The notes under the pieces: model-generated
Seen by the model: only the letters and a program-made list of their open reading frames with translations
The model's database searches: none
What the model was told of the DNA's origin: nothing
Origin: Sphingomonas sp. Root720
GTDB lineage: Bacteria; Pseudomonadota; Alphaproteobacteria; Sphingomonadales; Sphingomonadaceae
Direction of reading: 5' to 3'
Length of the DNA stretch: 64,000 nucleotides
Assembly (NCBI RefSeq): GCF_001428605.1
Contig: NZ_LMID01000011.1
Coordinates: 372,001 to 436,000 of the forward strand
Translations under genes and position numbers: made by a program
Part shown: in pieces, positions 1-64,000 of the stretch
Layout of the letters: every line of letters starts with the position of its first letter
How positions within the stretch are numbered: the stretch's first letter is position 1

Positions 1-897
1 TTCCGATCGGCGCCGGGCGACGTCCATCAGCGGATGGCGCGCATTGACCAGCTCGACCAGATGGGCGCTGTTCACATGGGTGTAGATCTGCGTGGTGCCG
101 ATATCGGCATGGCCGAGCATCGTCTGCAGCGCGCGCAGGTCGGCGCCGCCCTCGAGCAGATGCGTGGCGAAGGCGTGGCGCAGCACGTGCGGGCTGATCC
201 GCTGCGGCGGTATGCCCGCCCCGGCGGCGAGCTCGCGGACCAGCTGGAACAGGCGCACGCGGCTGAGATGGCTGCGCCCCGACGGAAACAGCCAGGGCTG
301 GTCGGCGGGGACATGCTGGCCCCAGTCGGCGACCGACATGCGCGCCCGGTCGGAGATCGGCACCAGCCGCTCGCGCCCACCCTTGCCACGCAGGATCAGG
401 AAGGGCCGGTCGCCGCGCAGCGCATGGCGCGGCAGCGAGACGAGCTCGGTCGCGCGCAGGCCCGACCCGTAGAGAAGCTCGACCAGCGCGATCAGCCGGA
501 GGGTCAGCGGATCGGCATGACGGTCGCGTCGGCGATCCTCCAGCGTGTCGAACAGGCGCTCGATGTCACCATGCGACAGGACACGCGGCAAGGCCCGCTG
601 CACCGTGGGTCGCGGCAGCGCGTCGGAGGGATCGTCGCGCCGAAGGCCTTCCTCCTCGAGGAAGGCGAAGAAGCGCCGCAGGACCGACGACTTGCGGGCG
701 ACGCTGGTGCGGCTGAGCGCCATCCATTCGGCCCCGAGCTTCTGCAGCCCCACCTTGTCGGCATCGACCAGCGCGCCGTCGAGCACGTCGGACGCGCCGC
801 GCAGGTCGGATCCATAGGCGAGCAGCGTGTTCTTCGCCGCGCCGCCCTCGGCCGCGAGCATCTCCAGGAACTGGGAGATGGCCTCGGAATCCTTCAC
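1..897 (-). CDS. xerD: Tyrosine site-specific recombinase XerC/XerD (3' end cut by window edge)
   Basis: A DNA strand-exchange enzyme of the Xer type, expected to act at the chromosomal dif site to resolve dimers. The frame starts at a GTG (895-897) preceded by an AGGTGGG-like ribosome site and stays open for 299 codons to base 1, so only a few C-terminal residues are missing. An N-terminal SAM-like core-binding domain occupies about residues 1-95. The catalytic domain carries the full tyrosine-recombinase set: R148 (GLRATEL), K172 (RGKGGRERL), H237 and R240 (HVLRH), H263 (LGHADIG) and nucleophile Y272 (QIYTHV). Length fits XerC or XerD. I prefer XerD from its position beside aroK, but XerC is not excluded. 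It lies 97 bp downstream of, and in the same direction as, the secreted-protein gene. Confidence 0.9.
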
Positions 898-994
898 CTG
901 CCCACCTTCCGTTCGTGTCGAGCGACGCCGAGACAGGTTGCACCGGCCCCACGTCCCTCGATTTCGCTCGGAACGAACGGGCAGGGAAAAACCC

Positions 995-2800
995 TCAAAG
1001 CCGCGTCATCGCCTCCGCCGCGATCATCCGCGCCTCACCGTCGAGGCCGACATCGTGGAGCGCGCGGATCATCGTCGCGAACATCGCCGAGGACAGCCCG
1101 CCCCAGCTCGATCGCTGCATCCCCACCGCGACGAGCAGCGCCACGGTCGCCGGTTCCTTGCGGTCGGCGGCCTGGAGCAGCAGCCGGCCCCAGTTGCTGC
1201 GGTTGTCGAACCCGACCTGATATTCCTGCAGCAGGCGCATCTGCTGCTCGGTCTCCAACCGGTCGAGCCCGGCGAGCGCAGCCAGCAGCAGGCGCAGCTT
1301 CTGCGGATTCTCCTCGCTCCAGCGGTCGGCGACCGCAGACAGCCGGTCGGCCGATATGTCGACGACGGCCCGGGGCGTGCCGACCGCCAGGATCGCCCAG
1401 GCGTCGTCGCCCTTCCCGGCCGACATGCCCGCCACGACCGGCGCCCAGCTACCGGCCTTGCGATCGAGCCCCGCCGACATCATCGATCCGACGAGGTCGG
1501 CCGCGTCGGAGGCATGCTCGCTGTCGGGGACGATCCGCGCGGCCGCCCGCGCGGTCAGGATCAGCCCGGCATAATGATCGACGCGCTTGCCGTCGCCCAG
1601 CCCCTCGCCCGTCCAGAAGCCCCGCATCGCGGAAAGACGGGCGCCGTCGTCGGTGCCGACATAGCACATGCGCAGCCGCCCGCCGGGCGTGTCGCCGGTG
1701 AAGTCGTCGCTATCGTCAGCCGCCTGCGAATAGAGATCGACGAGCGCGGAGTTGGAGAAGACCCCGAGCCGCGCCGCCGTCATCGCCGCGTCGAGCCGTT
1801 CGGCGGGCGGCGTCATCGGCGCGCGCGCGCTCCAGGCGATCACCTGCGGACCGACCGTGCCGTAGAGATCGGCCGGGATGGTCAGGCCGAGCGCGCTCGC
1901 CATGCCGAAGCGCCACGCGGTGAGCTGGTTCACCCCGGTCCATTCGACGCTGACGCTGCGCCGGCCGGCGCCGTTGACGCCCATCATCCGTTCGGCCAGC
2001 TGGATATCGATCCCTCGCGGATCGCTGGCCCGGCGCCGCGCCTGATCCATCATCACGTCGGCGATCGCAGTGTCGCCCGACAGCGCTGAGCAGATCGCAC
2101 GCGCCATCGGCCAGATCGCCTCGCGGCTACGGATCGAACCGCCGTCGGCCAGCGCGCAGAGCCCCGCCGCATCGCCATTGGCGAGCGCGCTCTGCCCGGC
2201 GACCGCGTAGAGCTTGGCGTTGAAACGATCGACATCGACGCCCTGGACCAACATCCGCGCACCGTCGGCCTCGCCCATGCGCAGCAGCAGCCAGGCGCGT
2301 TCTGCCACCCAGTCGGGCGCCGAGACGTTCGCGGGGGTGCCCACCCGGGTCAGCAGCGCGCGCCGCAGCGTGATGGAGGCCCAGCGCGAGGTGATCGGCG
2401 CATCGAGCCGGCGCATCAGGGTCGACAGGAAGCGACCGTCGGTCGTGCCCCAGGCATTGGTGCCGAAGCCGGCGAAGGGCCCGACCATGTCGATCGAGCG
2501 CCGCGCCGAAGCCGGCAGTTCCTCGGCCGGCACGACCGGCGCCTCGGGCTCGGTCGAGGCGAAGATCGTCGGGTCGAGCGTCAGCGCGGGAACCGGCGCG
2601 GCGGCCGGCGCCGCAGACGCGGAGCCGGGTGCGGGCTGAACGGGCGCCGGGGCGGCCTGTTGCGGCCGGTTGGTAGGCCCGGGTTGGTTGCCGAAGCCCG
2701 GCGGCAGCAGCGATTCCTGCGCGAAGGCGGCCGCCGCGGCCAGTGCCGCCGCGCCCGCCGTCAGCGCGAAGATGGCCTTCTTACTGGGCGTGGGCTTCAT
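995..2800 (-). CDS. Secreted protein of unknown function, 601 aa
   Basis: Not recognised as a named family. Residues 1-27 form a classical signal peptide (lysine-rich start, alanine-rich core, cleavage near AFAQ). A Pro/Ala/Gln-rich linker follows to about residue 75. The rest is helical, alanine-rich sequence of the kind seen in TPR-like or solenoid repeats, with no evident catalytic motif. It is therefore probably periplasmic. The ATG overlaps the end of the small membrane-peptide ORF upstream by 20 bp, so the two are probably translationally coupled. xerD follows on the same strand. Its position between aroK and xerD suggests conserved synteny rather than transfer. Function is unknown. Confidence 0.75.
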   Translation of the reverse strand: MKPTPSKKAIFALTAGAAALAAAAAFAQESLLPPGFGNQPGPTNRPQQAAPAPVQPAPGSASAAPAAAPVPALTLDPTIFASTEPEAPVVPAEELPASARRSIDMVGPFAGFGTNAWGTTDGRFLSTLMRRLDAPITSRWASITLRRALLTRVGTPANVSAPDWVAERAWLLLRMGEADGARMLVQGVDVDRFNAKLYAVAGQSALANGDAAGLCALADGGSIRSREAIWPMARAICSALSGDTAIADVMMDQARRRASDPRGIDIQLAERMMGVNGAGRRSVSVEWTGVNQLTAWRFGMASALGLTIPADLYGTVGPQVIAWSARAPMTPPAERLDAAMTAARLGVFSNSALVDLYSQAADDSDDFTGDTPGGRLRMCYVGTDDGARLSAMRGFWTGEGLGDGKRVDHYAGLILTARAAARIVPDSEHASDAADLVGSMMSAGLDRKAGSWAPVVAGMSAGKGDDAWAILAVGTPRAVVDISADRLSAVADRWSEENPQKLRLLLAALAGLDRLETEQQMRLLQEYQVGFDNRSNWGRLLLQAADRKEPATVALLVAVGMQRSSWGGLSSAMFATMIRALHDVGLDGEARMIAAEAMTRL

Positions 2801-2918
2801 TCAGCATCGCCTTTTCGACCGTCACGGGCGGCTTTTCGGTGTTCACGAAACTCAGGGCCACCAGCGCCACGACGATGATGATGACGACACTCAACAGTAT
2901 GAAGCTGAACCGCGACAT
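2781..2918 (-). CDS. Small single-pass membrane peptide, 45 aa
   Basis: A short ORF starting at ATG 2918 behind a good AGAGGAAG ribosome site. Residues 4-24 form one strongly hydrophobic Val/Ile-rich segment, followed by a short polar tail. Its stop codon lies inside the first codons of the 601-aa secreted-protein gene (20-bp overlap), which implies coupled translation and perhaps a joint role in the envelope. No family is recognised. Coding status rests on the ribosome site, the membrane segment and the overlap. It is divergent from aroK. Confidence 0.6.
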   Translation of the reverse strand: MSRFSFILLSVVIIIVVALVALSFVNTEKPPVTVEKAMLNEAHAQ

Positions 2919-3012
2919 GGACTTCCTCTGATTCTGACGGGCCTTGGTTCGGACGGGCCCTGGTTCTGATGGGCAGGTTGCAATCGACGCGCTTTTGCCC
3001 GAGGGGGCGCCC

Positions 3013-3573
3013 ATGTGTATAGCCCTCGACGACATGCCGCAAAGCCTGCCTCCCAATCTCCCCCATTTTGACCGTCCGCTGGTCCTGATCGGGCTGATGG
3101 GCGCGGGCAAGTCGACGATCGGCAAGCGGCTCGCGGCGCGGGTCCATCTTCCCTTCGTCGACGCCGACCAGGAGATCGAGCGCGCGGCGGGGCTGACCAT
3201 AGCCGAGATTTTCGAGCGATTCGGCGAGAAGGAATTCCGCGACGGCGAGCGCCGGGTGATCGGCCGGCTGATCGACGGCAAGCCCAAGGTGATCGCGACC
3301 GGCGGCGGCGCCTTCATGCAGGAGGAAACCCGCGCTCTGATCCTCGACCGCGCCATCGCCGTCTGGCTCGACGCCGACATCGACGTGCTGGCCGACCGTG
3401 TCGGACGCCGCGAAGGTACCCGTCCGCTGCTGAAGGATCGCGACGCGCGCGAGGTGCTGGGCCAGCTCGCGGCGGTGCGGAACCCCGTCTATGCGCTGGC
3501 GCCGGTCCACATCCGCAGCCAGCCGTTGCCGCACGACGCGACGGTCGATGCGATCCTCAAGGCACTGACGTAA
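3013..3573 (+). CDS. aroK: Shikimate kinase
   Basis: Cytosolic enzyme that phosphorylates shikimate with ATP, step five of the chorismate pathway. From ATG 3013 (ribosome site GAGGGGG) the product has 186 residues, close to the family norm. The P-loop GLMGAGKST is at residues 27-35, the shikimate-binding Asp pair DAD at 50-52, the EFR arginine at 76, and GGGA at 97-100. A lid-like RPLL segment follows. In-frame TTG 2944 would give a longer, unlikely N-terminus; ATG 3034 is also possible. The stop codon overlaps the aroB start by one base (TAATG), so the two genes form a tight operon for consecutive branches of the same pathway. Confidence 0.95.
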   Translation: MCIALDDMPQSLPPNLPHFDRPLVLIGLMGAGKSTIGKRLAARVHLPFVDADQEIERAAGLTIAEIFERFGEKEFRDGERRVIGRLIDGKPKVIATGGGAFMQEETRALILDRAIAVWLDADIDVLADRVGRREGTRPLLKDRDAREVLGQLAAVRNPVYALAPVHIRSQPLPHDATVDAILKALT

Positions 3574-4682
3574 TGACCATAAGGGTTTCGCTGGGCGACC
3601 GCAGCTACGACATCACCATAGAGAATGGCGCGCTCGACCGGGCCGGCGAGCTGCTCGCAAGCTATGCCGCGCGCGGCCGCTTCATCGTCGTTACGGACAG
3701 AAATATCGTTCCCAATCAGCTCTATAGGCTGAAAACCTCACTGACCTCCGCAGGAATCGCCAGCGCCGTCGAGGTGCTGCCGGCAGGCGAGGCCACCAAG
3801 AGCTGGACGATGCTCGAGAAGCTCACCGACGCGCTGCTCAACTATGGGGTCGAACGCGGCGACACGGTGATCGCGTTGGGCGGCGGCGTGATCGGCGATC
3901 TCGTCGGCTTCGCCGCGTCGATCCTCAAGCGCGGCTGCCGCTTCGTGCAGGTGCCGACCACCTTGCTCGCCCAGGTCGATTCCTCGGTCGGCGGCAAGAC
4001 CGCGATCAACAGCAAGGCCGGCAAGAACCTGATCGGCGCCTTCTATCAGCCCGCCCATGTTCTTATCGACCCGACCACGCTCGACACGCTGCCGCCACGC
4101 GAAACCCGCGCGGGCTACGCCGAGGTGATCAAATATGGCCTGATCGACGATGCCGACTTCTTCGCCTGGTGCGAGGCGAACGGTGGTGCCCTGCTCGCCG
4201 GAGACCCGCAGGCGCGGACGATCGCGATCACGAGGAGCGTCGACGCCAAGGCCCGCATCGTCGGCGAGGACGAGCGCGAGACGAGCGGACGCCGCGCCCT
4301 GCTCAACCTCGGCCACACCTTCGGCCACGCGCTGGAGGCCGAGACCGGCTTCTCCGACCGGCTGCTCCATGGCGAGGCGGTCGCCGCGGGCATGGCGCTG
4401 GCCTTCCGCTTTTCGGCGGCCCAGGGGCTCTGCCCGGTCGAGGACGCCCGGCGGGTGAGCGCGCACATCCAGGCCGCGGGCCTGCCCGCCACGCTCCAGG
4501 CTGCCGGAATCGACGCCGGCGGCGCGAGGCTGGTCGGGCATATGATGCACGACAAGAAGATGGAGGGCGGCCGCCTGCCCTTCCTGCTCGCGCACGGGAT
4601 CGGCCGGACCTTTCTCGATAAGCAGGTCGACCTCGCCGCGGTCGAAGCCTTCCTGGAGCGGGAACGCATCGCCGCGGCCTGA
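3573..4682 (+). CDS. aroB: 3-dehydroquinate synthase
   Basis: NAD- and metal-dependent cyclisation of DAHP to 3-dehydroquinate, step two of the shikimate pathway. The 369-residue product has the usual full length. Visible family motifs are the NAD-binding GGGVIGDLVGF near residue 105, PTTLLAQVDSSVGGKTAIN near 130-148, the metal-site Glu in AEVIKYG near 190, and metal-site His residues in NLGHTFGHALE and LLHGEAV. The start overlaps the aroK stop by one base, so the two are co-translated. Nothing unusual is seen. Confidence 0.96.
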   Translation: MTIRVSLGDRSYDITIENGALDRAGELLASYAARGRFIVVTDRNIVPNQLYRLKTSLTSAGIASAVEVLPAGEATKSWTMLEKLTDALLNYGVERGDTVIALGGGVIGDLVGFAASILKRGCRFVQVPTTLLAQVDSSVGGKTAINSKAGKNLIGAFYQPAHVLIDPTTLDTLPPRETRAGYAEVIKYGLIDDADFFAWCEANGGALLAGDPQARTIAITRSVDAKARIVGEDERETSGRRALLNLGHTFGHALEAETGFSDRLLHGEAVAAGMALAFRFSAAQGLCPVEDARRVSAHIQAAGLPATLQAAGIDAGGARLVGHMMHDKKMEGGRLPFLLAHGIGRTFLDKQVDLAAVEAFLERERIAAA

Positions 4683-4754
4683 GCCGTTTCGGACTTTTCC
4701 GCAGGTTTGACCCGTCTCATTCCTTCGCTAGGCTGGCCAACGAGGGGAGAATCG

Positions 4755-5372
4755 GTGCTCGAGTTGCTCGCAGCCGGCGAAAACCTGGCATTCGTGATCG
4801 CGCTGGGAACGATGGTCCTGATCGGCCTGGTCGAGGCTGTCGGCCTGGGATCGGGCGCGTTCGGCCACGATCTCGACCTCGACGCCGATGGCGAATGGCT
4901 GGGCTGGCTCGGCTTCGGCCGGCTGCCCCTGCTGATGCTGCTTGTCGTCTTTCTCGCCTGCTTCGGCGTGATAGGGCTCGTCGGCCAGCAGCTGGCACTG
5001 TCGCATCTCGGCACGCTGTTGCCCGGCTGGGTCGCCATCCCCGCCGCCGGGGTCGCCGCCCTTCCCGCCACGGGCGGGATGGCCCGGCTGGTCGGCCGGA
5101 TCATGCCCCAGGACGAGACGACCGCGATCGGGATCGACCAGCTCGTCGGTCTCCACGCCGAAATCCTCGTCGGCACCGCAGCCCAGGGCTCGCCGGCCAA
5201 GGCGCGGGTCCGCGATTTCCACGGTCAGGCCCATTATGTCATGGTCGAGCCCGACAGCCCCGACGCCCGCTTCGCGGAAGGCGTGGAGGTCCTGCTCGTT
5301 CGCCGCGAAAACCACGTGTTCCGTGCCATTTCCAGTGATCGTCCGCCCTTCTCGCAATGGATAGACCGATGA
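4755..5372 (+). CDS. yqiJ: YqiJ-like inner-membrane protein with OB-fold tail (flotillin partner)
   Basis: A membrane protein of about 205 residues, with three hydrophobic segments in the first 120 residues and a soluble C-terminal portion that fits the NfeD/YqiJ OB-fold (motif ARVRDFHGQAHYVMVEP). The GTG at 4755 follows GAGGGGAG at proper spacing and gives the family length; an in-frame TTG at 4707 is less likely. It overlaps the flotillin gene by 4 bp (ATGA). YqiJ and YqiK of E. coli are paired in the same way, and such pairs organise membrane microdomains. The symbol is by homology of arrangement and length; the exact role is not shown by sequence. Confidence 0.8.
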   Translation: MLELLAAGENLAFVIALGTMVLIGLVEAVGLGSGAFGHDLDLDADGEWLGWLGFGRLPLLMLLVVFLACFGVIGLVGQQLALSHLGTLLPGWVAIPAAGVAALPATGGMARLVGRIMPQDETTAIGIDQLVGLHAEILVGTAAQGSPAKARVRDFHGQAHYVMVEPDSPDARFAEGVEVLLVRRENHVFRAISSDRPPFSQWIDR

Positions 5373-7090
5373 GCAACCTGCCTGCCACCACCAGTTCCGG
5401 CTTCCTCGACAGCGCGACGAGCATCTACGTCCTGGTGCCCGGCATCGCGGTCATCGCCCTGATCATCCTCGGCCTGATCATCGCCCGCCTGTATCGGCGC
5501 GCCTCCAAGGAGATCGCCTTCGTCCGCACCGGCTTCGGTGGGGAGAAGGTGGTGATGAACGGCGGCGCGCTGCTCCTGCCCGTCTTCCACGAAGCGATGC
5601 CCGTGAACATGAACACGGTGCGACTGGCGGTGGAGCGCAAGAATGCCGACGCGCTGATCACGCTCGACCGGCTCCGCATCGACGTGAAGGCGGAGTTCTA
5701 CGTCCGCGTAAGGCCCGACCGCGACGCCATCGCGATGGCGGCGCAGACGCTGGGCATGCGGACGATGCACTCGGAGAATCTGAAGGAGCTGGTCGAGGGC
5801 AAGTTCGTCGACGCGCTGCGGTCGGTCGCGGCGGGGATGACGATGAATCAGCTGCACGAGCAGCGCTCGGATTTCGTCCAGAAGGTGCAGCAGGTGTCGT
5901 CGGCCGACCTGGCGATGAACGGCCTCGAACTGGAATCGGTCTCTCTGACCGGTCTCGACCAGACCTCGATCGAGCATTTCAACGCGAACAACGCCTTCGA
6001 CGCCGAAGGCCTGACCAAGCTCACCGAGCAGATCGAGCTGCGCAAGAAGGCGCGCAACGACATCGAGCAGGACACCCGCGTCCAGATCGAGGCGAAGAAT
6101 CTGGAGGCCCAGCGCCAGTCCTTCCTGATCTCGCGCGACAACGAGTTCGCCCGGCTCGAACAGGAGCGCGAGATCGAGATGCGCCGCGCCGAGCAGATGT
6201 CCGAGATCGCGCGCCAGCAGTCCGAGCGGCAGCGCGAGGCCGAACAGGCACGCATCTCCGCCAAGCAGCTCACCGACGCCGCGCAGATCGAAGCCGATCG
6301 CGCGGTGCAGGAGGCGAAGATCGCGCAGACCCAGTCGCTGGAGATCGCCCGGCAGGAACAGCAGATCGCCGTCCAGAACAAGAGCCGCGAGGAAAGTCAG
6401 GCGAAGGCCGAGGCCGACAAGGCGCGGGCCGAAGCGGTCGCCGCCGAGGAGCAGGTGGTCACCGCGCGCGAGACGGAGATCGCCGAGCGCGCCAAGCGGA
6501 TCGAGCTGATCCAGGCCGCCAAGGAAGCCGAGCGCCAGGCGCTGGGCGTCAAGGTCGAGGCCGAAGCGGAGAAGCAGGCCGCCGCCGACCGCGCCGAGGC
6601 CGTGCGCGCCGCGGCCAAGGGCGAGGCCGAGGCCGAAAAGCTCCGTGCCGAAGCCTCGCGCGTGCGCTTCGAGGTCGAGGCCGCGGGCAAGCGCGCCGTC
6701 AACGAGGCCGCCAACCTGCTGTCGTCCGAGAATATCTCGCTGCAGGCCAAGCTCGAACTGCTCAAGGTGCTGCCCGACATCATCCGCGAAGCCGCCAGGC
6801 CGATGGAAGCGATCGATTCGATCAAGATCGTCCAGGTCGATGGCCTGACCGGTACCGGCGGCGCGGCCGGAGAGATCGCCTCGGCCGGCGGCGAGCAGAA
6901 TCTCGCGCAGTCGGCGGTCGCCGCGGCGCTGCGCTATCGGGCGCAGGCACCAGTGGTCGACGGACTGTTGAAGGAGCTCGGCCTCGACGGATCGTCGCTC
7001 GATTCGCTGGTGAAGGGCGCTGCCGCCGAACAGCCGGTAGCGACGCCCGCTCCGCCCCCCGCCCCAGCCGCTCCGAAGAAGCCGGACTGA
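5369..7090 (+). CDS. yqiK: Flotillin-family SPFH membrane scaffold (YqiK-like)
   Basis: A scaffold protein of about 573 residues. One N-terminal membrane anchor (Val/Ile-rich, residues about 17-40) precedes an SPFH/Band-7 domain to about residue 210. A long Ala/Glu/Lys/Gln-rich coiled coil with repeated EAE and ARAEA patterns follows, to about 450. The tail is Pro/Ala-rich. ATG 5369 forms an ATGA overlap with the yqiJ-like stop; an alternative ATG at 5357 also exists. Flotillins assemble oligomeric rafts at the inner membrane. The upstream YqiJ-like partner supports the assignment. No regulatory site is obvious; the intergenic region downstream holds hairpins. Confidence 0.9.
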   Translation: MSNLPATTSSGFLDSATSIYVLVPGIAVIALIILGLIIARLYRRASKEIAFVRTGFGGEKVVMNGGALLLPVFHEAMPVNMNTVRLAVERKNADALITLDRLRIDVKAEFYVRVRPDRDAIAMAAQTLGMRTMHSENLKELVEGKFVDALRSVAAGMTMNQLHEQRSDFVQKVQQVSSADLAMNGLELESVSLTGLDQTSIEHFNANNAFDAEGLTKLTEQIELRKKARNDIEQDTRVQIEAKNLEAQRQSFLISRDNEFARLEQEREIEMRRAEQMSEIARQQSERQREAEQARISAKQLTDAAQIEADRAVQEAKIAQTQSLEIARQEQQIAVQNKSREESQAKAEADKARAEAVAAEEQVVTARETEIAERAKRIELIQAAKEAERQALGVKVEAEAEKQAAADRAEAVRAAAKGEAEAEKLRAEASRVRFEVEAAGKRAVNEAANLLSSENISLQAKLELLKVLPDIIREAARPMEAIDSIKIVQVDGLTGTGGAAGEIASAGGEQNLAQSAVAAALRYRAQAPVVDGLLKELGLDGSSLDSLVKGAAAEQPVATPAPPPAPAAPKKPD

Positions 7091-7113
7091 AACGGGGCGT
7101 CGCCCTCTCTCGC

Positions 7114-7255
7114 CGTCATGCTGAACTTGTTTCAGCGTCCACTAGGCCGCGAAGACGGGTCAGGAGCTTGTCTCGAACCGGAGCAGCGGGAGCCGGAAGG
7201 CCATGACCCAGCGTCCCGGCGGATGATGAAACGCGTCCGGCACGACGCCGGTGTT
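7114..7255. other. Convergent intergenic region with hairpins (possible bidirectional terminator)
   Basis: Between the plus-strand flotillin gene and minus-strand DUF423 gene. It contains a short palindrome CTGAA-cttgt-TTCAG at 7121-7135, part of a phrase (GTCATGCTGAACTTG) that I know as common between sphingomonad genes. A longer imperfect hairpin lies at about 7224-7260, with arms GAAAC/GTTTC and CCGGC/GCCGG. There is no clear U-run. A role in transcription end is an inference. Confidence 0.35.
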
Positions 7256-7265
7256 TCGTCGGGTC

Positions 7266-7628
7266 TCAGCGTCCCCGCAGATAGACGATAGCGATCCAGG
7301 CCCAGCCGAGGATCATCGCCAGGCCACCCAGCGGGGTGACCGCGCCCAGCCAGCGCGGTCCGCCCAGCGCCATTGCGTAGAGCGTGCCCGAGAAGATCAG
7401 CGCGCCGAGCAGCATCAGCCCGGCCGCGCCTCGGCTCTTCGCCAGGATCACGAGGCCCGCAACCGCGTGGATCATCTGGTAATGTGCGCCGGTGCTCAGC
7501 CATTCGGCGGCCTTTCCACCGGCGCCGTGCGCGCCATAGGCGCCCGCGATCACCGCCACCGCGCCCGACAGCGCCAGCAGCGCCGCGAGCGGGTCCCCGG
7601 TCGTCCTACCCCGCGCCACTGTCGTCAT
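7266..7628 (-). CDS. DUF423 family small membrane protein
   Basis: A product of about 120 residues with four predicted membrane helices and the DUF423 hallmark AGAYGAHG near residue 30, followed by GAHYQMIHA. ATG 7628 lies inside the last codons of the antiporter gene (23-bp overlap), so translation is probably coupled. Family function is unknown; members are found in many proteobacteria. An upstream start at 7661 would add a soluble tail and lie deeper in the antiporter frame. It ends the NifU-like/antiporter/DUF423 operon. Confidence 0.85.
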   Translation of the reverse strand: MTTVARGRTTGDPLAALLALSGAVAVIAGAYGAHGAGGKAAEWLSTGAHYQMIHAVAGLVILAKSRGAAGLMLLGALIFSGTLYAMALGGPRWLGAVTPLGGLAMILGWAWIAIVYLRGR

Positions 7629-9396
7629 CCTCCCCGGCTTCGAGATCGAGCTTGCGATCATGGTTGAACATCATGTCGCGGCGCACGGTCAGGTCGCCCG
7701 CCGCGATCTGGGCCTCGAGCCGCGATCCGTCGCGCCGGCGATATTCCGCCTCGACCTTTTCGACATTGGCGTCGCTGACCCCGACCGCCTCGAGCGCCTC
7801 GCGGCCGAGCACAACCGCCGATTCGAACAGCTCGCGCACCGCGCCCGCTATGTCGAGCCGGGCGAGCACCATCATGTGGCGCCGGTCGAAGGCGCGGACC
7901 AGCACCGCGGCGTTGGGGAAGGCGCTGAGCACGGGCTGGAGCTGCGCCTTGCCCAGCCCGTCGCCATCCAGGCAGAAGATGATCGCCCGCGCCTGATCGG
8001 CGCCCGCCTGGCGAAGCAGATCGACCCGGGTGCCGTCGCCGTAGAAGACCTTCGATCCGAATTTCTCGGCGACGTCGATCTGCTCGGTCTCGTTGTCGAT
8101 CAGGCTGACCCGGATACCGGCGGCCATGAGCATCTGGGCGACCGTCTGGCCGAAGCGACCATAGCCGACGACGATCGCCGCCGGGCTCATGCCGCCGTCG
8201 GGACCGGGGCGCTCCTCATGGGTCGGTGGCGGGGTGAGGAAGCGGTTGGCGAACATCATCAGGAACGGGGTGGTCGCCATCGACAGGGTAACGATCGCGC
8301 CGAACAGGCTGGCCGCCTCGGGCCGGATCAACAGCGCCTCGTTCGCCTGCGCGAACAGGACGAAGGCGAACTCGCCACCCTGGCTGAGCAGCAGGCCGAA
8401 GCCGAGCGCGCCGCGGTTCGACACGCCGAACAGCTTGGCGACGCCGAACATGACGGTCGTCTTGGTCGCGACGACGGCCATCGCCATTGCGATCACGAAC
8501 AGCGGGCGTTCGGCGATGACGTGCAGGTCGAGCAGCATGCCGACCGCGATGAAGAACAGGCCGAGCAGGATCGTCCGGAACGGCTCTACGTCGGCCTCCA
8601 ACTCATGCCGGTAGGGCGAGTCGGCCAGCATCACGCCGGCGACGAAGGCGCCCAGCGCGGTCGACAGGTGGAGCGCTTCCATCACCGCGGCGCTGGCCAG
8701 CACCGTGAACAGGCCCGCCGCGACGAACAGCTCGCGTTCCCCCAGCCGGCCGACGAGACGGAACAGCGGGTTGATGACGAAGCGCCCCGCGAGCACGAGC
8801 CCGGACACCGCCACGACCGTATAGACACCGAGCAGCCAGCCTGGCGGCGCATCGGGCGCGGGCGGCGTCCGCGACAGCGCGGCGATGATCGTGATCAGCG
8901 GGATCAGCGACAGGTCCTGGAACAGAAGTACCGAGAAGGCGCGTTCGCCCGAGGGCGTGTTCATCCGCCCGGCCGAGCGCAGCATGGGCAGCACCTGTGC
9001 TGTGGACGATAGCGCGAGCGGCAGGCCGAGCGCGATCGCGGCCGCGGGGGTGAAGGCCGTACCGAAATAGATCACCGCACTGAGCGCGATGCCGCATGTC
9101 ACGACCTGCAGCAGCCCGAGGCCGAAAATGTCGCGGCGCAGGCGCCATAACCGGTTGGGATTGAGTTCGAGGCCGACCAGGAACAGCAGCAGGACGATAC
9201 CGAGTTCGGCGATGCCGAGCTTCGATTCGGCGTCGCCGATCAGCCCGAACCCCTGCGGGCCGATCGCTGCGCCGGCGACGAGATAGCCGAGCGTGGCGCC
9301 GAGCCCGAGCCGCCGGAAGATCAGGACCGAGACGATCGCCGCGCCGAGCAGCAGCACGCCGTCGCGCAGCAGCAAAGGATCCGCCGCCTCGCTCAA
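7606..9396 (-). CDS. Kef-type cation:proton antiporter (CPA2) with TrkA-N domain
   Basis: A 596-residue inner-membrane transporter. Residues 1-385 hold about twelve hydrophobic helices with CPA2 motifs (GLELNP, STAQVL, SQGGEFAFVLF). A cytosolic RCK/TrkA-N domain begins near residue 400 with the nucleotide-binding VVGYGRFGQ. The acidic C-terminus (EAGEDDDSG) is short. It resembles KefB/KefC potassium efflux systems gated by glutathione adducts or pH, but the ancillary KefG/KefF partner is not present, so I leave the symbol empty. Translation begins at TTG 9396 in a TTGA overlap with the NifU-like gene. Confidence 0.88.
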   Translation of the reverse strand: MSEAADPLLLRDGVLLLGAAIVSVLIFRRLGLGATLGYLVAGAAIGPQGFGLIGDAESKLGIAELGIVLLLFLVGLELNPNRLWRLRRDIFGLGLLQVVTCGIALSAVIYFGTAFTPAAAIALGLPLALSSTAQVLPMLRSAGRMNTPSGERAFSVLLFQDLSLIPLITIIAALSRTPPAPDAPPGWLLGVYTVVAVSGLVLAGRFVINPLFRLVGRLGERELFVAAGLFTVLASAAVMEALHLSTALGAFVAGVMLADSPYRHELEADVEPFRTILLGLFFIAVGMLLDLHVIAERPLFVIAMAMAVVATKTTVMFGVAKLFGVSNRGALGFGLLLSQGGEFAFVLFAQANEALLIRPEAASLFGAIVTLSMATTPFLMMFANRFLTPPPTHEERPGPDGGMSPAAIVVGYGRFGQTVAQMLMAAGIRVSLIDNETEQIDVAEKFGSKVFYGDGTRVDLLRQAGADQARAIIFCLDGDGLGKAQLQPVLSAFPNAAVLVRAFDRRHMMVLARLDIAGAVRELFESAVVLGREALEAVGVSDANVEKVEAEYRRRDGSRLEAQIAAGDLTVRRDMMFNHDRKLDLEAGEDDDSGAG

Positions 9397-9830
9397 CGCA
9401 CCGGCTCCGCCAGCGCCTGCGCCGCCGCCTCGGCGACCGCTTCGAAAGCGAGCCGGATCGACGGGTGGCGCGCGGCATGCGGCCGGGCCGGGAGGAAAAT
9501 CTCGAGGCCGGGCCAGTCGCCGGGATCGTCGCGCTCGCCCGCGAGGAAGGCGGCCAGCGCATCGCGCGCCGCCGCCAGCTCAGCCGGACTGCGACCGATC
9601 GCATGCCCGCCCATCAGCGCCGCCGACGCCTGCCCGAGCGCACAGGCGCGCACCTCCTGCCCCAGCGCCGCGACGCGACCCTCGCCATCCATCGCCACAT
9701 CGACCGTCACCCGGCTACCGCAGATCGGCGATCGTTTCGAAACGGTCGCCTGCGGACCGGCAAGGCGGGCCTGGTGGGGGATATTGGTCGCGAGGCGAAG
9801 AATCTGCGTGTTGTAGAGCGGGGCCGACAT
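9393..9830 (-). CDS. NifU/IscU-like iron-sulfur scaffold protein
   Basis: A product of about 145 residues resembling the IscU/SufU scaffold domain on which Fe-S clusters are built. Two conserved Cys are visible: SPICGSRV near residue 38 and EVRACALGQAS near 65. The third ligand, normally in an RxxC-type motif near the C-terminus, appears replaced (ARHPSIRLAF). It may therefore be a divergent scaffold or carrier rather than a classical IscU. ATG 9830 is preferred by comparison with similar proteins; ATG 9839 is in frame. It is the first gene of an overlapping operon with the antiporter. Confidence 0.7.
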   Translation of the reverse strand: MSAPLYNTQILRLATNIPHQARLAGPQATVSKRSPICGSRVTVDVAMDGEGRVAALGQEVRACALGQASAALMGGHAIGRSPAELAAARDALAAFLAGERDDPGDWPGLEIFLPARPHAARHPSIRLAFEAVAEAAAQALAEPVR

Positions 9831-9962
9831 GCGCCCCATGTAGGGCGATCCGGCCCTTGCGTCATCCGGGGAAAGGCGGCTTCTCGCTTTTCTGGCCGAG
9901 CGAGAGCTCGCCCTTGCCCGTCACGACGACGCGGGCCTGCGCCGCCATGATGAAGGAGCCGC

Positions 9963-11399
9963 TCAGCCCTCGAGCTGGCGGATCAGCAGGCGGACGTCGG
10001 CGTCGAGTTCGGCGTCGGTCTGGCGCAGCTTCTCGATCTGCTTGACCGCATGGATGACGGTCGTGTGATCGCGCCCGCCGAAGCGGCGGCCGATCTCGGG
10101 CAGCGAGCGGGGGGTGAGCTGCTTGGCGAGGTACATCGCCACCTGGCGCGGCCGGGCGACCTCGCGGGCGCGGCGCGCGCTCGACATCTCTGCCTGGCGG
10201 ATGCGGTAATGATCGGAAACCTTGCGCTGGATCTCGTCGATCGTCACCCGGCGCTGGTTGGCGCGCAGGATGTCGGCGAGGGTCGCCTGGGTGAAATCGA
10301 TGTCGACCGGCTTGCCCGACAGCGCCGCATAGGCGACGACCCGGTTGAGCGCGCCTTCCAGCTCGCGGACATTGGCGCTGATCCGGCGTGCGAGGAACAT
10401 GACGACGTCCTGCGGCACCTGCGCCTGCGGCATGCCCTGGAGCTTGCGCATCAGGATGTTGAGGCGAAGCTCGAAATCGGCCGGATTGACGTCGGCGACG
10501 AGGCCCCAGGACAGGCGCGACAGGATGCGGCTCTCTATTCCGTCGAGATCCTGCGGCGAGCGGTCCGCGCTGATTACCAGGCGACGACCCGCCGAGATCA
10601 GCTCGTTCATCGTGTGGAAAAATTCTTCCTGGGTCGATTCCTTGCCGGCGATGAACTGGACGTCGTCGATCATCAGCACGTCGGCCGCGCGCAGCCGCTG
10701 CTTGAAGCTGAACGTGTCCTTGGCGCGCATCGCCGCGACAAACTCGAACATGAACTTCTCGGCCGACATGTAGACGACCTTCGCGCCCGGGTGCCGTGCC
10801 AGATGTTCGTGGCCGATCGCGTGCATCAGATGGGTCTTGCCCAGGCCGGTGCCGCCATGGAGGAAGAGCGGGTTGAAGACGAGCTTGCCGCCCTCGGCCA
10901 AGGTGCGCGCGGCATTGTACGCGACCTCGTTCGCCTTGCCGACGACGAAGCTGTCGAACGTGTAGCGGGCTTCGAGCGGGGTGCCGCAACGGACGCCGTC
11001 GTCGGCCGCCGGGGCCGCGGCTTCCGTCACCGCTTCCACCGGCACCGCGGTGGCGGCGCCCGAGAACAGCGCCGGGCGCTCGCTGCCCGACGCCGACACG
11101 ATCGATACATGGCGGACCTGGGGCAGCAGCGCGCGCCAGCCCTGAAGCAGATGGTCGACGAAATGGGTCGTTGCCCAGTTGGCCATGAACTCGCTGGGCG
11201 CGACGAGCTTGAGCGTGCCCGAGGCGAGATCGCAATCGCCGAGAGTCAGCGGCTTGAGCCAGCCGTCGAAGGTGCGGACGCCGATGCTGCGGCGCAGGCC
11301 GGCGCGAATGGTCTCCCACGCCTGCGCGAGCGCGGCATCGATCCCGGCATTGACCGCCGGGCCGTTGTTCATGCCCGCTCCGCCAACGTTTTCAGACAC
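9963..11399 (-). CDS. dnaA: Chromosomal replication initiator DnaA
   Basis: AAA+ initiator that binds DnaA boxes and opens the origin. From GTG 11399 (ribosome site GGAAGGAAG) the product has 478 residues. Domain I (residues about 18-90) contains the GWLKPL segment. A variable linker follows to about 140. The AAA+ domain has Walker A GGTGLGKT at 182-189, Walker B MIDDVQF near 250 and an arginine-rich sensor II. Domain IV ends with the DNA-binding signature [10 protein letters not shown]. In-frame starts at 11483 and 11372 also exist. A candidate promoter lies at 11555-11584, giving a leader of about 150 nt. Transcription is in the same direction as rpsT but separated by a strong terminator. 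Confidence 0.97.
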
Positions 11400-11554
11400 A
11401 CCGCTTCCTTCCCGGACGGATGGTTCCGTCCTCCCGCTCAGGTCCGTCTGAGGGGCAAAGCCCTCCCCCGTTTCCGGAACCATCGTCCCGGAGCACCCAC
11501 CGCAAAATCATAATGATGCCGGTGCGACAGAATCGCGCTCCGGCCGTGAAAGCC

Positions 11555-11584
11555 ACTCTAGGGAGAAGCCGCGACAGGGATCAA
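11555..11584 (-). promoter_or_regulatory. Candidate dnaA promoter
   Basis: On the minus strand a TTGATC -35 element (11579-11584) and a TAGAGT -10 element (11555-11560) are separated by 18 bp. It points toward dnaA with a leader of about 150 nt. The match is moderate, and assignment is by inspection only. Confidence 0.4.
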
Positions 11585-11741
11585 GAGCATCAATTTCGTC
11601 ATCGGACCGCAATAAGGCTTGACACTCGGTAAGCCGGGCCTCCCGCTCCGAAAAAAATTTTATCCCTGTTTTACAGTCAGTTACAGTCGCTTCTGATAAC
11701 GAATCAAGTTAAATCCGAGAGTTACGGTTCCGTGACGTCGA

Positions 11742-11789
11742 CATGACAAAAGGCCCGCCGGCATCGCTGCCGGCGGGCCTTTTGTCATG
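11742..11789 (-). terminator. Perfect 22-bp palindrome, rho-independent terminator of rpsT
   Basis: Two perfectly complementary 22-bp arms (11742-11763 and 11768-11789) flank a four-base loop TCGC. The GC-rich core GGCCCGCCGGC is followed by TTTTG on both strands, so it can terminate in either direction. It sits 14 bp after the rpsT stop and separates rpsT from dnaA. Confidence 0.85.
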
Positions 11790-11803
11790 CAAGCCTTTGC
11801 GGC

Positions 11804-12067
11804 TCAGCCCAGCGCGGAGACGCGCTTCGTGAGACGCGAGAACTTGCGGGCAGCGGTGTTCTTGTGAACGACGCCCTTCGAGACGCCCCGGAAGAGTTCC
11901 GGCTGGGCAGCGACCAGCGCGGCAGCGGCGGCGGTCTTGTCACCGGCGGCGAGCGCAGCCTCGACCTTCTTCACGAAGGTGCGGATCCGGCTGACCCGGG
12001 CACCGTTGATCTCGGCGCGACGGTCGTTGCGACGGATGCGCTTCTTTGCCTGCGGCGTATTCGCCAT
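11804..12067 (-). CDS. rpsT: 30S ribosomal protein S20
   Basis: An 87-residue, very basic helical protein of the small ribosomal subunit that binds 16S rRNA. It begins [15 protein letters not shown] and ends with the family pattern [16 protein letters not shown]. Full length. A good TTGACC-17-TATTGG promoter lies just upstream, and a perfect hairpin terminator just downstream, so it is a monocistronic unit. Adjacent dnaA and mutM are a common alphaproteobacterial arrangement. Confidence 0.97.
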
Positions 12068-12131
12068 GCTCGTTCAAATCCTAGCTATAATGACGGAACG
12101 GCCGGGACAAGATCCCCGCCGGAAGGCCGCG

Positions 12132-12160
12132 CCAATACACAGGCCAGCCTTTATGGTCAA
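12132..12160 (-). promoter_or_regulatory. rpsT promoter
   Basis: On the minus strand TTGACC (12155-12160) and TATTGG (12132-12137) are spaced by exactly 17 bp, close to the housekeeping sigma-70 consensus. It lies in the short gap between mutM and rpsT and gives a leader of about 55-60 nt. Confidence 0.65.
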
Positions 12161-12173
12161 CCTCCAAATCGCC

Positions 12174-12986
12174 CTATTTCTGGCACTTGGGGCAGTAGAA
12201 GGTCGACCGGCCGCCATCGACCCGGCGCCCGATCACGGTGCCGCAATGGCAGGTTTCCCCCGCCCGGCCATAGACGAGCCACTGCTTGGCGAAATAGCCG
12301 AGTTCGCCGTCGGGCCGGGCATAATCGCGCAGCGTGGAGCCGCCCGCCTCGATGGCGGCGGTCAGGACCCGCCGAATCGAATCGACCAGCCGTTCGAGCC
12401 GGCCCCTCGCGATCCGGCCCGCCATGGCGTCGGGCGCGATGCCGGTCATGTGGAGCGCCTCGCACACATAGATGTTGCCGAGGCCTGCGACGATCCGCTG
12501 GTCGAGCAGCATCGCCTTGATCGTCGCGACCCGTCCTTCGAGCGCCTTGGCGAGATAGGCGGCGGTGAGATCGGGACCGAGCGGCTCCGGTCCCAGCGCC
12601 TTGAACGGGGGAAAATCGGCCAGCGCGTCCTGCCGGACCAGGTCGACCGACCCGAAGCGGCGCGGATCGCACAGCGCCAGGGTACGCCCCTCGTCGGTCT
12701 CCAGGACGAGATGGTCGTGCGTGCCGATCTCGCTGGGGTCGATCCGCCACCGGCCCGACATGCCGAGATGGAAGATCATCACGTCGCCGCGATCGGTCTC
12801 GATCAGGCCATATTTCGCACGGCGGCCGAGGCCGGTGACAGTCGCTCCGGTCATCCGCTGGCGCAGGTCGACCGGAAAGGCGCGGCGCAGGTCGGCGCGG
12901 CGGGTCTCGACCCGGGTCAGCCGGCGCCCTTCGAGCGCTGGCCTCAGGCCGCGAACGGTGGTTTCAACTTCGGGAAGCTCGGGCAT
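12174..12986 (-). CDS. mutM: Formamidopyrimidine-DNA glycosylase
   Basis: Base-excision repair enzyme that removes 8-oxoguanine and formamidopyrimidines and cleaves the abasic site. The 270-residue product starts MPELPEVE, giving the catalytic Pro2 and Glu3. A conserved Lys is at about 58 (GRRAKYG). The helix-two-turn-helix motif LGNIYVCEAL is near 175. The C-terminal zinc finger has four Cys (CHCGT...YCPKC). All key residues are present. It is divergent from ubiE and upstream of rpsT, with the rpsT promoter in the gap. Confidence 0.96.
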   Translation of the reverse strand: MPELPEVETTVRGLRPALEGRRLTRVETRRADLRRAFPVDLRQRMTGATVTGLGRRAKYGLIETDRGDVMIFHLGMSGRWRIDPSEIGTHDHLVLETDEGRTLALCDPRRFGSVDLVRQDALADFPPFKALGPEPLGPDLTAAYLAKALEGRVATIKAMLLDQRIVAGLGNIYVCEALHMTGIAPDAMAGRIARGRLERLVDSIRRVLTAAIEAGGSTLRDYARPDGELGYFAKQWLVYGRAGETCHCGTVIGRRVDGGRSTFYCPKCQK

Positions 12987-13091
12987 GGCTTCGACCTAGA
13001 CCAGCCGCCACGCCGGCGGAAGCCGGGATGACGAAGACCGGGTAGGAAACTCGATTTGCGACCTGCTCAAGCTATCGCTAGAGCGTCGCCC

Positions 13092-13823
13092 ATGAGCGAA
13101 ACCGTATCCTTCGGCTACACCGACGTCTCCCCCGACGAGAAGACCGCCAAAGTCGGCGAGGTCTTCCGCAGCGTCGCGAGCCGCTACGACCTGATGAACG
13201 ACGCCATGTCGGGCGGCATGCACCGGCTGTGGAAGGACCGTTTCGTCCGGCGGGTGAAACCGCGCACGGGAGAGGCGATCCTCGACATGGCGGGCGGCAC
13301 CGGCGACATCGCCTTCCGTCTCGCCCGGTCGGGTGCGAGCGTCATGGTGTCCGACATCAACGCGGCGATGCTGGAGGTCGGCAAGGAACGGGCCGCCAAG
13401 AAGCGGATCGAGGGCCTCTCCTGGTCCGAGCAGAACGCCGAGACCCTGACGTTCGAGAGCAACCGCTTCGATGCCTATACGATCGCCTTCGGCATCCGCA
13501 ACGTCACCCACCGCGCCCAGGCGCTCGCCGAGGCCTATCGCGTGCTGAAGCGCGGCGGGCGCTTCTACTGCCTCGAATTCTCGACGACGCTGTGGCCGGG
13601 CTTCAAGGAAGCCTATGACGCCTATTCGCACCGGCTCGTCCCCAAGCTCGGCAGGATGCTGGCGGGCGACGAGGAGAGCTATCGCTACCTGATCGAATCG
13701 ATCCGCCGCTTCCCGACGATGGACGCCTTCAAGGCCGAAATCGCCGCCACCGGCTTCGTCCAGGCGAAGGTCGAGCCGATGCTCGGCGGCCTGGTCGCCA
13801 TCCATAGCGGCTGGAAGATTTGA
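13092..13823 (+). CDS. ubiE: Ubiquinone/menaquinone C-methyltransferase
   Basis: SAM-dependent C-methylation of the benzoquinol ring in ubiquinone synthesis. From ATG 13092 the product has 243 residues. It contains the SAM-binding LDMAGGTGDIA near residue 65, the family segment FGIRNVTHR near 138, and the C-terminal GGLVAIHSGWKI. A longer in-frame start at 13056 would precede the usual MSETVSFGY. The stop overlaps the TTG start of ubiB (TTGA). The pair forms a quinone operon continuing to coaBC. Confidence 0.95.
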   Translation: MSETVSFGYTDVSPDEKTAKVGEVFRSVASRYDLMNDAMSGGMHRLWKDRFVRRVKPRTGEAILDMAGGTGDIAFRLARSGASVMVSDINAAMLEVGKERAAKKRIEGLSWSEQNAETLTFESNRFDAYTIAFGIRNVTHRAQALAEAYRVLKRGGRFYCLEFSTTLWPGFKEAYDAYSHRLVPKLGRMLAGDEESYRYLIESIRRFPTMDAFKAEIAATGFVQAKVEPMLGGLVAIHSGWKI

Positions 13824-15352
13824 CCCCCAGCTTCGTCCATATCTGGCGGCTGCTCCGCTGGGGCCGCACGCTCGCCCGCCACGGCGCGCTGCGCGGCATC
13901 GAGCGCGATCCGCTGACCCCGCCCTCGCTGCGCCGCGTGATCAAGCTGCTGAGCATCGGTGCGCGCGTGCCGGATCAGCCGGCCTATGCCGATGCGTTCG
14001 AGGCGATCGGCCCCGCCGCGATCAAGCTGGGCCAGGCGCTGGCGACCCGGCCGGACCTCGTTGGCGAACAGGCTGCGAAGGAGCTGTTCCGTCTGCAGGA
14101 CGCCATTCCGCCCGCCCCTTTCCCCGCGATCCGCGCTGCGGTCGAGCAGAGCCTGGGCAAGTCGATCGAAACGATCTTCACCTCGTTCGAGGAGGTTCCG
14201 GTCGGCGCCGCCTCGATCGCCCAGGTCCACCGCGCCGTGACGACCGACGGCCGCATCGTCGCGGTCAAGGTGCTCCGTCCCGGTATCGAGGAGGAGTTCG
14301 CCCGCGCGATCGAGACCTACGAATGGGCCGCCGCCCATGCCGAGATGATGGGCGGCGAGCTGTCGCGGCTCCGGCCCCGGCTCGTCATCGCCACCTTCCG
14401 CCAGTGGACCGCGCGCGAGCTGGACCTGCGCCGCGAGGCCGCTTCGGCATCCGAGCTGGCCGAGAACATGGCGGCGGTGCCGGGCTTCGTCGTTCCCGCC
14501 ATCGACTGGAGCCGCACCGCGCGTCGCGTGATGACGATGGAGTGGATCGACGGGGTCAAGCTGGCCGACCGGTCCGCGCTGCTCCAGGCGGGCCACGACG
14601 GCAAGGCGCTCGCCGCGCTGCTGGTCCAGGCCTTCCTGCGGCAGGCGATCGCCGACGGTTTTTTCCATGCCGACCTCCACCAGGGCAATCTGTTCGCGCT
14701 GCCCGACGGGCGTATCGCGGCGATCGACTTCGGCATCATGGGCCGGATCGACCGGCGCGCGCGGGTATGGCTGGCCGAAATCCTGCACGGGCTGATCACC
14801 GGCAACTACAAGCGCGTCGCCGAGATCCATTTCGAGGCGGGCTATGTCCCGCCGCACCATAATATCGGCGAGTTCACCACCGCGCTGCGCGCCGTCGGCG
14901 AGCCGATCCGCGGCCTGCCCGCCAAGGACATCTCGATCGGCCAGATGCTCGACGGCCTGTTCGCGATAACCCGCGATTTCGACATGCAGACCCAACCGCA
15001 CCTGCTGCTGCTCCAGAAGACGATGGTGATGGTCGAAGGCGTCGCGACCGGCCTCGATCCGGACCTCAACATGTGGGAGACGTCGGGGCCGTTCGTGAAG
15101 GAATGGATCCGTTCCGAACTGGGACCCGAGTCCTGGCTGGCCGACCGCATCGTCGACGACGTCCGCACGCTGGCCGGCCTGCCCGACCTGATCCGCCGGA
15201 TCGAGGCGCAGTTCCCCGCGCCCGGCGCCGCCCCGCCCCCGCCGCCCCTGCGCGAGGTACAGGTCATCCGCATCAACACGGGCTGGCGCTATGCGGCGGT
15301 TGCGCTGGCGGCCGCGGCGGCTGGCATCGCGGCGACGCTGCTACTATCATAG
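13820..15352 (+). CDS. ubiB: UbiB-family atypical kinase for ubiquinone synthesis
   Basis: A membrane-attached protein kinase-like ATPase that supports coenzyme Q synthesis. The 510-residue product starts at TTG 13820, overlapping the ubiE stop. Family hallmarks are KLGQALATRPD near residue 70, the alanine-rich nucleotide loop GAASIAQVHRA near 130, KVLRPG near 150, the catalytic-loop-like HADLHQGN near 290 and IDFGIMG near 305. The C-terminus ends in a hydrophobic Ala/Leu-rich anchor. No closer ATG is plausible. Position in ubiE-ubiB is the usual one. Confidence 0.93.
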   Translation: MTPSFVHIWRLLRWGRTLARHGALRGIERDPLTPPSLRRVIKLLSIGARVPDQPAYADAFEAIGPAAIKLGQALATRPDLVGEQAAKELFRLQDAIPPAPFPAIRAAVEQSLGKSIETIFTSFEEVPVGAASIAQVHRAVTTDGRIVAVKVLRPGIEEEFARAIETYEWAAAHAEMMGGELSRLRPRLVIATFRQWTARELDLRREAASASELAENMAAVPGFVVPAIDWSRTARRVMTMEWIDGVKLADRSALLQAGHDGKALAALLVQAFLRQAIADGFFHADLHQGNLFALPDGRIAAIDFGIMGRIDRRARVWLAEILHGLITGNYKRVAEIHFEAGYVPPHHNIGEFTTALRAVGEPIRGLPAKDISIGQMLDGLFAITRDFDMQTQPHLLLLQKTMVMVEGVATGLDPDLNMWETSGPFVKEWIRSELGPESWLADRIVDDVRTLAGLPDLIRRIEAQFPAPGAAPPPPPLREVQVIRINTGWRYAAVALAAAAAGIAATLLLS

Positions 15353-15356
15353 CCTC

Positions 15357-15464
15357 ATGACCCGGACCGAGGCCCTTGCTCGCCTGAAGGCGCACGTCCT
15401 TGGCACGGATCGCGACATTCTCGCCGACGCCTGCCGCGTCGAGCTGGCGCGATTGACCTCATGA
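15357..15464 (+). CDS. Small ORF, 35 aa, coupled between ubiB and coaBC
   Basis: ATG 15357 begins four bases after the ubiB stop, and the TGA at 15462-15464 forms an ATGA overlap with coaBC. The product, 35 residues, starts MTRTEALARLKAH and is helical. The start resembles the first residues of some small nucleotidyltransferase (MNT-like) proteins, but the rest does not continue as such. It may be a degraded remnant, a leader used for coupling, or a genuine microprotein. Evidence is positional only. Confidence 0.4.
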   Translation: MTRTEALARLKAHVLGTDRDILADACRVELARLTS

Positions 15465-16678
15465 TCGCTCCCCGCATTCTCCTCATCATCGGCGGCGGCA
15501 TCGCGGCCTACAAGGCGTGCGAGCTGGTGCGGCTGATCCGCAAGGGCGGTGGCAGCGTGCGCTGCGTGCTGACCGAGGGGGCCCGGCATTTCGTGACGCC
15601 GATGAGCCTCGCAGCGCTCAGCGAGCAGGAGGTCCACACCAGCCTGTGGGACCTCAAGAACGAGACCGAGATGGGGCATATCCAGCTCAGCCGTGAAGCC
15701 GACCTGGTCGTCGTCTGCCCCGCCACCGCCGACCTGATGGCCAAGATGGCCGCCGGCATCGCCGACGATCTCGCGACCACGCTGCTGCTCGCCACCGACA
15801 AGCCGGTGCTCGCGGCGCCGGCGATGAACGTCCGCATGTGGCTGCACCCCGCAACCCAGCGCAACGTCGCCCGGCTGCGCGAGGACGGCGCGACGATCCT
15901 CGATCCCGACGAGGGGGCGATGGCCTGCGGCGAGTTCGGCCCCGGCCGCCTGCCCGAGCCACCCTTCATCTGGGGCGAGATCGAGAAGCTTCTGGACCGC
16001 CCGCGCCTCGCAGCCGCACCCGGCATCAAGGGCGGCGCGCTCGCCGGCCGACATGTGCTCGTGACGGCGGGTCCCACCCACGAACCGATCGACCCGGTCC
16101 GCTACATCGCCAACCGTTCCTCGGGGAAGCAGGGCTACGCTATCGCCGAGGCGCTGGCCGCGCGCGGGGCGCGGGTGACCCTGGTGTCGGGGCCCGTATC
16201 CCTGCCGACCCCGGCCGGCGTCCACCGGGTCGACGTCGAGAGCGCGCGTGAGATGGCAGCCGCGGTCGAGGCCGCCCTGCCCGCCGATGTCGCGGTAATG
16301 GTCGCGGCGGTGGCCGACTGGCGCGCCGAAAGCTCGGCTGGACAGAAGATCAAGAAGGATGGATCGGGAGCGGCGCCGACGCTGGCGCTGGCCGAGAATC
16401 CCGACATCCTCGCCGGTCTCGCGAAGAGCCCGCGCCGCCCCCGCCTGCTGATCGGCTTCGCCGCCGAGACCGAGAAGGTGGTCGACCATGCCGTCGCCAA
16501 GCGCGAACGCAAGGACGCCGACTGGATCGTCGCCAACGATGTTTCCGGAGACGTGATGGGCGGCGACAGCAACAGCATCCATATCGTCACCCGCACCGGC
16601 GTCGAAAGCTGGGAAACCCTGCCCAAGGCCCAGGTCGCCGACCGCCTCGCCACAAGGATCGCCGATGAGTTCGCCTGA
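15461..16678 (+). CDS. coaBC: Bifunctional phosphopantothenoylcysteine decarboxylase / phosphopantothenate-cysteine ligase
   Basis: Two consecutive steps of coenzyme A synthesis. The 405-residue product has the CoaC flavoprotein domain first ([14 protein letters not shown] at the N-terminus, APAMNVRMW near 120, [11 protein letters not shown] near 152), then the CoaB ligase domain ([20 protein letters not shown] near 205, KIKKDG near 300, GFAAETE near 330). Its start overlaps the small upstream ORF (ATGA), and its end overlaps dut by 14 bp, so it is internal to an operon. The synteny coaBC-dut is widespread. Confidence 0.96.
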
Positions 16679-17114
16679 GATTTCGATCAGCCTGAAGCGC
16701 CTCGATCATGGCGCCGGCCTGCCGCTGCCGGCCTATGCGACCGCCCACGCCGCCGGGCTCGACGTGGTCGCGGCGGAAGACGTGACCCTCGCGCCCGGCG
16801 CGCGCCATGCCGTCGCCACCGGCTTCGCGATCGCGATCCCCGAAGGCTATGAGGTGCAGGTCCGCCCGCGCTCCGGCCTCGCGCTCAAGCACGGCATCAC
16901 CTGCCTCAACACGCCGGGCACGATCGACGCCGACTATCGCGGCGAAGTGCGGGTGATCCTTGCCAATCTCGGCGCCGAGGCGTTCGAAGTGAAGCGCGGC
17001 GAGCGCATCGCCCAGCTCGTCCCCGCAGCCGTCCAGCGCGCGACCTTCGCGGAGGTCGACGACCTCGACGAGACCGTGCGGGGCACCGGCGGCTTCGGAT
17101 CGACCGGGCGATAG
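16665..17114 (+). CDS. dut: dUTP diphosphatase
   Basis: Hydrolyses dUTP to dUMP, keeping uracil out of DNA and feeding thymidylate synthesis. The 149-residue product contains the five trimeric dUTPase motifs: HAAGLDVVA near 25, [10 protein letters not shown] near 68, [10 protein letters not shown] near 85, RIAQLV near 112, and the C-terminal [11 protein letters not shown] that closes over the active site. It overlaps coaBC by 14 bp. Confidence 0.96.
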
Positions 17115-17122
17115 CTTTTTCA

Positions 17123-17202
17123 CGTCGCCCCGGCGAAGGCCGGGGTCGCGGGAGAGGCGCTGATCGTTCATCTGTGAGATGCCAGCCTCCGCTGGCATGA
17201 CG
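17123..17202. repeat. Palindromic intergenic repeat, about 80 bp
   Basis: Two half-palindromes bound the element: GTCGCCCCGGCGAAGGCCGG on the left and CCAGCCTCCGCTGGCATGAC on the right, with GAGAT before the right one. The layout matches copies at 29829-29916, 33593-33674 and 34811-34896. It follows dut and could act as a transcript-end structure. Confidence 0.65.
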
Positions 17203-17222
17203 ACTGGGTGTGGATGCGGATA

Positions 17223-17972
17223 ATGTCCCTGACCGACCAACAGCTCGATCGCTACGCCCGCCACATCATCCTCAGGGAGATCGGCGGCGCCGGGCAGCAG
17301 GCGCTGCTGGGCGCGACGGTGGCGGTGATCGGCGCCGGCGGGATCGGATCCCCCGCGATCCAGTATCTCGCGGCGGCGGGCATCGGCCGGTTGCGGGTCA
17401 TCGACGATGACGTCGTCGACCTCTCGAACCTCCAGCGCCAGACCCTGTTCGGCACCGCCGACATCGGCCGCCCCAAGGCCGAGGTCGCGGCCGAGAGGGT
17501 CGCGGCTACCAACCCGGACGTGACCGTCGAGCCGGTCACGGTGCGGATCGACGCGGACACCGCCGGGCAGCTGCTGGCCGGTGCCGCACTGGTTCTCGAC
17601 GGATGCGACAACTTCGCCACCCGCCTCGCCATTTCCGACGCTTCGACCCGACTGCGCATCGCGCTCGTCTCGGCAGCGGTCGGCCAGTTCGACGGGCAGC
17701 TGGGCGTATGGCGCGGCTGGGAAGCAGACAGGCCCTGCTATCGCTGCCTTGTCGGCGACGATCCCGGACAGGCCGACGTCAGCTGCGCGGACCAAGGCGT
17801 GCTCGGCGCTTTGACCGGGGTGATGGGCAGTCTGGCGGCGATGGAGGCGATCCGCGCGATCACCGGGTTCGGCGACGATCCGGCCGGCCGGCTGCTGCTG
17901 GTCGACGCCCTCGCCTTCCGGTTCCGCACGATCACGGTGCCCAAGGATCCGGGATGCGGATGCGCGGGCTGA
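17223..17972 (+). CDS. MoeB/ThiF-family adenylyltransferase
   Basis: An E1-like enzyme that adenylates the C-terminal Gly-Gly of a sulfur-carrier protein (MoaD or ThiS) for molybdopterin or thiamine synthesis. From ATG 17223 it has about 249 residues. It has the start pattern RYARHIILREIG, nucleotide-binding VIGAGGIGSP near residue 34, DDDVVDLSNLQRQ near 62, and zinc-site Cys pairs: CYRC near 180 and the terminal CGC. No rhodanese domain is attached. A longer GTG start at 17208 exists. The overlap with the downstream DsrE-like gene suggests a shared sulfur-transfer role. MoeB and ThiF cannot be separated by sequence alone here. Confidence 0.85.
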   Translation: MSLTDQQLDRYARHIILREIGGAGQQALLGATVAVIGAGGIGSPAIQYLAAAGIGRLRVIDDDVVDLSNLQRQTLFGTADIGRPKAEVAAERVAATNPDVTVEPVTVRIDADTAGQLLAGAALVLDGCDNFATRLAISDASTRLRIALVSAAVGQFDGQLGVWRGWEADRPCYRCLVGDDPGQADVSCADQGVLGALTGVMGSLAAMEAIRAITGFGDDPAGRLLLVDALAFRFRTITVPKDPGCGCAG

Positions 17973-18322
17973 CGATCCTCGTCGCGGCTGGCGATGCCGA
18001 GCGCTTCCACGCCGCGCTGAGCTTCGCGGCGGCGGGCGCGGCGACGGGCATGGCGGTTCGCCTCCATCTCCACGAAGGCGCGGTGGCGCTGCTCGGCCCG
18101 CCGATCGCGGCCCCCGCCGATCCCGCGCGCAGCGCGGCCGGCTTGCCGACGCTGGCGCAACTGCTCGACGACGCGCTCGACCTGGGCGTGGCGATCACCG
18201 TGTGCCAGAGCGGACTGGCGCTGGCCGGCCTCGCCCTCGGCGGGCTCGATCGCCGGATCGAGGCGCAGGGCCCGATCGGCCTTCTGGCGGCGCTCGATGA
18301 CGACCGCTTGCTGACCTTCTAA
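17954..18322 (+). CDS. DsrE-like small sulfur-relay-type protein
   Basis: About 122 residues with an alternating helix-strand pattern and a conserved-looking Cys in ITVCQSGLAL near residue 85, where DsrE-family proteins carry their persulfide Cys. ATG 17954 overlaps the end of the MoeB/ThiF-like gene by 19 bp; ATG 17960 is equally possible. The pairing with an E1-like enzyme fits a sulfur-transfer job. The family call is by overall pattern and is moderate. Confidence 0.6.
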   Translation: MRMRGLTILVAAGDAERFHAALSFAAAGAATGMAVRLHLHEGAVALLGPPIAAPADPARSAAGLPTLAQLLDDALDLGVAITVCQSGLALAGLALGGLDRRIEAQGPIGLLAALDDDRLLTF

Positions 18323-18349
18323 GACCGACGGCAAGGCGAAGGAACCATC

Positions 18350-19153
18350 ATGTCGGGACATTCCATGAGCGGTCGGTCACCCCAATTCTACTGCATCGGC
18401 CACAAGCCGCCGGCCTTCACGCCACGCTGCGATTATCTGCACATATCGCCGAACAGATTCGACGGCCTGAACCAGATGATCGTGCCGGACGACGCCCTCG
18501 GCGACAAATATCACGGCTCGGTCCTGTCGGAATTCACCCAGCTCTTCGCGCTCGGCGAGCTTCTGAAGGACAGCCCGCCAGACGACTATTTCTACATGTT
18601 CCAATATCGGAAATTCGTAGCGCTGAAGCGGGGTGCCCAGACGGCTTCCAACATGCCCTATGCCTGTGCCAGCCCGGCGGAGGAGGCGGACGGCCTATTC
18701 CCCTCGCCGGAGGACCTGGCCGCGCTTGACGGTAGGCTTCTCACCGTCCCGGCTTTGAAAATCCAGTCGATCGCCCGTAATTATGCGCGCTTCCACCTGA
18801 CCGAGGATTTCGCCGCCTTCGTGATCTCCCTGCGGGGCAGCGGTCATTTCGACGATCGCCGCTGCAGGAATTTCATAAATTGCGGCATTCTGTATCCATC
18901 CTCGTCGCTGGGCCTGCACCAGATCGGGATCTTCCTGCGGCATATGGCGATCATGAAGACCGTATGGAGCCATTTCGCGGACAATTTCCATGAGAAGCGC
19001 GAGGGCCTTCAGCGCAGAAGCGGCGGTTTCCTGCTGGAAAGGTTGCAGAGCTTTCTGATGTATGAGGAGATCGACGTCCATCGGACCATCGCCGCGCGGC
19101 AGGGACATCTGACCGTGTTGTCCGAGACGCCGGTGATCCGGGTCACCGCCTGA
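18350..19153 (+). CDS. Hypothetical protein, possibly DUF4422-type glycosyltransferase
   Basis: A soluble 267-residue protein starting at ATG 18350 behind AAGGAA. I do not recognise it with certainty. Features shared with DUF4422 glycosyltransferase-like proteins are an early HK pair (CIGHKPP near 17), a central aromatic FQYRKFV near 88 in place of the usual HYRRY, and a late GGFLLERLQSF near 230. No DxD motif is clear. Its codons are somewhat more AT-rich than those of its neighbours (for example around 18860-18900), a mild hint of later arrival. It stands alone, ahead of a convergent HicB-like gene. Confidence 0.5.
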   Translation: MSGHSMSGRSPQFYCIGHKPPAFTPRCDYLHISPNRFDGLNQMIVPDDALGDKYHGSVLSEFTQLFALGELLKDSPPDDYFYMFQYRKFVALKRGAQTASNMPYACASPAEEADGLFPSPEDLAALDGRLLTVPALKIQSIARNYARFHLTEDFAAFVISLRGSGHFDDRRCRNFINCGILYPSSSLGLHQIGIFLRHMAIMKTVWSHFADNFHEKREGLQRRSGGFLLERLQSFLMYEEIDVHRTIAARQGHLTVLSETPVIRVTA

Positions 19154-19169
19154 CCCGACCGCAAACCGC

Positions 19170-19472
19170 TCAGGCGGCCTGGCGCTCGAGGCGGTCCGCA
19201 CCGATCCGCTCGGGTCCCTCGATATAGACGAGGTAATGGCCCTCGGCGGCTCCCTGGTCGCTGACGACGGAAGGGGTCGGCAGGGCGCGGCCGTAACGGC
19301 CCAGGGTCACCATATGGACGCCCAGCGCATGGCGGGCATTGATCTCGACCTCGATCGCGGTGGCGCCATAGGCGCGGCAGTCGGGGATGTCGACGAAATC
19401 GGCCTGGAAAAGCCCGCCTTTCCGGCTGACCATCGCCGGATAGAAATCCAGTCCCTTGATGTAGATCCCCAC
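19170..19472 (-). CDS. HicB-like domain protein, orphan
   Basis: A 100-residue protein from GTG 19472 whose first part reads as a HicB-type fold (FYPAMVSRKGGLFQADFVDIPDC, cut to YPAM...DIPDC). A helix EVEINARHALGVH and a PTPS segment follow, as in HicB antitoxins. No HicA toxin ORF with the small dsRNA-binding domain is found next to it, and there is no C-terminal ribbon-helix-helix or HTH. It may be a stand-alone regulator or unrelated. A TTAACCAT half-site (19517-19524) lies upstream on its strand. Confidence 0.5.
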   Translation of the reverse strand: MGIYIKGLDFYPAMVSRKGGLFQADFVDIPDCRAYGATAIEVEINARHALGVHMVTLGRYGRALPTPSVVSDQGAAEGHYLVYIEGPERIGADRLERQAA

Positions 19473-19699
19473 GACGACACAACCCTTACCGACCTGTCCG
19501 ATAGCCAGACCCTCTTATGGTTAAGCTAGGCTGAGTCCATGACGGGAATATTGCGTAATACGATAGTCTAAGCCAAAAATATGATTGCCGTTCAGTTTCT
19601 TACGGAAGCGTTGCACCGCTGGAGGCTTGACGACGCGCTGAAACTCGATGCGGCGGAAGGAAAGGCTTCGCCGCCTCATCCGTTGGTCCGACCCTTTCG
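19473..19699. other. Intergenic region, no gene seen
   Basis: About 230 bp between two minus-strand genes. It is richer in A and T than average, contains the TTAACCAT half-site at 19517-19524, and shows no convincing ORF or hairpin. Confidence 0.5.
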
Positions 19700-20806
19700 T
19701 CAGCCGCCGAACCGGGTCGGCCGGTAAGCGTCCGGATCGATCGCCCGCACCGAAGCGGGGGCTTGCTTCCCCAACAGCAGCGCGGCGCCGATCATCGCGG
19801 CGGCCGGGGCGGTCTGGATGCCGAAGCCTCCCTGCCCCGCAAACCAGAAGAAACCTTCCACCCGGCCGTCGAAGCCATAGACCGGCGCGCGATCGGGGGC
19901 GAAACTGCGCAGCCCCGCCCAGGCCCGCTCCCGCCGCACGACCCGCCAGTCGACGACCCGCTCGAGCCGATCGATCGCGGTGGCGACGTCGAGTTCGTCG
20001 GGCGCGGCATCGCAGGGCAGACACGGCGTCTCGTCATGCGGCGACAGCCAGATGCGTCCCCCCGCCTCGGGCTTGAAGTAGAAGCCGCCGGCCGCGTCCA
20101 TCACCAATGGCAGCGTGGCCGGTGCTGGCGGATCGACCTGCAACTGGACCACCGTCCGGCGATAGGGCTGGATCCCGATCGGGGCAGCCCCGGCCAGCCG
20201 GGCCAGCTCGTCCGCCCAGGCGCCGGCGGCGTTGACCAGCAGGCGCGCCCGGACCTCTCCGGCAGGCGTCGCCAGGCGCCACTCGCCCGCTTCGCGCCGG
20301 ACGGCGAGGACGCGGGCGTCGGTCAGCAGCATGCACCCCGCCCGCTTCGCGCGGGCGAGGTAATGGGCATGGAGGCCCGCCACGTCGATGTCGCGACAGG
20401 TCGGCTCGTCGAGCCCCCCGACGAAGCCGGCACGAAGACCGGGCACGCGGGCCCTCAGGGCCTCCGCCGACAGCCGGTCGAGCCGGACACTGCCGCCGAA
20501 GGCCGAACCCATCGCATCGATCGTCGCCCTGTCTTCCGCCCGAGCGATATGGATCTCGCCGCGGTCCCCCAGAAAGCCATGGTCCTCGAGATAGGCGAAG
20601 GACGCGCTGGTGAGCGGCTGCACCGCCGGCCCACCATAGGTTTCCGACCAGAAGGCGGCCGACCGGCCCGTGCTGTGATAGCCGGGTTGCGCCTCGCCCT
20701 CGATCAGCACGACGCGCGCTGCGTCGCCGATCTCGGCGGCCAGACTGGCGCCCGCCATGCCGGCACCGACGATGGCGATATCGGCCGTGATGTTCGCTTC
20801 GTTCAT
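19700..20806 (-). CDS. FAD-dependent oxidoreductase (DAO family)
   Basis: A 368-residue flavoenzyme of the D-amino-acid oxidase/glycine oxidase fold. The FAD Rossmann motif IVGAGMAGASLA is near residue 11, a second-strand acid LIEGEAQPG near 33, GRSAAFWSETYGG near 47, and LVNAAGAWADEL near 190. A C-terminal FAD segment FAGQGGFGIQTAPA is near 325. The substrate is probably an amine or hydroxy acid, but it cannot be named. ATG 20806 is used. It is divergent from cpaA with a gap of only 48 bp. Confidence 0.85.
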   Translation of the reverse strand: MNEANITADIAIVGAGMAGASLAAEIGDAARVVLIEGEAQPGYHSTGRSAAFWSETYGGPAVQPLTSASFAYLEDHGFLGDRGEIHIARAEDRATIDAMGSAFGGSVRLDRLSAEALRARVPGLRAGFVGGLDEPTCRDIDVAGLHAHYLARAKRAGCMLLTDARVLAVRREAGEWRLATPAGEVRARLLVNAAGAWADELARLAGAAPIGIQPYRRTVVQLQVDPPAPATLPLVMDAAGGFYFKPEAGGRIWLSPHDETPCLPCDAAPDELDVATAIDRLERVVDWRVVRRERAWAGLRSFAPDRAPVYGFDGRVEGFFWFAGQGGFGIQTAPAAAMIGAALLLGKQAPASVRAIDPDAYRPTRFGG

Positions 20807-20854
20807 GGAACGCGTTTAGGTTTTGGTAAGAGCCGCCGTCTAGCCTGCTTAACC

Positions 20855-21328
20855 ATGTCCATTCAACTTCCCGACCTGTTCGGCATCCTCCTGGCGGTGC
20901 TGCTGCTGATGGCGGCGTGGACCGACATCCGGACGCGAACGATCTCCAACGAACTGAACGCCGCGATCGCCCTGCTCGCCATCGCCTTCTGGTGGATCGC
21001 AGGCGAGGCGCTGTGGCCCGACGTCGTGCTCCGTATCGGCGTGGCGCTGGTCATCTTCGGGCTGTTCGCGGTGCTCTTCATGCTGCGCATGATGGGCGGG
21101 GGCGACGTCAAGATGATCGGTGCGCTCGCGCTGTGGCTGCCCTTCGGCGCGCTGATCGTGATGCTCACGGTGATGGCCTTGGCGGGGGGCGCGATCACCA
21201 TCGGCCTGCTGGTTCGCCAGCGCTGGCGCCCGAACGCCGACCGGCCCGAAGTCCCCTATGGCGTCGCGATCGCAATCGGCGGGCTCTGGGTCATCGCAAA
21301 CGGCTTGTTAACCACGTCTGTCGCATAG
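20855..21328 (+). CDS. cpaA: Prepilin peptidase CpaA/TadV type
   Basis: A polytopic inner-membrane aspartic peptidase that cleaves and methylates Flp-type prepilins. The 157-residue product has about five hydrophobic segments. The two active-site Asp are in WTDIRTRTISN near residue 25 and in the GxGD-like motif MGGGDVKM near 83. ATG 20855 is close behind a TTAACCAT sequence that overlaps the start codon. It is the first gene of the Cpa/Tad cluster. Confidence 0.92.
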   Translation: MSIQLPDLFGILLAVLLLMAAWTDIRTRTISNELNAAIALLAIAFWWIAGEALWPDVVLRIGVALVIFGLFAVLFMLRMMGGGDVKMIGALALWLPFGALIVMLTVMALAGGAITIGLLVRQRWRPNADRPEVPYGVAIAIGGLWVIANGLLTTSVA

Positions 21329-21398
21329 CGATGCCGGGTCCACTTCCGGACCGCGCTTTTTCTTCAAGCCCCGATCGGGCGAAGGTGGGTCTGAGACC

Positions 21399-22397
21399 AT
21401 GGATGCAAGAAAGCTGCTGCTGCTGATCATGGCCCTCGTCATGGCGGGCATCTCGGCCGTCGTCGCCCGCAGCATGTTCGGCGGCAACAGCAAGGCCGAG
21501 GCAGCCCCCGCCGCCGCAGCGCCGCAGCCGAGCGGCCCCGAGGTCGCCGTGGCGGTCCGTCCGCTGCCCGTCGGCACGATCATCGGGCCGGAAAGCTTCC
21601 GCTACCAGCGCTGGCCGGCCGAACTCGTCAGCAAGACCTATTTCATCAAGGGCGAAAGCGATCTCGCCAGCCTCAACGGCTCGGTCGTCCGCTACGCCGT
21701 CACCGCCGGCGCGCCGGTCACCCAGGGCGCGCTGGTGAAGCCCGGCGATCGCGGCTTCCTCGCCGCCGCGCTGGGCCCCGGCATGCGCGCCGTGACCATC
21801 TCGGTCTCCGCCCAGTCGGGCGTCGCGGGCTTCGTCTTTCCCGGAGACCGGGTCGACCTGATGCTGACCCAGGAGGTCCCGGGCGGCGGCGACGGCCCGC
21901 CGCTCAAGGCCGCCGAGACCATCATCCGCAACATCCGGGTGCTCGCCGCCGACCAGCGCACCGACAAGACGGTCGACGAGGAGGGCAAGACGGTGGTCGC
22001 CAACACCTCCAACGTCACGCTGGAGGCGACCCCGAAGATCGCCGAGAAGATCGCGGTCGCGCAGACGATCGGGCAGCTGTCGCTCGCGCTCCGCTCGATC
22101 GCCGACGACAAGGCCGAGCTGGAGGAGCGGATCGCCAATGGCGATATCAAGCTACCCGCCCAGGCCGATCCCAGGGCCGAGCGCCAGATGCTGCTCGAGA
22201 TCGCCTCGCGGCCGATCGACACCAACACCACCACCACGGTCGGATCGGACGTGTCGCGCTACCAGCGGTCGACCGTTCCCGCCAGGACCTCCGGCGACGC
22301 CGCCCCGGCCGCCAGCGCCCCCGCCGTCCCGACCGGTCCGATCGTCCGGGTCGCGCGCGGCAACTTGGTCACCGTCAGCACGGTGGGAGCGAAATAG
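21399..22397 (+). CDS. cpaB: Flp pilus assembly protein CpaB
   Basis: A 332-residue periplasmic protein anchored by an N-terminal helix (residues about 6-27). A SAF/RcpC-like domain follows the linker (PLPVGTIIGPESFRYQRWP near 50, AGAPVTQGALVKPGDRG near 100). In Tad systems CpaB supports the outer-membrane secretin CpaC. The gene ends with TAG at 22395-22397, one base before cpaC. Nothing is missing for this family. Confidence 0.9.
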   Translation: MDARKLLLLIMALVMAGISAVVARSMFGGNSKAEAAPAAAAPQPSGPEVAVAVRPLPVGTIIGPESFRYQRWPAELVSKTYFIKGESDLASLNGSVVRYAVTAGAPVTQGALVKPGDRGFLAAALGPGMRAVTISVSAQSGVAGFVFPGDRVDLMLTQEVPGGGDGPPLKAAETIIRNIRVLAADQRTDKTVDEEGKTVVANTSNVTLEATPKIAEKIAVAQTIGQLSLALRSIADDKAELEERIANGDIKLPAQADPRAERQMLLEIASRPIDTNTTTTVGSDVSRYQRSTVPARTSGDAAPAASAPAVPTGPIVRVARGNLVTVSTVGAK

Positions 22398-22398
22398 G

Positions 22399-23946
22399 AT
22401 GCGTCCGGACATGAAACCGTTTCTCGGCGGAGCGCTGATCGTCGCGGTCGCGCTGGCCCCGGTCGCGGCGGTCGCGGCCGCCCAGCCCTCGCGCCGCGCG
22501 GCGCCCGTCCGCACCGCGGCCGGCGCCGTCCGCACCGCGACGATCGGCACGCCGTCCGAGACGACCACCCTGTCGATCGGATCGGGGCAAATGATCGCCC
22601 TGGACCGGCCGATCAGCGACCTGTTCGTCGCCGACGACAAGATCGCGGACGTCCAGGTCCGCTCGACCACCCAGCTCTACCTGTTCGGCAAGGGTGCGGG
22701 CGAGACGGCGGTCTATGCGACCGACAAGGCCGGCAACGTCGTCTGGTCGTCGATCGTCAGGGTCGGCAGCAACATCGCCAGCGTCGACACTATGCTGAAG
22801 CTCGCCATGCCCGAGGCCGCGATCACCGCGACCACGATGAACGGCATCGTCCTGCTGACCGGCACCGTCGTCTCGCCGAGCGATATCGAAGAGGCGCAGA
22901 AGCTGGTCGAGCAGTTCGTCGGCAAGGAGACCCAGGTCGTCAACCGGCTCAAATCGTCCGTGCCGCTGCAGGTCAGTCTTCACGTCAAGATCGCCGAGGT
23001 CAGCCGCGCATTCGCGAAGAATATCGGCGTGAACCTGCTGAGCCGCGACACGACGGGCGGCTTCCTGTTCGGTATCGGCCAGGGGAATCCCGGCACGATC
23101 AAGGATTTCGTCAACCCGAACACCGGGCAGACGCTGATCGGCGTGCCGCAATATACGATCAACAATTCGACGACCGCCACCACGCTGGGCTTCGCCGGGC
23201 ACGCGCTCGGCATGGACCTGCTGGCGACGCTCGATCTGGCCGAGAATGACGGCCTGGTCACGACGCTCGCCGAACCCAATCTGACCGCGATCTCGGGCGA
23301 GACCGCCAGCTTCCTGGCGGGCGGGGAGATTCCGATCCCGATCTCGCAGGGCTTCGGCACCGTCTCGGTCGAGTTCAAGCAATATGGCGTCAGCCTGGCG
23401 TTCACGCCCACCGTGCTGAGCGACGGACGCATCTCGATCCGGGTGCGCCCGGAAGTCTCGCAGCTCACCGATGCCGGTTCGGTGCGTCTCAACGGCTATA
23501 CCATCCCGGGCATCGTCACACGCCGCGCGGAGACGACGGTCGAGCTGGGCTCGGGCCAGGCCTTCATGATCGGCGGGCTGATGTCGAACGGGCAGAATAG
23601 TTCGGTCGACAAGGCGCCCTTCCTCGGCGACCTGCCGATATTGGGCACGCTGTTCCGCTCGAACGCGTTCAAGCGCAACGAGACCGAGCTGATGATCGTG
23701 GTCACGCCCTACCTGGTGAAGGCGGTGTCGCCGGGCCAGATCGCCATGCCGACCGCCGGCCTGCGTGCGCCCACCGATGGCGAGCGGATCATCGCTGGCC
23801 AGACCTTCATGGGCACGTCGGGCGACAAGAGCCCGGTACCCCTCCCCGCCCCGCCCAGGACGATCGCCCCCGGGCGCGGGCCGGGCGTCCCGTCCAAATC
23901 GAGCGCCGCGTCGGTCCCCGATGCCGGCTTCTCGCTCGACCGATGA
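22399..23946 (+). CDS. cpaC: Tad secretin CpaC
   Basis: Outer-membrane pore protein of the Tad system, 515 residues. A signal peptide covers about the first 30 residues (ending in AVAAAQ). An N-terminal pilus/BON region is near 60-190 (DRPISDLFVADDKIADVQ, truncated here to DLFVADDKIAD). The secretin domain follows with VPLLQ-like and TRRAETTVELGSGQ segments, ending near 460 with VVTPYLVK. ATG 22399 and ATG 22411 are both possible. The Pro-rich tail is probably flexible. Confidence 0.93.
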   Translation: MRPDMKPFLGGALIVAVALAPVAAVAAAQPSRRAAPVRTAAGAVRTATIGTPSETTTLSIGSGQMIALDRPISDLFVADDKIADVQVRSTTQLYLFGKGAGETAVYATDKAGNVVWSSIVRVGSNIASVDTMLKLAMPEAAITATTMNGIVLLTGTVVSPSDIEEAQKLVEQFVGKETQVVNRLKSSVPLQVSLHVKIAEVSRAFAKNIGVNLLSRDTTGGFLFGIGQGNPGTIKDFVNPNTGQTLIGVPQYTINNSTTATTLGFAGHALGMDLLATLDLAENDGLVTTLAEPNLTAISGETASFLAGGEIPIPISQGFGTVSVEFKQYGVSLAFTPTVLSDGRISIRVRPEVSQLTDAGSVRLNGYTIPGIVTRRAETTVELGSGQAFMIGGLMSNGQNSSVDKAPFLGDLPILGTLFRSNAFKRNETELMIVVTPYLVKAVSPGQIAMPTAGLRAPTDGERIIAGQTFMGTSGDKSPVPLPAPPRTIAPGRGPGVPSKSSAASVPDAGFSLDR

Positions 23947-23956
23947 GAGGTTGACG

Positions 23957-24601
23957 ATGGTGGCTGCATTCCTCTCGGCCCGCGCGGCACTGCTGCCGCT
24001 GGCTGGCGCGCTCGTCCTGCCGCTCGGCATGGCGCAAGCCGATCGCTACAACCGCACGGTCGAATCGGTCCATCAACCGGTCGTCCAGCGCAGCAACTAT
24101 GTGCTCGACGTGTCGGGCGACGGCCTCGATCCGGTCGAAAGCGCCCGCGTTCAGGATTGGCTCGACGCGATCGGGCTGCGCTATGGCGATCGCGTCGGCA
24201 TCGACGACGGCACGGGCGGCAGGGGCTCGAACGCCGCGATCGCCGCGATCGTCGAAAGCTACGGCCTGTTCCTCGGCACGCGCCCTCCGGTGACCGAAGG
24301 CGCGATCGCGCCGGGCCAGGTCCGCATCGTCGTCAGCCGATCGAGCGCCAGCGTTCCGGGCTGCCCCGATTTCAGCCAATCGTCGCAACCCAACTTCACG
24401 GCGGCCTCCTCGTCCAACTATGGCTGCGCGATCAATTCGACCCTCGCCGCGATGGTTGCCGACCCCGAGGATCTGGTGCGCGGCCAGGACAGGCGCGGTT
24501 CCGACGCCGAGACCGCCGCCAAGGCGATCCGCGTCTGGCGCAACGCCGATCCCACCGCGAAGAACGGAATGAAGATCGAATCCACGAAGGGAGGCAATTG
24601 A
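23957..24601 (+). CDS. cpaD: Pilus assembly lipoprotein-type protein CpaD
   Basis: A periplasmic or outer-membrane-associated component of Tad pili. The 214-residue product has a signal-like N-terminus (residues 1-28). A conserved C-terminal segment, FTAASSSNYGCAINST cut near residues 145-160, matches the CpaD family (NFGCA type). ATG 23957 lies behind GAGAGG. The stop overlaps the cpaE ATG by one base (TGATG). There is no clear lipobox, so lipidation is uncertain. Confidence 0.85.
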   Translation: MVAAFLSARAALLPLAGALVLPLGMAQADRYNRTVESVHQPVVQRSNYVLDVSGDGLDPVESARVQDWLDAIGLRYGDRVGIDDGTGGRGSNAAIAAIVESYGLFLGTRPPVTEGAIAPGQVRIVVSRSSASVPGCPDFSQSSQPNFTAASSSNYGCAINSTLAAMVADPEDLVRGQDRRGSDAETAAKAIRVWRNADPTAKNGMKIESTKGGN

Positions 24602-25869
24602 TGAACGCGCCCTTCAACGCGAAGCAGCAGCAGTCGCGCAACCCGTTCGCGGCCTTCGTCACCGACGACATCAGTTCCGAACTGCTCAAGCCGCTCGTCT
24701 TCGAGCTGGGCTGGGCGCCCGAATCGGTCAACAAGGGAGGCCTGCGCGCGGCGATCCAGTCGCTGTCGGTGTCGGCGAGCCCGACGATATTGTTCGTGGA
24801 CCTGAGCGAGTCGATCGACCCGCTGGGCGACGTCAACGCGCTCGCCGAGGTGTGCGAGCCGGGCACGATCGTGATCGCCGCGGGTACCGCCAACGATGTC
24901 CGCCTCTATCGCGAGCTGCTCAACAGCGGCATCCAGGATTATCTGCTCAAGCCTTTCACGGCCGACCAGATCCGCGACTCGCTCGCCCAGGCGCAGATGA
25001 TGCTGATGGGACCGCGCCACGGCGTCGCGACCGAGGACAGCATCCACATCATGACCGCGGTCATCGGCGTGCGCGGCGGCGTCGGCGCGTCGACGGTCGC
25101 CAGCTCGATCGCCTGGCTGATGGGCGAGACCGGCGGGCACACGACCGCGCTGCTCGACCTCGACGTCCATTTCGGCACCGGCGCGCTGTCGCTCGACCTC
25201 GAGCCCGGCCGCGGCCTGACCGACGCGATCGACAATCCCGCGCGCATCGACGGCCTGTTCCTCGAGCGCGCTCTGGTGAAGGCGAACGACAAGCTGTCGG
25301 TGCTGTCGGCCGAGGCACCGATCAACAACCCGATCATCACCGACGGCGGCGCCTATTTCCAGCTGCAGGAGGAGATGAAGGGCGCGTTCGAGTGCACGAT
25401 CGTCGACGTGCCGCGCACGATGATGGTCCAGCATCCCCACCTGTTCCACGACGTCCAGTCGGTGGTGCTGGTGGTCGACCTGACCCTCGCCGCGACCCGC
25501 GACACGATCCGCATCCTCGCCTGGCTCAAGAACAACGCGCCGCAGGCGGGCGTGCTCGTCGTCGCCAACCGCGTCCATCCCAGCCTGACCGAGATCGGCC
25601 GCAAGGATTTCGAGAACTCGATCGAGCGCGAGATCGACTTTCTGCTGCCCTATGACCACAAGCAGGCGGTCAACGCCGCCAAGCTGGGCAAGCCGATCGC
25701 CGAGGCGGGCCGAACCTCCAAGGTCGGCCAGGGGCTCGCCCAGATTGCCGACAAGCTTCTGTCGCTGGCCAGCGACGATCCCGACCGCGACGTGAAGAAG
25801 GGCAAGGGCTCGCTGATGGACGAGCTGGCGGCGATCTTCGTACCGAAGTCCAAGATCGCGAAGAAGTGA
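24601..25869 (+). CDS. cpaE: Pilus assembly ATPase CpaE/TadZ
   Basis: A MinD/ParA-like ATPase that places the Tad machine, often at a pole. The 422-residue product has an atypical receiver-like domain at about 30-130, ending in DYLLKPFT. It then has a deviant Walker A (VRGGVGASTVASS) near 160, the signature acid region LLDLDVHFGTGA near 190, and DVPRT near 275. It starts at ATG 24601. The next gene is tadB; the CpaF/TadA ATPase that normally follows is absent here. Confidence 0.9.
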   Translation: MNAPFNAKQQQSRNPFAAFVTDDISSELLKPLVFELGWAPESVNKGGLRAAIQSLSVSASPTILFVDLSESIDPLGDVNALAEVCEPGTIVIAAGTANDVRLYRELLNSGIQDYLLKPFTADQIRDSLAQAQMMLMGPRHGVATEDSIHIMTAVIGVRGGVGASTVASSIAWLMGETGGHTTALLDLDVHFGTGALSLDLEPGRGLTDAIDNPARIDGLFLERALVKANDKLSVLSAEAPINNPIITDGGAYFQLQEEMKGAFECTIVDVPRTMMVQHPHLFHDVQSVVLVVDLTLAATRDTIRILAWLKNNAPQAGVLVVANRVHPSLTEIGRKDFENSIEREIDFLLPYDHKQAVNAAKLGKPIAEAGRTSKVGQGLAQIADKLLSLASDDPDRDVKKGKGSLMDELAAIFVPKSKIAKK

Positions 25870-25891
25870 GCGGCAGGAGCGGCCCCGCCCC

Positions 25892-26866
25892 ATGCTGACG
25901 ATGATCTTCCTGATGGTCATGGCGGTGGTCATGATCATGTTCGTCTTCGTGATGGCCCGTCCGCCCGCGCAGCGCGCCGTCGCACGCCGCCTGTCGACGG
26001 TGCGCGGCCGCTACAACGTCAACGGCGAACCCGGGGTCAACGAGCAGGTCCGCAAGCTGCTCGCCAGCCGCGCGACGATCGTCCGCCGCGAGAAGACGCT
26101 GCTCAACCGCTTCCTGCCCGACCCCGCCGACATCCATCAGCAGATCGAGGCGGCCGGTAAGAAATGGACCGTCCGGCAATATTTCGTCGGATCGGGCATC
26201 GCCTTCGCGGTGCCGCTGCTGGCGCTCACCATCGTCGGCCTGCCGGTCTGGATGGCCTTCATCGTCGGCGCCGCGGCGGGCCTCGGCCTACCCCGGCTGT
26301 TCCTCAACTCGATGGCCAAGCGGCGGATCGCGCGCTTCGTCGCGCGCTTTCCCGATGCGCTCGAGTTGCTCGTGCGCGGCCTGCGCGCCGGCCTGCCGAT
26401 CGCCGAGACGATGGGCGCCGTCGCGTCCGAGATCGACGGGCCGGTCGGCAGCGAGTTCCAGGCGGTCAGCGACCGCATGAAGATCGGCCGCACCCTCGAA
26501 GGTGCGCTGCAGGAAACCGCCGACCGGCTCGGCACCACCGAATTCCAGTTCTTCGTGATCACCCTCGCGATCCAGCGCGAGACCGGCGGCAACCTGGCCG
26601 AGACGCTGTCCAACCTGTCGGACGTGCTGCGCAAGCGCATGCAGATGAAGCTCAAGATCTCCGCCATGTCGTCCGAGTCGAAGGCGTCCGCCTATATCAT
26701 CGGCGTGCTGCCCTTCGTCGTGTTCGGCTTGATCAGCTTCATCAGCCCGACCTACATGGCGGGCTTCTTCACCGACCAGCGGCTGATGATCGCGGGCATG
26801 GGCGGGATGATCTGGATGTCGGTCGGCGCCTATATCATGCGCCAGATGATCAACTTCGAGATCTGA
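25892..26866 (+). CDS. tadB: Tad inner-membrane platform protein TadB
   Basis: A 324-residue type II secretion F-domain protein that forms the inner-membrane platform with TadC. It has one N-terminal helix, two in the middle (about 95-135) and two at the end. The T2SSF signature is visible in the stretch FPDALELLVRGLRAGLPI and in ITLAIQRETGGNLAETL (residues about 155-245). It follows cpaE after 22 bp without a cpaF gene in between. The TadC gene follows 7 bp downstream. Confidence 0.92.
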   Translation: MLTMIFLMVMAVVMIMFVFVMARPPAQRAVARRLSTVRGRYNVNGEPGVNEQVRKLLASRATIVRREKTLLNRFLPDPADIHQQIEAAGKKWTVRQYFVGSGIAFAVPLLALTIVGLPVWMAFIVGAAAGLGLPRLFLNSMAKRRIARFVARFPDALELLVRGLRAGLPIAETMGAVASEIDGPVGSEFQAVSDRMKIGRTLEGALQETADRLGTTEFQFFVITLAIQRETGGNLAETLSNLSDVLRKRMQMKLKISAMSSESKASAYIIGVLPFVVFGLISFISPTYMAGFFTDQRLMIAGMGGMIWMSVGAYIMRQMINFEI

Positions 26867-26873
26867 GGACGCC

Positions 26874-27866
26874 ATGGAGCACGCCGTCACCCCTCAGTTC
26901 TTCAGCACCCTGCTCTCGATCGGCATCGCGCTGACCACCGCGATCATCATGCTGATCGTCGGGCACAGCCTGGTCAAATCCTTCGCCCGCGACCCGATGG
27001 CGCGCAGGGTCCGCGCGCTCAACGACCGGCGCGAGCAGCTGAAGGCCGGCGTCGCCGCCTCGAAGACGCGCCGCCGCCAGAAGATGGAGAAGAAGGCCAG
27101 CATCTCGGTCGACCGGATGAAGGCGATCCTGGGCAGCATGAAGATGCTGCAGGACTCGCAGCTCAAGGTCGCCTCGCTGAACCTCGCCCGCGCCGGCATC
27201 CGCAGCAAGGACGCCGCGATCACGGTGATCTTCTTCCGGCTGGTGTCGCCGATCATGATCGGGGGCACGGTGGCGGTCGGCGTCTACCTGCTGCACTGGT
27301 TCCCCCAAGCCAGCGCCTTCAAGCAATATATGATCGTCGCAGGGTCGCTGATCGCCAGCTACAAGGCCCCCGACATCTATGTGAAGAACCTCGTCACCAA
27401 GCGGCAGCACGCCATCCGCAAGGCGCTGCCCGACGCGCTCGACCTGCTGGTGATCTGCGCTGAGGCCGGCCTGTCGGTCGATCTCGCCTTCAACCGGGTC
27501 GCCCGCGAACTGTCGAAGGCCTATCCCGAACTGGGCGACGAGTTCGCGCTGACCGCGATCGAGCTGGGCTTCCTGACCGACCGGCGGATGGCTTTCGAGA
27601 ATCTCGCCCAGCGCGTGAACCTCGATTCGATCCGCGGCGTCGTCACGACGATGATCCAGACCGAAAAATACGGCACGCCCCTCGCCGCCGCGCTGCGCGT
27701 CCTGTCGGCCGAGTTCCGCCACGAACGGATGATGCGGGCCGAGGAAAAGGCCGCGCGCCTGCCCGCTATCATGACGGTGCCGCTGATCATGTTCATCCTG
27801 CCGGTGCTGTTCATCGTCATCCTCGGCCCCGCGGCCTGCTCGATCAGCGACAACGTGCTCCACTGA
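26874..27866 (+). CDS. tadC: Tad inner-membrane platform protein TadC
   Basis: A 330-residue paralogue of TadB, also of the T2SSF family. An N-terminal helix is followed by a basic cytosolic stretch, a pair of helices near 120-165, the F-domain (LPDALDLLVICAEAGLSVD near 185), and a hydrophobic C-terminus ending in a helix pair. Full length. It closes the cluster; no TadD TPR protein, TadE/F minor pilin or Flp pilin follows. Confidence 0.92.
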   Translation: MEHAVTPQFFSTLLSIGIALTTAIIMLIVGHSLVKSFARDPMARRVRALNDRREQLKAGVAASKTRRRQKMEKKASISVDRMKAILGSMKMLQDSQLKVASLNLARAGIRSKDAAITVIFFRLVSPIMIGGTVAVGVYLLHWFPQASAFKQYMIVAGSLIASYKAPDIYVKNLVTKRQHAIRKALPDALDLLVICAEAGLSVDLAFNRVARELSKAYPELGDEFALTAIELGFLTDRRMAFENLAQRVNLDSIRGVVTTMIQTEKYGTPLAAALRVLSAEFRHERMMRAEEKAARLPAIMTVPLIMFILPVLFIVILGPAACSISDNVLH

Positions 27867-27989
27867 GGCCCCTCCCGGCGATGGTCGAGGGATCGCGGCT
27901 TCCGTCGGAAATGGTGCGGATTCCCGCGAGACCGCGAGGAACGTAATGCTCGCGAAACGGTTTTAGCTTCCGATCATCAGGAGGCTTCC

Positions 27990-28562
27990 ATGCCCGCTTT
28001 CACGACGAACCAATGGGCCGTCATCGCACTCGTCTTCATTCTCGGCTGGCTGTTCGGCCTGTTCACGCTGTCCGGCGGCCGCCGCTGGAAACAAGGGTTC
28101 GAACAGGAGCGCACCCTGCGCATCGCCGCCGAGGAGCAGAATGACCGGCTGTCCACCAAGCTGGCCGAGCTTGAGAGTGAACGCGACCGCCGGGTCGAGC
28201 TCGAGCGCGAGCGCGACCATCATATCGCCCGCTCCGCCGCGGCCAACGAACGGATCGCCGAGCTGGAGAAGCACCGTCCCGCGATCAACGCCGATACCGC
28301 CGGATCGATCGCCGCGGCCGCATCGGGCAAGCGCGACGACCTGTCCCGCATCTTCGGCGTGGGTCGTGGCGGCGAGATCAAGCTGAACGAACTCGGTGTC
28401 CACCGCTATGCCGATATCGCCACCCTCAGCGCCGCCGACGAAGCCGCGCTCGAAGGGCGGATGGGCCTCGCCCCCGGCACGATCGCCGACGAGCGCTGGC
28501 GCGAGCAGGCGGACATGCTGCGCAAGGGCGATTTCGACGAGCATGCGAGGCGCTTCGCGTAA
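27990..28562 (+). CDS. Membrane-anchored coiled-coil protein with C-terminal H3TH-like domain
   Basis: A 190-residue protein with an excellent AGGAGG ribosome site before ATG 27990. Residues 8-26 form a membrane anchor. A charged coiled coil (Glu/Arg-rich, about 45-95) follows. The C-terminal 70 residues match the predicted helix-3-turn-helix fold related to flap-endonuclease-like proteins (DDLSRIFGVGRGGEIKLNELG, shortened to LSRIFGVG and LNELGVHRYADI). No catalytic residues of a nuclease are visible. It probably binds DNA or protein near the membrane. Function unknown. Confidence 0.65.
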   Translation: MPAFTTNQWAVIALVFILGWLFGLFTLSGGRRWKQGFEQERTLRIAAEEQNDRLSTKLAELESERDRRVELERERDHHIARSAAANERIAELEKHRPAINADTAGSIAAAASGKRDDLSRIFGVGRGGEIKLNELGVHRYADIATLSAADEAALEGRMGLAPGTIADERWREQADMLRKGDFDEHARRFA

Positions 28563-28612
28563 TCTGTCAGGCCATCGGCCGCCGGGCGCGGGCCCCGGCA
28601 CCGCCCGGCCCG

Positions 28613-29773
28613 TCAGGGACGTAGGCCGTAGGTCCCCAGCCGCCACAGCCACTCGACAGGGCCGAAGCGGAAGGCCCTGAACCAGAGAGCCGCGAACAGC
28701 GCCTGGGCCGCGAGGATGACGACGGCGACCACCCACAGCGCGGGCCAGGTCAGGCGGTTCCAAAGTCCCAGCCCGAAGCCCGAAAAGATCCAGGCCGCGA
28801 TCAGGCTCTGGCCGAGATAGAGGGTGAGCGCCATGCGTCCCATCCGGGCGAAGCCCGCCATCAGGCGCGGCCATGGGCCTCTGCGCCACAGCAGCAGGAA
28901 CAGGCCGACATGGCCGATCGTCATCGCCAGCCGCCCCGGCTGGTCGACGATGCCGCTGATCACGGTCGGGCCGCCGCCATTGTCGAAGACGAGCAACGCG
29001 TGGAGCAGGCGCAGAGCGAGGCCGGCCGGATAGCCGATCCGCACCATGCGCCACAGCTGGCGTTCGTCGAAATCCGGACCGAACAGGCCGATCCGGTACA
29101 GCGCCATGCCGACGAGCATGAAGGCCAGCGCATCGCCCATCCAGCGATAGGTGAGCGCGTTGACCGTCCAGTTCCAGCTGACATAGCTCATATAGTCGAA
29201 GCTCTGCCAATAGCTGCCCAGCCGCGCGGCGCCTTCGCGGGCCAGCATCTCGGGCGAGTATACGGTATCGGCGGGCTGGAAAGACGGCGCCTCCAGCCCG
29301 GCCCATGCCGACAGCATCAGCAGGATCACCGCCGCCGCGGCGACGAGCTGGATCGGCTTCAGCGGATGAAGGATCAGCGCGACGATTCCGGCCAGCGCAT
29401 AGATCACCAATATGTCGCCGGGCCAGAGCAGCACGGTGCTGTCGACGATGCCGAACAGCAGCAGCAGGACCAGCCTCCGCAGATAGAGGCGCGACCGGTC
29501 GGCGCTCTCCTCGTCGCCGACGAACAGCAGCAGGCCGACCCCGAACAGCAGCGAGAACAGGCCGCGCATCGTGCCCGTGACGAACAGCTGCGCGACACCC
29601 CAGACCAGCCAGTCGGGATCCGCCATCGACGGCTCGCCGAGCGGCCGGTCCATCGCGATCGGCCCGCCCATGTCGAAGATGTTGATCAGCAGGATGCCGC
29701 ACAGCGCGACGCCGCGCAGCGCGTCGATCGACAACAGCCGCTGGGCGGGATCGGCAGGCCGGGGCGAGGACAT
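28613..29773 (-). CDS. DUF418 domain membrane protein
   Basis: A polytopic inner-membrane protein of 386 residues with about ten helices. The N-terminal signature LLSIDALRGVALCGIL and a C-terminal DUF418 half (ARMGRMALTLYLGQSL) identify the family. Related to acyltransferase-3-like and YeiB-like membrane proteins, but the substrate is unknown. ATG 29773 is used. It faces the H3TH gene convergently, 50 bp apart. Confidence 0.85.
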   Translation of the reverse strand: MSSPRPADPAQRLLSIDALRGVALCGILLINIFDMGGPIAMDRPLGEPSMADPDWLVWGVAQLFVTGTMRGLFSLLFGVGLLLFVGDEESADRSRLYLRRLVLLLLFGIVDSTVLLWPGDILVIYALAGIVALILHPLKPIQLVAAAAVILLMLSAWAGLEAPSFQPADTVYSPEMLAREGAARLGSYWQSFDYMSYVSWNWTVNALTYRWMGDALAFMLVGMALYRIGLFGPDFDERQLWRMVRIGYPAGLALRLLHALLVFDNGGGPTVISGIVDQPGRLAMTIGHVGLFLLLWRRGPWPRLMAGFARMGRMALTLYLGQSLIAAWIFSGFGLGLWNRLTWPALWVVAVVILAAQALFAALWFRAFRFGPVEWLWRLGTYGLRP

Positions 29774-29828
29774 CGATCGGGTCTAACGCAGCGGGTGGGC
29801 GCCGTCATCCCGACACCGCAGGACATCC

Positions 29829-29916
29829 GTCATCCCGGCGAAAGTCGGGATCTCACCGCCTTTGATCGGGCCGATACCGGCACGAAGGCAGAGAGATTCC
29901 AGCGTTCGCTGGAACG
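29829..29916. repeat. Palindromic intergenic repeat, about 88 bp
   Basis: Left half GTCATCCCGGCGAAAGTCGG (continuing to GGATCTC) and right half with GAGATTCCAGCG and CTGGAACGAC. The arms are more diverged than in the copy at 34811-34896, but order and spacing are the same. It lies between the DUF418 gene and the ppdK stop. Confidence 0.6.
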
Positions 29917-29928
29917 ACGGAGATGCCG

Positions 29929-32598
<2,670 letters not shown>

Positions 32599-32653
32599 AC
32601 GCCCGTCACTCTCCCCATCACGACCCGCTCCCCGCAGGAGCATGGCAATCGAA

Positions 32654-34789
32654 TCAGCCCTCGATGTTCGAGAAGTCCGCCACGTTGTGCACCGCAACAC
32701 GTATTTTTTCAAGCAGCGCGAGACGCGTGTTTCTTTTCGATGACTCGGGATCGTTGACGATGACCTGATCGAAGAAGGCGTCGATCGGGCCGCGCAACGT
32801 CGCCAGAGCCGACATCGCGCCCGCAAAATCCTCGGCCGCGACCGCCGCCGCGGCCTTCGGCTCGGCGGCATCGAGCGCGGCGATCAGGACGGATTCCGCG
32901 ACTTCCGGCTGATAATCGGGTACCGCCGAGGCGCCCTCGGGCACCCCGCCCTCCTTCTTCAGGATATTGGCGGCGCGCTTGTAGCCGGCGAGCAGGTTGG
33001 CACCATCCTCGGTCTCGACGAACGCCTGCAGCGCCTTCACACGTGCCAGCAGTCGGACGAGATCGCTCTCACCACCGAGCGCGAACACCGCGTCGATCAG
33101 GTCGTGGCGGACACCAGCCTCGCGCTGTTGGACCTTGAGACGGTCGATCAGGAATTGAACGATCTCGTCCACGCGGACCGGATGGGCTGCCTTGCGAAGG
33201 CCGATTGCATGGTTGATCGCGCCGAAGAGGTGCGCCCGTATTTCGTTCACGGTGAGCAGCTCGAGGATACCCAGCCCGGCGCGTCTGAGAGCGAAGGGAT
33301 CTTTCGACCCCGTGGGCTTCATGTCTTCGGCAAAGAATTGTGACAGGCTGTCCAGCTTGTCCGCCAGACTGACGGCCACCGTCACCGGCGCGACCGGAAC
33401 CTCGTCCCCCTGCCCCACCGGCTTGTAATGATCGCGGATTGCATCGGCCACGGCATCTGGCAGCCCCTCGGCCCGCGCATAATAGCCGCCGATGACGCCC
33501 TGAAGTTCCGGAAACTCGCCGACCATGCCGGTGACGAGATCGGCCTTGGCGAGGCGTGCGGCCTGTTCGACCATGTCCGCGATCTCCTCACGCGTCATGC
33601 CAGCGGAGGCTGGCATCTCGGGAGATGAGGTGCCGCCCTCGCCGCCTGAGACCCCAGCCTTCGCTGGGGTGACGATGTCGGATTCGACCAGCCACCGGGC
33701 CAACTTCGCCACGCGGTCGACCTTGTCGGCGACGGTGCCCAGCTTCTCGTGGAAGACGATCTGGTCGAGCTTCTTCGCCTGCTCGGCGAGCGGAACCTTG
33801 AGGTCCTGCTCCCAGAAGAACTTCGCGTCCGACAGCCGCGCCGCCAGCACCTTGCCATTGCCCGCGACGATCGCCGCGCCGCCGTCCTTCGCGGTGATGT
33901 TGGCGGTACAGATGAAGGCGGGGGCGAGCCTGCCCTCGGCGTCGTTGAGCACGAAATATTTCTGGTTCGTGCGCAGGGTGAGCTGGATCACCTCGCGCGG
34001 GACCTCCAGGAAGGCCGGGTCGAAGCGGCCGAGCAGCGGCACCGGCCACTCGGTCAGGCCCGCATTCTCGGCGACCAGCCCCTCGTCGGGGATGACCTGC
34101 ATGCTTGCCTCGGCGGCCAGCTCGGCGGCGCGGGCGCGGATGATGTCGCGACGCTCGGCATGGTCGACGATGACGTGGCAGGCGCGCAGCTTTTCGACAT
34201 AATCGGCGGCGCTGCCGATGGTGATGATGCCCGGGTGGTGGAAGCGGTGGCCGACCGTCGCCGCGCCGCTCGCCACGCCGTCGATCTCGAACGGGACGAT
34301 GTCCTCGCCGAGCAGCGCGACGATGCCCTGCAACGGACGCACCCAGCGCAGCGAAGCGGTCGACGCGGAGGCGGTGCCCCAGCGCATCGATTTCGGCCAG
34401 GGAAAGGCGCGGACGATCGCCGGGATCGCCTCGGCAAGCACGGCGGCCGTGGCGCGGCCCGGCTTCTCGATCACGGCGAACAGGATGCCGTCGCGCTCGA
34501 CCAGCTGTTCGCGGGTCAGCCCGGTCTTGCGCAGGAAGCCTTCGAGCGCCTGCGGCGGCGCCGAGGCCTTGGGGCCTTTCAGTTCTTCCGACACCGCCGC
34601 CGTCTCGACCGGCAGGCCATGCGCGATCAGCGCGAGGCGGCGCGGCGTGACATGGCTGGTCAGCCGTTCGGGCTTCAGGCCGGCCTTGGCCAGTTCGTCG
34701 GCGAACAGGCGGGCGAGGTCGGCCGACGCCTTCTCCTGCATCCGCGCGGGGATTTCCTCGGAGAGGAGCTCGAGGAGGAAATCGCTCAC
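32654..34789 (-). CDS. glyS: Glycyl-tRNA synthetase beta subunit, with internal repeat insertion
   Basis: The beta subunit of the heterotetrameric enzyme that charges tRNA-Gly. The 711-residue product starts at GTG 34789 behind GGGAGAGAGG. The N-terminal FLLELLSEEIPARM, the TNQKYF segment near 275 and the C-terminal anticodon-binding portion are all normal. Residues about 373-399 are unusual (TPAKAG...EMPASAGMT): they are encoded by an 82-bp palindromic element of the type found between genes here, inserted without breaking the frame. Function is presumably kept. glyQ lies upstream on the same strand. Confidence 0.95.
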   Translation of the reverse strand: MSDFLLELLSEEIPARMQEKASADLARLFADELAKAGLKPERLTSHVTPRRLALIAHGLPVETAAVSEELKGPKASAPPQALEGFLRKTGLTREQLVERDGILFAVIEKPGRATAAVLAEAIPAIVRAFPWPKSMRWGTASASTASLRWVRPLQGIVALLGEDIVPFEIDGVASGAATVGHRFHHPGIITIGSAADYVEKLRACHVIVDHAERRDIIRARAAELAAEASMQVIPDEGLVAENAGLTEWPVPLLGRFDPAFLEVPREVIQLTLRTNQKYFVLNDAEGRLAPAFICTANITAKDGGAAIVAGNGKVLAARLSDAKFFWEQDLKVPLAEQAKKLDQIVFHEKLGTVADKVDRVAKLARWLVESDIVTPAKAGVSGGEGGTSSPEMPASAGMTREEIADMVEQAARLAKADLVTGMVGEFPELQGVIGGYYARAEGLPDAVADAIRDHYKPVGQGDEVPVAPVTVAVSLADKLDSLSQFFAEDMKPTGSKDPFALRRAGLGILELLTVNEIRAHLFGAINHAIGLRKAAHPVRVDEIVQFLIDRLKVQQREAGVRHDLIDAVFALGGESDLVRLLARVKALQAFVETEDGANLLAGYKRAANILKKEGGVPEGASAVPDYQPEVAESVLIAALDAAEPKAAAAVAAEDFAGAMSALATLRGPIDAFFDQVIVNDPESSKRNTRLALLEKIRVAVHNVADFSNIEG
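33593..33674. repeat. Palindromic repeat inserted in frame within glyS
   Basis: Imperfect inverted ends 33593-33613 (CGTCATGCCAGCGGAGGCTGG, 21 positions) and 33654-33674 match each other at 18 of 21 positions. The element resembles the intergenic copies in this window. In glyS it encodes about 27 extra residues with no stop codon. Confidence 0.8.
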
Positions 34790-34810
34790 AGCCTCTCTCC
34801 CTTCCCGATT

Positions 34811-34896
34811 GTCATCCCGGCGGAAGCCGGGATCTCACTGCCTTCGTGCCGGCAGAGAGAAGAAACAAGGGAGATCCCGGCTTTCGCCGGGATGAC
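34811..34896. repeat. Palindromic intergenic repeat between glyQ and glyS, about 86 bp
   Basis: The clearest copy. Left arm 34811-34836 and right arm 34871-34896 are inverted copies matching at 25 of 26 positions (GTCATCCCGGCG type). It lies in the gap between glyQ and glyS, so it will be part of any common transcript. Confidence 0.8.
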
Positions 34897-34921
34897 GGCG
34901 TTGTGGGTAGGACGGGTCATC

Positions 34922-35812
34922 TCACGCCTCCCACCCATTATGCGCCATCCAGGCGGCGCAGGCCCCCTTGGTCAGGTCGCGGACGCGGCCGATATAGGCC
35001 TGGCGCTCGGCGACCGAGATCACGCCGCGCGCCTGCAGGGTGTTGAAGATATGGCTGGCCTTGATCGCCTGGTCATAGGCAGGCAGCGGCAGCGGCCGCT
35101 TCACCCCATCGACTTCGCGATCGAGCAAGGCGCGGCATTCGTCGGCGGCCTGGGTGAACTGCCTGAACAGCGTGTCGGTGTTCGCCGCCTCGAAATTATA
35201 GGCGCTGAACTGGCGCTCATTCTCCAGGAAGACATCGCCATAGCTGACGCCCTCGTCGTTGAAGGCGAGGTCGTAGACCCGGTCGACGCCCTGGATGTAC
35301 ATCGCCAGCCGTTCGAGCCCATAGGTCAGCTCGCCCGCGACGGGCTTGCAGTCGAAGCCCCCCACCTGCTGGAAATAGGTGAACTGGGTCACCTCCATGC
35401 CGTCGCACCACACTTCCCAGCCGAGCCCCCAGGCGCCGAGGGTCGGGCTTTCCCAATCGTCCTCGACGAAGCGGATGTCGTGCGACAGCGGATCGATGCC
35501 GATCCGCTCCAGACTGCCGAGATAGAGTTCCTGCAGATTGGCGGGGCTCGGCTTCAGGATCACCTGATATTGGTAATAATGGCCCAGCCGGTTCGGGTTC
35601 TCGCCATAGCGCCCGTCGGTCGGCCGGCGCGACGGCTGGACATAGGCGGCCTTCCACGGCTGCGGGCCGAGCGCGCGCAGGGTCGTCGACGGATGGAAGG
35701 TACCCGCGCCCATCTCCATGTCATAGGGCTGGAGGATCAGGCAACCCTGGTCGCTCCAATAGTCGTGGAGCGTCAGGATCAGGCGCTGGAACGAGAGCGG
35801 CTTGGTCGCCAA
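34922..35812 (-). CDS. glyQ: Glycyl-tRNA synthetase alpha subunit
   Basis: Catalytic alpha subunit, class II aminoacyl-tRNA synthetase. From TTG 35812 (GAAGGA ribosome site) the product has 296 residues, the family norm. Motifs: [18 protein letters not shown] near the N-terminus, [14 protein letters not shown] near 30, [15 protein letters not shown] near 55 and [12 protein letters not shown] near 165. An ATG at 35917 is in frame, but it lies upstream of a good promoter (35850-35878) and would add 35 unlike residues. The palindromic repeat separates it from glyS. Confidence 0.93.
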
Positions 35813-35849
35813 GGCGGGGTCCTTCGAGGCGGTTGAAATCTCGCCCGGC

Positions 35850-35878
35850 CCTTTGCGGCAGGGGGCGCGGCGGGTCAA
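35850..35878 (-). promoter_or_regulatory. Candidate glyQ promoter
   Basis: On the minus strand a TTGACC -35 (35873-35878) and a CAAAGG -10 (35850-35855) are separated by exactly 17 bp. The -10 is weak, but the spacing and -35 are good. It supports the TTG 35812 start over ATG 35917, since the ATG would lie upstream of the transcript start. Confidence 0.45.
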
Positions 35879-35994
35879 GGATGGCGGCCCGTTTTCGCCG
35901 CCCTTCCCCTCGGTCATGCCGAATAGTTACGCCATGACGAGGGGCCGGAGCGGCGGGGCTCGCAATTCGCCGTGCATCTACCTAGATCAGGGGC

Positions 35995-36927
35995 ATGCGT
36001 TTCCTCCGCCGCGCGGCCACCGCGCTTCTCGCCCTGCTGATCGCAGCCCCGGCCACTGCGGCGCCCGCGCTGTGGAAGTTCGGCGATGCGGACACGACCA
36101 TCTATCTGTTCGGGACGATCCATGCCCTGCCGCCCGGCTATGCCTGGCAGGATGCGCGGATCGAGACGGCGATGGCGGCGTCGGACACGCTGGTGATCGA
36201 AACGGTGATCGACAAGGACCCGCAGGCGATCGCCCGCCTCTTTCCGCCGCCCGACCCCAGCCTGCCGCCGATCGTCGAGCGGGTGCCCGAGAAGAGCCGC
36301 CCGGCCTTCGAGGCGGTGCTCAAGAAGTCGGGTCTCGACCCGGCGACGCTCAGCCGCATGCCGACCTGGCAGGCCAGCTTCATGCTGATGGGCGCGATGA
36401 TGAACGACCTCGGCATCCAGCGCGACGCGGGCGTGGAGGGCGGCCTGATGCCCGCCTTTGCGCCCTCGCCCGACGCGAAGGATGCGAAGAACGCGAAGCC
36501 CAGGAAGGTAGAGGCGCTGGAGACCGCGTCCGAGCAGCTCGCCCTGTTCGCCAACCTGTCCGAGGCCGATCAGCGCGAGATGCTGGCGAGCTTCGCCGAC
36601 GGCGAGGGCGACGCGAAGAGCGACTATGCGAAGCTGCTGTCCGCCTGGGCGAGCGGCGACGACGCGGCGATCGCGAAGGCCTTCGCCGACGACAAGGACC
36701 TCACCCCGCATCTTCGTGAGATCCTCCTGCGCAAGCGCAACGCCAACTGGGCCGAATGGCTGAAGGCGCGGCTGGCGACGCCGGGGACGGTGTTCGTCGC
36801 GGTCGGCGCGGGGCATCTGGCGGGGCCGCTGTCGGTGCAGGCAATGCTCGCCGCCGAGGGGATCACGGTCGAGCGGGTCGAGAACCAGCCGGTGCGCAAG
36901 CAACGGGCCGCGCATCACGACGGTTAA
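35995..36927 (+). CDS. TraB/GumN family protein
   Basis: A 310-residue protein with a signal peptide (residues 1-23). It contains the family motifs IYLFGTIHALPPG near 37 and VAVGAGHLAGP near 272, the two GxxH-type motifs thought to form a metalloprotease-like site in the TIKI/TraB superfamily. It is probably periplasmic or membrane-attached. A lysine/aspartate-rich linker is near 155-175. Substrate unknown. It is divergent from glyQ and upstream of the ctrA regulatory region. Confidence 0.85.
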   Translation: MRFLRRAATALLALLIAAPATAAPALWKFGDADTTIYLFGTIHALPPGYAWQDARIETAMAASDTLVIETVIDKDPQAIARLFPPPDPSLPPIVERVPEKSRPAFEAVLKKSGLDPATLSRMPTWQASFMLMGAMMNDLGIQRDAGVEGGLMPAFAPSPDAKDAKNAKPRKVEALETASEQLALFANLSEADQREMLASFADGEGDAKSDYAKLLSAWASGDDAAIAKAFADDKDLTPHLREILLRKRNANWAEWLKARLATPGTVFVAVGAGHLAGPLSVQAMLAAEGITVERVENQPVRKQRAAHHDG

Positions 36928-37295
36928 CGACTCTGCGGGGTTGCGCCGAGTCGAAGCCGGCGCGCGGATCGGGGCCGACGGCGATCGGCGGCATCGGGAA
37001 TTCACACATCGCGGCGACGGCCGCTTCGACGGCCAGGATCGCGGCGAGAGGATCGAGGGCACCATCCCGCCCGAGCCGGCCGACTCCATATGGATATCGC
37101 CGTCCTTCGGGAGGCCCGAAACAGGCGGTGGATAAACCATCGGAATCAAACGATTTGTTTACCTACGTAAAAATCGGGAATGGCCTTTAAGAGCGCGTTA
37201 ACCTTTTACCTTCATTAACGTCATGGTTAACAGAGGTTGACGGGCAGCGGGGCCAGGTGGGTCCCTCCCCGGCAGATGAGCAGGAAGATGTCCCC
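36928..37295. promoter_or_regulatory. ctrA upstream regulatory region with four GANTC sites
   Basis: About 370 bp with no convincing gene. GANTC sites, targets of the CcrM methylase in alphaproteobacteria, are at 36929-36933, 36948-36952, 37082-37086 and 37143-37147, above the 1.4 expected by chance. TTAA sequences cluster at 37187-37230. No clear sigma-70 pair could be fixed. Confidence 0.6.
37187..37202 (+). promoter_or_regulatory. CtrA box upstream of ctrA
   Basis: TTAA at 37187-37190, seven bases, then TTAAC at 37198-37202, an exact match to the published CtrA consensus TTAA-N7-TTAAC. A second arrangement, TTAA at 37215-37218 and 37227-37230 with eight bases between, contains a TTAACCAT half-site on the minus strand. 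About 100 bp from the start codon; it suggests autoregulation. Confidence 0.7.
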
Positions 37296-37991
<696 letters not shown>

Positions 37992-38021
37992 CCACAAGTT
38001 TTGCTACAGGGGCAAAAGCGG

Positions 38022-38056
38022 AAGGCCGCGTTCCGAAAGGAGCGCGGCCTTCTTTC
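38022..38056 (+). terminator. Rho-independent terminator of ctrA
   Basis: Arms AAGGCCGCG (38022-38030) and CGCGGCCTT (38043-38051) are perfect complements, with a 12-base loop, followed by CTTTCC. About 30 bp after the ctrA stop. Confidence 0.75.
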
Positions 38057-38204
38057 CGTAGCCCCGGAGCCGGTGCTGCTCGGTCAGCTGCTGGAATTGC
38101 GGGCGCGGGAACGGACTTCGGGCGCCATTCGCGCTCTGCTGGCCTTCGCCCCAAGATCGCCCGCCATATCCGCGACCACGGAACCGGGAGGATATGGCCG
38201 CAAG

Positions 38205-38666
38205 CTAGAGGGGCTTCACCCCGAGCACTTCGATCGCGTCGGTCTTCCCGCCGAAATCGGCGAAATCCCCCTGCCCCGCCCCCATCAGCGCGCGGGCGAT
38301 CGGGGAGGAGAAGGAGATGAGGCCCGCCGCGGGATCGGCCTCGTCGTCGCCGACGATCGCGACTTCGTTCTCCTTGCCGTTGAGGCGGTAGCGGACGCGG
38401 GTGCCGAAGGCCGCCTCGTCACCCTGCGGGGCGGGCTGGATCTCCATCGTCGCGTGGCGAGTGTTCCAGTAGCGCAGGTCGCGCTTGAGCGACTTCAGCT
38501 CGTCCTCGGTGCCGCCGGCAGCGATCCTCGCTTCCAGGTCGACGACCTTGGCCTGGACGAGCTCGGCGCCGCGCTCGGTGACGAGATTGGGGCCCGGCGG
38601 GATCGGCAGCTCGAACTTGGGTTCGAGATGCTCGTCGTCGCTTTCCCGGCGGAAGGCGACACTCAT
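38205..38666 (-). CDS. GreA/GreB-family transcription elongation factor-like protein
   Basis: A 153-residue protein. The C-terminal half matches the GreA/GreB FKBP-like domain (FGTRVRYRLNGKENEVAIVGDDEADP, shortened to TRVRYRLNG; ISFSSPIARALMGA near 120). The N-terminal coiled coil is short and lacks the usual acidic tip GDLSENAEY, so it may bind RNA polymerase without full cleavage-factor activity. It overlaps the DUF1365 gene by 4 bp (ATGA) and is the last gene of the minus-strand lipid operon. Confidence 0.8.
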   Translation of the reverse strand: MSVAFRRESDDEHLEPKFELPIPPGPNLVTERGAELVQAKVVDLEARIAAGGTEDELKSLKRDLRYWNTRHATMEIQPAPQGDEAAFGTRVRYRLNGKENEVAIVGDDEADPAAGLISFSSPIARALMGAGQGDFADFGGKTDAIEVLGVKPL

Positions 38667-39439
38667 GCCGCCGCCACGACCGAAACGCCGTCGCCGCCGG
38701 TGGCGACGTGGCGGCGGATGCCGACCCGCTTTAGGAACAGCCACAGCGCCTCGACATGGATGCCGGCGACGACCTTGAGGGTCAGCAGCGGGTGGCGCAG
38801 GAAGGCGCCGAGCAGCGCGCCGTCGCTCAGCTCGCGGCGCTCGCCGTGGAAGGCGGCGACGATCAGCGGTCCCTCCGCGTCGCCCCCGGCAACGACCACC
38901 CGGGTCTTCTCCATCGGCGGCTCGACGGTGAAGTCGTAGCGCATGTCGAGGTCCATGAACGGCGATACGTAGAAGCTTTTGTCGCAAGCCTGGCGGATCA
39001 GCGCGTCGCGGCCCTGGCCCTGCGCCACGGGGATCACATAGCTGTGCCGTTCCTTGAAGGTGTTCGTCACCTCATAGACGATCGTCGCGAGGCTCCCGTC
39101 GCGGCGATGGCAGAACCAGACCGACAGCGGGTTGAAGACATGGCCGAGCATGCGGGGCATGGTGAGCAAACGGATCGGCCCGCCATCGGGTTCCTGCCCG
39201 GTTCGCCGGACCAGCGCCTCGATCTGCGGGCGCAGCGGCCGGCCGGAGCGGTCGCCATAGTCGCGATCGTGGAAGGAGAAGAGGTTGAAGCGGTTGCGCG
39301 AGAAGAGACGGCAGCGCGCGGCGACGCCATCGATCTCGTCGAGGTCGAACAGGCACTGGAACAGGCGGTAGCGCAGGACATGGGCACGCGGGCGGAAACG
39401 GCGATGGAAGACCCGCCCCGCATAGATCGCCGATTTCAC
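38663..39439 (-). CDS. DUF1365 family protein
   Basis: A 258-residue protein with the family start YAGRVFHRRFRPRAHVLRYRLF (shortened to GRVFHRRFRP), NPLSVWFCH near 105 and FHVSPFMDLDMRYDF-like FYVSPFMD near 160. Start is GTG 39439, overlapping the oxidase stop (GTGA). DUF1365 genes are usually found with a FAD-containing amine-oxidase-like gene and a Cfa-type methyltransferase, as here, in lipid modification clusters. Biochemistry is unknown to me. Confidence 0.9.
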   Translation of the reverse strand: MKSAIYAGRVFHRRFRPRAHVLRYRLFQCLFDLDEIDGVAARCRLFSRNRFNLFSFHDRDYGDRSGRPLRPQIEALVRRTGQEPDGGPIRLLTMPRMLGHVFNPLSVWFCHRRDGSLATIVYEVTNTFKERHSYVIPVAQGQGRDALIRQACDKSFYVSPFMDLDMRYDFTVEPPMEKTRVVVAGGDAEGPLIVAAFHGERRELSDGALLGAFLRHPLLTLKVVAGIHVEALWLFLKRVGIRRHVATGGDGVSVVAAA

Positions 39440-40794
39440 GCCGCGGCTTCCCGTCTGGGTGCCAGTTCCATCGCCGGATCGATCGCCAGCCGGCCATTGG
39501 GTTCGTCGACCGTCCAGGGGCGCCGGGCGCCGAGCATCTCGGCGACCGCGAGTCCCGACTGCAGGCCGTCCTCGTGGAAGCCCGCGCCGAGGTGCGCGCC
39601 GCAGTAGAAGGTATTACGCTTGCCCTGGATCGCCCAGATGCGGCGCTGCGCATCGAGCGCGGCATGATCGAAGATCGGATGGTCGAAGCTGGTGCGGCTG
39701 ATCTCCTTGTCGCGGTCGATCGCGCGATTGGGATTCAGCGTGACGACCAGCGGCTCCTTCGTCCGATAGCCCTGGAGCTGGTTCATCCAGTAGCTGACGC
39801 ACAGGTCGCCGGTCGCGTCGTTGGCATGGCGGCGGCCGAAATAGTTCCAGGCGCCCCACAGCAGCTTGCGCTTCGGCATCAGCTTCGCATCCTGGTGGAG
39901 CACGACGAGGTTGGAGCTGTAGCGGAAGGCGCCGAGCAGTTCGGCCTCCTGCGGGCTGGGATCGGCGAGCATGGCGAGCGCCTGGTCGCCGTGCGCGGCG
40001 ATCACCACCTCGTCGAACACATCGGCGTTGCCGCCGGCGTCGGCGATCGTCACCTGCCCGGCTTTGCGTTCGATGCGGGCAACCGGCGCGCGGAGCCGTA
40101 CCTCCCCCGCGAAATCGGCGAGGATGCGGTCGATATAGACCTGGCTGCCGCCGACCACGCTGTTCCATTTCGGGCGACGGCCGAGATCGAGCAGGCCATG
40201 GTTGCTGCAGAAGCGGACGAAGGCCTCGGCCGGATAGTCGAGCAGCAGCTGCGCCGGCGCGGACCAGATCGCCGCCGCCATCGGCAGCAGATGATCGTCG
40301 CGGAAGGCATCGCCATAGCGCCCCTGTTCGAGCATCTGGCCGAGCGTCATGTCGCCGAAGCCGCCCATCCCCGCCGACGCCTCGCGATAGAAGCGGACGA
40401 GGTTGCGCAGCATCGACCAGAAGCGCCGCGAGAAGAGGTTCGACGGCTGGGCGAACAGCTGCCAGATGCGGTCGCCCGCGGCATATTCGAGCTTGCCGTC
40501 GTCGAGCGACACCGCGAAGCTCATGTCGGTCGCGCGGGTCGGTACGCCGAGATGCGCGAACATCGCGATCAGGTTCGGATAGGTGCGGTCGTTGAAGACG
40601 ATGAAGCCGGTGTCGACCCCGAGCACGCCGCCGTCCCCGGTGTCGACGTCGATCGTGCGGGTGTGGCCGCCGAGGCGATCCTCCGCCTCGTAGAGCACGA
40701 CGTCGTTCTGCTTCGACAGGAGCCATGCCGCCGAAAGTCCGCTGATGCCGCTGCCGACCACGGCGATCCGCTGCCCCTTGCGGAGGTTCGTCAT
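39436..40794 (-). CDS. NAD(P)/FAD-dependent amine-oxidase-family protein
   Basis: A flavoprotein of about 452 residues from ATG 40794, which has the best GGGGA spacing; ATG 40800 and 40812 are in frame. FAD motif IAVVGSGISGLSAAWLL near residue 10, GGHTRTIDV near 42, and the family pattern VDTGFIVFNDRTYPN near 60. The closest known relatives sit in clusters with DUF1365 and Cfa-like enzymes and act on unsaturated fatty acyl chains or related lipids. Divergent from DUF1295. Confidence 0.85.
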   Translation of the reverse strand: MTNLRKGQRIAVVGSGISGLSAAWLLSKQNDVVLYEAEDRLGGHTRTIDVDTGDGGVLGVDTGFIVFNDRTYPNLIAMFAHLGVPTRATDMSFAVSLDDGKLEYAAGDRIWQLFAQPSNLFSRRFWSMLRNLVRFYREASAGMGGFGDMTLGQMLEQGRYGDAFRDDHLLPMAAAIWSAPAQLLLDYPAEAFVRFCSNHGLLDLGRRPKWNSVVGGSQVYIDRILADFAGEVRLRAPVARIERKAGQVTIADAGGNADVFDEVVIAAHGDQALAMLADPSPQEAELLGAFRYSSNLVVLHQDAKLMPKRKLLWGAWNYFGRRHANDATGDLCVSYWMNQLQGYRTKEPLVVTLNPNRAIDRDKEISRTSFDHPIFDHAALDAQRRIWAIQGKRNTFYCGAHLGAGFHEDGLQSGLAVAEMLGARRPWTVDEPNGRLAIDPAMELAPRREAAA

Positions 40795-40973
40795 GCTCAT
40801 ATTCCCCGTCATGGCGTCGCTTTCCATTGCCTTCGCATACAGATACGGCATGCAATGTCAGCGAGTTGCGCCGGCCCCTGTCCCGTCTGCTAAACCGCGC
40901 TACCGAAAGCGCAAAGTCGAATCTTCTGCAACCGCCTTGGCGGCCGCGTGCGTATAAGGCTAGGAACGGGACG

Positions 40974-41798
40974 ATGGGGGCTTTGAACGAAATGAGCGGA
41001 CTGGACTCCATCATCGTCGCGTCGGTCATCCTTTCGGCGATGATGGCGGCCGCCTGGGCCGTACAGCGGGCGACCGGCCAGTCCGGCTGGGCCGATGTCT
41101 TCTGGTCCTTCGCGATCGGCATCGGCGGGCTGGTCACGGCGCTGATGGCGACGGGCGACGGCCCGCTCGAACGGCGCTGGCTGGTCGCTGGCATGGTCGC
41201 CTTCTGGTCGATGCGACTGGGCTTCCACATCCTGTCGCGCACCGCGACCGCCACTTCCGAGGACGCGCGCTACGCCGATCTCCGCCGGGAATGGGGCGAT
41301 CGCTTCCAGGGACGGCTGTTCCTCTTTCTCCAGATCCAGGCGCTGTGCGGGATCGGCCTTGTCGTCACCGTCTATGTCGCCGCGCACCGCCCCGGCCCGG
41401 CCTTCGCGATCACCGACGGTATCGGCCTCGCCCTGCTGATCGCCTCGGTCGTCGGCGAGGCGATTTCCGACAATCAGTTGCGCGCCTTCGCCGCCGACCC
41501 GTCCAACCATGGCAAGGTCTGCGACGCAGGGCTGTGGCGCTGGTCGCGCCATCCCAATTATTTCTTCGAGTGGCTCGGCTGGGTCGCCTATCCGGTGATC
41601 GCCATTTCGCTCGCGGGCGACTGGTGGCCGGGCCTGCTCGCGCTGATCGGGCCGGCGCTGATGTACTGGCTGCTCGTCCATGTCTCGGGCATCCCGCCAC
41701 TGGAGGCGCACATGCTGCGCAGCCGGGGCGACGCCTTCAAGGCCTATCGGGCGCGGACCAGCGCCTTCTTCCCGCTGCCCCCCAAGACGACAAACTGA
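40974..41798 (+). CDS. DUF1295 family membrane protein
   Basis: A 274-residue inner-membrane protein with about seven helices. The C-terminal signature WRWSRHPNYFFEWLGWVAYP near 188-206 is typical for this steroid-reductase-like/isoprenylcysteine-methyltransferase-like family. ATG 40974 has AGGAACGG upstream; ATG 40992 is possible. It overlaps no neighbour, but the Cfa-like gene follows after 12 bp, so they are probably cotranscribed. Substrate unknown. Confidence 0.88.
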   Translation: MGALNEMSGLDSIIVASVILSAMMAAAWAVQRATGQSGWADVFWSFAIGIGGLVTALMATGDGPLERRWLVAGMVAFWSMRLGFHILSRTATATSEDARYADLRREWGDRFQGRLFLFLQIQALCGIGLVVTVYVAAHRPGPAFAITDGIGLALLIASVVGEAISDNQLRAFAADPSNHGKVCDAGLWRWSRHPNYFFEWLGWVAYPVIAISLAGDWWPGLLALIGPALMYWLLVHVSGIPPLEAHMLRSRGDAFKAYRARTSAFFPLPPKTTN

Positions 41799-41810
41799 CG
41801 GATCGCTTCC

Positions 41811-42836
41811 ATGGACATCATAGCCGCCGCCACCGCAGCCGTCGAACGGCTGCCGCTTCCCGACGCCGTTACGCTGGCGGGGGTCGAGTTCCTCGTCGGC
41901 CGCACCGGCCGCAAGCTGGCGCGCGAACCCGAGAACAACGAGGCCTTCGCGCGGACGATGGCGGACTATCCCATCGCGATCCATACCGATGACGCCAATG
42001 CCCAGCATTATGAAGTGCCGGCCGCCTTCTTCGACCTGTGCCTCGGCCCGCGCCGCAAATATAGCTGCTGCTATTATGACGGCCCCGACACCACGATCGC
42101 CGAGGCCGAGGAAGCCGCCCTCGCCCAGACCGCCGAGCATGCCGGCCTCGAGGACGGGCAGGAGATATTGGAACTCGGCTGCGGCTGGGGTTCGCTCAGC
42201 CTGTACATGGCGGCGCGCTATCCGAACGCGCGGATCACCGCCGTCTCCAACTCCCGCTCGCAGCGCGCGCATATCGAGAAGCTGGCGGCGGCGCAGGGGT
42301 CGACCAACCTGACCGTCGTCACCTGCGACATGAACGACTTCGAGGCCGATGCCCGCTTCGACCGGGTCGTCTCGGTCGAGATGTTCGAGCATATGTCGAA
42401 CTGGCAGGCGCTACTGACCAGGGTGAAGGGCTGGCTGAAGCCCGACGGCTTCCTGTTCATCCACATCTTCACCCACGACCGGGCGAGCTACCGCTTCGAC
42501 CATGCCGACAAGGCCGACTGGATCGCGCAGCATTTCTTCACCGGCGGGATCATGCCCAGCCACGGCCTGCTCCGCCACTTTCCCGACCTGTTCACGGTCG
42601 AGCAGGAGTGGCGCTGGAACGGCAAGCACTATGCCCGCACCGCCTTCGACTGGCTGGCCCGTTTCGACGCCAACCAGCCCGCGATCGCCGAAATCTTCCG
42701 CCAGACCTACGGCAAGGACGCCAAGCTGTGGGAACGCCGCTGGCGGCTGTTCTTCCTGGCGACGGCGGGACTGTTCGGCCACAAGGACGGCGTGCCCTGG
42801 GCGGTCAGCCACTACCGGCTCAAGCCAGCGGCCTGA
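41811..42836 (+). CDS. Cyclopropane-fatty-acyl-phospholipid synthase family methyltransferase
   Basis: A SAM-dependent enzyme of 341 residues that acts on unsaturated acyl chains in phospholipids. SAM motif ILELGCGWGSLSLYMA near residue 118. The family phrases HYEVPAAFFDLCLG near 66 and KYSCCYY near 83 (the usual QYSCAYF) are present, as are SVEMFEHM near 190 and the C-terminal NGKHYARTAFDWL. It may make cyclopropane, methyl-branched or furan-precursor lipids. With DUF1295 and the divergent DUF1365/oxidase genes it forms a lipid-modification module. Confidence 0.88.
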   Translation: MDIIAAATAAVERLPLPDAVTLAGVEFLVGRTGRKLAREPENNEAFARTMADYPIAIHTDDANAQHYEVPAAFFDLCLGPRRKYSCCYYDGPDTTIAEAEEAALAQTAEHAGLEDGQEILELGCGWGSLSLYMAARYPNARITAVSNSRSQRAHIEKLAAAQGSTNLTVVTCDMNDFEADARFDRVVSVEMFEHMSNWQALLTRVKGWLKPDGFLFIHIFTHDRASYRFDHADKADWIAQHFFTGGIMPSHGLLRHFPDLFTVEQEWRWNGKHYARTAFDWLARFDANQPAIAEIFRQTYGKDAKLWERRWRLFFLATAGLFGHKDGVPWAVSHYRLKPAA

Positions 42837-42873
42837 GGCCGTCGCTCGGCACAAACCGTTTGGATAGAGCTGC

Positions 42874-43107
42874 TTAGATCGGTACTTTCAGTTTAAGCTT
42901 GAGCAGGCGAAGGCGGAGCTGCGCACCTTTCGGTCCGTCGTCGTCGGCGTCGTCGAGGGCGGGGATCGACCATTGATTCTCGAGATCCTCCTCGGACGCA
43001 GCCTCGTCGGCGGCGGAGAGGATGTCGAAGGTCATGCCCCCGGCCGGGAAACCGCCCGGCTGTGCGACGGCCATTCCGGCCAAGGCGAATAAGGTCGTCA
43101 GTGCCAC
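42874..43107 (-). CDS. Small secreted protein, 77 aa
   Basis: From GTG 43107 behind GAGGG. Residues 1-17 form a signal peptide ending in AVAQ. The mature part is acidic in the middle (ALDDADDDGPK) and ends in a Lys/Leu-rich helix (LRLRLLKLKLKVPI). No family is recognised. It is probably periplasmic. A longer frame upstream (to 43245) lacks a ribosome site and overlaps the GFA gene. Confidence 0.55.
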   Translation of the reverse strand: MALTTLFALAGMAVAQPGGFPAGGMTFDILSAADEAASEEDLENQWSIPALDDADDDGPKGAQLRLRLLKLKLKVPI

Positions 43108-43219
43108 GCGAACCCTCTGTGTTTCCCCCGCTATCAAGCGTCCGGCGGGGCCAGGGGTTCCCGACGAAGCGACCATCGGTTCGCGGCGGGCGTCGATATG
43201 CGGGCACCGGGTCCCGGGA

Positions 43220-43594
43220 CTAGACTCCGGGCACATTCTCTTCACGACCCCAGTCGCGGCCCTCGAACGGGACGATGTCGACCTTCAGGTTCCGCCAGTC
43301 GTCGATGCAGCGCAGCGAGATGCTGATCCCTTCGGGGTGCGAGCGCGGCCGGTAGAAGCTCTTGATCCCGCATTGCGAGCAGAAGATGTGCCGCGCCTTG
43401 CCGCTGCCGAAGCGGTAGGTTGTCGTGTCCTTCTGCCCTTCGAGCAGGCGAAAACGGGTATCGGGCACGATCAGGTGCAGATATCCCGTCATCGAGCAGA
43501 TCGAGCAGTTGCAATCGAGGATCGCCAGCGGCTCGTCGCCGACCTCCGCCTCGAACCGCACCAGCCCGCAATGGCAGCCGCCCTCGACCTTCAT
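43220..43594 (-). CDS. GFA / CENP-V domain protein
   Basis: A 124-residue zinc-binding protein of the glutathione-dependent formaldehyde-activating superfamily. Zinc-ligand Cys are visible in GGCHCGLVRF near residue 6, DCNCSICSMTG near 27 and CSQCGIKSFYRP near 72. The fold is shared with Gfa, but most members have no proven activity. It follows the DUF2177 gene on the same strand with a 4-bp gap, so they form an operon. Confidence 0.88.
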   Translation of the reverse strand: MKVEGGCHCGLVRFEAEVGDEPLAILDCNCSICSMTGYLHLIVPDTRFRLLEGQKDTTTYRFGSGKARHIFCSQCGIKSFYRPRSHPEGISISLRCIDDWRNLKVDIVPFEGRDWGREENVPGV

Positions 43595-43598
43595 CCGG

Positions 43599-44006
43599 TC
43601 AGCCCCGCGTCACGAGCCGGGTGAGGAGGAAGCCGCCCGCCGATCCGACCCCCGAGACGAAGGCACCCCACGCCATGTCCGCCACGGTGATCCTGGTCGA
43701 CCAGACCGTCAGCGTCGCCTGGTTGGTCAGGTCGTAGGTCGCATAGGCGAAGAAGCCGAACAGCGCGCCCTTGATCAGCGCCGTCTGCCACTGGCCGGTC
43801 AGGAGCGCCGGATGGACCGCGAAGGTGATGAGCCCCGCGATGTAGAGCGCATAGAAGATCACCGCCGGAGCCATGCGCGGCTCGGGCGCGAGGATCGACC
43901 CGATGATCGGGCGGTAGAGCAACGGGCCGACCTGGGTCAGCCAGATGGCGTCGATGATCGCGAAGACGACGAGTGTCGCGAAATAGGCGATGATGATCCG
44001 GGTCAT
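43599..44006 (-). CDS. DUF2177 family membrane protein
   Basis: A 135-residue protein with four hydrophobic helices. The N-terminal half contains IDAIWLTQVGPLLYRPIIG near 18, and the second half GFFAYATYDLTNQATL near 90, the usual DUF2177 pattern. ATG 44006 is used. It is first in a two-gene operon with the GFA protein and divergent from the MFS exporter gene. Function unknown. Confidence 0.85.
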   Translation of the reverse strand: MTRIIIAYFATLVVFAIIDAIWLTQVGPLLYRPIIGSILAPEPRMAPAVIFYALYIAGLITFAVHPALLTGQWQTALIKGALFGFFAYATYDLTNQATLTVWSTRITVADMAWGAFVSGVGSAGGFLLTRLVTRG

Positions 44007-44130
44007 GCGGGCCTCCCCTTGTCGACTCTCTTCATGGACGAAGCTTCGGCCGCCGTCATCCTTGTCTTTTCGATCCCGAGCGCCGATGAAGCGGGCGCCC
44101 GCGTGGGCCTGGCGGGGATTCGGGGATAGC

Positions 44131-45378
44131 ATGTCGGTTTCTGAGCGTGGCCGGGGCAACGCCACCGTCTTCATCGTCGCCACCATCCTGATCGACGCGA
44201 TCGGCTTCGGCATCGTCATCCCGGTACTGCCGCGGCTCGTGATGGAGGTCGGCGGGCTCGACCTGCCGGCGGCGACGCGGATGGGCGGCTGGCTCTCGGT
44301 GGTCTATGCGCTGATGCAGTTCCTGTGCGGGCCGCTCGCCGGCAATCTGGGCGATCGTTTCGGCCGGCGCCCGGTACTGCTGCTGTCGCTCGCGGGCCTC
44401 GCGGTCGACTATGTGCTGATGGGCTTCGCCCACACCCTCACCCTGCTGTTCGTCGGCCGGCTGATCGCGGGCGTATTCGGCGCCTCGTTCAGCCCCGCGA
44501 CCGCCGCGCTGGCCGACATCACCGCCCCCGAGGACCGGGCCAAGCGTTTCGGCCTGGTCGGCGCCGCGTTCGGGATCGGCTTCATCCTCGGCCCGGCGCT
44601 GGGTGGCATCCTCGGCGAGTTCGGCCACCGGATGCCCTTCTACGCCGCGGCCATCTGCTCGGCGATCAACTTCACCTTCGGCTTCTTCTTCTTCCCCGAG
44701 ACGCTGGCTCCGGAGAACCGCCGCCGGTTCAGCCTCGCCCGCGCCAATCCGGTCGGCGCGCTGCTGATGGCGCGCAAGATGCGCGGCGTGCTCGGGCTGG
44801 CCGGCATCCTGCTGCTCTGGAACATCGCCTCGATGGTCTATCCGGCAACCTGGGCCTTCTTCGCCATCGCCCAATATGGCTGGTCCAACGGGATGATCGG
44901 CCTTTCGCTGGCGCTGGCGGGCGTGTCGATGGCGATCGTGCAGGCAACGGTGCTGGGCCGGGTGGTCGAGCGCTTCCGCGAACGGCGCACCGCGATGATC
45001 GGGGTCACCGTCGCGATGTTCGGCTATCTCGGCTATGCTCTCGTCCCCTATGCCTGGTTCGGGATGATCGTGATCGTGATCACCGCGCTGCAGGCGCTGG
45101 TCCAGCCGTCGATCACCGCGCTGATGTCGCAGCGCGCGCCGACCGACGCGCAGGGCGAGATGCAGGGCTTCATCGGCAGCCTCAACGCGGTCGGCGCGAT
45201 CGCCGCGCCGCTGCTGCTCAACCCCGCCCTCGCCTGGTTCACGGGCCCGGACGCGCCGGTCTATTTCCCGGGCGCCGCCTTCGTCATCGCCTCGGCATTC
45301 GCGGGGGCGGCACTGCTCTCGCTCGCCCTGACCCGGCGGGTGCGGGACGAACAAGGTCTGCGCCAGCTCGACCCGTAA
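44131..45378 (+). CDS. MFS transporter, TetA-like (TCR) family
   Basis: A 415-residue inner-membrane exporter with twelve predicted helices. MFS motif [15 protein letters not shown] is near residue 70, between helices 2 and 3, and motif C-like [10 protein letters not shown] near 150. The overall pattern ([14 protein letters not shown] near 22) is that of the tetracycline-resistance/multidrug group, but the substrate cannot be told from sequence. ATG 44131 is used. No TetR-type regulator lies beside it, which argues against a dedicated resistance cassette. Confidence 0.88.
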
Positions 45379-45393
45379 AGGGAAGCGGGCGCT

Positions 45394-45849
45394 TCAAACG
45401 ATGTAATAGCCGATCCACCGCGCCGACAGTGCGGGCTTGTCCTGTCCCTCCGCCTCGATGGTGACGTCGAGCGTCCGGCGCCAATGGCCGGGCCGGACCT
45501 CCTCCAGTGCCAGCAGCCCGAAGCGGGCGCGGATGCGGGTGCCGGTCATCACGGGCGAGAGGAAGCGGACCCGGTCGAGGCCGTAGTTGAAGCCGCTCTT
45601 CATATCCTCGGGCTCGGGGACCACGCCTTCCTGCAGGCGCATCAGCAGCGACAGGGTCAGGAAGCCCTGCGCGAAGGTGTCGTCGAACCCGGCAGCCTGC
45701 GCCACCGCGCGATCGAGATGGATCGCGGAGCGGTCGTCGGTCGCGTCGGCGAAGCGGGCAATCCGCTCCTGCTCGATCGCGATCCAGTCGGACCGGCCGA
45801 TCTCCCGTCCGGCCAGCGCCGCCATCTCCGCGAGCGATTGCCCAGCCAC
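45394..45849 (-). CDS. MaoC-family dehydratase
   Basis: A hot-dog-fold enzyme of 151 residues from GTG 45849, four bases from the ligase stop. The (R)-hydratase motif around DDRSAIHLDRAVA near 40, and GFLTLSLL near 70, mark it. Expected to hydrate an enoyl-CoA. It is third in an operon of thioesterase, ligase and dehydratase, suggesting catabolism or modification of a CoA-activated carboxylic acid. Confidence 0.85.
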   Translation of the reverse strand: MAGQSLAEMAALAGREIGRSDWIAIEQERIARFADATDDRSAIHLDRAVAQAAGFDDTFAQGFLTLSLLMRLQEGVVPEPEDMKSGFNYGLDRVRFLSPVMTGTRIRARFGLLALEEVRPGHWRRTLDVTIEAEGQDKPALSARWIGYYIV

Positions 45850-45850
45850 T

Positions 45851-47389
45851 TCAGACCGCCGGCGCGGCGCCGTAGGTCTGCTTGAGCGATGCCCGGTCGA
45901 TCTTGAGCGTCGCGCTGCGCGGCATCTCGGCGATGGTCGCGAAATGCCTGGGCAGCTTGAAGCGCGCCAGCCGTCCGTCGGCATGTGCCAGCAGGACGTC
46001 GAGGTCCACCTCCGCCCCGGGCATCGGCTCGACGATCGCCAGACCGACCTCGCCCCAGCGATCGTCGGGAACCGCGATGATCGCCACCTCCTTGACCCCG
46101 GGCGCGTCGGCCAGCGCCAGCTCGACCTCGGCCGGATAGATATTCTCGCCGCCCGATCGATAGACCTCACGCAGCCGGTCGACGACGTAGAGCCGCCCCG
46201 CTTCGTCGAAGCGCCCGCAGTCGCCGGTGCGGAACCAGTCGCCCTCGAAATAATCCTCGCGCGGGCGGTTCCAGTAGCCCGGCGTGATCGCCGGGCCGCG
46301 CGTCCAGATCTCGCCGACCTCACCCTGCGGCACATCCCTGCCCTCCGGATCGACGAGCCGCAGGTCGGTGCCCGGCAGGACGAAGCCCGAGCAATTGGCG
46401 AGCGCGAGATCGCGGCCGCCGTCGAGCACCGTGACCAGGGGCCCCTGCTCGGTCGAACCATAGGAAAGCTGGAGGAAGAAGCCGCGGGCCTGCCAGGTCT
46501 GGTGGACCCAGACGGTCTTCGGGCCCCAGCCGCCGAACAGGCCGTTGCGCAGGTTCGGAAAGCGCGCCTCTGCGAACGCCGGCAGCGCGGTGATCAGCTC
46601 GTACATCTGCAGGACACCGCACAGATGGGTGATGCCCACCTCGGGATCGGTGAGCAGTTGAAGCGACACCGCCGGATCGAAGCGCCGCGTGGTCGTGACA
46701 TGGCCGCCCCAGTAGAGCGTCGGATTGGAGAAGGTGTTTAGGCCGCCCGCATGGAACAGCGGGACGATGTTGAGATGATGGTTGCCGCGCTCCGACGCGC
46801 GCGAGGTCTGCGCCGCATTGATCGCGTGATGCTTGAGCGTTCCCCAGCTGCACAGCGCGCCCTTGGGCAGGCCGGTGGTTCCCGACGTGTAGAGGATATG
46901 GGTCAGCTGTTCCTCGTCATGGACGCCGCCGGACATCGCCTCGGTCGCGTCGGCGATCAGCCGGTCATAGTCGCTCCGGTCGAGATCGTCGGACCACAGG
47001 ATGCGCTGCTCGATGCCGGTGGCATCTGCGACCGCCTCGCCGACCTCGCGCCACGGATCGTCGTAGACCATGATCGCCGGCGCGGCGTCGCGCACCAGCG
47101 TCACCAGCTCGCCGACAGCGAGTCTCCAGCTCAGCGGCACCCAGATCAGCCCGGCGCGCATGCAGGCGAATTGCAGTTCGAACAGCCGGGTGTCGTTCTC
47201 CGTGATCGAAGCGACGCGGTCGCCGGGTTGCAGGCCGAAGCGGTGGCGCAGCAGGTGGGCGAGCCGCCCGACCCGGCGATCGAGATCTCCCCAGTTCAAG
47301 GTCACGCCCTGCTCGACGCAGGTGACCGCTGGCGCGTCAGGCCGCAGCGCTCCGTGATAGGCCACCCAGTCCTTGACCCAAGGCTTCAT
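45851..47389 (-). CDS. AMP-dependent acyl-CoA synthetase / ligase
   Basis: A 512-residue ANL-superfamily enzyme that activates a carboxylic acid via an acyl-AMP. Motifs: P-loop-like YTSGTTGLPKG near 165, SYGSTEQGP near 290, WFRTGDCGRFDEAGR near 385, GGENIYPAEVE near 425 and the catalytic Lys near the end (SATLKIDR). ATG 47389 has GGAGAG upstream and overlaps the thioesterase stop (ATGA). Substrate chain length is unknown. Confidence 0.9.
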   Translation of the reverse strand: MKPWVKDWVAYHGALRPDAPAVTCVEQGVTLNWGDLDRRVGRLAHLLRHRFGLQPGDRVASITENDTRLFELQFACMRAGLIWVPLSWRLAVGELVTLVRDAAPAIMVYDDPWREVGEAVADATGIEQRILWSDDLDRSDYDRLIADATEAMSGGVHDEEQLTHILYTSGTTGLPKGALCSWGTLKHHAINAAQTSRASERGNHHLNIVPLFHAGGLNTFSNPTLYWGGHVTTTRRFDPAVSLQLLTDPEVGITHLCGVLQMYELITALPAFAEARFPNLRNGLFGGWGPKTVWVHQTWQARGFFLQLSYGSTEQGPLVTVLDGGRDLALANCSGFVLPGTDLRLVDPEGRDVPQGEVGEIWTRGPAITPGYWNRPREDYFEGDWFRTGDCGRFDEAGRLYVVDRLREVYRSGGENIYPAEVELALADAPGVKEVAIIAVPDDRWGEVGLAIVEPMPGAEVDLDVLLAHADGRLARFKLPRHFATIAEMPRSATLKIDRASLKQTYGAAPAV

Positions 47390-48312
47390 GCCGTCTCTCC
47401 GCTTATGGTCTTTATGAAGATTTCCTGTGCCACCGACGCGACCAGAACGCCGGACCGGTCGTAGAATCGTCCGGTGGTGAAACCCCGGCCGTCGGCCGCC
47501 CGCGTCGATTCCTGGACATGGAGCAGCCACTGGTCGATCCGCGCCGGGACGTGCAGCCAGAAGGCGTGGTCGAGCGACGCGCCGAACAGGCCGCGCGCGG
47601 CGATCAGGTCCTCCCAGACGATCGGATGCTGGTTGGTCACGGCATCGGCCATGGTCAGGTCGCTGGCATAGAGCAGCAGGCAGGCGTGCAGCAGCGGATC
47701 GTCCGGCAGCTCCTCGTCGGCGCGCATCCAGACGCGGTGGCGGCCGTCGCCGATCCGCTTCTCCCATGGCGGCTGGTCGACATGGCGCAGGTCGATCGGC
47801 CAGGGCACGCCCGAATTGCGAGGCAGGTCGCCGCCGTGCAGCGCGAGCAGCGCCACGTCGCGCGACGGTATCTCCTCAGGCAGGGGCGCATCGGGCGACG
47901 GGCGCTGATGCTCGATCCCCCCGGAGGACGCCGCGAAGGAGAAGGTGGCGGTGATGATCGCCTGCCCGTCCTGTTCGGCGCGGACCTGCCGTACAGAGAA
48001 GGAGCGCGTATCGCGCAGCCGGTCGACGACATAGACCACCGGCTTGCGCGGATCGCCGAGCCGCAGGAAATAGCAATGCGCCGAGTTGAGGCGCCGCCCC
48101 TCCCCGACGGTGCGCGCCGCCGCGATCAGCGCCTCAGCGAGGCTCTGGCCGCCGTAGACGCGGTCGAACGCGCCGATCGCCGGTTCCAGCACGAAGCGGT
48201 CGCCGCCGCCATCGGCGGGCGCGATCCGGCCCATGCGGTCGATCAGCCGCCGCAGCATGGTGATGCGGTCCTGCCGCGCGCTGTCGAGAAGTTCGTCGGT
48301 GACGGTGATCAA
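47386..48312 (-). CDS. Acyl-CoA thioesterase, TesB type
   Basis: A double hot-dog thioesterase. From TTG 48312 (GAGG upstream) it has about 308 residues; GTG 48390 would add 26 unlikely residues. Family patterns: FDRVYGGQSLAEAL near 50, HCYFLRLGDPRKPV near 75, SFSVRQVRAEQDG near 100, and the C-terminal DQWLLHVQESTRAADGRGF-type segment (WLLHVQES). First gene of the three-gene operon. It probably limits or recycles the CoA esters handled by the other two. Confidence 0.87.
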   Translation of the reverse strand: MITVTDELLDSARQDRITMLRRLIDRMGRIAPADGGGDRFVLEPAIGAFDRVYGGQSLAEALIAAARTVGEGRRLNSAHCYFLRLGDPRKPVVYVVDRLRDTRSFSVRQVRAEQDGQAIITATFSFAASSGGIEHQRPSPDAPLPEEIPSRDVALLALHGGDLPRNSGVPWPIDLRHVDQPPWEKRIGDGRHRVWMRADEELPDDPLLHACLLLYASDLTMADAVTNQHPIVWEDLIAARGLFGASLDHAFWLHVPARIDQWLLHVQESTRAADGRGFTTGRFYDRSGVLVASVAQEIFIKTISGETA

Positions 48313-48548
48313 AGCAGCCTCGCCCTCGGTCTTTTGCCGTGCCTTACCACTCAGTGATTGGATATGTAAACTACCCGCGTTGCGGTGCACCCGCGAGTTT
48401 CTAATGTCTATACATTTTGGAAAAATCTCGGTTTTCCGAGCTTTCGTCCGCGCGGCGACGGTCGCGCCATAGGGGGAAGGCTGGCGGCTTTACCGGCCAT
48501 TGCAAATCATCCGTCGTTAGATATATCTGCCCGAAACAGGAGAGGAAG

Positions 48549-49280
48549 ATGCCCATGCCGGTCCTGGCGATAGATGCCGATCTGTCCGACGACGCCCGAA
48601 CGCTCGCCCGGCTCGTCGAGCAACGCCATAGCTGCCGGGGCTTTCTCCCGACCCCGGTGCCGCGCGCTACGATCGACGCGATGCTGACGATCGCGCAGGG
48701 CGCCGCTTCCTGGTGCAATTCGCAGCCTTGGGAAGCGATCGTCACCGAGGGCGCGGCGACCGACCGCTTCCGCGAGCGGCTCTATGCCTTCGCGGCCAGC
48801 CAGAACTGGGCCGACCAGACCAACCGCCCCGAGCGACCCGACTTCGCCTTTCCGACCCGCTATGTCGGCGTCTACAAGGATCGCCAGCGCGCGACCGGCT
48901 GGGCGCTCTACAAGGCGGTCGGGATCGCGCAGGGCGACCGCGAGGGATCGGGCCGCCAGGTGCTCGAGAATTTCCGCCTGTTCGGCGCCCCGCACGTCAT
49001 GATCGTCACCAGCGAGGAGGATCTCGGCGCCTATGGGGCGATCGACTGCGGCGCCTATGTCGCCCATGTCATGCTCGCCGCGCAGAGCCTCGGCCTCGGC
49101 ACGATTGCGCAGGCGGCGCTGGCCGGGGTCGCCGATTTCGTGCGCGACCATTTCGCCATTCCGGCCCAGCGCAAGATCGTCTGCGGAATCTCGTTCGGCT
49201 ATCCCGATCCGGCGCACCCCGCCAACGGCTTCCGCACCACGCGGGAGCGCCTGGAGAATGTGGTGCGGTACGTGGAGTAG
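48549..49280 (+). CDS. Nitroreductase-family flavoprotein
   Basis: An FMN-dependent NAD(P)H oxidoreductase of about 243 residues. The family start RLVEQRHSCRGF near residue 24, WCNSQPWEAIV near 55 and GAYVAHVMLAAQSLGLGT near 170 (FMN contact) are present, with the C-terminal GYPDPAHPANGFRT. ATG 48549 has an AGGAG at six bases; ATG 48555 is possible. Natural substrate unknown. Divergent from the thioesterase operon. Confidence 0.87.
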   Translation: MPMPVLAIDADLSDDARTLARLVEQRHSCRGFLPTPVPRATIDAMLTIAQGAASWCNSQPWEAIVTEGAATDRFRERLYAFAASQNWADQTNRPERPDFAFPTRYVGVYKDRQRATGWALYKAVGIAQGDREGSGRQVLENFRLFGAPHVMIVTSEEDLGAYGAIDCGAYVAHVMLAAQSLGLGTIAQAALAGVADFVRDHFAIPAQRKIVCGISFGYPDPAHPANGFRTTRERLENVVRYVE

Positions 49281-49314
49281 GCGCCGGCCCGGCAACCCGG
49301 CCGCGCGTCGGCGG

Positions 49315-50370
49315 CTATCCCCGCGCTTCCTTCTTCAACAGCGCGCGCTTGCGCTCGACGCCCCAGCGATAGCCGGTGTCCGATCCGTTGCTGTGGATGA
49401 CCCGGTGGCACGGCACCGCCACCGCCAGCCGGTTGGCGGCGCAGGCGGCGGCCACCGCGCGGGCGGCACGCGGCTCGCCGATCTCGCGGGCGAGGCCGGC
49501 ATAGCTGCGGGTCTCCCCGGCAGGGATCGCCTGCAGCGCCTGCCACACGCGGCGCTGGAAGGCGGTGCCGCGAATGTCGAGCGGCAGCGACAGACCGCGT
49601 TCGGGCTCCTCGACCAGCGCCACGACCGCGTCGACCGTCGCCTGGAAGTCGCCATCGGCCGCGATCGTCCGCGCATTGGGGAAGCGCCGGCCGAGGTCGG
49701 CGACCAGTTCGGCATCGTCATCGCCGAGCATGATCGCACAGACGCCCCGCTCGCTCGCCGCGGCGAGGACCCGGCCGAGCGAGCTGTCGCCGATGCCGTA
49801 GCGGATCGCGGCCGCCGCGCCGCCCTTGCGATAGGCGCGGGGCAGCATGCCGAGCGCGGCATCGGCCGCCGCATAGAAGCGGCCGCTCGATCCGAACCCC
49901 GCGTCGTAGAGCGCCTCGGTCACCTGCGCGCCCTTGCCCAGCGCCGCGCGGACCCGCCGCGCGCGGTGCGCGTCGCCATAGCCCTTGGGAGTGAGGCCCG
50001 TGACCGCCTTGAACATGCGGTGGAAATGGTGCGGGCTCAGTCCCGCGCCGTCGGCCAGCTCGCCGAGCGACAGCGCCTCCTCGGCCGCCTCGATCCGCCG
50101 GCACGCTGTCGCGACGACCGCCGCCTGCCGTTCGGCGAGCGGCGCCTCTGTGGGGCGGCAGCGCTTGCACGGACGGAAGCCCGCCGCCTCGGCCGCCGCC
50201 GGATCGGCATGGAAGGCGACGTTGCGCGGATGCGGGGTGCGTGCGGGGCAACTCGGCCGGCAATAGACGCCGGTCGTCGCCACCGAATAGACGAAGCTGC
50301 CATCGGCACCCGCATCCCGGGTGACGAGCTTCATCCAGCGCGGATCGTTGACGGTGGCGTCCATCAGCAT
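49315..50370 (-). CDS. ada: Ada: bifunctional DNA methyl-phosphotriester sensor, AraC regulator and O6-alkylguanine methyltransferase
   Basis: A 351-residue adaptive-response protein, close to the 354 residues of E. coli Ada. The N-terminal zinc site has CRPSCPAR near 38-42 and PCKRCRPTE near 69-72. An AraC-type HTH follows (LADGAGLSPHHFHRMF near 105). The C-terminal methyltransferase domain has the acceptor PCHRVIHSNGSDTGYRWG near 320. All acceptor Cys are present. ATG 50370 has GGAAAGGG. No adjacent alkB is seen. It reacts with and is induced by methylating agents. Confidence 0.95.
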   Translation of the reverse strand: MLMDATVNDPRWMKLVTRDAGADGSFVYSVATTGVYCRPSCPARTPHPRNVAFHADPAAAEAAGFRPCKRCRPTEAPLAERQAAVVATACRRIEAAEEALSLGELADGAGLSPHHFHRMFKAVTGLTPKGYGDAHRARRVRAALGKGAQVTEALYDAGFGSSGRFYAAADAALGMLPRAYRKGGAAAAIRYGIGDSSLGRVLAAASERGVCAIMLGDDDAELVADLGRRFPNARTIAADGDFQATVDAVVALVEEPERGLSLPLDIRGTAFQRRVWQALQAIPAGETRSYAGLAREIGEPRAARAVAAACAANRLAVAVPCHRVIHSNGSDTGYRWGVERKRALLKKEARG

Positions 50371-50462
50371 CTCATACCCTTTCCCACGATCATATGGTGG
50401 GAAGACGATGGCGATGCCAGCGGGACGGTGCCTCCCGCCCCTTGCTTTCAAATCGAAAAATG

Positions 50463-50738
50463 TCAGGCGGCGGCGCGCCGCTCGCCTTCATCCTCGCGGT
50501 GGGCGCGCTCGCAATCGGGGCATGGGCCGATATGCGGATAGACGGCATCCGCCTCGTGCCAATGGCCGACCTGCGCCTCGAAGATCTCGATGCCCTCGCC
50601 ATAGCCGAGACCGCGGAGCACGTCGTTGGTCAGCAGGTCGATCGCGCGATGGGCGGCGTGGCCGCGCATCGTCGCAACGATCTCACGGGCGCGGTCGGCA
50701 AACTCCTGAGCGGTCATCAGCGGCGCGGGCTTGGTCAT
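50463..50738 (-). CDS. Hypothetical protein, 91 aa
   Basis: A small soluble protein from ATG 50738. Residues 9-55 are helical (AQEFADRAREIVATM), and a CPDC motif near 73-76, in a His/Asp-rich tail, could bind metal. No family is recognised. It lies between the ada gene and the lipoprotein gene on the same strand. Confidence 0.5.
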   Translation of the reverse strand: MTKPAPLMTAQEFADRAREIVATMRGHAAHRAIDLLTNDVLRGLGYGEGIEIFEAQVGHWHEADAVYPHIGPCPDCERAHREDEGERRAAA

Positions 50739-50770
50739 GGCCGCGCCCCTAGCCCCGAAAACCGGCTATT

Positions 50771-51283
50771 TCAAGGCCGGGCGGCAGGTTCCGCGCCGGG
50801 CTGCGGCGCAGGCCCGCCGGCCGGCGCGGCATCCGCATCCTCGCGGCAGAAGCCTTCGCCCTGCTGGATCATCAGGCAGTTCTTCTTGCCCGCGAGCCAT
50901 TTCAGGCCGGTCTGATCGCCGGTCGCGGCGCGGATGCTTTCCGGGCGCCCGTTGCGGGTGAAGCGGATCATGTCGCCGTCGGCGGTGCCCTCATAGCTCT
51001 TCGTGCCGTCGAGCAGGGTCACGCTCAGCATGTAATGGCCGCGCTCGCCCGCCGGCTGGATGTCGAGAACCAGCCCCTCGACGCCGATCCACTTCCCGAC
51101 CCAGGCGTCGGTCGGCAAGCTGCTCGCCGAGACATTGCCGGTGGGATCGACATCGTCGATCGCATCTTCCGCGGCGGTCTCCTCGACCGTGGCGGCATTT
51201 TCGATCGGATGCGCGTCCTCGCCGCGCGCGCAGGCGATCACGAACAGCATGGCCGCCAGGCCGGCACCGGTGCGAATCTTCAT
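50771..51283 (-). CDS. Putative lipoprotein
   Basis: A 170-residue protein from ATG 51283 behind GGAGGAG. Residues 1-18 form a lipoprotein signal ending in VIAC (lipobox, lipidated Cys near 18). The acidic linker precedes a beta-rich region (WVGKWIGVEGLVLDI near 62) with a pair of Cys near 134-145 that could form a disulfide. The Pro/Ala-rich tail is flexible. Function unknown. Confidence 0.7.
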   Translation of the reverse strand: MKIRTGAGLAAMLFVIACARGEDAHPIENAATVEETAAEDAIDDVDPTGNVSASSLPTDAWVGKWIGVEGLVLDIQPAGERGHYMLSVTLLDGTKSYEGTADGDMIRFTRNGRPESIRAATGDQTGLKWLAGKKNCLMIQQGEGFCREDADAAPAGGPAPQPGAEPAARP

Positions 51284-51493
51284 CGAACTCCTCCTCGTCG
51301 CCGTGCGATGGCCCGGACTCAAAGGGATCAACCCGCCCGAGGTCAACCAAAAAGATCGCCGCGGCTGGCCCTACCGACCCGGACAAGGTCATCGATCCCA
51401 ATCACTTAGGAGCCGAAACTCGCACGCTCTGGGGATTTCGGTGCGCTTGTTCGCGCGCGCCTGCGGATTGAACATGTACGGCTCCGAAGCCGC

Positions 51494-53053
51494 ATGATAT
51501 CAGCGCCGAATGAGCAGAGACGGCGCGACGAACCGGCGGCAGCCACCCTGTCCCGTCCGCACCCCGCCGCGATACCCCACGCCCTGATCGCCCCGTCGAT
51601 GGCCGGCGATCGATTCTGGATGCTGCGATGGGCCGCCTATTCCCAGGGCGTCCAGTTCGTCGTCAACTTCGCCGCCAGCATCGTCGTCGCGCGCCTGCTG
51701 GGCCCCGAGGAGATGGGCGCCTATTCGGTGGGGCTCGCCGCGATCGTCGTGGCGCAGGTGCTGCGCCTCGCCGGCCTCAACAGCTTCCTGATCCAGGAGC
51801 GCGAGCTGACCCGGTTGAAGGTCGCGAGCGCCTTCGGCCTGGCCTGCGCCTTCAGCTTCCTGCTGGGCATCCTCGTCATCGCGGTGCGCGGCCCGATCGC
51901 GGACTTCTACGCCAGCCCGGCCACTGCGGACGTGCTGCTGATCGCCGGCCTCGGCTATTTCGTATCCCCGCTGCTGATCCTGGCCAACGGCGTGCGCACC
52001 CGGCATCTCGAGGTCCGCCGCATCGCCGCCTCCGCGATCCTCGGCGCCGTGGTCAATGCCGGCGTCAGCATCCTGCTGGCGGCGCTCGGACATGGCGCGG
52101 TATCGATGGCCTGGGGCGATCTGGCCGGAACGATCGTCACCGCGCTGGCGCTGTGGTGGCGCGCGGCCGATCTGATGCGGACGCTGCCCCGGTTCGGCGG
52201 CTGGTGGCACATCTGGCGGATATCGGGCTGGTCGATGGGATCGTCCCTGCTCGACCAGCTCGGCGGGCGGTCGGGCGAACTGGTCATCGGCAGAACCCTG
52301 GGCGTCGGTGAGGCGGGGCTGTTCAGTCGCGCCGAAAGCCTGCCCCGCATGATGTGGAACTACGTCGCCCCACCCACACTGCACCTGCTCGCGCCGATGA
52401 TGGCGAACGACATGCGCGAAGGCCACCACATCCGCGACCTGACGATAACGCGCATGCGCCTGTTCGCCTGCCTGTTCGGGCCGGCGCTGGTGGCGATGGC
52501 CACGCAGTCCCAGCCGCTGATCCTGTTTCTCTACGGCGCGCAATGGGCGGGGGCGATCGGCCCGGCCTTCTGGCTGTGCCTGTCCTCCGCGCTGATTGGC
52601 CAGTTCGTGATCATCAACTCGGCCCTGCTGGCGCTCGGCCGCACGCGCGAACTGTTCCTGCTCAACGCGGCCGAACAGGGCGCGCGGGTCCTGACCGTGC
52701 TGCTGCTGGGACAGACCGATCTGGACTGGATCGCGCGCGGCATGATGCTCTGGGCGCTCACCTATGTCGTGTCGGCGTCGTGGATCGGATTCCGGCTCGG
52801 AATCGTCGCCCCGGCCGGCCTGGCACGCGCGCTGCGCCCCGGTCTTGTCTGTTGCCTGACGGTCTTCGCCGCGGGCGAGGCCGCGCTGAGGCTCGCGGAC
52901 CGGCTCGCCCTGCCCCACGTCATGGCGCTGCTGCTGGCGGCGGTCATGACCGTGGCCGCCTGGCTCGCAACGCTCTTCTTCGTCGAGAAGGACGTGCTGC
53001 ACGTCCTGTCGAAGGCGCTGATCGGCAGGGAGGTTCCGGCGGCGCGGGCCTGA
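51494..53053 (+). CDS. Polysaccharide/oligosaccharide flippase (Wzx/MATE-like, MVF superfamily)
   Basis: A 519-residue inner-membrane protein with about 14 helices. A cytosolic N-terminal stretch of about 40 residues precedes helix 1 (LRWAAYSQGVQFVVNF). The LLGPEEMGAYSV segment near 68 and a beginning-of-second-half EAGLFSRAESLP near 275 are typical of PST flippases that move lipid-linked glycans across the membrane. No glycosyltransferase genes lie next to it, so its glycan is unknown. rpiB follows 77 bp later. Confidence 0.82.
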   Translation: MISAPNEQRRRDEPAAATLSRPHPAAIPHALIAPSMAGDRFWMLRWAAYSQGVQFVVNFAASIVVARLLGPEEMGAYSVGLAAIVVAQVLRLAGLNSFLIQERELTRLKVASAFGLACAFSFLLGILVIAVRGPIADFYASPATADVLLIAGLGYFVSPLLILANGVRTRHLEVRRIAASAILGAVVNAGVSILLAALGHGAVSMAWGDLAGTIVTALALWWRAADLMRTLPRFGGWWHIWRISGWSMGSSLLDQLGGRSGELVIGRTLGVGEAGLFSRAESLPRMMWNYVAPPTLHLLAPMMANDMREGHHIRDLTITRMRLFACLFGPALVAMATQSQPLILFLYGAQWAGAIGPAFWLCLSSALIGQFVIINSALLALGRTRELFLLNAAEQGARVLTVLLLGQTDLDWIARGMMLWALTYVVSASWIGFRLGIVAPAGLARALRPGLVCCLTVFAAGEAALRLADRLALPHVMALLLAAVMTVAAWLATLFFVEKDVLHVLSKALIGREVPAARA

Positions 53054-53130
53054 CGCCGACGCGGCTTGCCCGATGCGGCTCTGGGCCTTAGAGACCCCGC
53101 AACACCCGACTCGTCAGCACTGGACTGGAT

Positions 53131-53589
53131 ATGGCCGAGATTATCGCCATCGCATCCGATCATGCCGCGTTCGACCTCAAGTCCGCTCTCGTCACATGGC
53201 TGCGAGACGAAGGCCATGAGGTCCTCGATCTCGGCCCCGACGGCCCGGCATCGGTCGACTACCCCGATTATGGCTACAGGCTCGCCGACGCGATCGCCGC
53301 GGGCGACGCGGCCAGGGGCATCGCGCTGTGCGGGTCGGGCATCGGCATCTCGATCTCGGTCAACCGCCATCCCGCCGCGCGCTGCGCGCTGGTTTCCGAA
53401 GTCCTGTCGGCCCGTCTCTCGCGCGAACACAACGACGCCAACGTCATCGCGCTGGGCGCACGCCTGATCGGCATCGAACAGGCGCGGGCCTGCGTCGACG
53501 CCTTCCTGTCGACGCCCTTCGCCGGGGACCGCCATCAGCGGCGCGTCGACAAGCTCACCCACCCCCGCTTCCACAAGGACCACGCATGA
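53131..53589 (+). CDS. rpiB: Ribose-5-phosphate isomerase B
   Basis: Isomerises ribose-5-phosphate and ribulose-5-phosphate in the pentose phosphate pathway. The 152-residue product has the RpiB pattern [11 protein letters not shown] near 7, the active-site Cys in [11 protein letters not shown] near 70, and [14 protein letters not shown] near 103. ATG 53131 is used. The stop overlaps the glyA start (ATGA), a common arrangement in alphaproteobacteria. Confidence 0.94.
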
Positions 53590-54902
53590 GCAGCCACCCC
53601 GCCGCCAACCTGTCCGACGTCCAGCCCGACGGCTTCTTCACGCGCGGCCTCGCCGATGCGGACCCCGCCGTGTTCGCCGGCCTGACCCAGGAAATCGCGC
53701 GCGAGAAGAAGCAGATCGAGCTGATCGCCTCGGAGAACATCGTTTCCAAGGCGGTGCTGGAGGCCCAGGGCTCGGTCTTCACCAACAAATATGCCGAGGG
53801 CTATCCGGGCAAGCGCTATTATCAGGGCTGCCATCCGTCGGACGTCGTCGAGCAGTTGGCGATCGACCGCGCCAAGCAGATGTTCGGCTGCGGCTTCGCC
53901 AACGTCCAGCCGCATTCGGGCGCGCAGGCTAACGGCGCGGTGATGCTGGCGCTGACCAAGCCCGGCGACACGATCATGGGCCTCAGCCTCGATGCCGGCG
54001 GCCATCTGACCCACGGCGCCAAGGCGGCGTTGTCGGGCAAGTGGTACAACGCCGTCCAGTACGGCGTCCGCGAGGACGATCACCGCATCGACTTCGACCA
54101 GGTCGAGGCACTGGCGCGCGAGCACAAGCCGACGCTGATCATCACCGGCGGGTCGGCCTATCCGCGCCACATCGACTTCGCCCGCTTCCGCGCGATCGCG
54201 GACGAGGTCGGCGCGCTGTTCATGGTCGACATGGCGCACTTCGCCGGCCTGGTCGCGGGCGGCGTGCATCCCACGCCCTTCGGCCATGCCCATGTCGTCA
54301 CCACGACGACCCACAAGACGCTGCGCGGCCCGCGCGGCGGCATGATCATGACCGACGACGAGGCGATCGCGAAGAAGATCAACTCGGCGGTCTTTCCGGG
54401 GTTGCAGGGCGGCCCGCTGATGCACGTCATCGCCGCCAAGGCGGTCGCCTTCGGCGAAGCGCTGCAGCCCGAGTTCAAGGCCTATGCCGCCGCCGTGGTG
54501 GAGAACGCCAAGGTGCTGGCCGCCCGCCTCAAGGAGCGCGGCGCCGACCTGGTCTCGGGCGGCACCGACACGCATCTCGCGCTGGTCGACCTTCGCCCGA
54601 TCGGCGTTACCGGCCGCGACGCCGACGAGGCGCTCGAGCGTGCGGGCATCACCTGCAACAAGAACGGCGTCCCCAACGATCCGCTGCCGCCGGTCAAGAC
54701 CTCGGGCATCCGGGTCGGCTCGCCCGCCGGCACGACCCGCGGCTTCGGCCCGGCCGAGTTCCGCGACATCGCCGACATGATCGCCGACGTGCTCGACGGC
54801 CTCGCCAAGAACGGACCGGAAGGCAACGGCCAGACCGAGGCGCACGTCAAGGCGCGCGTCGAAGCGCTCTGCGACCGCTTTCCGATCTATCCGGAGCTGT
54901 AA
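53586..54902 (+). CDS. glyA: Serine hydroxymethyltransferase
   Basis: PLP enzyme that interconverts serine and glycine and charges tetrahydrofolate with one-carbon units. The 438-residue product has [12 protein letters not shown] near 40, [15 protein letters not shown] near 62, the Schiff-base Lys in [14 protein letters not shown] near 242, and the C-terminal [17 protein letters not shown] near 375. Full length. ATG 53586 forms ATGA with rpiB. nrdR follows at once. Glycine from this reaction feeds the glyQS system elsewhere in the window. Confidence 0.97.
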
Positions 54903-55364
54903 TTGCGCTGCCCCTTCTGCGCCCATGACGACAGCCAGGTGAAGGACAGCCGCCCCACGGACGACGGGGCGGCGATCCGGCGGCGGCGGCAATGCGAGGG
55001 GTGCGGCGCGCGCTTCACCACCTTCGAGCGGATCCAGCTTCGCGAGATGACGGTGGTGAAGAGCGACGGCCGCCGCGAGGTGTTCGACCGCTCCAAGCTC
55101 GAACGCTCGATCAGCGTCGCCTGCCGCAAGCGGCCGGTCGATCCCGCGCGGATCGAACGGCTCGCGACCGCGATCCAGCGCCAGATCGAGACCAGCGGCG
55201 ACAGCGAGATCCCCGCCGCCTCGGTCGGCGGCATGGTGATGGACGGGCTCAAGGCGCTCGACAGCGTCGCCTATATCCGCTTCGCGAGCGTCTATAAGGA
55301 TTTCCGCGAAGCCAAGGATTTCGAGGATTTCGCCGGTGCGGTGAGCGACGCCGGCAAGGAATGA
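54903..55364 (+). CDS. nrdR: Transcriptional repressor NrdR
   Basis: Zinc-ribbon/ATP-cone regulator that represses ribonucleotide reductase genes. The 153-residue product starts at TTG 54903 directly after the glyA stop. The zinc site is C3, C6, C31 and C34 (RCPFCAHDD and CEGCGARF). The ATP-cone begins near 48 ([17 protein letters not shown]) and ends with [11 protein letters not shown] near 125. Its position after glyA is common in proteobacteria. The stop overlaps trmJ. Confidence 0.96.
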
Positions 55365-56140
55365 TACCGGCGGCGGCGCGTTGCACGCCCCTTCCGACCA
55401 TCGCAGATCGAGTGCCCGTCATGGAAGCCCCTCCCCCCGTCGTCGTCCTGGTCCGCCCCCAGCTTGGCGAGAATATCGGCAAGGCGGCGCGGGCGATGCT
55501 CAATTTCGGGCTGGTCGATTTGCGGCTCGTCGACCCCCGCGACGGCTGGCCCAATCCGCAGGCCGGCCCTGCGGCATCGGGCGCCGACCTGGTCCTGGAA
55601 CGGGCGCAGCTGTTCGACAGCGTCGCCGACGCCACCGCCGATTGCGCGCATGTCTATGCCACCACCGTCCGCAAGCGCGGCGTCACCAAGCCGGTCGTGA
55701 CGCCCGAGGAAGCCGCGCGGGAAATCCACGCCGAGCGGGGCCGGTCGGCCATATTGTTCGGGCCGGAGCGATCGGGGCTGGAGACCGACGACGTCGCGCT
55801 GGCCCGGACGATCGTCACCGTGCCGATCAATCCCGATTTCGGCAGCCTCAACCTCGCCCAGGCGGTCATCCTGGTCGCCTATGAATGGTCGAAGGGGATG
55901 GCGCTCGCCTCCCCTCCATCGGTGGAGCTCGATCCACCGGCCTCGCAGTTCGAACTGGAGGGTCTGATCGATCATCTCGACCGGATGCTCGACGAATCGG
56001 GTTACTTCTTCCCGCCGCACCGCGCCACCGCGACGCGCCGGACGCTGCGCGGCGTTTTGACTAAAGCAGCATGGAATGCGCAGGAAGTTCGTACGCTGCG
56101 GGGCGTATTGAGCACGCTGGAAAAGCCCAGAAACCGATAA
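55361..56140 (+). CDS. trmJ: tRNA (cytidine/uridine-2'-O-)-methyltransferase TrmJ
   Basis: SPOUT-family enzyme that 2'-O-methylates residue 32 in tRNA anticodon loops. The product, up to 259 residues, has the motif [23 protein letters not shown] near 27-48 (shortened: [11 protein letters not shown]), [11 protein letters not shown] near 130 and the knot region [15 protein letters not shown] near 155. ATG 55361 overlaps the nrdR stop, but ATG 55421 would give a more typical N-terminus. The C-terminal helix region is family-like. Confidence 0.92.
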
Positions 56141-56291
56141 AAGGGCCGCGGACTCGGCACTTTTCCGTGCAATAGCCCCGCTGGCACATTGTAAACTTGC
56201 TGTAAACCGCAAAAATCCGCCGAATCTTGTGTTTACTGGAAAAATATCGTACAGATATCTGATTGCGTTTTGTGCCGGGGGTAATGAAGAG
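56141..56291. other. Intergenic region upstream of PEP-CTERM gene
   Basis: About 150 bp, AT-richer than its neighbours (for example 56185-56250), fitting a promoter region. Two near repeats of TGTAAAC are at 56190-56207. No gene is seen. A hairpin with a run of T is not evident for trmJ. Confidence 0.4.
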
Positions 56292-57239
56292 ATGTGCGTC
56301 AGGCTGCTCGCGCTGCTGACAGCTTTGTTCGGCGGCCTCATCGGGGGACAGCTTCAGGCTGCCAACCTCCTGGTCAACGGCGACTTCGAGATGGTCACGA
56401 TGACCAACGGCAATGCGCTGCATTCGACCCTGTTTGGAAACTCGCTCGACAACACCGTGCTCAACGCCGCGGCGAAGAACCTGCCGACCGTTACCGGCTG
56501 GGCGACCAAAGGTTATAATTTCGTCTTCGTCGACAACCCGACCTATAACGGCGGCAACCCCCAGTCGGCTACCGGCGCGGACGACTACTCCAAGGGCGCT
56601 TGCATCCTAGGCACCTGCGACACCTCGCTGCGGCTTTCGCTGTGGGGACCAGACAGCGCGACCAACAATGGCCTGACGAACAGCCCGACGGGCGGCAATT
56701 TCATCGGCGCCGACGGTGCCTATGGCAACGCGCCGATCGAGCAGGTCGTCACCGGGCTGGAAGTCGGCAAGGTCTACAAGCTGACCTTCTGGTGGGCGGC
56801 AGCCCAGCAGAGCACCTATAACGGCGTCACGCAGGACGCCTGGCAGGTCTGCTTCGGCGTCTGCGACTATACGCTCCCGCCCGACGCGCCGATCTTCCTC
56901 GATTTCCGCGACGGGCACTCGACCTACGTCACCTCTCCCGGCGACCAGATCAAATCCACCTCGACCGTCACCAACGCGAACCATGGCTTCGTGCCCTGGC
57001 AGTTCCAGACGATGTACTTCACCGCCAACGACACCACGCAGAAGCTGTCCCTGCTCGCTTACGGCCTGCCTCTCGGGCAACCCCCCTTCGCGCTGATCGA
57101 CGGCCTCAACCTCGAGGCGATTCCGGAACCCTCGACCTGGGCGATGATGCTCATCGGGTTCGGGCTGGTCGGCGGCATCATGCGCAGCAACCGGCGCTCC
57201 CCGGTCAGCCGTGAGGTGATGAAGGCCCAGATCGTCTGA
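56292..57239 (+). CDS. PEPxxWA-CTERM sorting-domain secreted protein
   Basis: A 315-residue exported protein from ATG 56292 (GAAGAG just before). The signal peptide spans residues 1-24. The mature part starts NLLVNGDFEM, as in choice-of-anchor beta-sandwich proteins, and has four Cys that may form disulfides. The C-terminus has the sorting signal PEPSTWAMMLIGFGLVGG followed by Arg-rich NRRS. Such proteins are cleaved and moved to the surface by an exosortase-type system, seen in sphingomonads. No exosortase gene is visible here. Function unknown. Confidence 0.9.
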   Translation: MCVRLLALLTALFGGLIGGQLQAANLLVNGDFEMVTMTNGNALHSTLFGNSLDNTVLNAAAKNLPTVTGWATKGYNFVFVDNPTYNGGNPQSATGADDYSKGACILGTCDTSLRLSLWGPDSATNNGLTNSPTGGNFIGADGAYGNAPIEQVVTGLEVGKVYKLTFWWAAAQQSTYNGVTQDAWQVCFGVCDYTLPPDAPIFLDFRDGHSTYVTSPGDQIKSTSTVTNANHGFVPWQFQTMYFTANDTTQKLSLLAYGLPLGQPPFALIDGLNLEAIPEPSTWAMMLIGFGLVGGIMRSNRRSPVSREVMKAQIV

Positions 57240-57244
57240 CGGTG

Positions 57245-58270
57245 ATGCCGGTCGGGCCCGTCCGCTGCGGGCTGTGCAGCGCGCCCGTCGCCCCCGACAG
57301 TAACGGTTGCGAACAATGTGGCCTCGCGTGGATCGACGGTCCGCCGCCGGCTTATGACGACCCCCGACTTGCAGCCATTGCCACGCGCCGCCGCCTGGGT
57401 TTCCGGCGTGGCCTCGTCCGGTTCGAGGGACTGATCCTGGGCTTCGAGACGCTCCGCTCGCTGGCCAGCCGCTTCGACCGGACGGCGACGCTGGGGCCGC
57501 TGACGGCGCGCCTGCTGGGGCGGGTTCCGGTCCGGATATTGCGGTCCGCCGTCACCCTGGCGGACTTCGAGGCGCGTCGCTCCGCGACGAAAGCGCCCGG
57601 GCATCCGCCGGCCGACGTGGCGCTGGGGTGCATCATGCGTCCCGCCGACCTTCCGGCGCTGGTCGACCTGGCGACCGGCCACGGCGCCCGCTTCAGCGCG
57701 ATCGCGGTGATGGTCGACGGAGGCGCCGCCGACGCCGACAGGGTGCGCGCCGCGCTGGCGGCGGTGCCCGGCGCCCCCCGCCTCGCGATCGACGCAGCCC
57801 CCCTTGCCGGCGATTTCGGCGCCCAGCGGAACCGCGTGCAGCAACGCGCCGGCACCCGCTGGATCCTCCACCTCGACACCGACGAGACCCCCGACGATCG
57901 GCTGGCCGCCAATCTCGCGGCGATCGTCGCCGATGCCGATCGTCATGCCGACAAGGTGGTCGGCTTTGCCCGGCTCAATCTCGTCGATGCCAGGCCATCC
58001 GCCTTCTATCCTGATACGCAGTATCGGCTGGTGCGGTCCGACGTCCGCTTCCACAACAAGGTCCATGAAAGCCCGCTGCCCGGCGTCGACTGGCGGAGGG
58101 TTCATCGCTCGCTCGCCGGCGGGCTCGTCCATCGGCTGTCGCGCGACCGAGTCCGCGCCCGATCGGTGCAATATGAGGCGATCGCCGAGGGCGCCGGCCG
58201 GCCACGCGACGAACGCATGCTGCTCGACGACTGGCCTGACATCCCGGCGGAAATCCGCGCGCCCGCCTGA
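57245..58270 (+). CDS. Glycosyltransferase-like protein with N-terminal zinc ribbon
   Basis: A 341-residue cytosolic protein. A zinc ribbon is at the start (CGLCSAPV near 8-11; CEQCGLAW near 22-25). A GT2-like domain follows: AIAVMVDGGAADADR near 155, GAQRNRVQQRAGTRWILHLDTDE near 193-215 containing the presumed metal-binding DTDE, and PDTQYRLVRSDVRFHNKVHE near 255-275. The latter phrases are typical for family 2 glycosyltransferases. The zinc ribbon is unusual for that family. It follows the PEP-CTERM gene by 5 bp, so they are probably cotranscribed. Sugar donor unknown. Confidence 0.7.
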   Translation: MPVGPVRCGLCSAPVAPDSNGCEQCGLAWIDGPPPAYDDPRLAAIATRRRLGFRRGLVRFEGLILGFETLRSLASRFDRTATLGPLTARLLGRVPVRILRSAVTLADFEARRSATKAPGHPPADVALGCIMRPADLPALVDLATGHGARFSAIAVMVDGGAADADRVRAALAAVPGAPRLAIDAAPLAGDFGAQRNRVQQRAGTRWILHLDTDETPDDRLAANLAAIVADADRHADKVVGFARLNLVDARPSAFYPDTQYRLVRSDVRFHNKVHESPLPGVDWRRVHRSLAGGLVHRLSRDRVRARSVQYEAIAEGAGRPRDERMLLDDWPDIPAEIRAPA

Positions 58271-58353
58271 AACGGCCCGCCTGAAACGGAACGTCCGGAA
58301 CCGGGCCTCGCGCCGGCGCCGGGGCACGTCGCCGGGCCGTCACGGCCGCGGCC

Positions 58354-60210
58354 TTATCGCCGCGCGGAAACCGGGACAGCGGCGGGCACGGGCGCGCAGA
58401 TCGAATAGCCGTCCCTCCGGTAGAGGGTGCGGCTTGCGCCGCAACCACCGACGTCCTCGGGCAGGACGACGAAGGGGATGCCGTTTGCCGCCGCATAGGC
58501 CAGGTATTGTTCGGCGCGGCGGAAGCCTTTGACCGCGGCGTAGCGGCTCGACCAGCGCCGATAGAAGGCCGGTTCCCACATCACCACCGCCCCTTGCTTC
58601 CAGTCCACCCAGACGGGGCGCAGGGTCAGGAGCTGGAAATCGTCGAACAGGTCGCGATGGTCCTTGTCGACCGGGACGAGGAAGGGACCGGCGAGCGTGC
58701 CGTGCCGGACCCAGTCGACCATCTGCCGGAAGGGCCGTTCCGCCTCGGTCCGCTTCGCCATGCCGTCGGCACGCCATTTCACCAGCGTCGCGACGTTCAG
58801 CAGCGCAAGCCCCGCGACCAGCCCCATGGCCAATGGGCGCCATCCGCGCAGCAGGCTTCCGCCCAGCGCGAACAGCAGGACCAGGCGCAGGAGGACGGTC
58901 GGCGACCATCCGGCAGCGGCCGAGAATTGCGTGACGAGGATCAGGACGACCAGTGCCGCATAGCCGACGACGAGCAGCGGCACCGACAGGCTCGACGGCC
59001 GGTGGCGAAAGGCCAGCAGCGCGGCGAGCAGGAGATCGACGGTCAGCAGCTGGAAGACTTGCCGGTCGGGCTGGACCAGTTCGGCAAGGACGAGACATCC
59101 GGCGAGGCGTTCCCAGTCGCGCGATCCGCCATCGGTTGCCGCCCGTATCGCGGCGAGAATGACCAGGCCGAAACCGACAAACTGCACGAAGCCGGCGGAG
59201 CGGACCGCGTTCAGGTTGAACAGGAGCTTGCTGTCCACCAGATAAGGGCCGGCCGCGCCCAGAACGAACAGCAGCGACCAGCCCGCCAGCACCAGCGTCC
59301 AGAAACGCGCGCCGCGGGACAGGAGCGCTGCCAGCACATAGGCGGCAAAGACCAGCGCCAGTTCGAGCCGTTCGGTGGCCGGCGCGGCGTCGATCAGCGA
59401 ATGATCCGGAAAATAGAGCCGCAGATAGGCGGCATAGTCGAAGGGCGGCGCGCTCCTCGTCTCGAGCAGGGTGGACGCCACCCAGACGATCACCGGCGAT
59501 GCGGTGAGGAGGAACACCAGCAGCGCCCGGCCGATCATCGCCGGGCCGACCGGAGCCATCGGCGCGAGCCGCGACAGGAAAGCGGGTATCGGCCAGCCGC
59601 GCACCGAAGCGAGGACAGGTGGGGCAATCGCAGCGAGCAGCCATAGCCCGACGAAGAAGTTCAGGCAGAAGACGATGCCGCAAAGCAGGCCGGCAAGAGC
59701 GAGGCGCCCGCGCTGGACGGCGAGCAACGCGCCGAGCAGTGGACCCCAGCTAAGCTCGGAATGGGTGAAATAGCCGATGAACAGGCCATGCCCCCCGATG
59801 ACGGCGAGCTGGGCCAGCCACGGGGTCGCCGAAACCACCGCCATCGCCGCGACCAACGCCCACCGGCCGGACAGCCCGTTGAGCCGGAAGAAGCAGAGAA
59901 AGGCCGCGATCGCCGCCAGCCGGCCGAGGACGAGGCCGACCAGGAAGACCGCCCGGACATTGGCCTCGGTGCTGACCAGCCGTACCGCCGGCCAGGCGAG
60001 CGAGACGAATTTGTCGAGCGACCGGTAGACCGGATCGTCCCGGAACTGCGGAAGGCCGGCATAGTCGAGCACATAGGGGATGTGGAAGACGTTGTTGTTG
60101 ACGCCGAAGCGGAACCCCGTCGCCGCCATCGACGCGAGGGTCGCGCCGACCAGCAGCGCGCAGAACAACGCCCGATCGCTCCAGGACGAGCGCCCGACCC
60201 CGTTATCCAT
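58354..60210 (-). CDS. Polytopic membrane protein, GT-C-like
   Basis: A 618-residue protein with at least ten hydrophobic helices. An early loop VNNNVFHIPYVLDYAG near 37 and a C-terminal soluble part (FDDFQLLTLRPVWVDWKQG near 520) suggest a GT-C glycosyltransferase-like fold or a DUF6798-type protein. Its start overlaps the HAD-UbiA stop by 8 bp, so they are translated together, and it would act after that enzyme, perhaps transferring a sugar from a polyprenyl carrier to a surface acceptor. No catalytic residue could be fixed. Assignment is tentative. Confidence 0.55.
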   Translation of the reverse strand: MDNGVGRSSWSDRALFCALLVGATLASMAATGFRFGVNNNVFHIPYVLDYAGLPQFRDDPVYRSLDKFVSLAWPAVRLVSTEANVRAVFLVGLVLGRLAAIAAFLCFFRLNGLSGRWALVAAMAVVSATPWLAQLAVIGGHGLFIGYFTHSELSWGPLLGALLAVQRGRLALAGLLCGIVFCLNFFVGLWLLAAIAPPVLASVRGWPIPAFLSRLAPMAPVGPAMIGRALLVFLLTASPVIVWVASTLLETRSAPPFDYAAYLRLYFPDHSLIDAAPATERLELALVFAAYVLAALLSRGARFWTLVLAGWSLLFVLGAAGPYLVDSKLLFNLNAVRSAGFVQFVGFGLVILAAIRAATDGGSRDWERLAGCLVLAELVQPDRQVFQLLTVDLLLAALLAFRHRPSSLSVPLLVVGYAALVVLILVTQFSAAAGWSPTVLLRLVLLFALGGSLLRGWRPLAMGLVAGLALLNVATLVKWRADGMAKRTEAERPFRQMVDWVRHGTLAGPFLVPVDKDHRDLFDDFQLLTLRPVWVDWKQGAVVMWEPAFYRRWSSRYAAVKGFRRAEQYLAYAAANGIPFVVLPEDVGGCGASRTLYRRDGYSICAPVPAAVPVSARR

Positions 60211-61654
60211 TCAATATCCCGATATGTGCGAAGCGCGCGACGATCATGACCGCGACGATCCCCGCCACGACGATCCGGCTTCCCTTGTCCTTGAACGAGA
60301 AGACGATCGGATCGTCATGCATCTCCTCGCGCGAGGTCTTCACCCACATGCGTCCCAGCCAATAGATCAGCCCGAAGGCGGCCAGCCACAGCAGCTGGGG
60401 GCTGGCGTAACGGTCCTGGGTCTCGGCCGAGCTGATGAACAGCCCGAAGATCACCACCGAGCAGAGCGCGCTCCCGACCCCCAGCGGCCACAGGACGGCC
60501 AGATCGGTCGACTGATAGTCCCTGCCGCGCAGGCCCATCCGGCCGCTGCGCTGCGTCACCAGCAATTCGGTGCACCGCTTGATCAGGGCGAGGCTGAGGA
60601 ACACGAAGACCGAAAAGGCCAGCAGCCATGAGCTCAGCCGGACGTCGATGGCGACCGCGCCGGCCAATATGCGCCAGCTGTAGAGCAGCGCCAGCGTCAG
60701 TACGTCGATGAGGACATATTGCTTGAGCGTCCAGCTATAGGCGCTGGTGAGCAGGAGATAGGACAGCAGCATGACGACGAACGCCCATGACACCGCCATC
60801 GCGACGAGGATGCCGGCCACCAGACCCGCTATCGACACCGCGACTCCTTGCAGCAGGGGCAGCCGTCCGCTCGCGAAGGGCCTTCCGCTCTTTCGGGGAT
60901 GGGACCGGTCATGGTCCAGGTCGACGATGTCGTTGAGGATATAGCTCGCCGAGGCCACCAGGCAGAAGGCGACGAAGGCCAGCAACACGTCCAGCGTCTT
61001 GCCGAGCTGCAGGAAGGAGAAGGCGGTCAGCAGCGGCACGAACAGCAGCGCGTTCTTCGTCCACTGATGGACCCGCAGCGCGCGCAGCCACAGGCCGAGC
61101 CGCGGCTCCTTCGAAAGGAACTCGCGCTCGATCGTCGCCGACGCGCGGAGGCGCCGCAATTGGCCGGCCGGCACATCGACCGCGATCGCGGCTTCGGATC
61201 CCGCCCAAACCTGCATGTCGGGACCGCCATTGCCGACATAGACGAAGTGCTCGCCGATCGTGGTGCGGATCGCCGCAAGCTTCGCGGCGCCCTTCAGATT
61301 GTCGCCGTCGGACGTCGATATCACGAGATCGAACAGGCCGAGATGCCGCTGCACCTGTTCGGCGATGCTGCTGTGCGCGGCCGTCGCGAGCACGATCCCG
61401 CGGCCCTGCGCCTTCTGTCCGCGCAGCCATGCCAGCAGCGGCTGGTTGTACGGCAGCGTCGCGCCGTCGAGCGTGACGTGGGCGGCGACCGCGCGCTTGA
61501 AGGCCGCCCGTCCGCCGAAGAGCCACGCGATCAGCCGGAACAGGTTCAGCGGCGATTTCCTGACGAGCGCGACGATCGATTCGACCAGCGTGTCGGCCGG
61601 GGTCAGCGTGCCGTCGAGATCGACGACGAGCGGCAGCGGCGCCTGGTCAGCCAT
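60203..61654 (-). CDS. HAD phosphatase-UbiA prenyltransferase fusion
   Basis: A 483-residue two-domain protein from ATG 61654. The N-terminal HAD domain (1-190) has the nucleophile motif VVDLDGTLTPADT near 10. The C-terminal polytopic UbiA domain has the first Asp-rich motif NDIVDLDHDRSHPRK near 265-280, preceded by LRVHQWTKNALLFVP, and a second motif region around FLSLALIKRCTEL. The UbiA half closely follows the pattern of decaprenyl-phosphate phosphoribosyltransferase (arabinan precursor pathway) rather than of 4-hydroxybenzoate prenyltransferase. The HAD half could remove the phosphate. Overlaps the GT-C-like gene. Confidence 0.8.
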   Translation of the reverse strand: MADQAPLPLVVDLDGTLTPADTLVESIVALVRKSPLNLFRLIAWLFGGRAAFKRAVAAHVTLDGATLPYNQPLLAWLRGQKAQGRGIVLATAAHSSIAEQVQRHLGLFDLVISTSDGDNLKGAAKLAAIRTTIGEHFVYVGNGGPDMQVWAGSEAAIAVDVPAGQLRRLRASATIEREFLSKEPRLGLWLRALRVHQWTKNALLFVPLLTAFSFLQLGKTLDVLLAFVAFCLVASASYILNDIVDLDHDRSHPRKSGRPFASGRLPLLQGVAVSIAGLVAGILVAMAVSWAFVVMLLSYLLLTSAYSWTLKQYVLIDVLTLALLYSWRILAGAVAIDVRLSSWLLAFSVFVFLSLALIKRCTELLVTQRSGRMGLRGRDYQSTDLAVLWPLGVGSALCSVVIFGLFISSAETQDRYASPQLLWLAAFGLIYWLGRMWVKTSREEMHDDPIVFSFKDKGSRIVVAGIVAVMIVARFAHIGILNG

Positions 61655-61893
61655 GCGATCGCCCGATGCGCGCGCGCATCGGCGTTGAGCGAGCCGTTCC
61701 GGACCTGACCATATCCCCCCGCCGACCCCCGACCAAAGACGCGCTTTCCGATCGCCCGATTCGGGCGGGATTGCAAGCCGGCCCGCTGCGGCACGGCGCG
61801 CGCCATGCCCGGAATCCCATGTCGCGGCGTCCAAATTGAAAGCAGACCGCTTTCCATCTATGGGTCCGTATCGGCGCGGACTATGGGAACGAC
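61655..61893. other. Divergent intergenic region between HAD-UbiA and sterol-desaturase genes
   Basis: About 240 bp that should carry two promoters pointing outward. I could not fix clear -35/-10 pairs and see no ORF or hairpin worth a call. Confidence 0.4.
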
Positions 61894-62760
61894 ATGCTGA
61901 CGGTGTTCGCAGACCTGCCCCTCCTCGCCAAGGTCGTGGTGAGCCAGATCGTGTGGCTCTTCATCCTGATCGCGCTGTTCGTTCCGCTCGAACGGCTGGC
62001 GGGGGTCAGTCGCCAGTCGATCCGGCGGCCGCAGATGCTGATGGACCTCGGCTATTTCTTTCTGTCCGGCCTGATCCCCGTCTTCGTGCTGGCCGTTCCG
62101 CTCGGAACGGTGGCGGCCCTTTCCAACCAGGCGCTGCCCCAGGCCTATCGCATCTGGATCGTCGGCCTGCCGATCTCCGTCCAGATCGGACTCGCGGTTC
62201 TGATCGGCGAGTTCGGCTTTTACTGGGGCCACCGGATCATGCACCAGGTGCCCTGGCTGTGGCGGTTCCACGCCATCCATCACGAACCGGTCAGGATGGA
62301 CTGGCTGGTCAATACCCGCGCCCATCCGATCGACGTCATCTTCACGCGGATGTTCGGGCTCAGCCTCGTCAACATGGCCGGGCTCGGCACCCCGGGATCG
62401 GGATCGGGCAGCATCGTGCCCATCGTCGTGCTGATCATCGGAACCATATGGGGTTTCTTCATCCACGCCAATCTGAACGTCCGGCTGGGCTGGTTCGAGC
62501 ATATCCTGTCGTCGCCGCGCTTCCATCACTGGCACCATTCGCGGGTCGATCATGTGAACCGCAATTATGCGTCGACGCTGCCGATCTACGACCGCCTTTT
62601 CGGGACCCACCATCTTCCCGCGAAGCAATGGCCTCCCAGCTACGGCATCGCGCCGGAGAACCGCCCCGAGATGCTGATCGCCGCGCCGAGTGACGGCGAG
62701 GCGGAGACGCTCTCCCCGGCCACCGGCGACGACGGCGGGGCCGCTCAGAACCGCGCGTAG
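61894..62760 (+). CDS. Sterol desaturase / fatty acid hydroxylase superfamily protein
   Basis: A 288-residue integral membrane di-iron enzyme. Histidine motifs HRIMH near 113, HAIHH near 126 and HHWHH near 213 supply the ligands. About four membrane helices flank them. Substrate could be a carotenoid, hopanoid or fatty acyl chain. ATG 61894 has GGGAAC upstream. It faces the MBOAT gene, and the two 3' ends overlap by 16 bp. Confidence 0.88.
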   Translation: MLTVFADLPLLAKVVVSQIVWLFILIALFVPLERLAGVSRQSIRRPQMLMDLGYFFLSGLIPVFVLAVPLGTVAALSNQALPQAYRIWIVGLPISVQIGLAVLIGEFGFYWGHRIMHQVPWLWRFHAIHHEPVRMDWLVNTRAHPIDVIFTRMFGLSLVNMAGLGTPGSGSGSIVPIVVLIIGTIWGFFIHANLNVRLGWFEHILSSPRFHHWHHSRVDHVNRNYASTLPIYDRLFGTHHLPAKQWPPSYGIAPENRPEMLIAAPSDGEAETLSPATGDDGGAAQNRA

Positions 62761-64000
62761 ATAAACGCCACGGGGGACGTGGGCAGGACGAAGCAGACGA
62801 AGACGGCGCACCCGGCCGCCATCGCCTGCACGGGAGCCGGCCATCGGGCGAAGCGGCCTTCGAGGTCCGGCATCCAGCGGTCCGGCAGGAAGCTCGACAG
62901 GGCGGCCAGGCCGAGGACGAGAAACGCAACGTCGCTCACCGGCATTCTGAAATCGCCGAAGTTGGTGAGGCCCGCCAGAATCGACAGGCATTTCTCGACC
63001 GTGTCTGCCCGGAACAGGATTCGCGCGAAGGATATGATCGTGAAGGTCGCCGCGATGGCGACGACGAGCCCCGCCCCCTGCGGATCGTCCCGTCGCCCGC
63101 GCCGTTCCGTCGACTTGCGGCGATATCGCTCCCAGCAGACGAGAGACCCGTGGATCAGGCCGTATAGCGCGAAATTGAGCGTCGACCCGTGCCACATGCC
63201 GATCGCGACGAAGGTGATCAGCAGATTGACATAGACGTTGCCGTATTTCGCCCCGCCGAGCGCGAAATAGAGATAGTCGCGAAAGAAGGACGACATGCTG
63301 ATGTGCCAGCGCTGCCAGAAATTCGATATCGAGGCGGCGAGATAGGGTCGGGCGAAATTGATGGGAAGCTCGAAACCCATCAGCCGGGCGGCACCGCGGA
63401 CGATATCGGTATAGCCCGACAGGTCGAAATAGACCTGGAAGCTGTAGGCGAAGATCGCAGTCAGAAGGAAGGGTCCGGCATGGCCTTCGGGATGGGCAAA
63501 GGCCGGATTGACGAACTGGTTTCCCAATATGTCGGCGATGACGAGTTTCTTGATGAGACCCTGCGCGATCAGGAAGAGCGCCGTCGACGCCTGGCTTCCG
63601 TCGGCGATCCTGATCGGCCGTTCGAGCTGGGGAAGGAAATCCGTTGCCCGGCTGATCGGGCCGACCAGCAGCTTGGGGAAGAAGGTGATGAAGCAGGCAT
63701 AGTCCAGCGCCGGCGCAGGCTTCTTCAGCCTGCCGCGATGGATGTCGAACGGATAGGACAGCGCCTGGAAGGTGTAGAAGGATATGCCGATCGGCCAGAG
63801 GCCGGCGCCGATCCAGTCCTCGAGGATCCGCAAGTCCGGTGCGAGCAGGTTCGGAGCGCCGGGAATCACGGGCAGATATTTGTAGAGGAGGAGCGGCAGC
63901 AGGCCGACGATCGTGCCAGCCCATAGCCAGCGGCTTCGTTCCTCATGGTCGGCGGCGGCGAAGATGCGGTTCCCGGTGAAATGGCTGACCGTGCCGACAA
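62745..64000 (-). CDS. MBOAT-family O-acyltransferase (5' end beyond the window)
   Basis: A polytopic acyltransferase of the alginate O-acetylase (AlgI) type. The frame is open from the stop at 62745 to the last base, about 418 codons, so the N-terminus is outside the window (an internal GTG at 63869 is unlikely to be the start). Motifs: PIGISFYTFQALSY near the first third, FPKLLVGPI, SNFWQRWHISMSSFFRDYLY (the family WHxSMSxFxRDY), and active-site His in FVAIGMWHGSTLNFALYG. Probably acetylates a surface polysaccharide, perhaps with partners beyond the edge. Confidence 0.88.
   Translation of the reverse strand, partial: VGTVSHFTGNRIFAAADHEERSRWLWAGTIVGLLPLLLYKYLPVIPGAPNLLAPDLRILEDWIGAGLWPIGISFYTFQALSYPFDIHRGRLKKPAPALDYACFITFFPKLLVGPISRATDFLPQLERPIRIADGSQASTALFLIAQGLIKKLVIADILGNQFVNPAFAHPEGHAGPFLLTAIFAYSFQVYFDLSGYTDIVRGAARLMGFELPINFARPYLAASISNFWQRWHISMSSFFRDYLYFALGGAKYGNVYVNLLITFVAIGMWHGSTLNFALYGLIHGSLVCWERYRRKSTERRGRRDDPQGAGLVVAIAATFTIISFARILFRADTVEKCLSILAGLTNFGDFRMPVSDVAFLVLGLAALSSFLPDRWMPDLEGRFARWPAPVQAMAAGCAVFVCFVLPTSPVAFIYARF

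Follow-up and report, generated by a model that had tools for sequence, protein, structure and literature searches.

In-frame palindromes are known from Rickettsia proteins, where the RPE-1 elements form in-frame insertions. They have been described as scattered cases, and their survival is hard to explain. The closest described repeats are the CGTC REPs, which consist of a CGTC tag, an 8-bp stem starting with A-T pairs and a 4-nt loop, and which occur mostly as head-to-head dimers (PMC3733652). Di Nocera et al. (2013, PMC3733652) describe the CGTC-1 class in several sphingomonads, including S. wittichii. According to the accessible part of that paper, no dedicated transposase was found for CGTC REPs, and intragenic copies occur in, among others, E. 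litoralis and S. alaskensis genes for tRNA synthetases; these synthetase cases may include GlyS. The same text assigns the Rickettsia elements RPE-4 to CGTC-4 and RPE-6 to CGTC-1. Beyond this general description, no account of palindromes in GlyS was found in the open-licence PMC papers searched (supplements outside the search). The element family and its insertion into genes are already known; the new observation is that one loop of an essential enzyme appears to have been used repeatedly by different palindrome types.

The analysed window is a 64-kb stretch of the Sphingomonas sp. Root720 genome, and its features are collected in Table 1. The first-pass annotation had placed in glyS an 82-bp palindrome with inverted ends (18 of 21 bases matched), read in frame and adding about 27 residues. 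Its size and the pairing of 18/21 outer bases were confirmed by a direct pairing count at 33593–33674, with CGTC at the start and GACG at the end. The 711-aa open reading frame contains neither stop nor frameshift and is matched along its length by Pfam domains (tRNA_synt_2f, PF02092, E = 7.8e-182; DALR_1, E = 3.2e-8). The element is read at about GlyS residues 372–399 as VTPAKAGVSGGEGGTSSPEMPASAGMT. The loop that holds it (loop A) has 38 residues in Root720, 26 more than in most sphingomonads without an insert, where it has 12. glyS was found at one place only in the genome, as two matched stretches of one frame. The insert is in frame in this only glyS, and the fold of the protein is predicted to be intact. 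The first half-element has the stem ATGCCAGC-GGAG-GCTGGCAT and the second ACCCCAGC-GAAG-GCTGGGGT, in which the second pair is C-G. The three related copies claimed for the window were recovered as the other dimers of Table 1, together with a single half-element; positions 33593–33619 are the reverse complement of 17176–17202, with 27/27 nt identical. The proposed likeness to mobile palindromes of the RPE kind, turned into protein in an essential enzyme, was also upheld, since the element is multicopy and the CGTC class includes RPE-4 and RPE-6 in the part of PMC3733652 that was available.

Table 1. Positions of the glyQS genes, the glyS loops and the CGTC elements in the 64-kb window.
Feature	Position	Strand	Basis
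glyS, glycyl-tRNA synthetase beta subunit, 711 aa	32654..34789	-	ORF; Pfam
glyQ, glycyl-tRNA synthetase alpha subunit	34922..35917	-	ORF, named from own sequence
Loop A codons (residues 370-407), a landing site hit repeatedly; most sphingomonads without an insert have 12 codons	33569..33682	-	
Loop B codons (about residues 613-629), the second such landing site; no insert in Root720	32903..32953	-	
Head-to-head CGTC REP dimer within glyS	33593..33674	.	Sequence; multicopy genome-wide
Half-element 1: CGTC tag, 8-bp stem, 4-nt loop	33593..33619	+	Sequence
Half-element 2: diverged stem (ACCCCAGC)	33648..33674	-	Half-element matching
Related CGTC dimer	17124..17202	.	Half-element matching
Related CGTC dimer, just beyond the end of ORF 29929-32871 (-)	29829..29918	.	
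CGTC dimer between glyQ and glyS, another site of the operon with an element	34811..34896	.	
Single CGTC half-element	13007..13032	.	2-3 mismatches

The structure of Root720 GlyS was predicted using AlphaFold2 (mean pLDDT 90.5). Loop A is modelled at residues 370–399 between the helices 353–369 and 400–413, with pLDDT below 50 at 379–390, and a further loop (loop B) is predicted at 613–629. The model was compared with E. coli GlyRS beta (7yse_C), giving Z = 36.5 and an rmsd of 4.2 over 636 residues, and sequence alignment placed loop A at about E. coli residues 379–386. It falls inside the HD domain, which is given as residues 341–540 (PMC8464048, available in part). The tRNA contacts of this domain named in the accessible part of PMC9908026 are Thr406, Gln409, Ala439, Gly473, Asp474, Asp476, Arg481, Arg482 and Arg531; loop A is not among them. 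Since the loop joins two helices and lies outside the contacts named in that source, an insertion there may be tolerated. For GlyS of locus L011, which has a palindrome of another kind and one further insert, a model with mean pLDDT 85.1 was obtained, in which both inserts (residues 381–399 and 688–729), and also 574–584, are predicted to be disordered and the remainder is well predicted.

On the reading that we favour, with a probability of about 0.68, many insertions are made across the genome by a process acting in trans and survive where the insert is in frame, free of stop codons, disordered and harmless, with later insertions overlaying earlier ones. A CGTC-type REP dimer would have been copied in frame into the disordered HD-domain loop of GlyS, and the protein would tolerate it. 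Insertion would be common everywhere, and purifying selection would remove the inserts unless the DNA at the site can lengthen in frame; within a gene, a tolerant loop would play the part of an intergenic gap. With time, older inserts would decay and be overlaid by newer ones, and the mobilising enzyme would act in trans. The CGTC tag can fall on a CGTC that glyS already contains. This reading builds on the recurrence of inserts, their several types, the resident copies found for several of these types and the disorder predicted for the loop; from these we infer the mover, the neutrality of the inserts and the order of events.

The half-element pattern had 4 matches in the window, and none of 100 dinucleotide shuffles contained any. 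In the whole genome (5.59 Mb, up to 3 mismatches) 159 + 161 = 320 matches were obtained, against 1 + 0 for the reversed pattern. Chance was ruled out because of these two controls. Many facing pairs about 50–70 nt apart were seen among the 100 places listed of the 320 half matches. When folded, the element strand had z = -2.99, with 2/200 shuffles folding equally well. On an ungapped inverted-repeat scale, the glyS element scored 12 and its 60 control windows reached 9 at most; the cut-off for strong inverted repeats in the counts below was a score of 16, under which the glyS element itself falls. A genome search had been expected to reveal many copies, some of them in genes. The first part was borne out by the 320 matches, whereas outside glyS 0/64 sampled copies in the Root720 genome were shown to lie inside a gene; these 64 elements come from the 100 places listed of the 320 matches and are all exact, so that diverged copies are missed. 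They lie in 60 regions, and in 28 of these the element is enclosed by one or more open frames, 31 in total. The Pfam scan covered 20/31 frames, those with a length of 240 aa or more. Copies in other genes comparable to that in GlyS were not obtained: 4/20 scanned frames had domains, each only C-terminal of the element (DoxX; MoCoBD; PCRF plus RF-1; methyltransferase). Survival inside genes seems to be rare even where copies are many, which counts against repeated insertion.

The GlyS alignment was made from the window and 80 loci, the best 80 of 577 found by peptide patterns taken from Root720 GlyS. One of these patterns (EEIADMVE) adjoins the insert, which introduces a bias. The sphingomonad status of 54/80 loci was set from titles and similarity, some titles giving only Proteobacteria and that of L053 giving Arthrobacter. 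With the window this makes 55 sphingomonad rows. Between the two helices, loop A spans 9–11 residues in the 26 other loci and 20–68 in 34/55 sphingomonad rows. An inverted repeat scoring above all 60 same-gene control windows was present in 25 of these 34 long loops and not in 9/34. In a second set, which comprised 29 genomes drawn from 28 genera (Root720 included) and is free of the pattern bias, loop A was long and of repeat type in 12/29, with a score of at least 14 in 7/12. Two of its loci (L102 and L107) share their loop with pattern-found loci; these two and the Root720 entry (L106) were dropped before the rows were pooled.

After removal of near-duplicates, 81 sphingomonad rows remained, of which 42 were assigned to a palindromic type, 7 were short or unclear and 32 were empty. 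Type labels followed hand-made peptide rules, L103 being re-labelled by hand, and variable, non-palindromic blocks after residue 533 were left out. Five palindromic types have at least 4 rows each. The DNA inserted in loop A is mostly palindromic but varied; it comprises CGTC dimers, TCCTCCCCG..CGGGGAGG, CCCTCTCCC..GGGAGAGGG, CCCCTCCC..GGGAGGGG, GAGCGNAGTCGAG (SRDT) and three others that are single cases. The three C-rich types (TCCTCCCCG, CCCTCTCCC and CCCCTCCC) resemble each other and may share a common descent. Among the typed rows, 28 scored at least 16, 33 at least 12 and 9 below 12; the 14/42 below 16, which include these 9, speak against repeated insertion. None of the 35 rows labelled 'none' (0/35) reached a score of 12 or 16. 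The expectation that the insert would be limited to close relatives did not hold, as other sphingomonads carry different palindromes in the same loop and L004, the nearest row on the GlyS tree, is of another type. The loop is empty in 32/81 rows and other copies of the element exist, so neither a segment shared by all sphingomonad GlyS proteins nor a segment unique in the genome was found. The inserts had 3.1 open frames of 6, against 2.3 in shuffles; they are only mildly richer, and a special open-frame property of the repeats was set aside as weak. Rfam searches of five loci gave matches only below the gathering score, and an RNA family in the loops was not retained. For the tRNA-like stretches of L005 and L053, an origin as a copy of a resident tRNA was rejected, the sole match per genome (up to 2 mismatches) falling in glyS itself.

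Resident copies were counted for the CGTC, CCCTCTCCC, CCTCCCCG and SRDT types, out of a set that also comprises the CCCCTCCC, HPELVSG, HPEPVEG and APAKAGAQ types. Six genomes with a CCCTCTCCC-type loop gave 64, 35, 25, 9, 3 and 1 matches to that type, against 1 in the control genome G036; 21 matches were found in L015, whose loop is of the CCCCTCCC type. For the CCTCCCCG type, six hosts gave 55, 35, 14, 10, 6 and 4 matches (G036: 1), and for the SRDT type four hosts gave 57, 47, 34 and 27 (G036: 1, where the reversed control also gave 1). CGTC matches numbered 39–320 in the 9 genomes with a CGTC loop versus 1–99 in 14 others, 12 with another insert and 2 with none (one-sided rank p = 6e-4, in a test that ignores kinship). 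Where counted, the loop inserts are mostly of types resident elsewhere in the same genome. Copy numbers were weak in L033 (1), L054 (3), L007 (4) and L052 (6), and such counts can include the arms of the loop itself. Many CGTC matches occur together with another type in the loop in L039 (99), L046 (52) and L004 (48). The loop is not always filled by the commonest resident type, which is an argument against repeated insertion.

A tree of 86 GlyS sequences was built with the loop columns left out; it includes 5 of the 26 non-sphingomonad loci, and these 5 outgroup rows are among its 37 empty rows. The type labels required 41 changes on this tree against a shuffled mean of 43.5, with 19/200 shuffles as low, and insert type is thus almost without phylogenetic signal. 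The type changes between sister species: L044 (CGTC) and L049 (CCCTCTCCC) are sisters at a support of 100, and the window (CGTC) and L004 (TCCTCCCC) at 97. When empty loops are assumed never to have been restored, the careful tree requires at least 29 insertions over all branches, 21 with branches below 80 collapsed and 8 with those below 95 collapsed; a quick tree gave 28, 22 and 11 under the same assumption and collapses. Extra CGTC heads stand before the present element in L002, L003, L030 (three in all), L044 and L101, as expected from successive insertions. No clean empty-site pair was obtained: between the closest inserted and empty sisters compared, L018 and L037, divergence is too great for a target duplication to be seen.

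The strongest rival, which we nevertheless regard as unlikely, is that one old insertion in an ancestral sphingomonad opened the loop, that its content has turned over in situ since then and that empty loops were restored by exchange of glyS. The stacked CGTC heads fit this history as well. The empty rows group together on the tree (18 changes against 28.9 when shuffled), many of them reading KGAD(P/A)D. The inserted rows share the helix start x-L/I-A-x-x-A with rare exceptions; such a similar start (L/I-A) after the inserts could reflect shared ancestry and is a point against repeated insertion, but it is also explicable by capping, the helix predicted at 400–413 beginning right past the insert. 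Sphingomonad rows with a loop of at most 14 aa are numerous (32/81), many with the KGAD-type motif, and scattered, and some empty rows are supported sisters of inserted ones (L037/L018 at 100, L019/L030 at 98), which an old insertion does not readily accommodate.

Palindromes recur also in loop B and at the glyQ-glyS junction of the same operon. The 81 sphingomonad glyS genes (182 kb) contain 43 inverted repeats with a score of at least 16. Of these, 40 lie in loops A (28) and B (12, at about residues 614–626), 1 near residue 282 and 2 elsewhere. In this tally the limits of sites B and C were set by hand. In the same 29 genomes, this score was reached by glyS in 7/29, ileS in 5/29, pheT in 0/28, alaS in 0/28 and polA in 0/29, one genome being without a pheT match and one without an alaS match. 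IleS shows the same as GlyS, whereas PheT, AlaS and PolA do not. These comparisons bear on the suspicion that the inserts are artefacts of misassembly, of a wrong frame or of chance hairpins in GC-rich coding DNA. Chance inverted repeats in GC-rich genes reached scores of 14 (two alaS) and 15 (one polA), but a score of 16 was attained by 0/85 comparator genes, none of at least 17 occurred in three triplet-shuffled windows and the inserts were seen in many assemblies; the probability of an artefact is close to negligible.

Strong inverted repeats (at least 16) are about as frequent in the loop (28/81) as in the glyQ-glyS gap (25/79 rows), and more frequent there than within 250 nt past glyS (6/73 rows). 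In many rows the gap is an overlap of 1 or 4 nt. This distribution would suit a preference of the mobilising process itself for the loop and the junction, perhaps based on single-stranded DNA and linked to replication, so that the inserts would be more than survivors. Likewise, in the window, L018 and L100 the CGTC tag falls on the glyS sequence ATCGTC (Ile-Val codons), and stretches resembling tRNA 3' ends stand at the ATCGTC junction in L005, L053 and L108. Such targeting appears distinctly unlikely: the boundaries of the inserts depend on the type, inserts also occur in loop B, in IleS and in the gap, all the different repeat types would need the same preference and CGTC occurs near the junction in only 12/32 empty sphingomonad rows. 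It is quite doubtful, too, whether the HD-domain loop of GlyS is a shared docking site, at which repeat families and apparent tRNA 3' ends (in three species) enter near the Ile-Val codons (ATCGTC). If it were, one common process acting in trans would prefer targets in the glyQS operon, and GlyS would be a recorder of the active repeat families.

Inserts were present in both loop and gap in 21 rows, in the loop only in 19, in the gap only in 4 and in neither in 35 (Fisher p = 7e-5). This co-occurrence, and the recurrence of inserts in GlyS and at the operon junction, could indicate that they are kept for a function, as an RNA hairpin tuning glyQS expression or as a flexible tether beside the tRNA-binding HD domain. 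However, on independent pairs from the tree the association was not significant (median p = 0.69), the types have nothing in common in the residues that they encode and 32/81 rows do without an insert; a function of this kind is very improbable.

The locus is a natural experiment on how non-homologous DNA turns into protein. One loop of an essential enzyme with many apparently independent insertions makes tolerance versus targeting testable across loops, genes and repeat types. The different fillings of this loop in many relatives seem to reflect the repeats at work in each lineage. The loop also offers a ready assay for the movement of CGTC repeats, as fresh inserts could be sought at a known place in related strains.

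Compared with the known systems, the GTAG REPs are also short palindromes arranged in head-to-head pairs, and they are thought to be mobile in trans via the HuH transposase RAYT (TnpA-REP); their tag is GTAG, whereas that of the glyS element is CGTC. A RAYT was considered as the mover in Root720 and rejected, as the sole Y1_Tnp match in the genome is IS200-like, judged from its open reading frame, and its 3318-bp locus contains no CGTC half-element. The Rickettsia RPEs share with the glyS element the presence of palindromes in frame inside genes, but their hosts are obligate intracellular bacteria and those described here are free-living and GC-rich, and here one loop accommodates several repeat types; the putative kinship of the glyS element with RPE-6 follows from the class assignment in the accessible part of PMC3733652. 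The closest match is CGTC-1. Both halves of the glyS element have the same unpaired CGTC tag at one end and the same 8-bp stem and 4-nt loop with A-T pairs first, except that the second pair of half 2 is C-G. The high copy number (320 half matches) and the many facing pairs among the 100 places listed are likewise those of CGTC-1. The tail is CTC here and CCA in most CGTC-1 elements, as far as these are given in the available part of PMC3733652, in which a recurrent site for several repeat types in one protein loop, as found here in GlyS, is not reported.

After loop A, the GlyS HD-domain loop in which palindromes recur among sphingomonads, the next helix starts similarly in the inserted proteins, with L or I followed by A and rare exceptions; many of the sphingomonad sequences with a short, uninserted loop read KGAD(P/A)D. 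Helix capping may have produced this likeness convergently, or the inserted proteins may share it by descent. In locus L033, the loop A DNA was judged by eye, and an older CCCTCTCCCC element seems to enclose another, different palindrome. A look-alike of a tRNA 3' end, in which an acceptor-like strand comes after GGGGGTTCAAATCCC or GGGGGTTCGAGTCCC, was noticed in the loop A DNA of L005, L053 and L108, where it is placed between the palindrome and the conserved ATCGTC (or ATTGTC). The genomes of L005 and L053 were searched with their own stretches, and no match was found beyond glyS with up to two mismatches. The L053 record (QDFQ01000001.1) is titled Arthrobacter sp. TPD3018. Its GlyS is sphingomonad-like (72% identity to that of the window) and clusters among Sphingomonas sequences in the GlyS tree; the genome is probably mislabelled.

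GlyS also carries insertions at other places. Three Brevundimonas sequences (L056, L065 and L075) each have one after window residue 285, and L056 and L075 have a further one after residue 439; some of these insertions are repeat-like. Beyond residue 533, the length is highly variable in many sphingomonads and the sequence is non-palindromic.

The two regularly spaced series of CGTC halves found in the window's own genome (G000) are probably tandem arrays that include the CGTC repeat.

Other repeats in the window and its genome
Feature	Location	Remark
Regularly spaced CGTC halves	G000 C14:177746-178335	251 nt apart
Regularly spaced CGTC halves	G000 C15:424085-424328	109 nt apart
Inverted repeat, perfect, 22 bp	window 11742-11789	non-CGTC type by sequence

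Isoleucyl-tRNA synthetase (IleS) likewise contains in-frame palindromes, of several types. Their ungapped inverted-repeat score (cut for a strong repeat, 16) was 17-25 in L213, L214, L217, L219 and L229, and 15 in L228.
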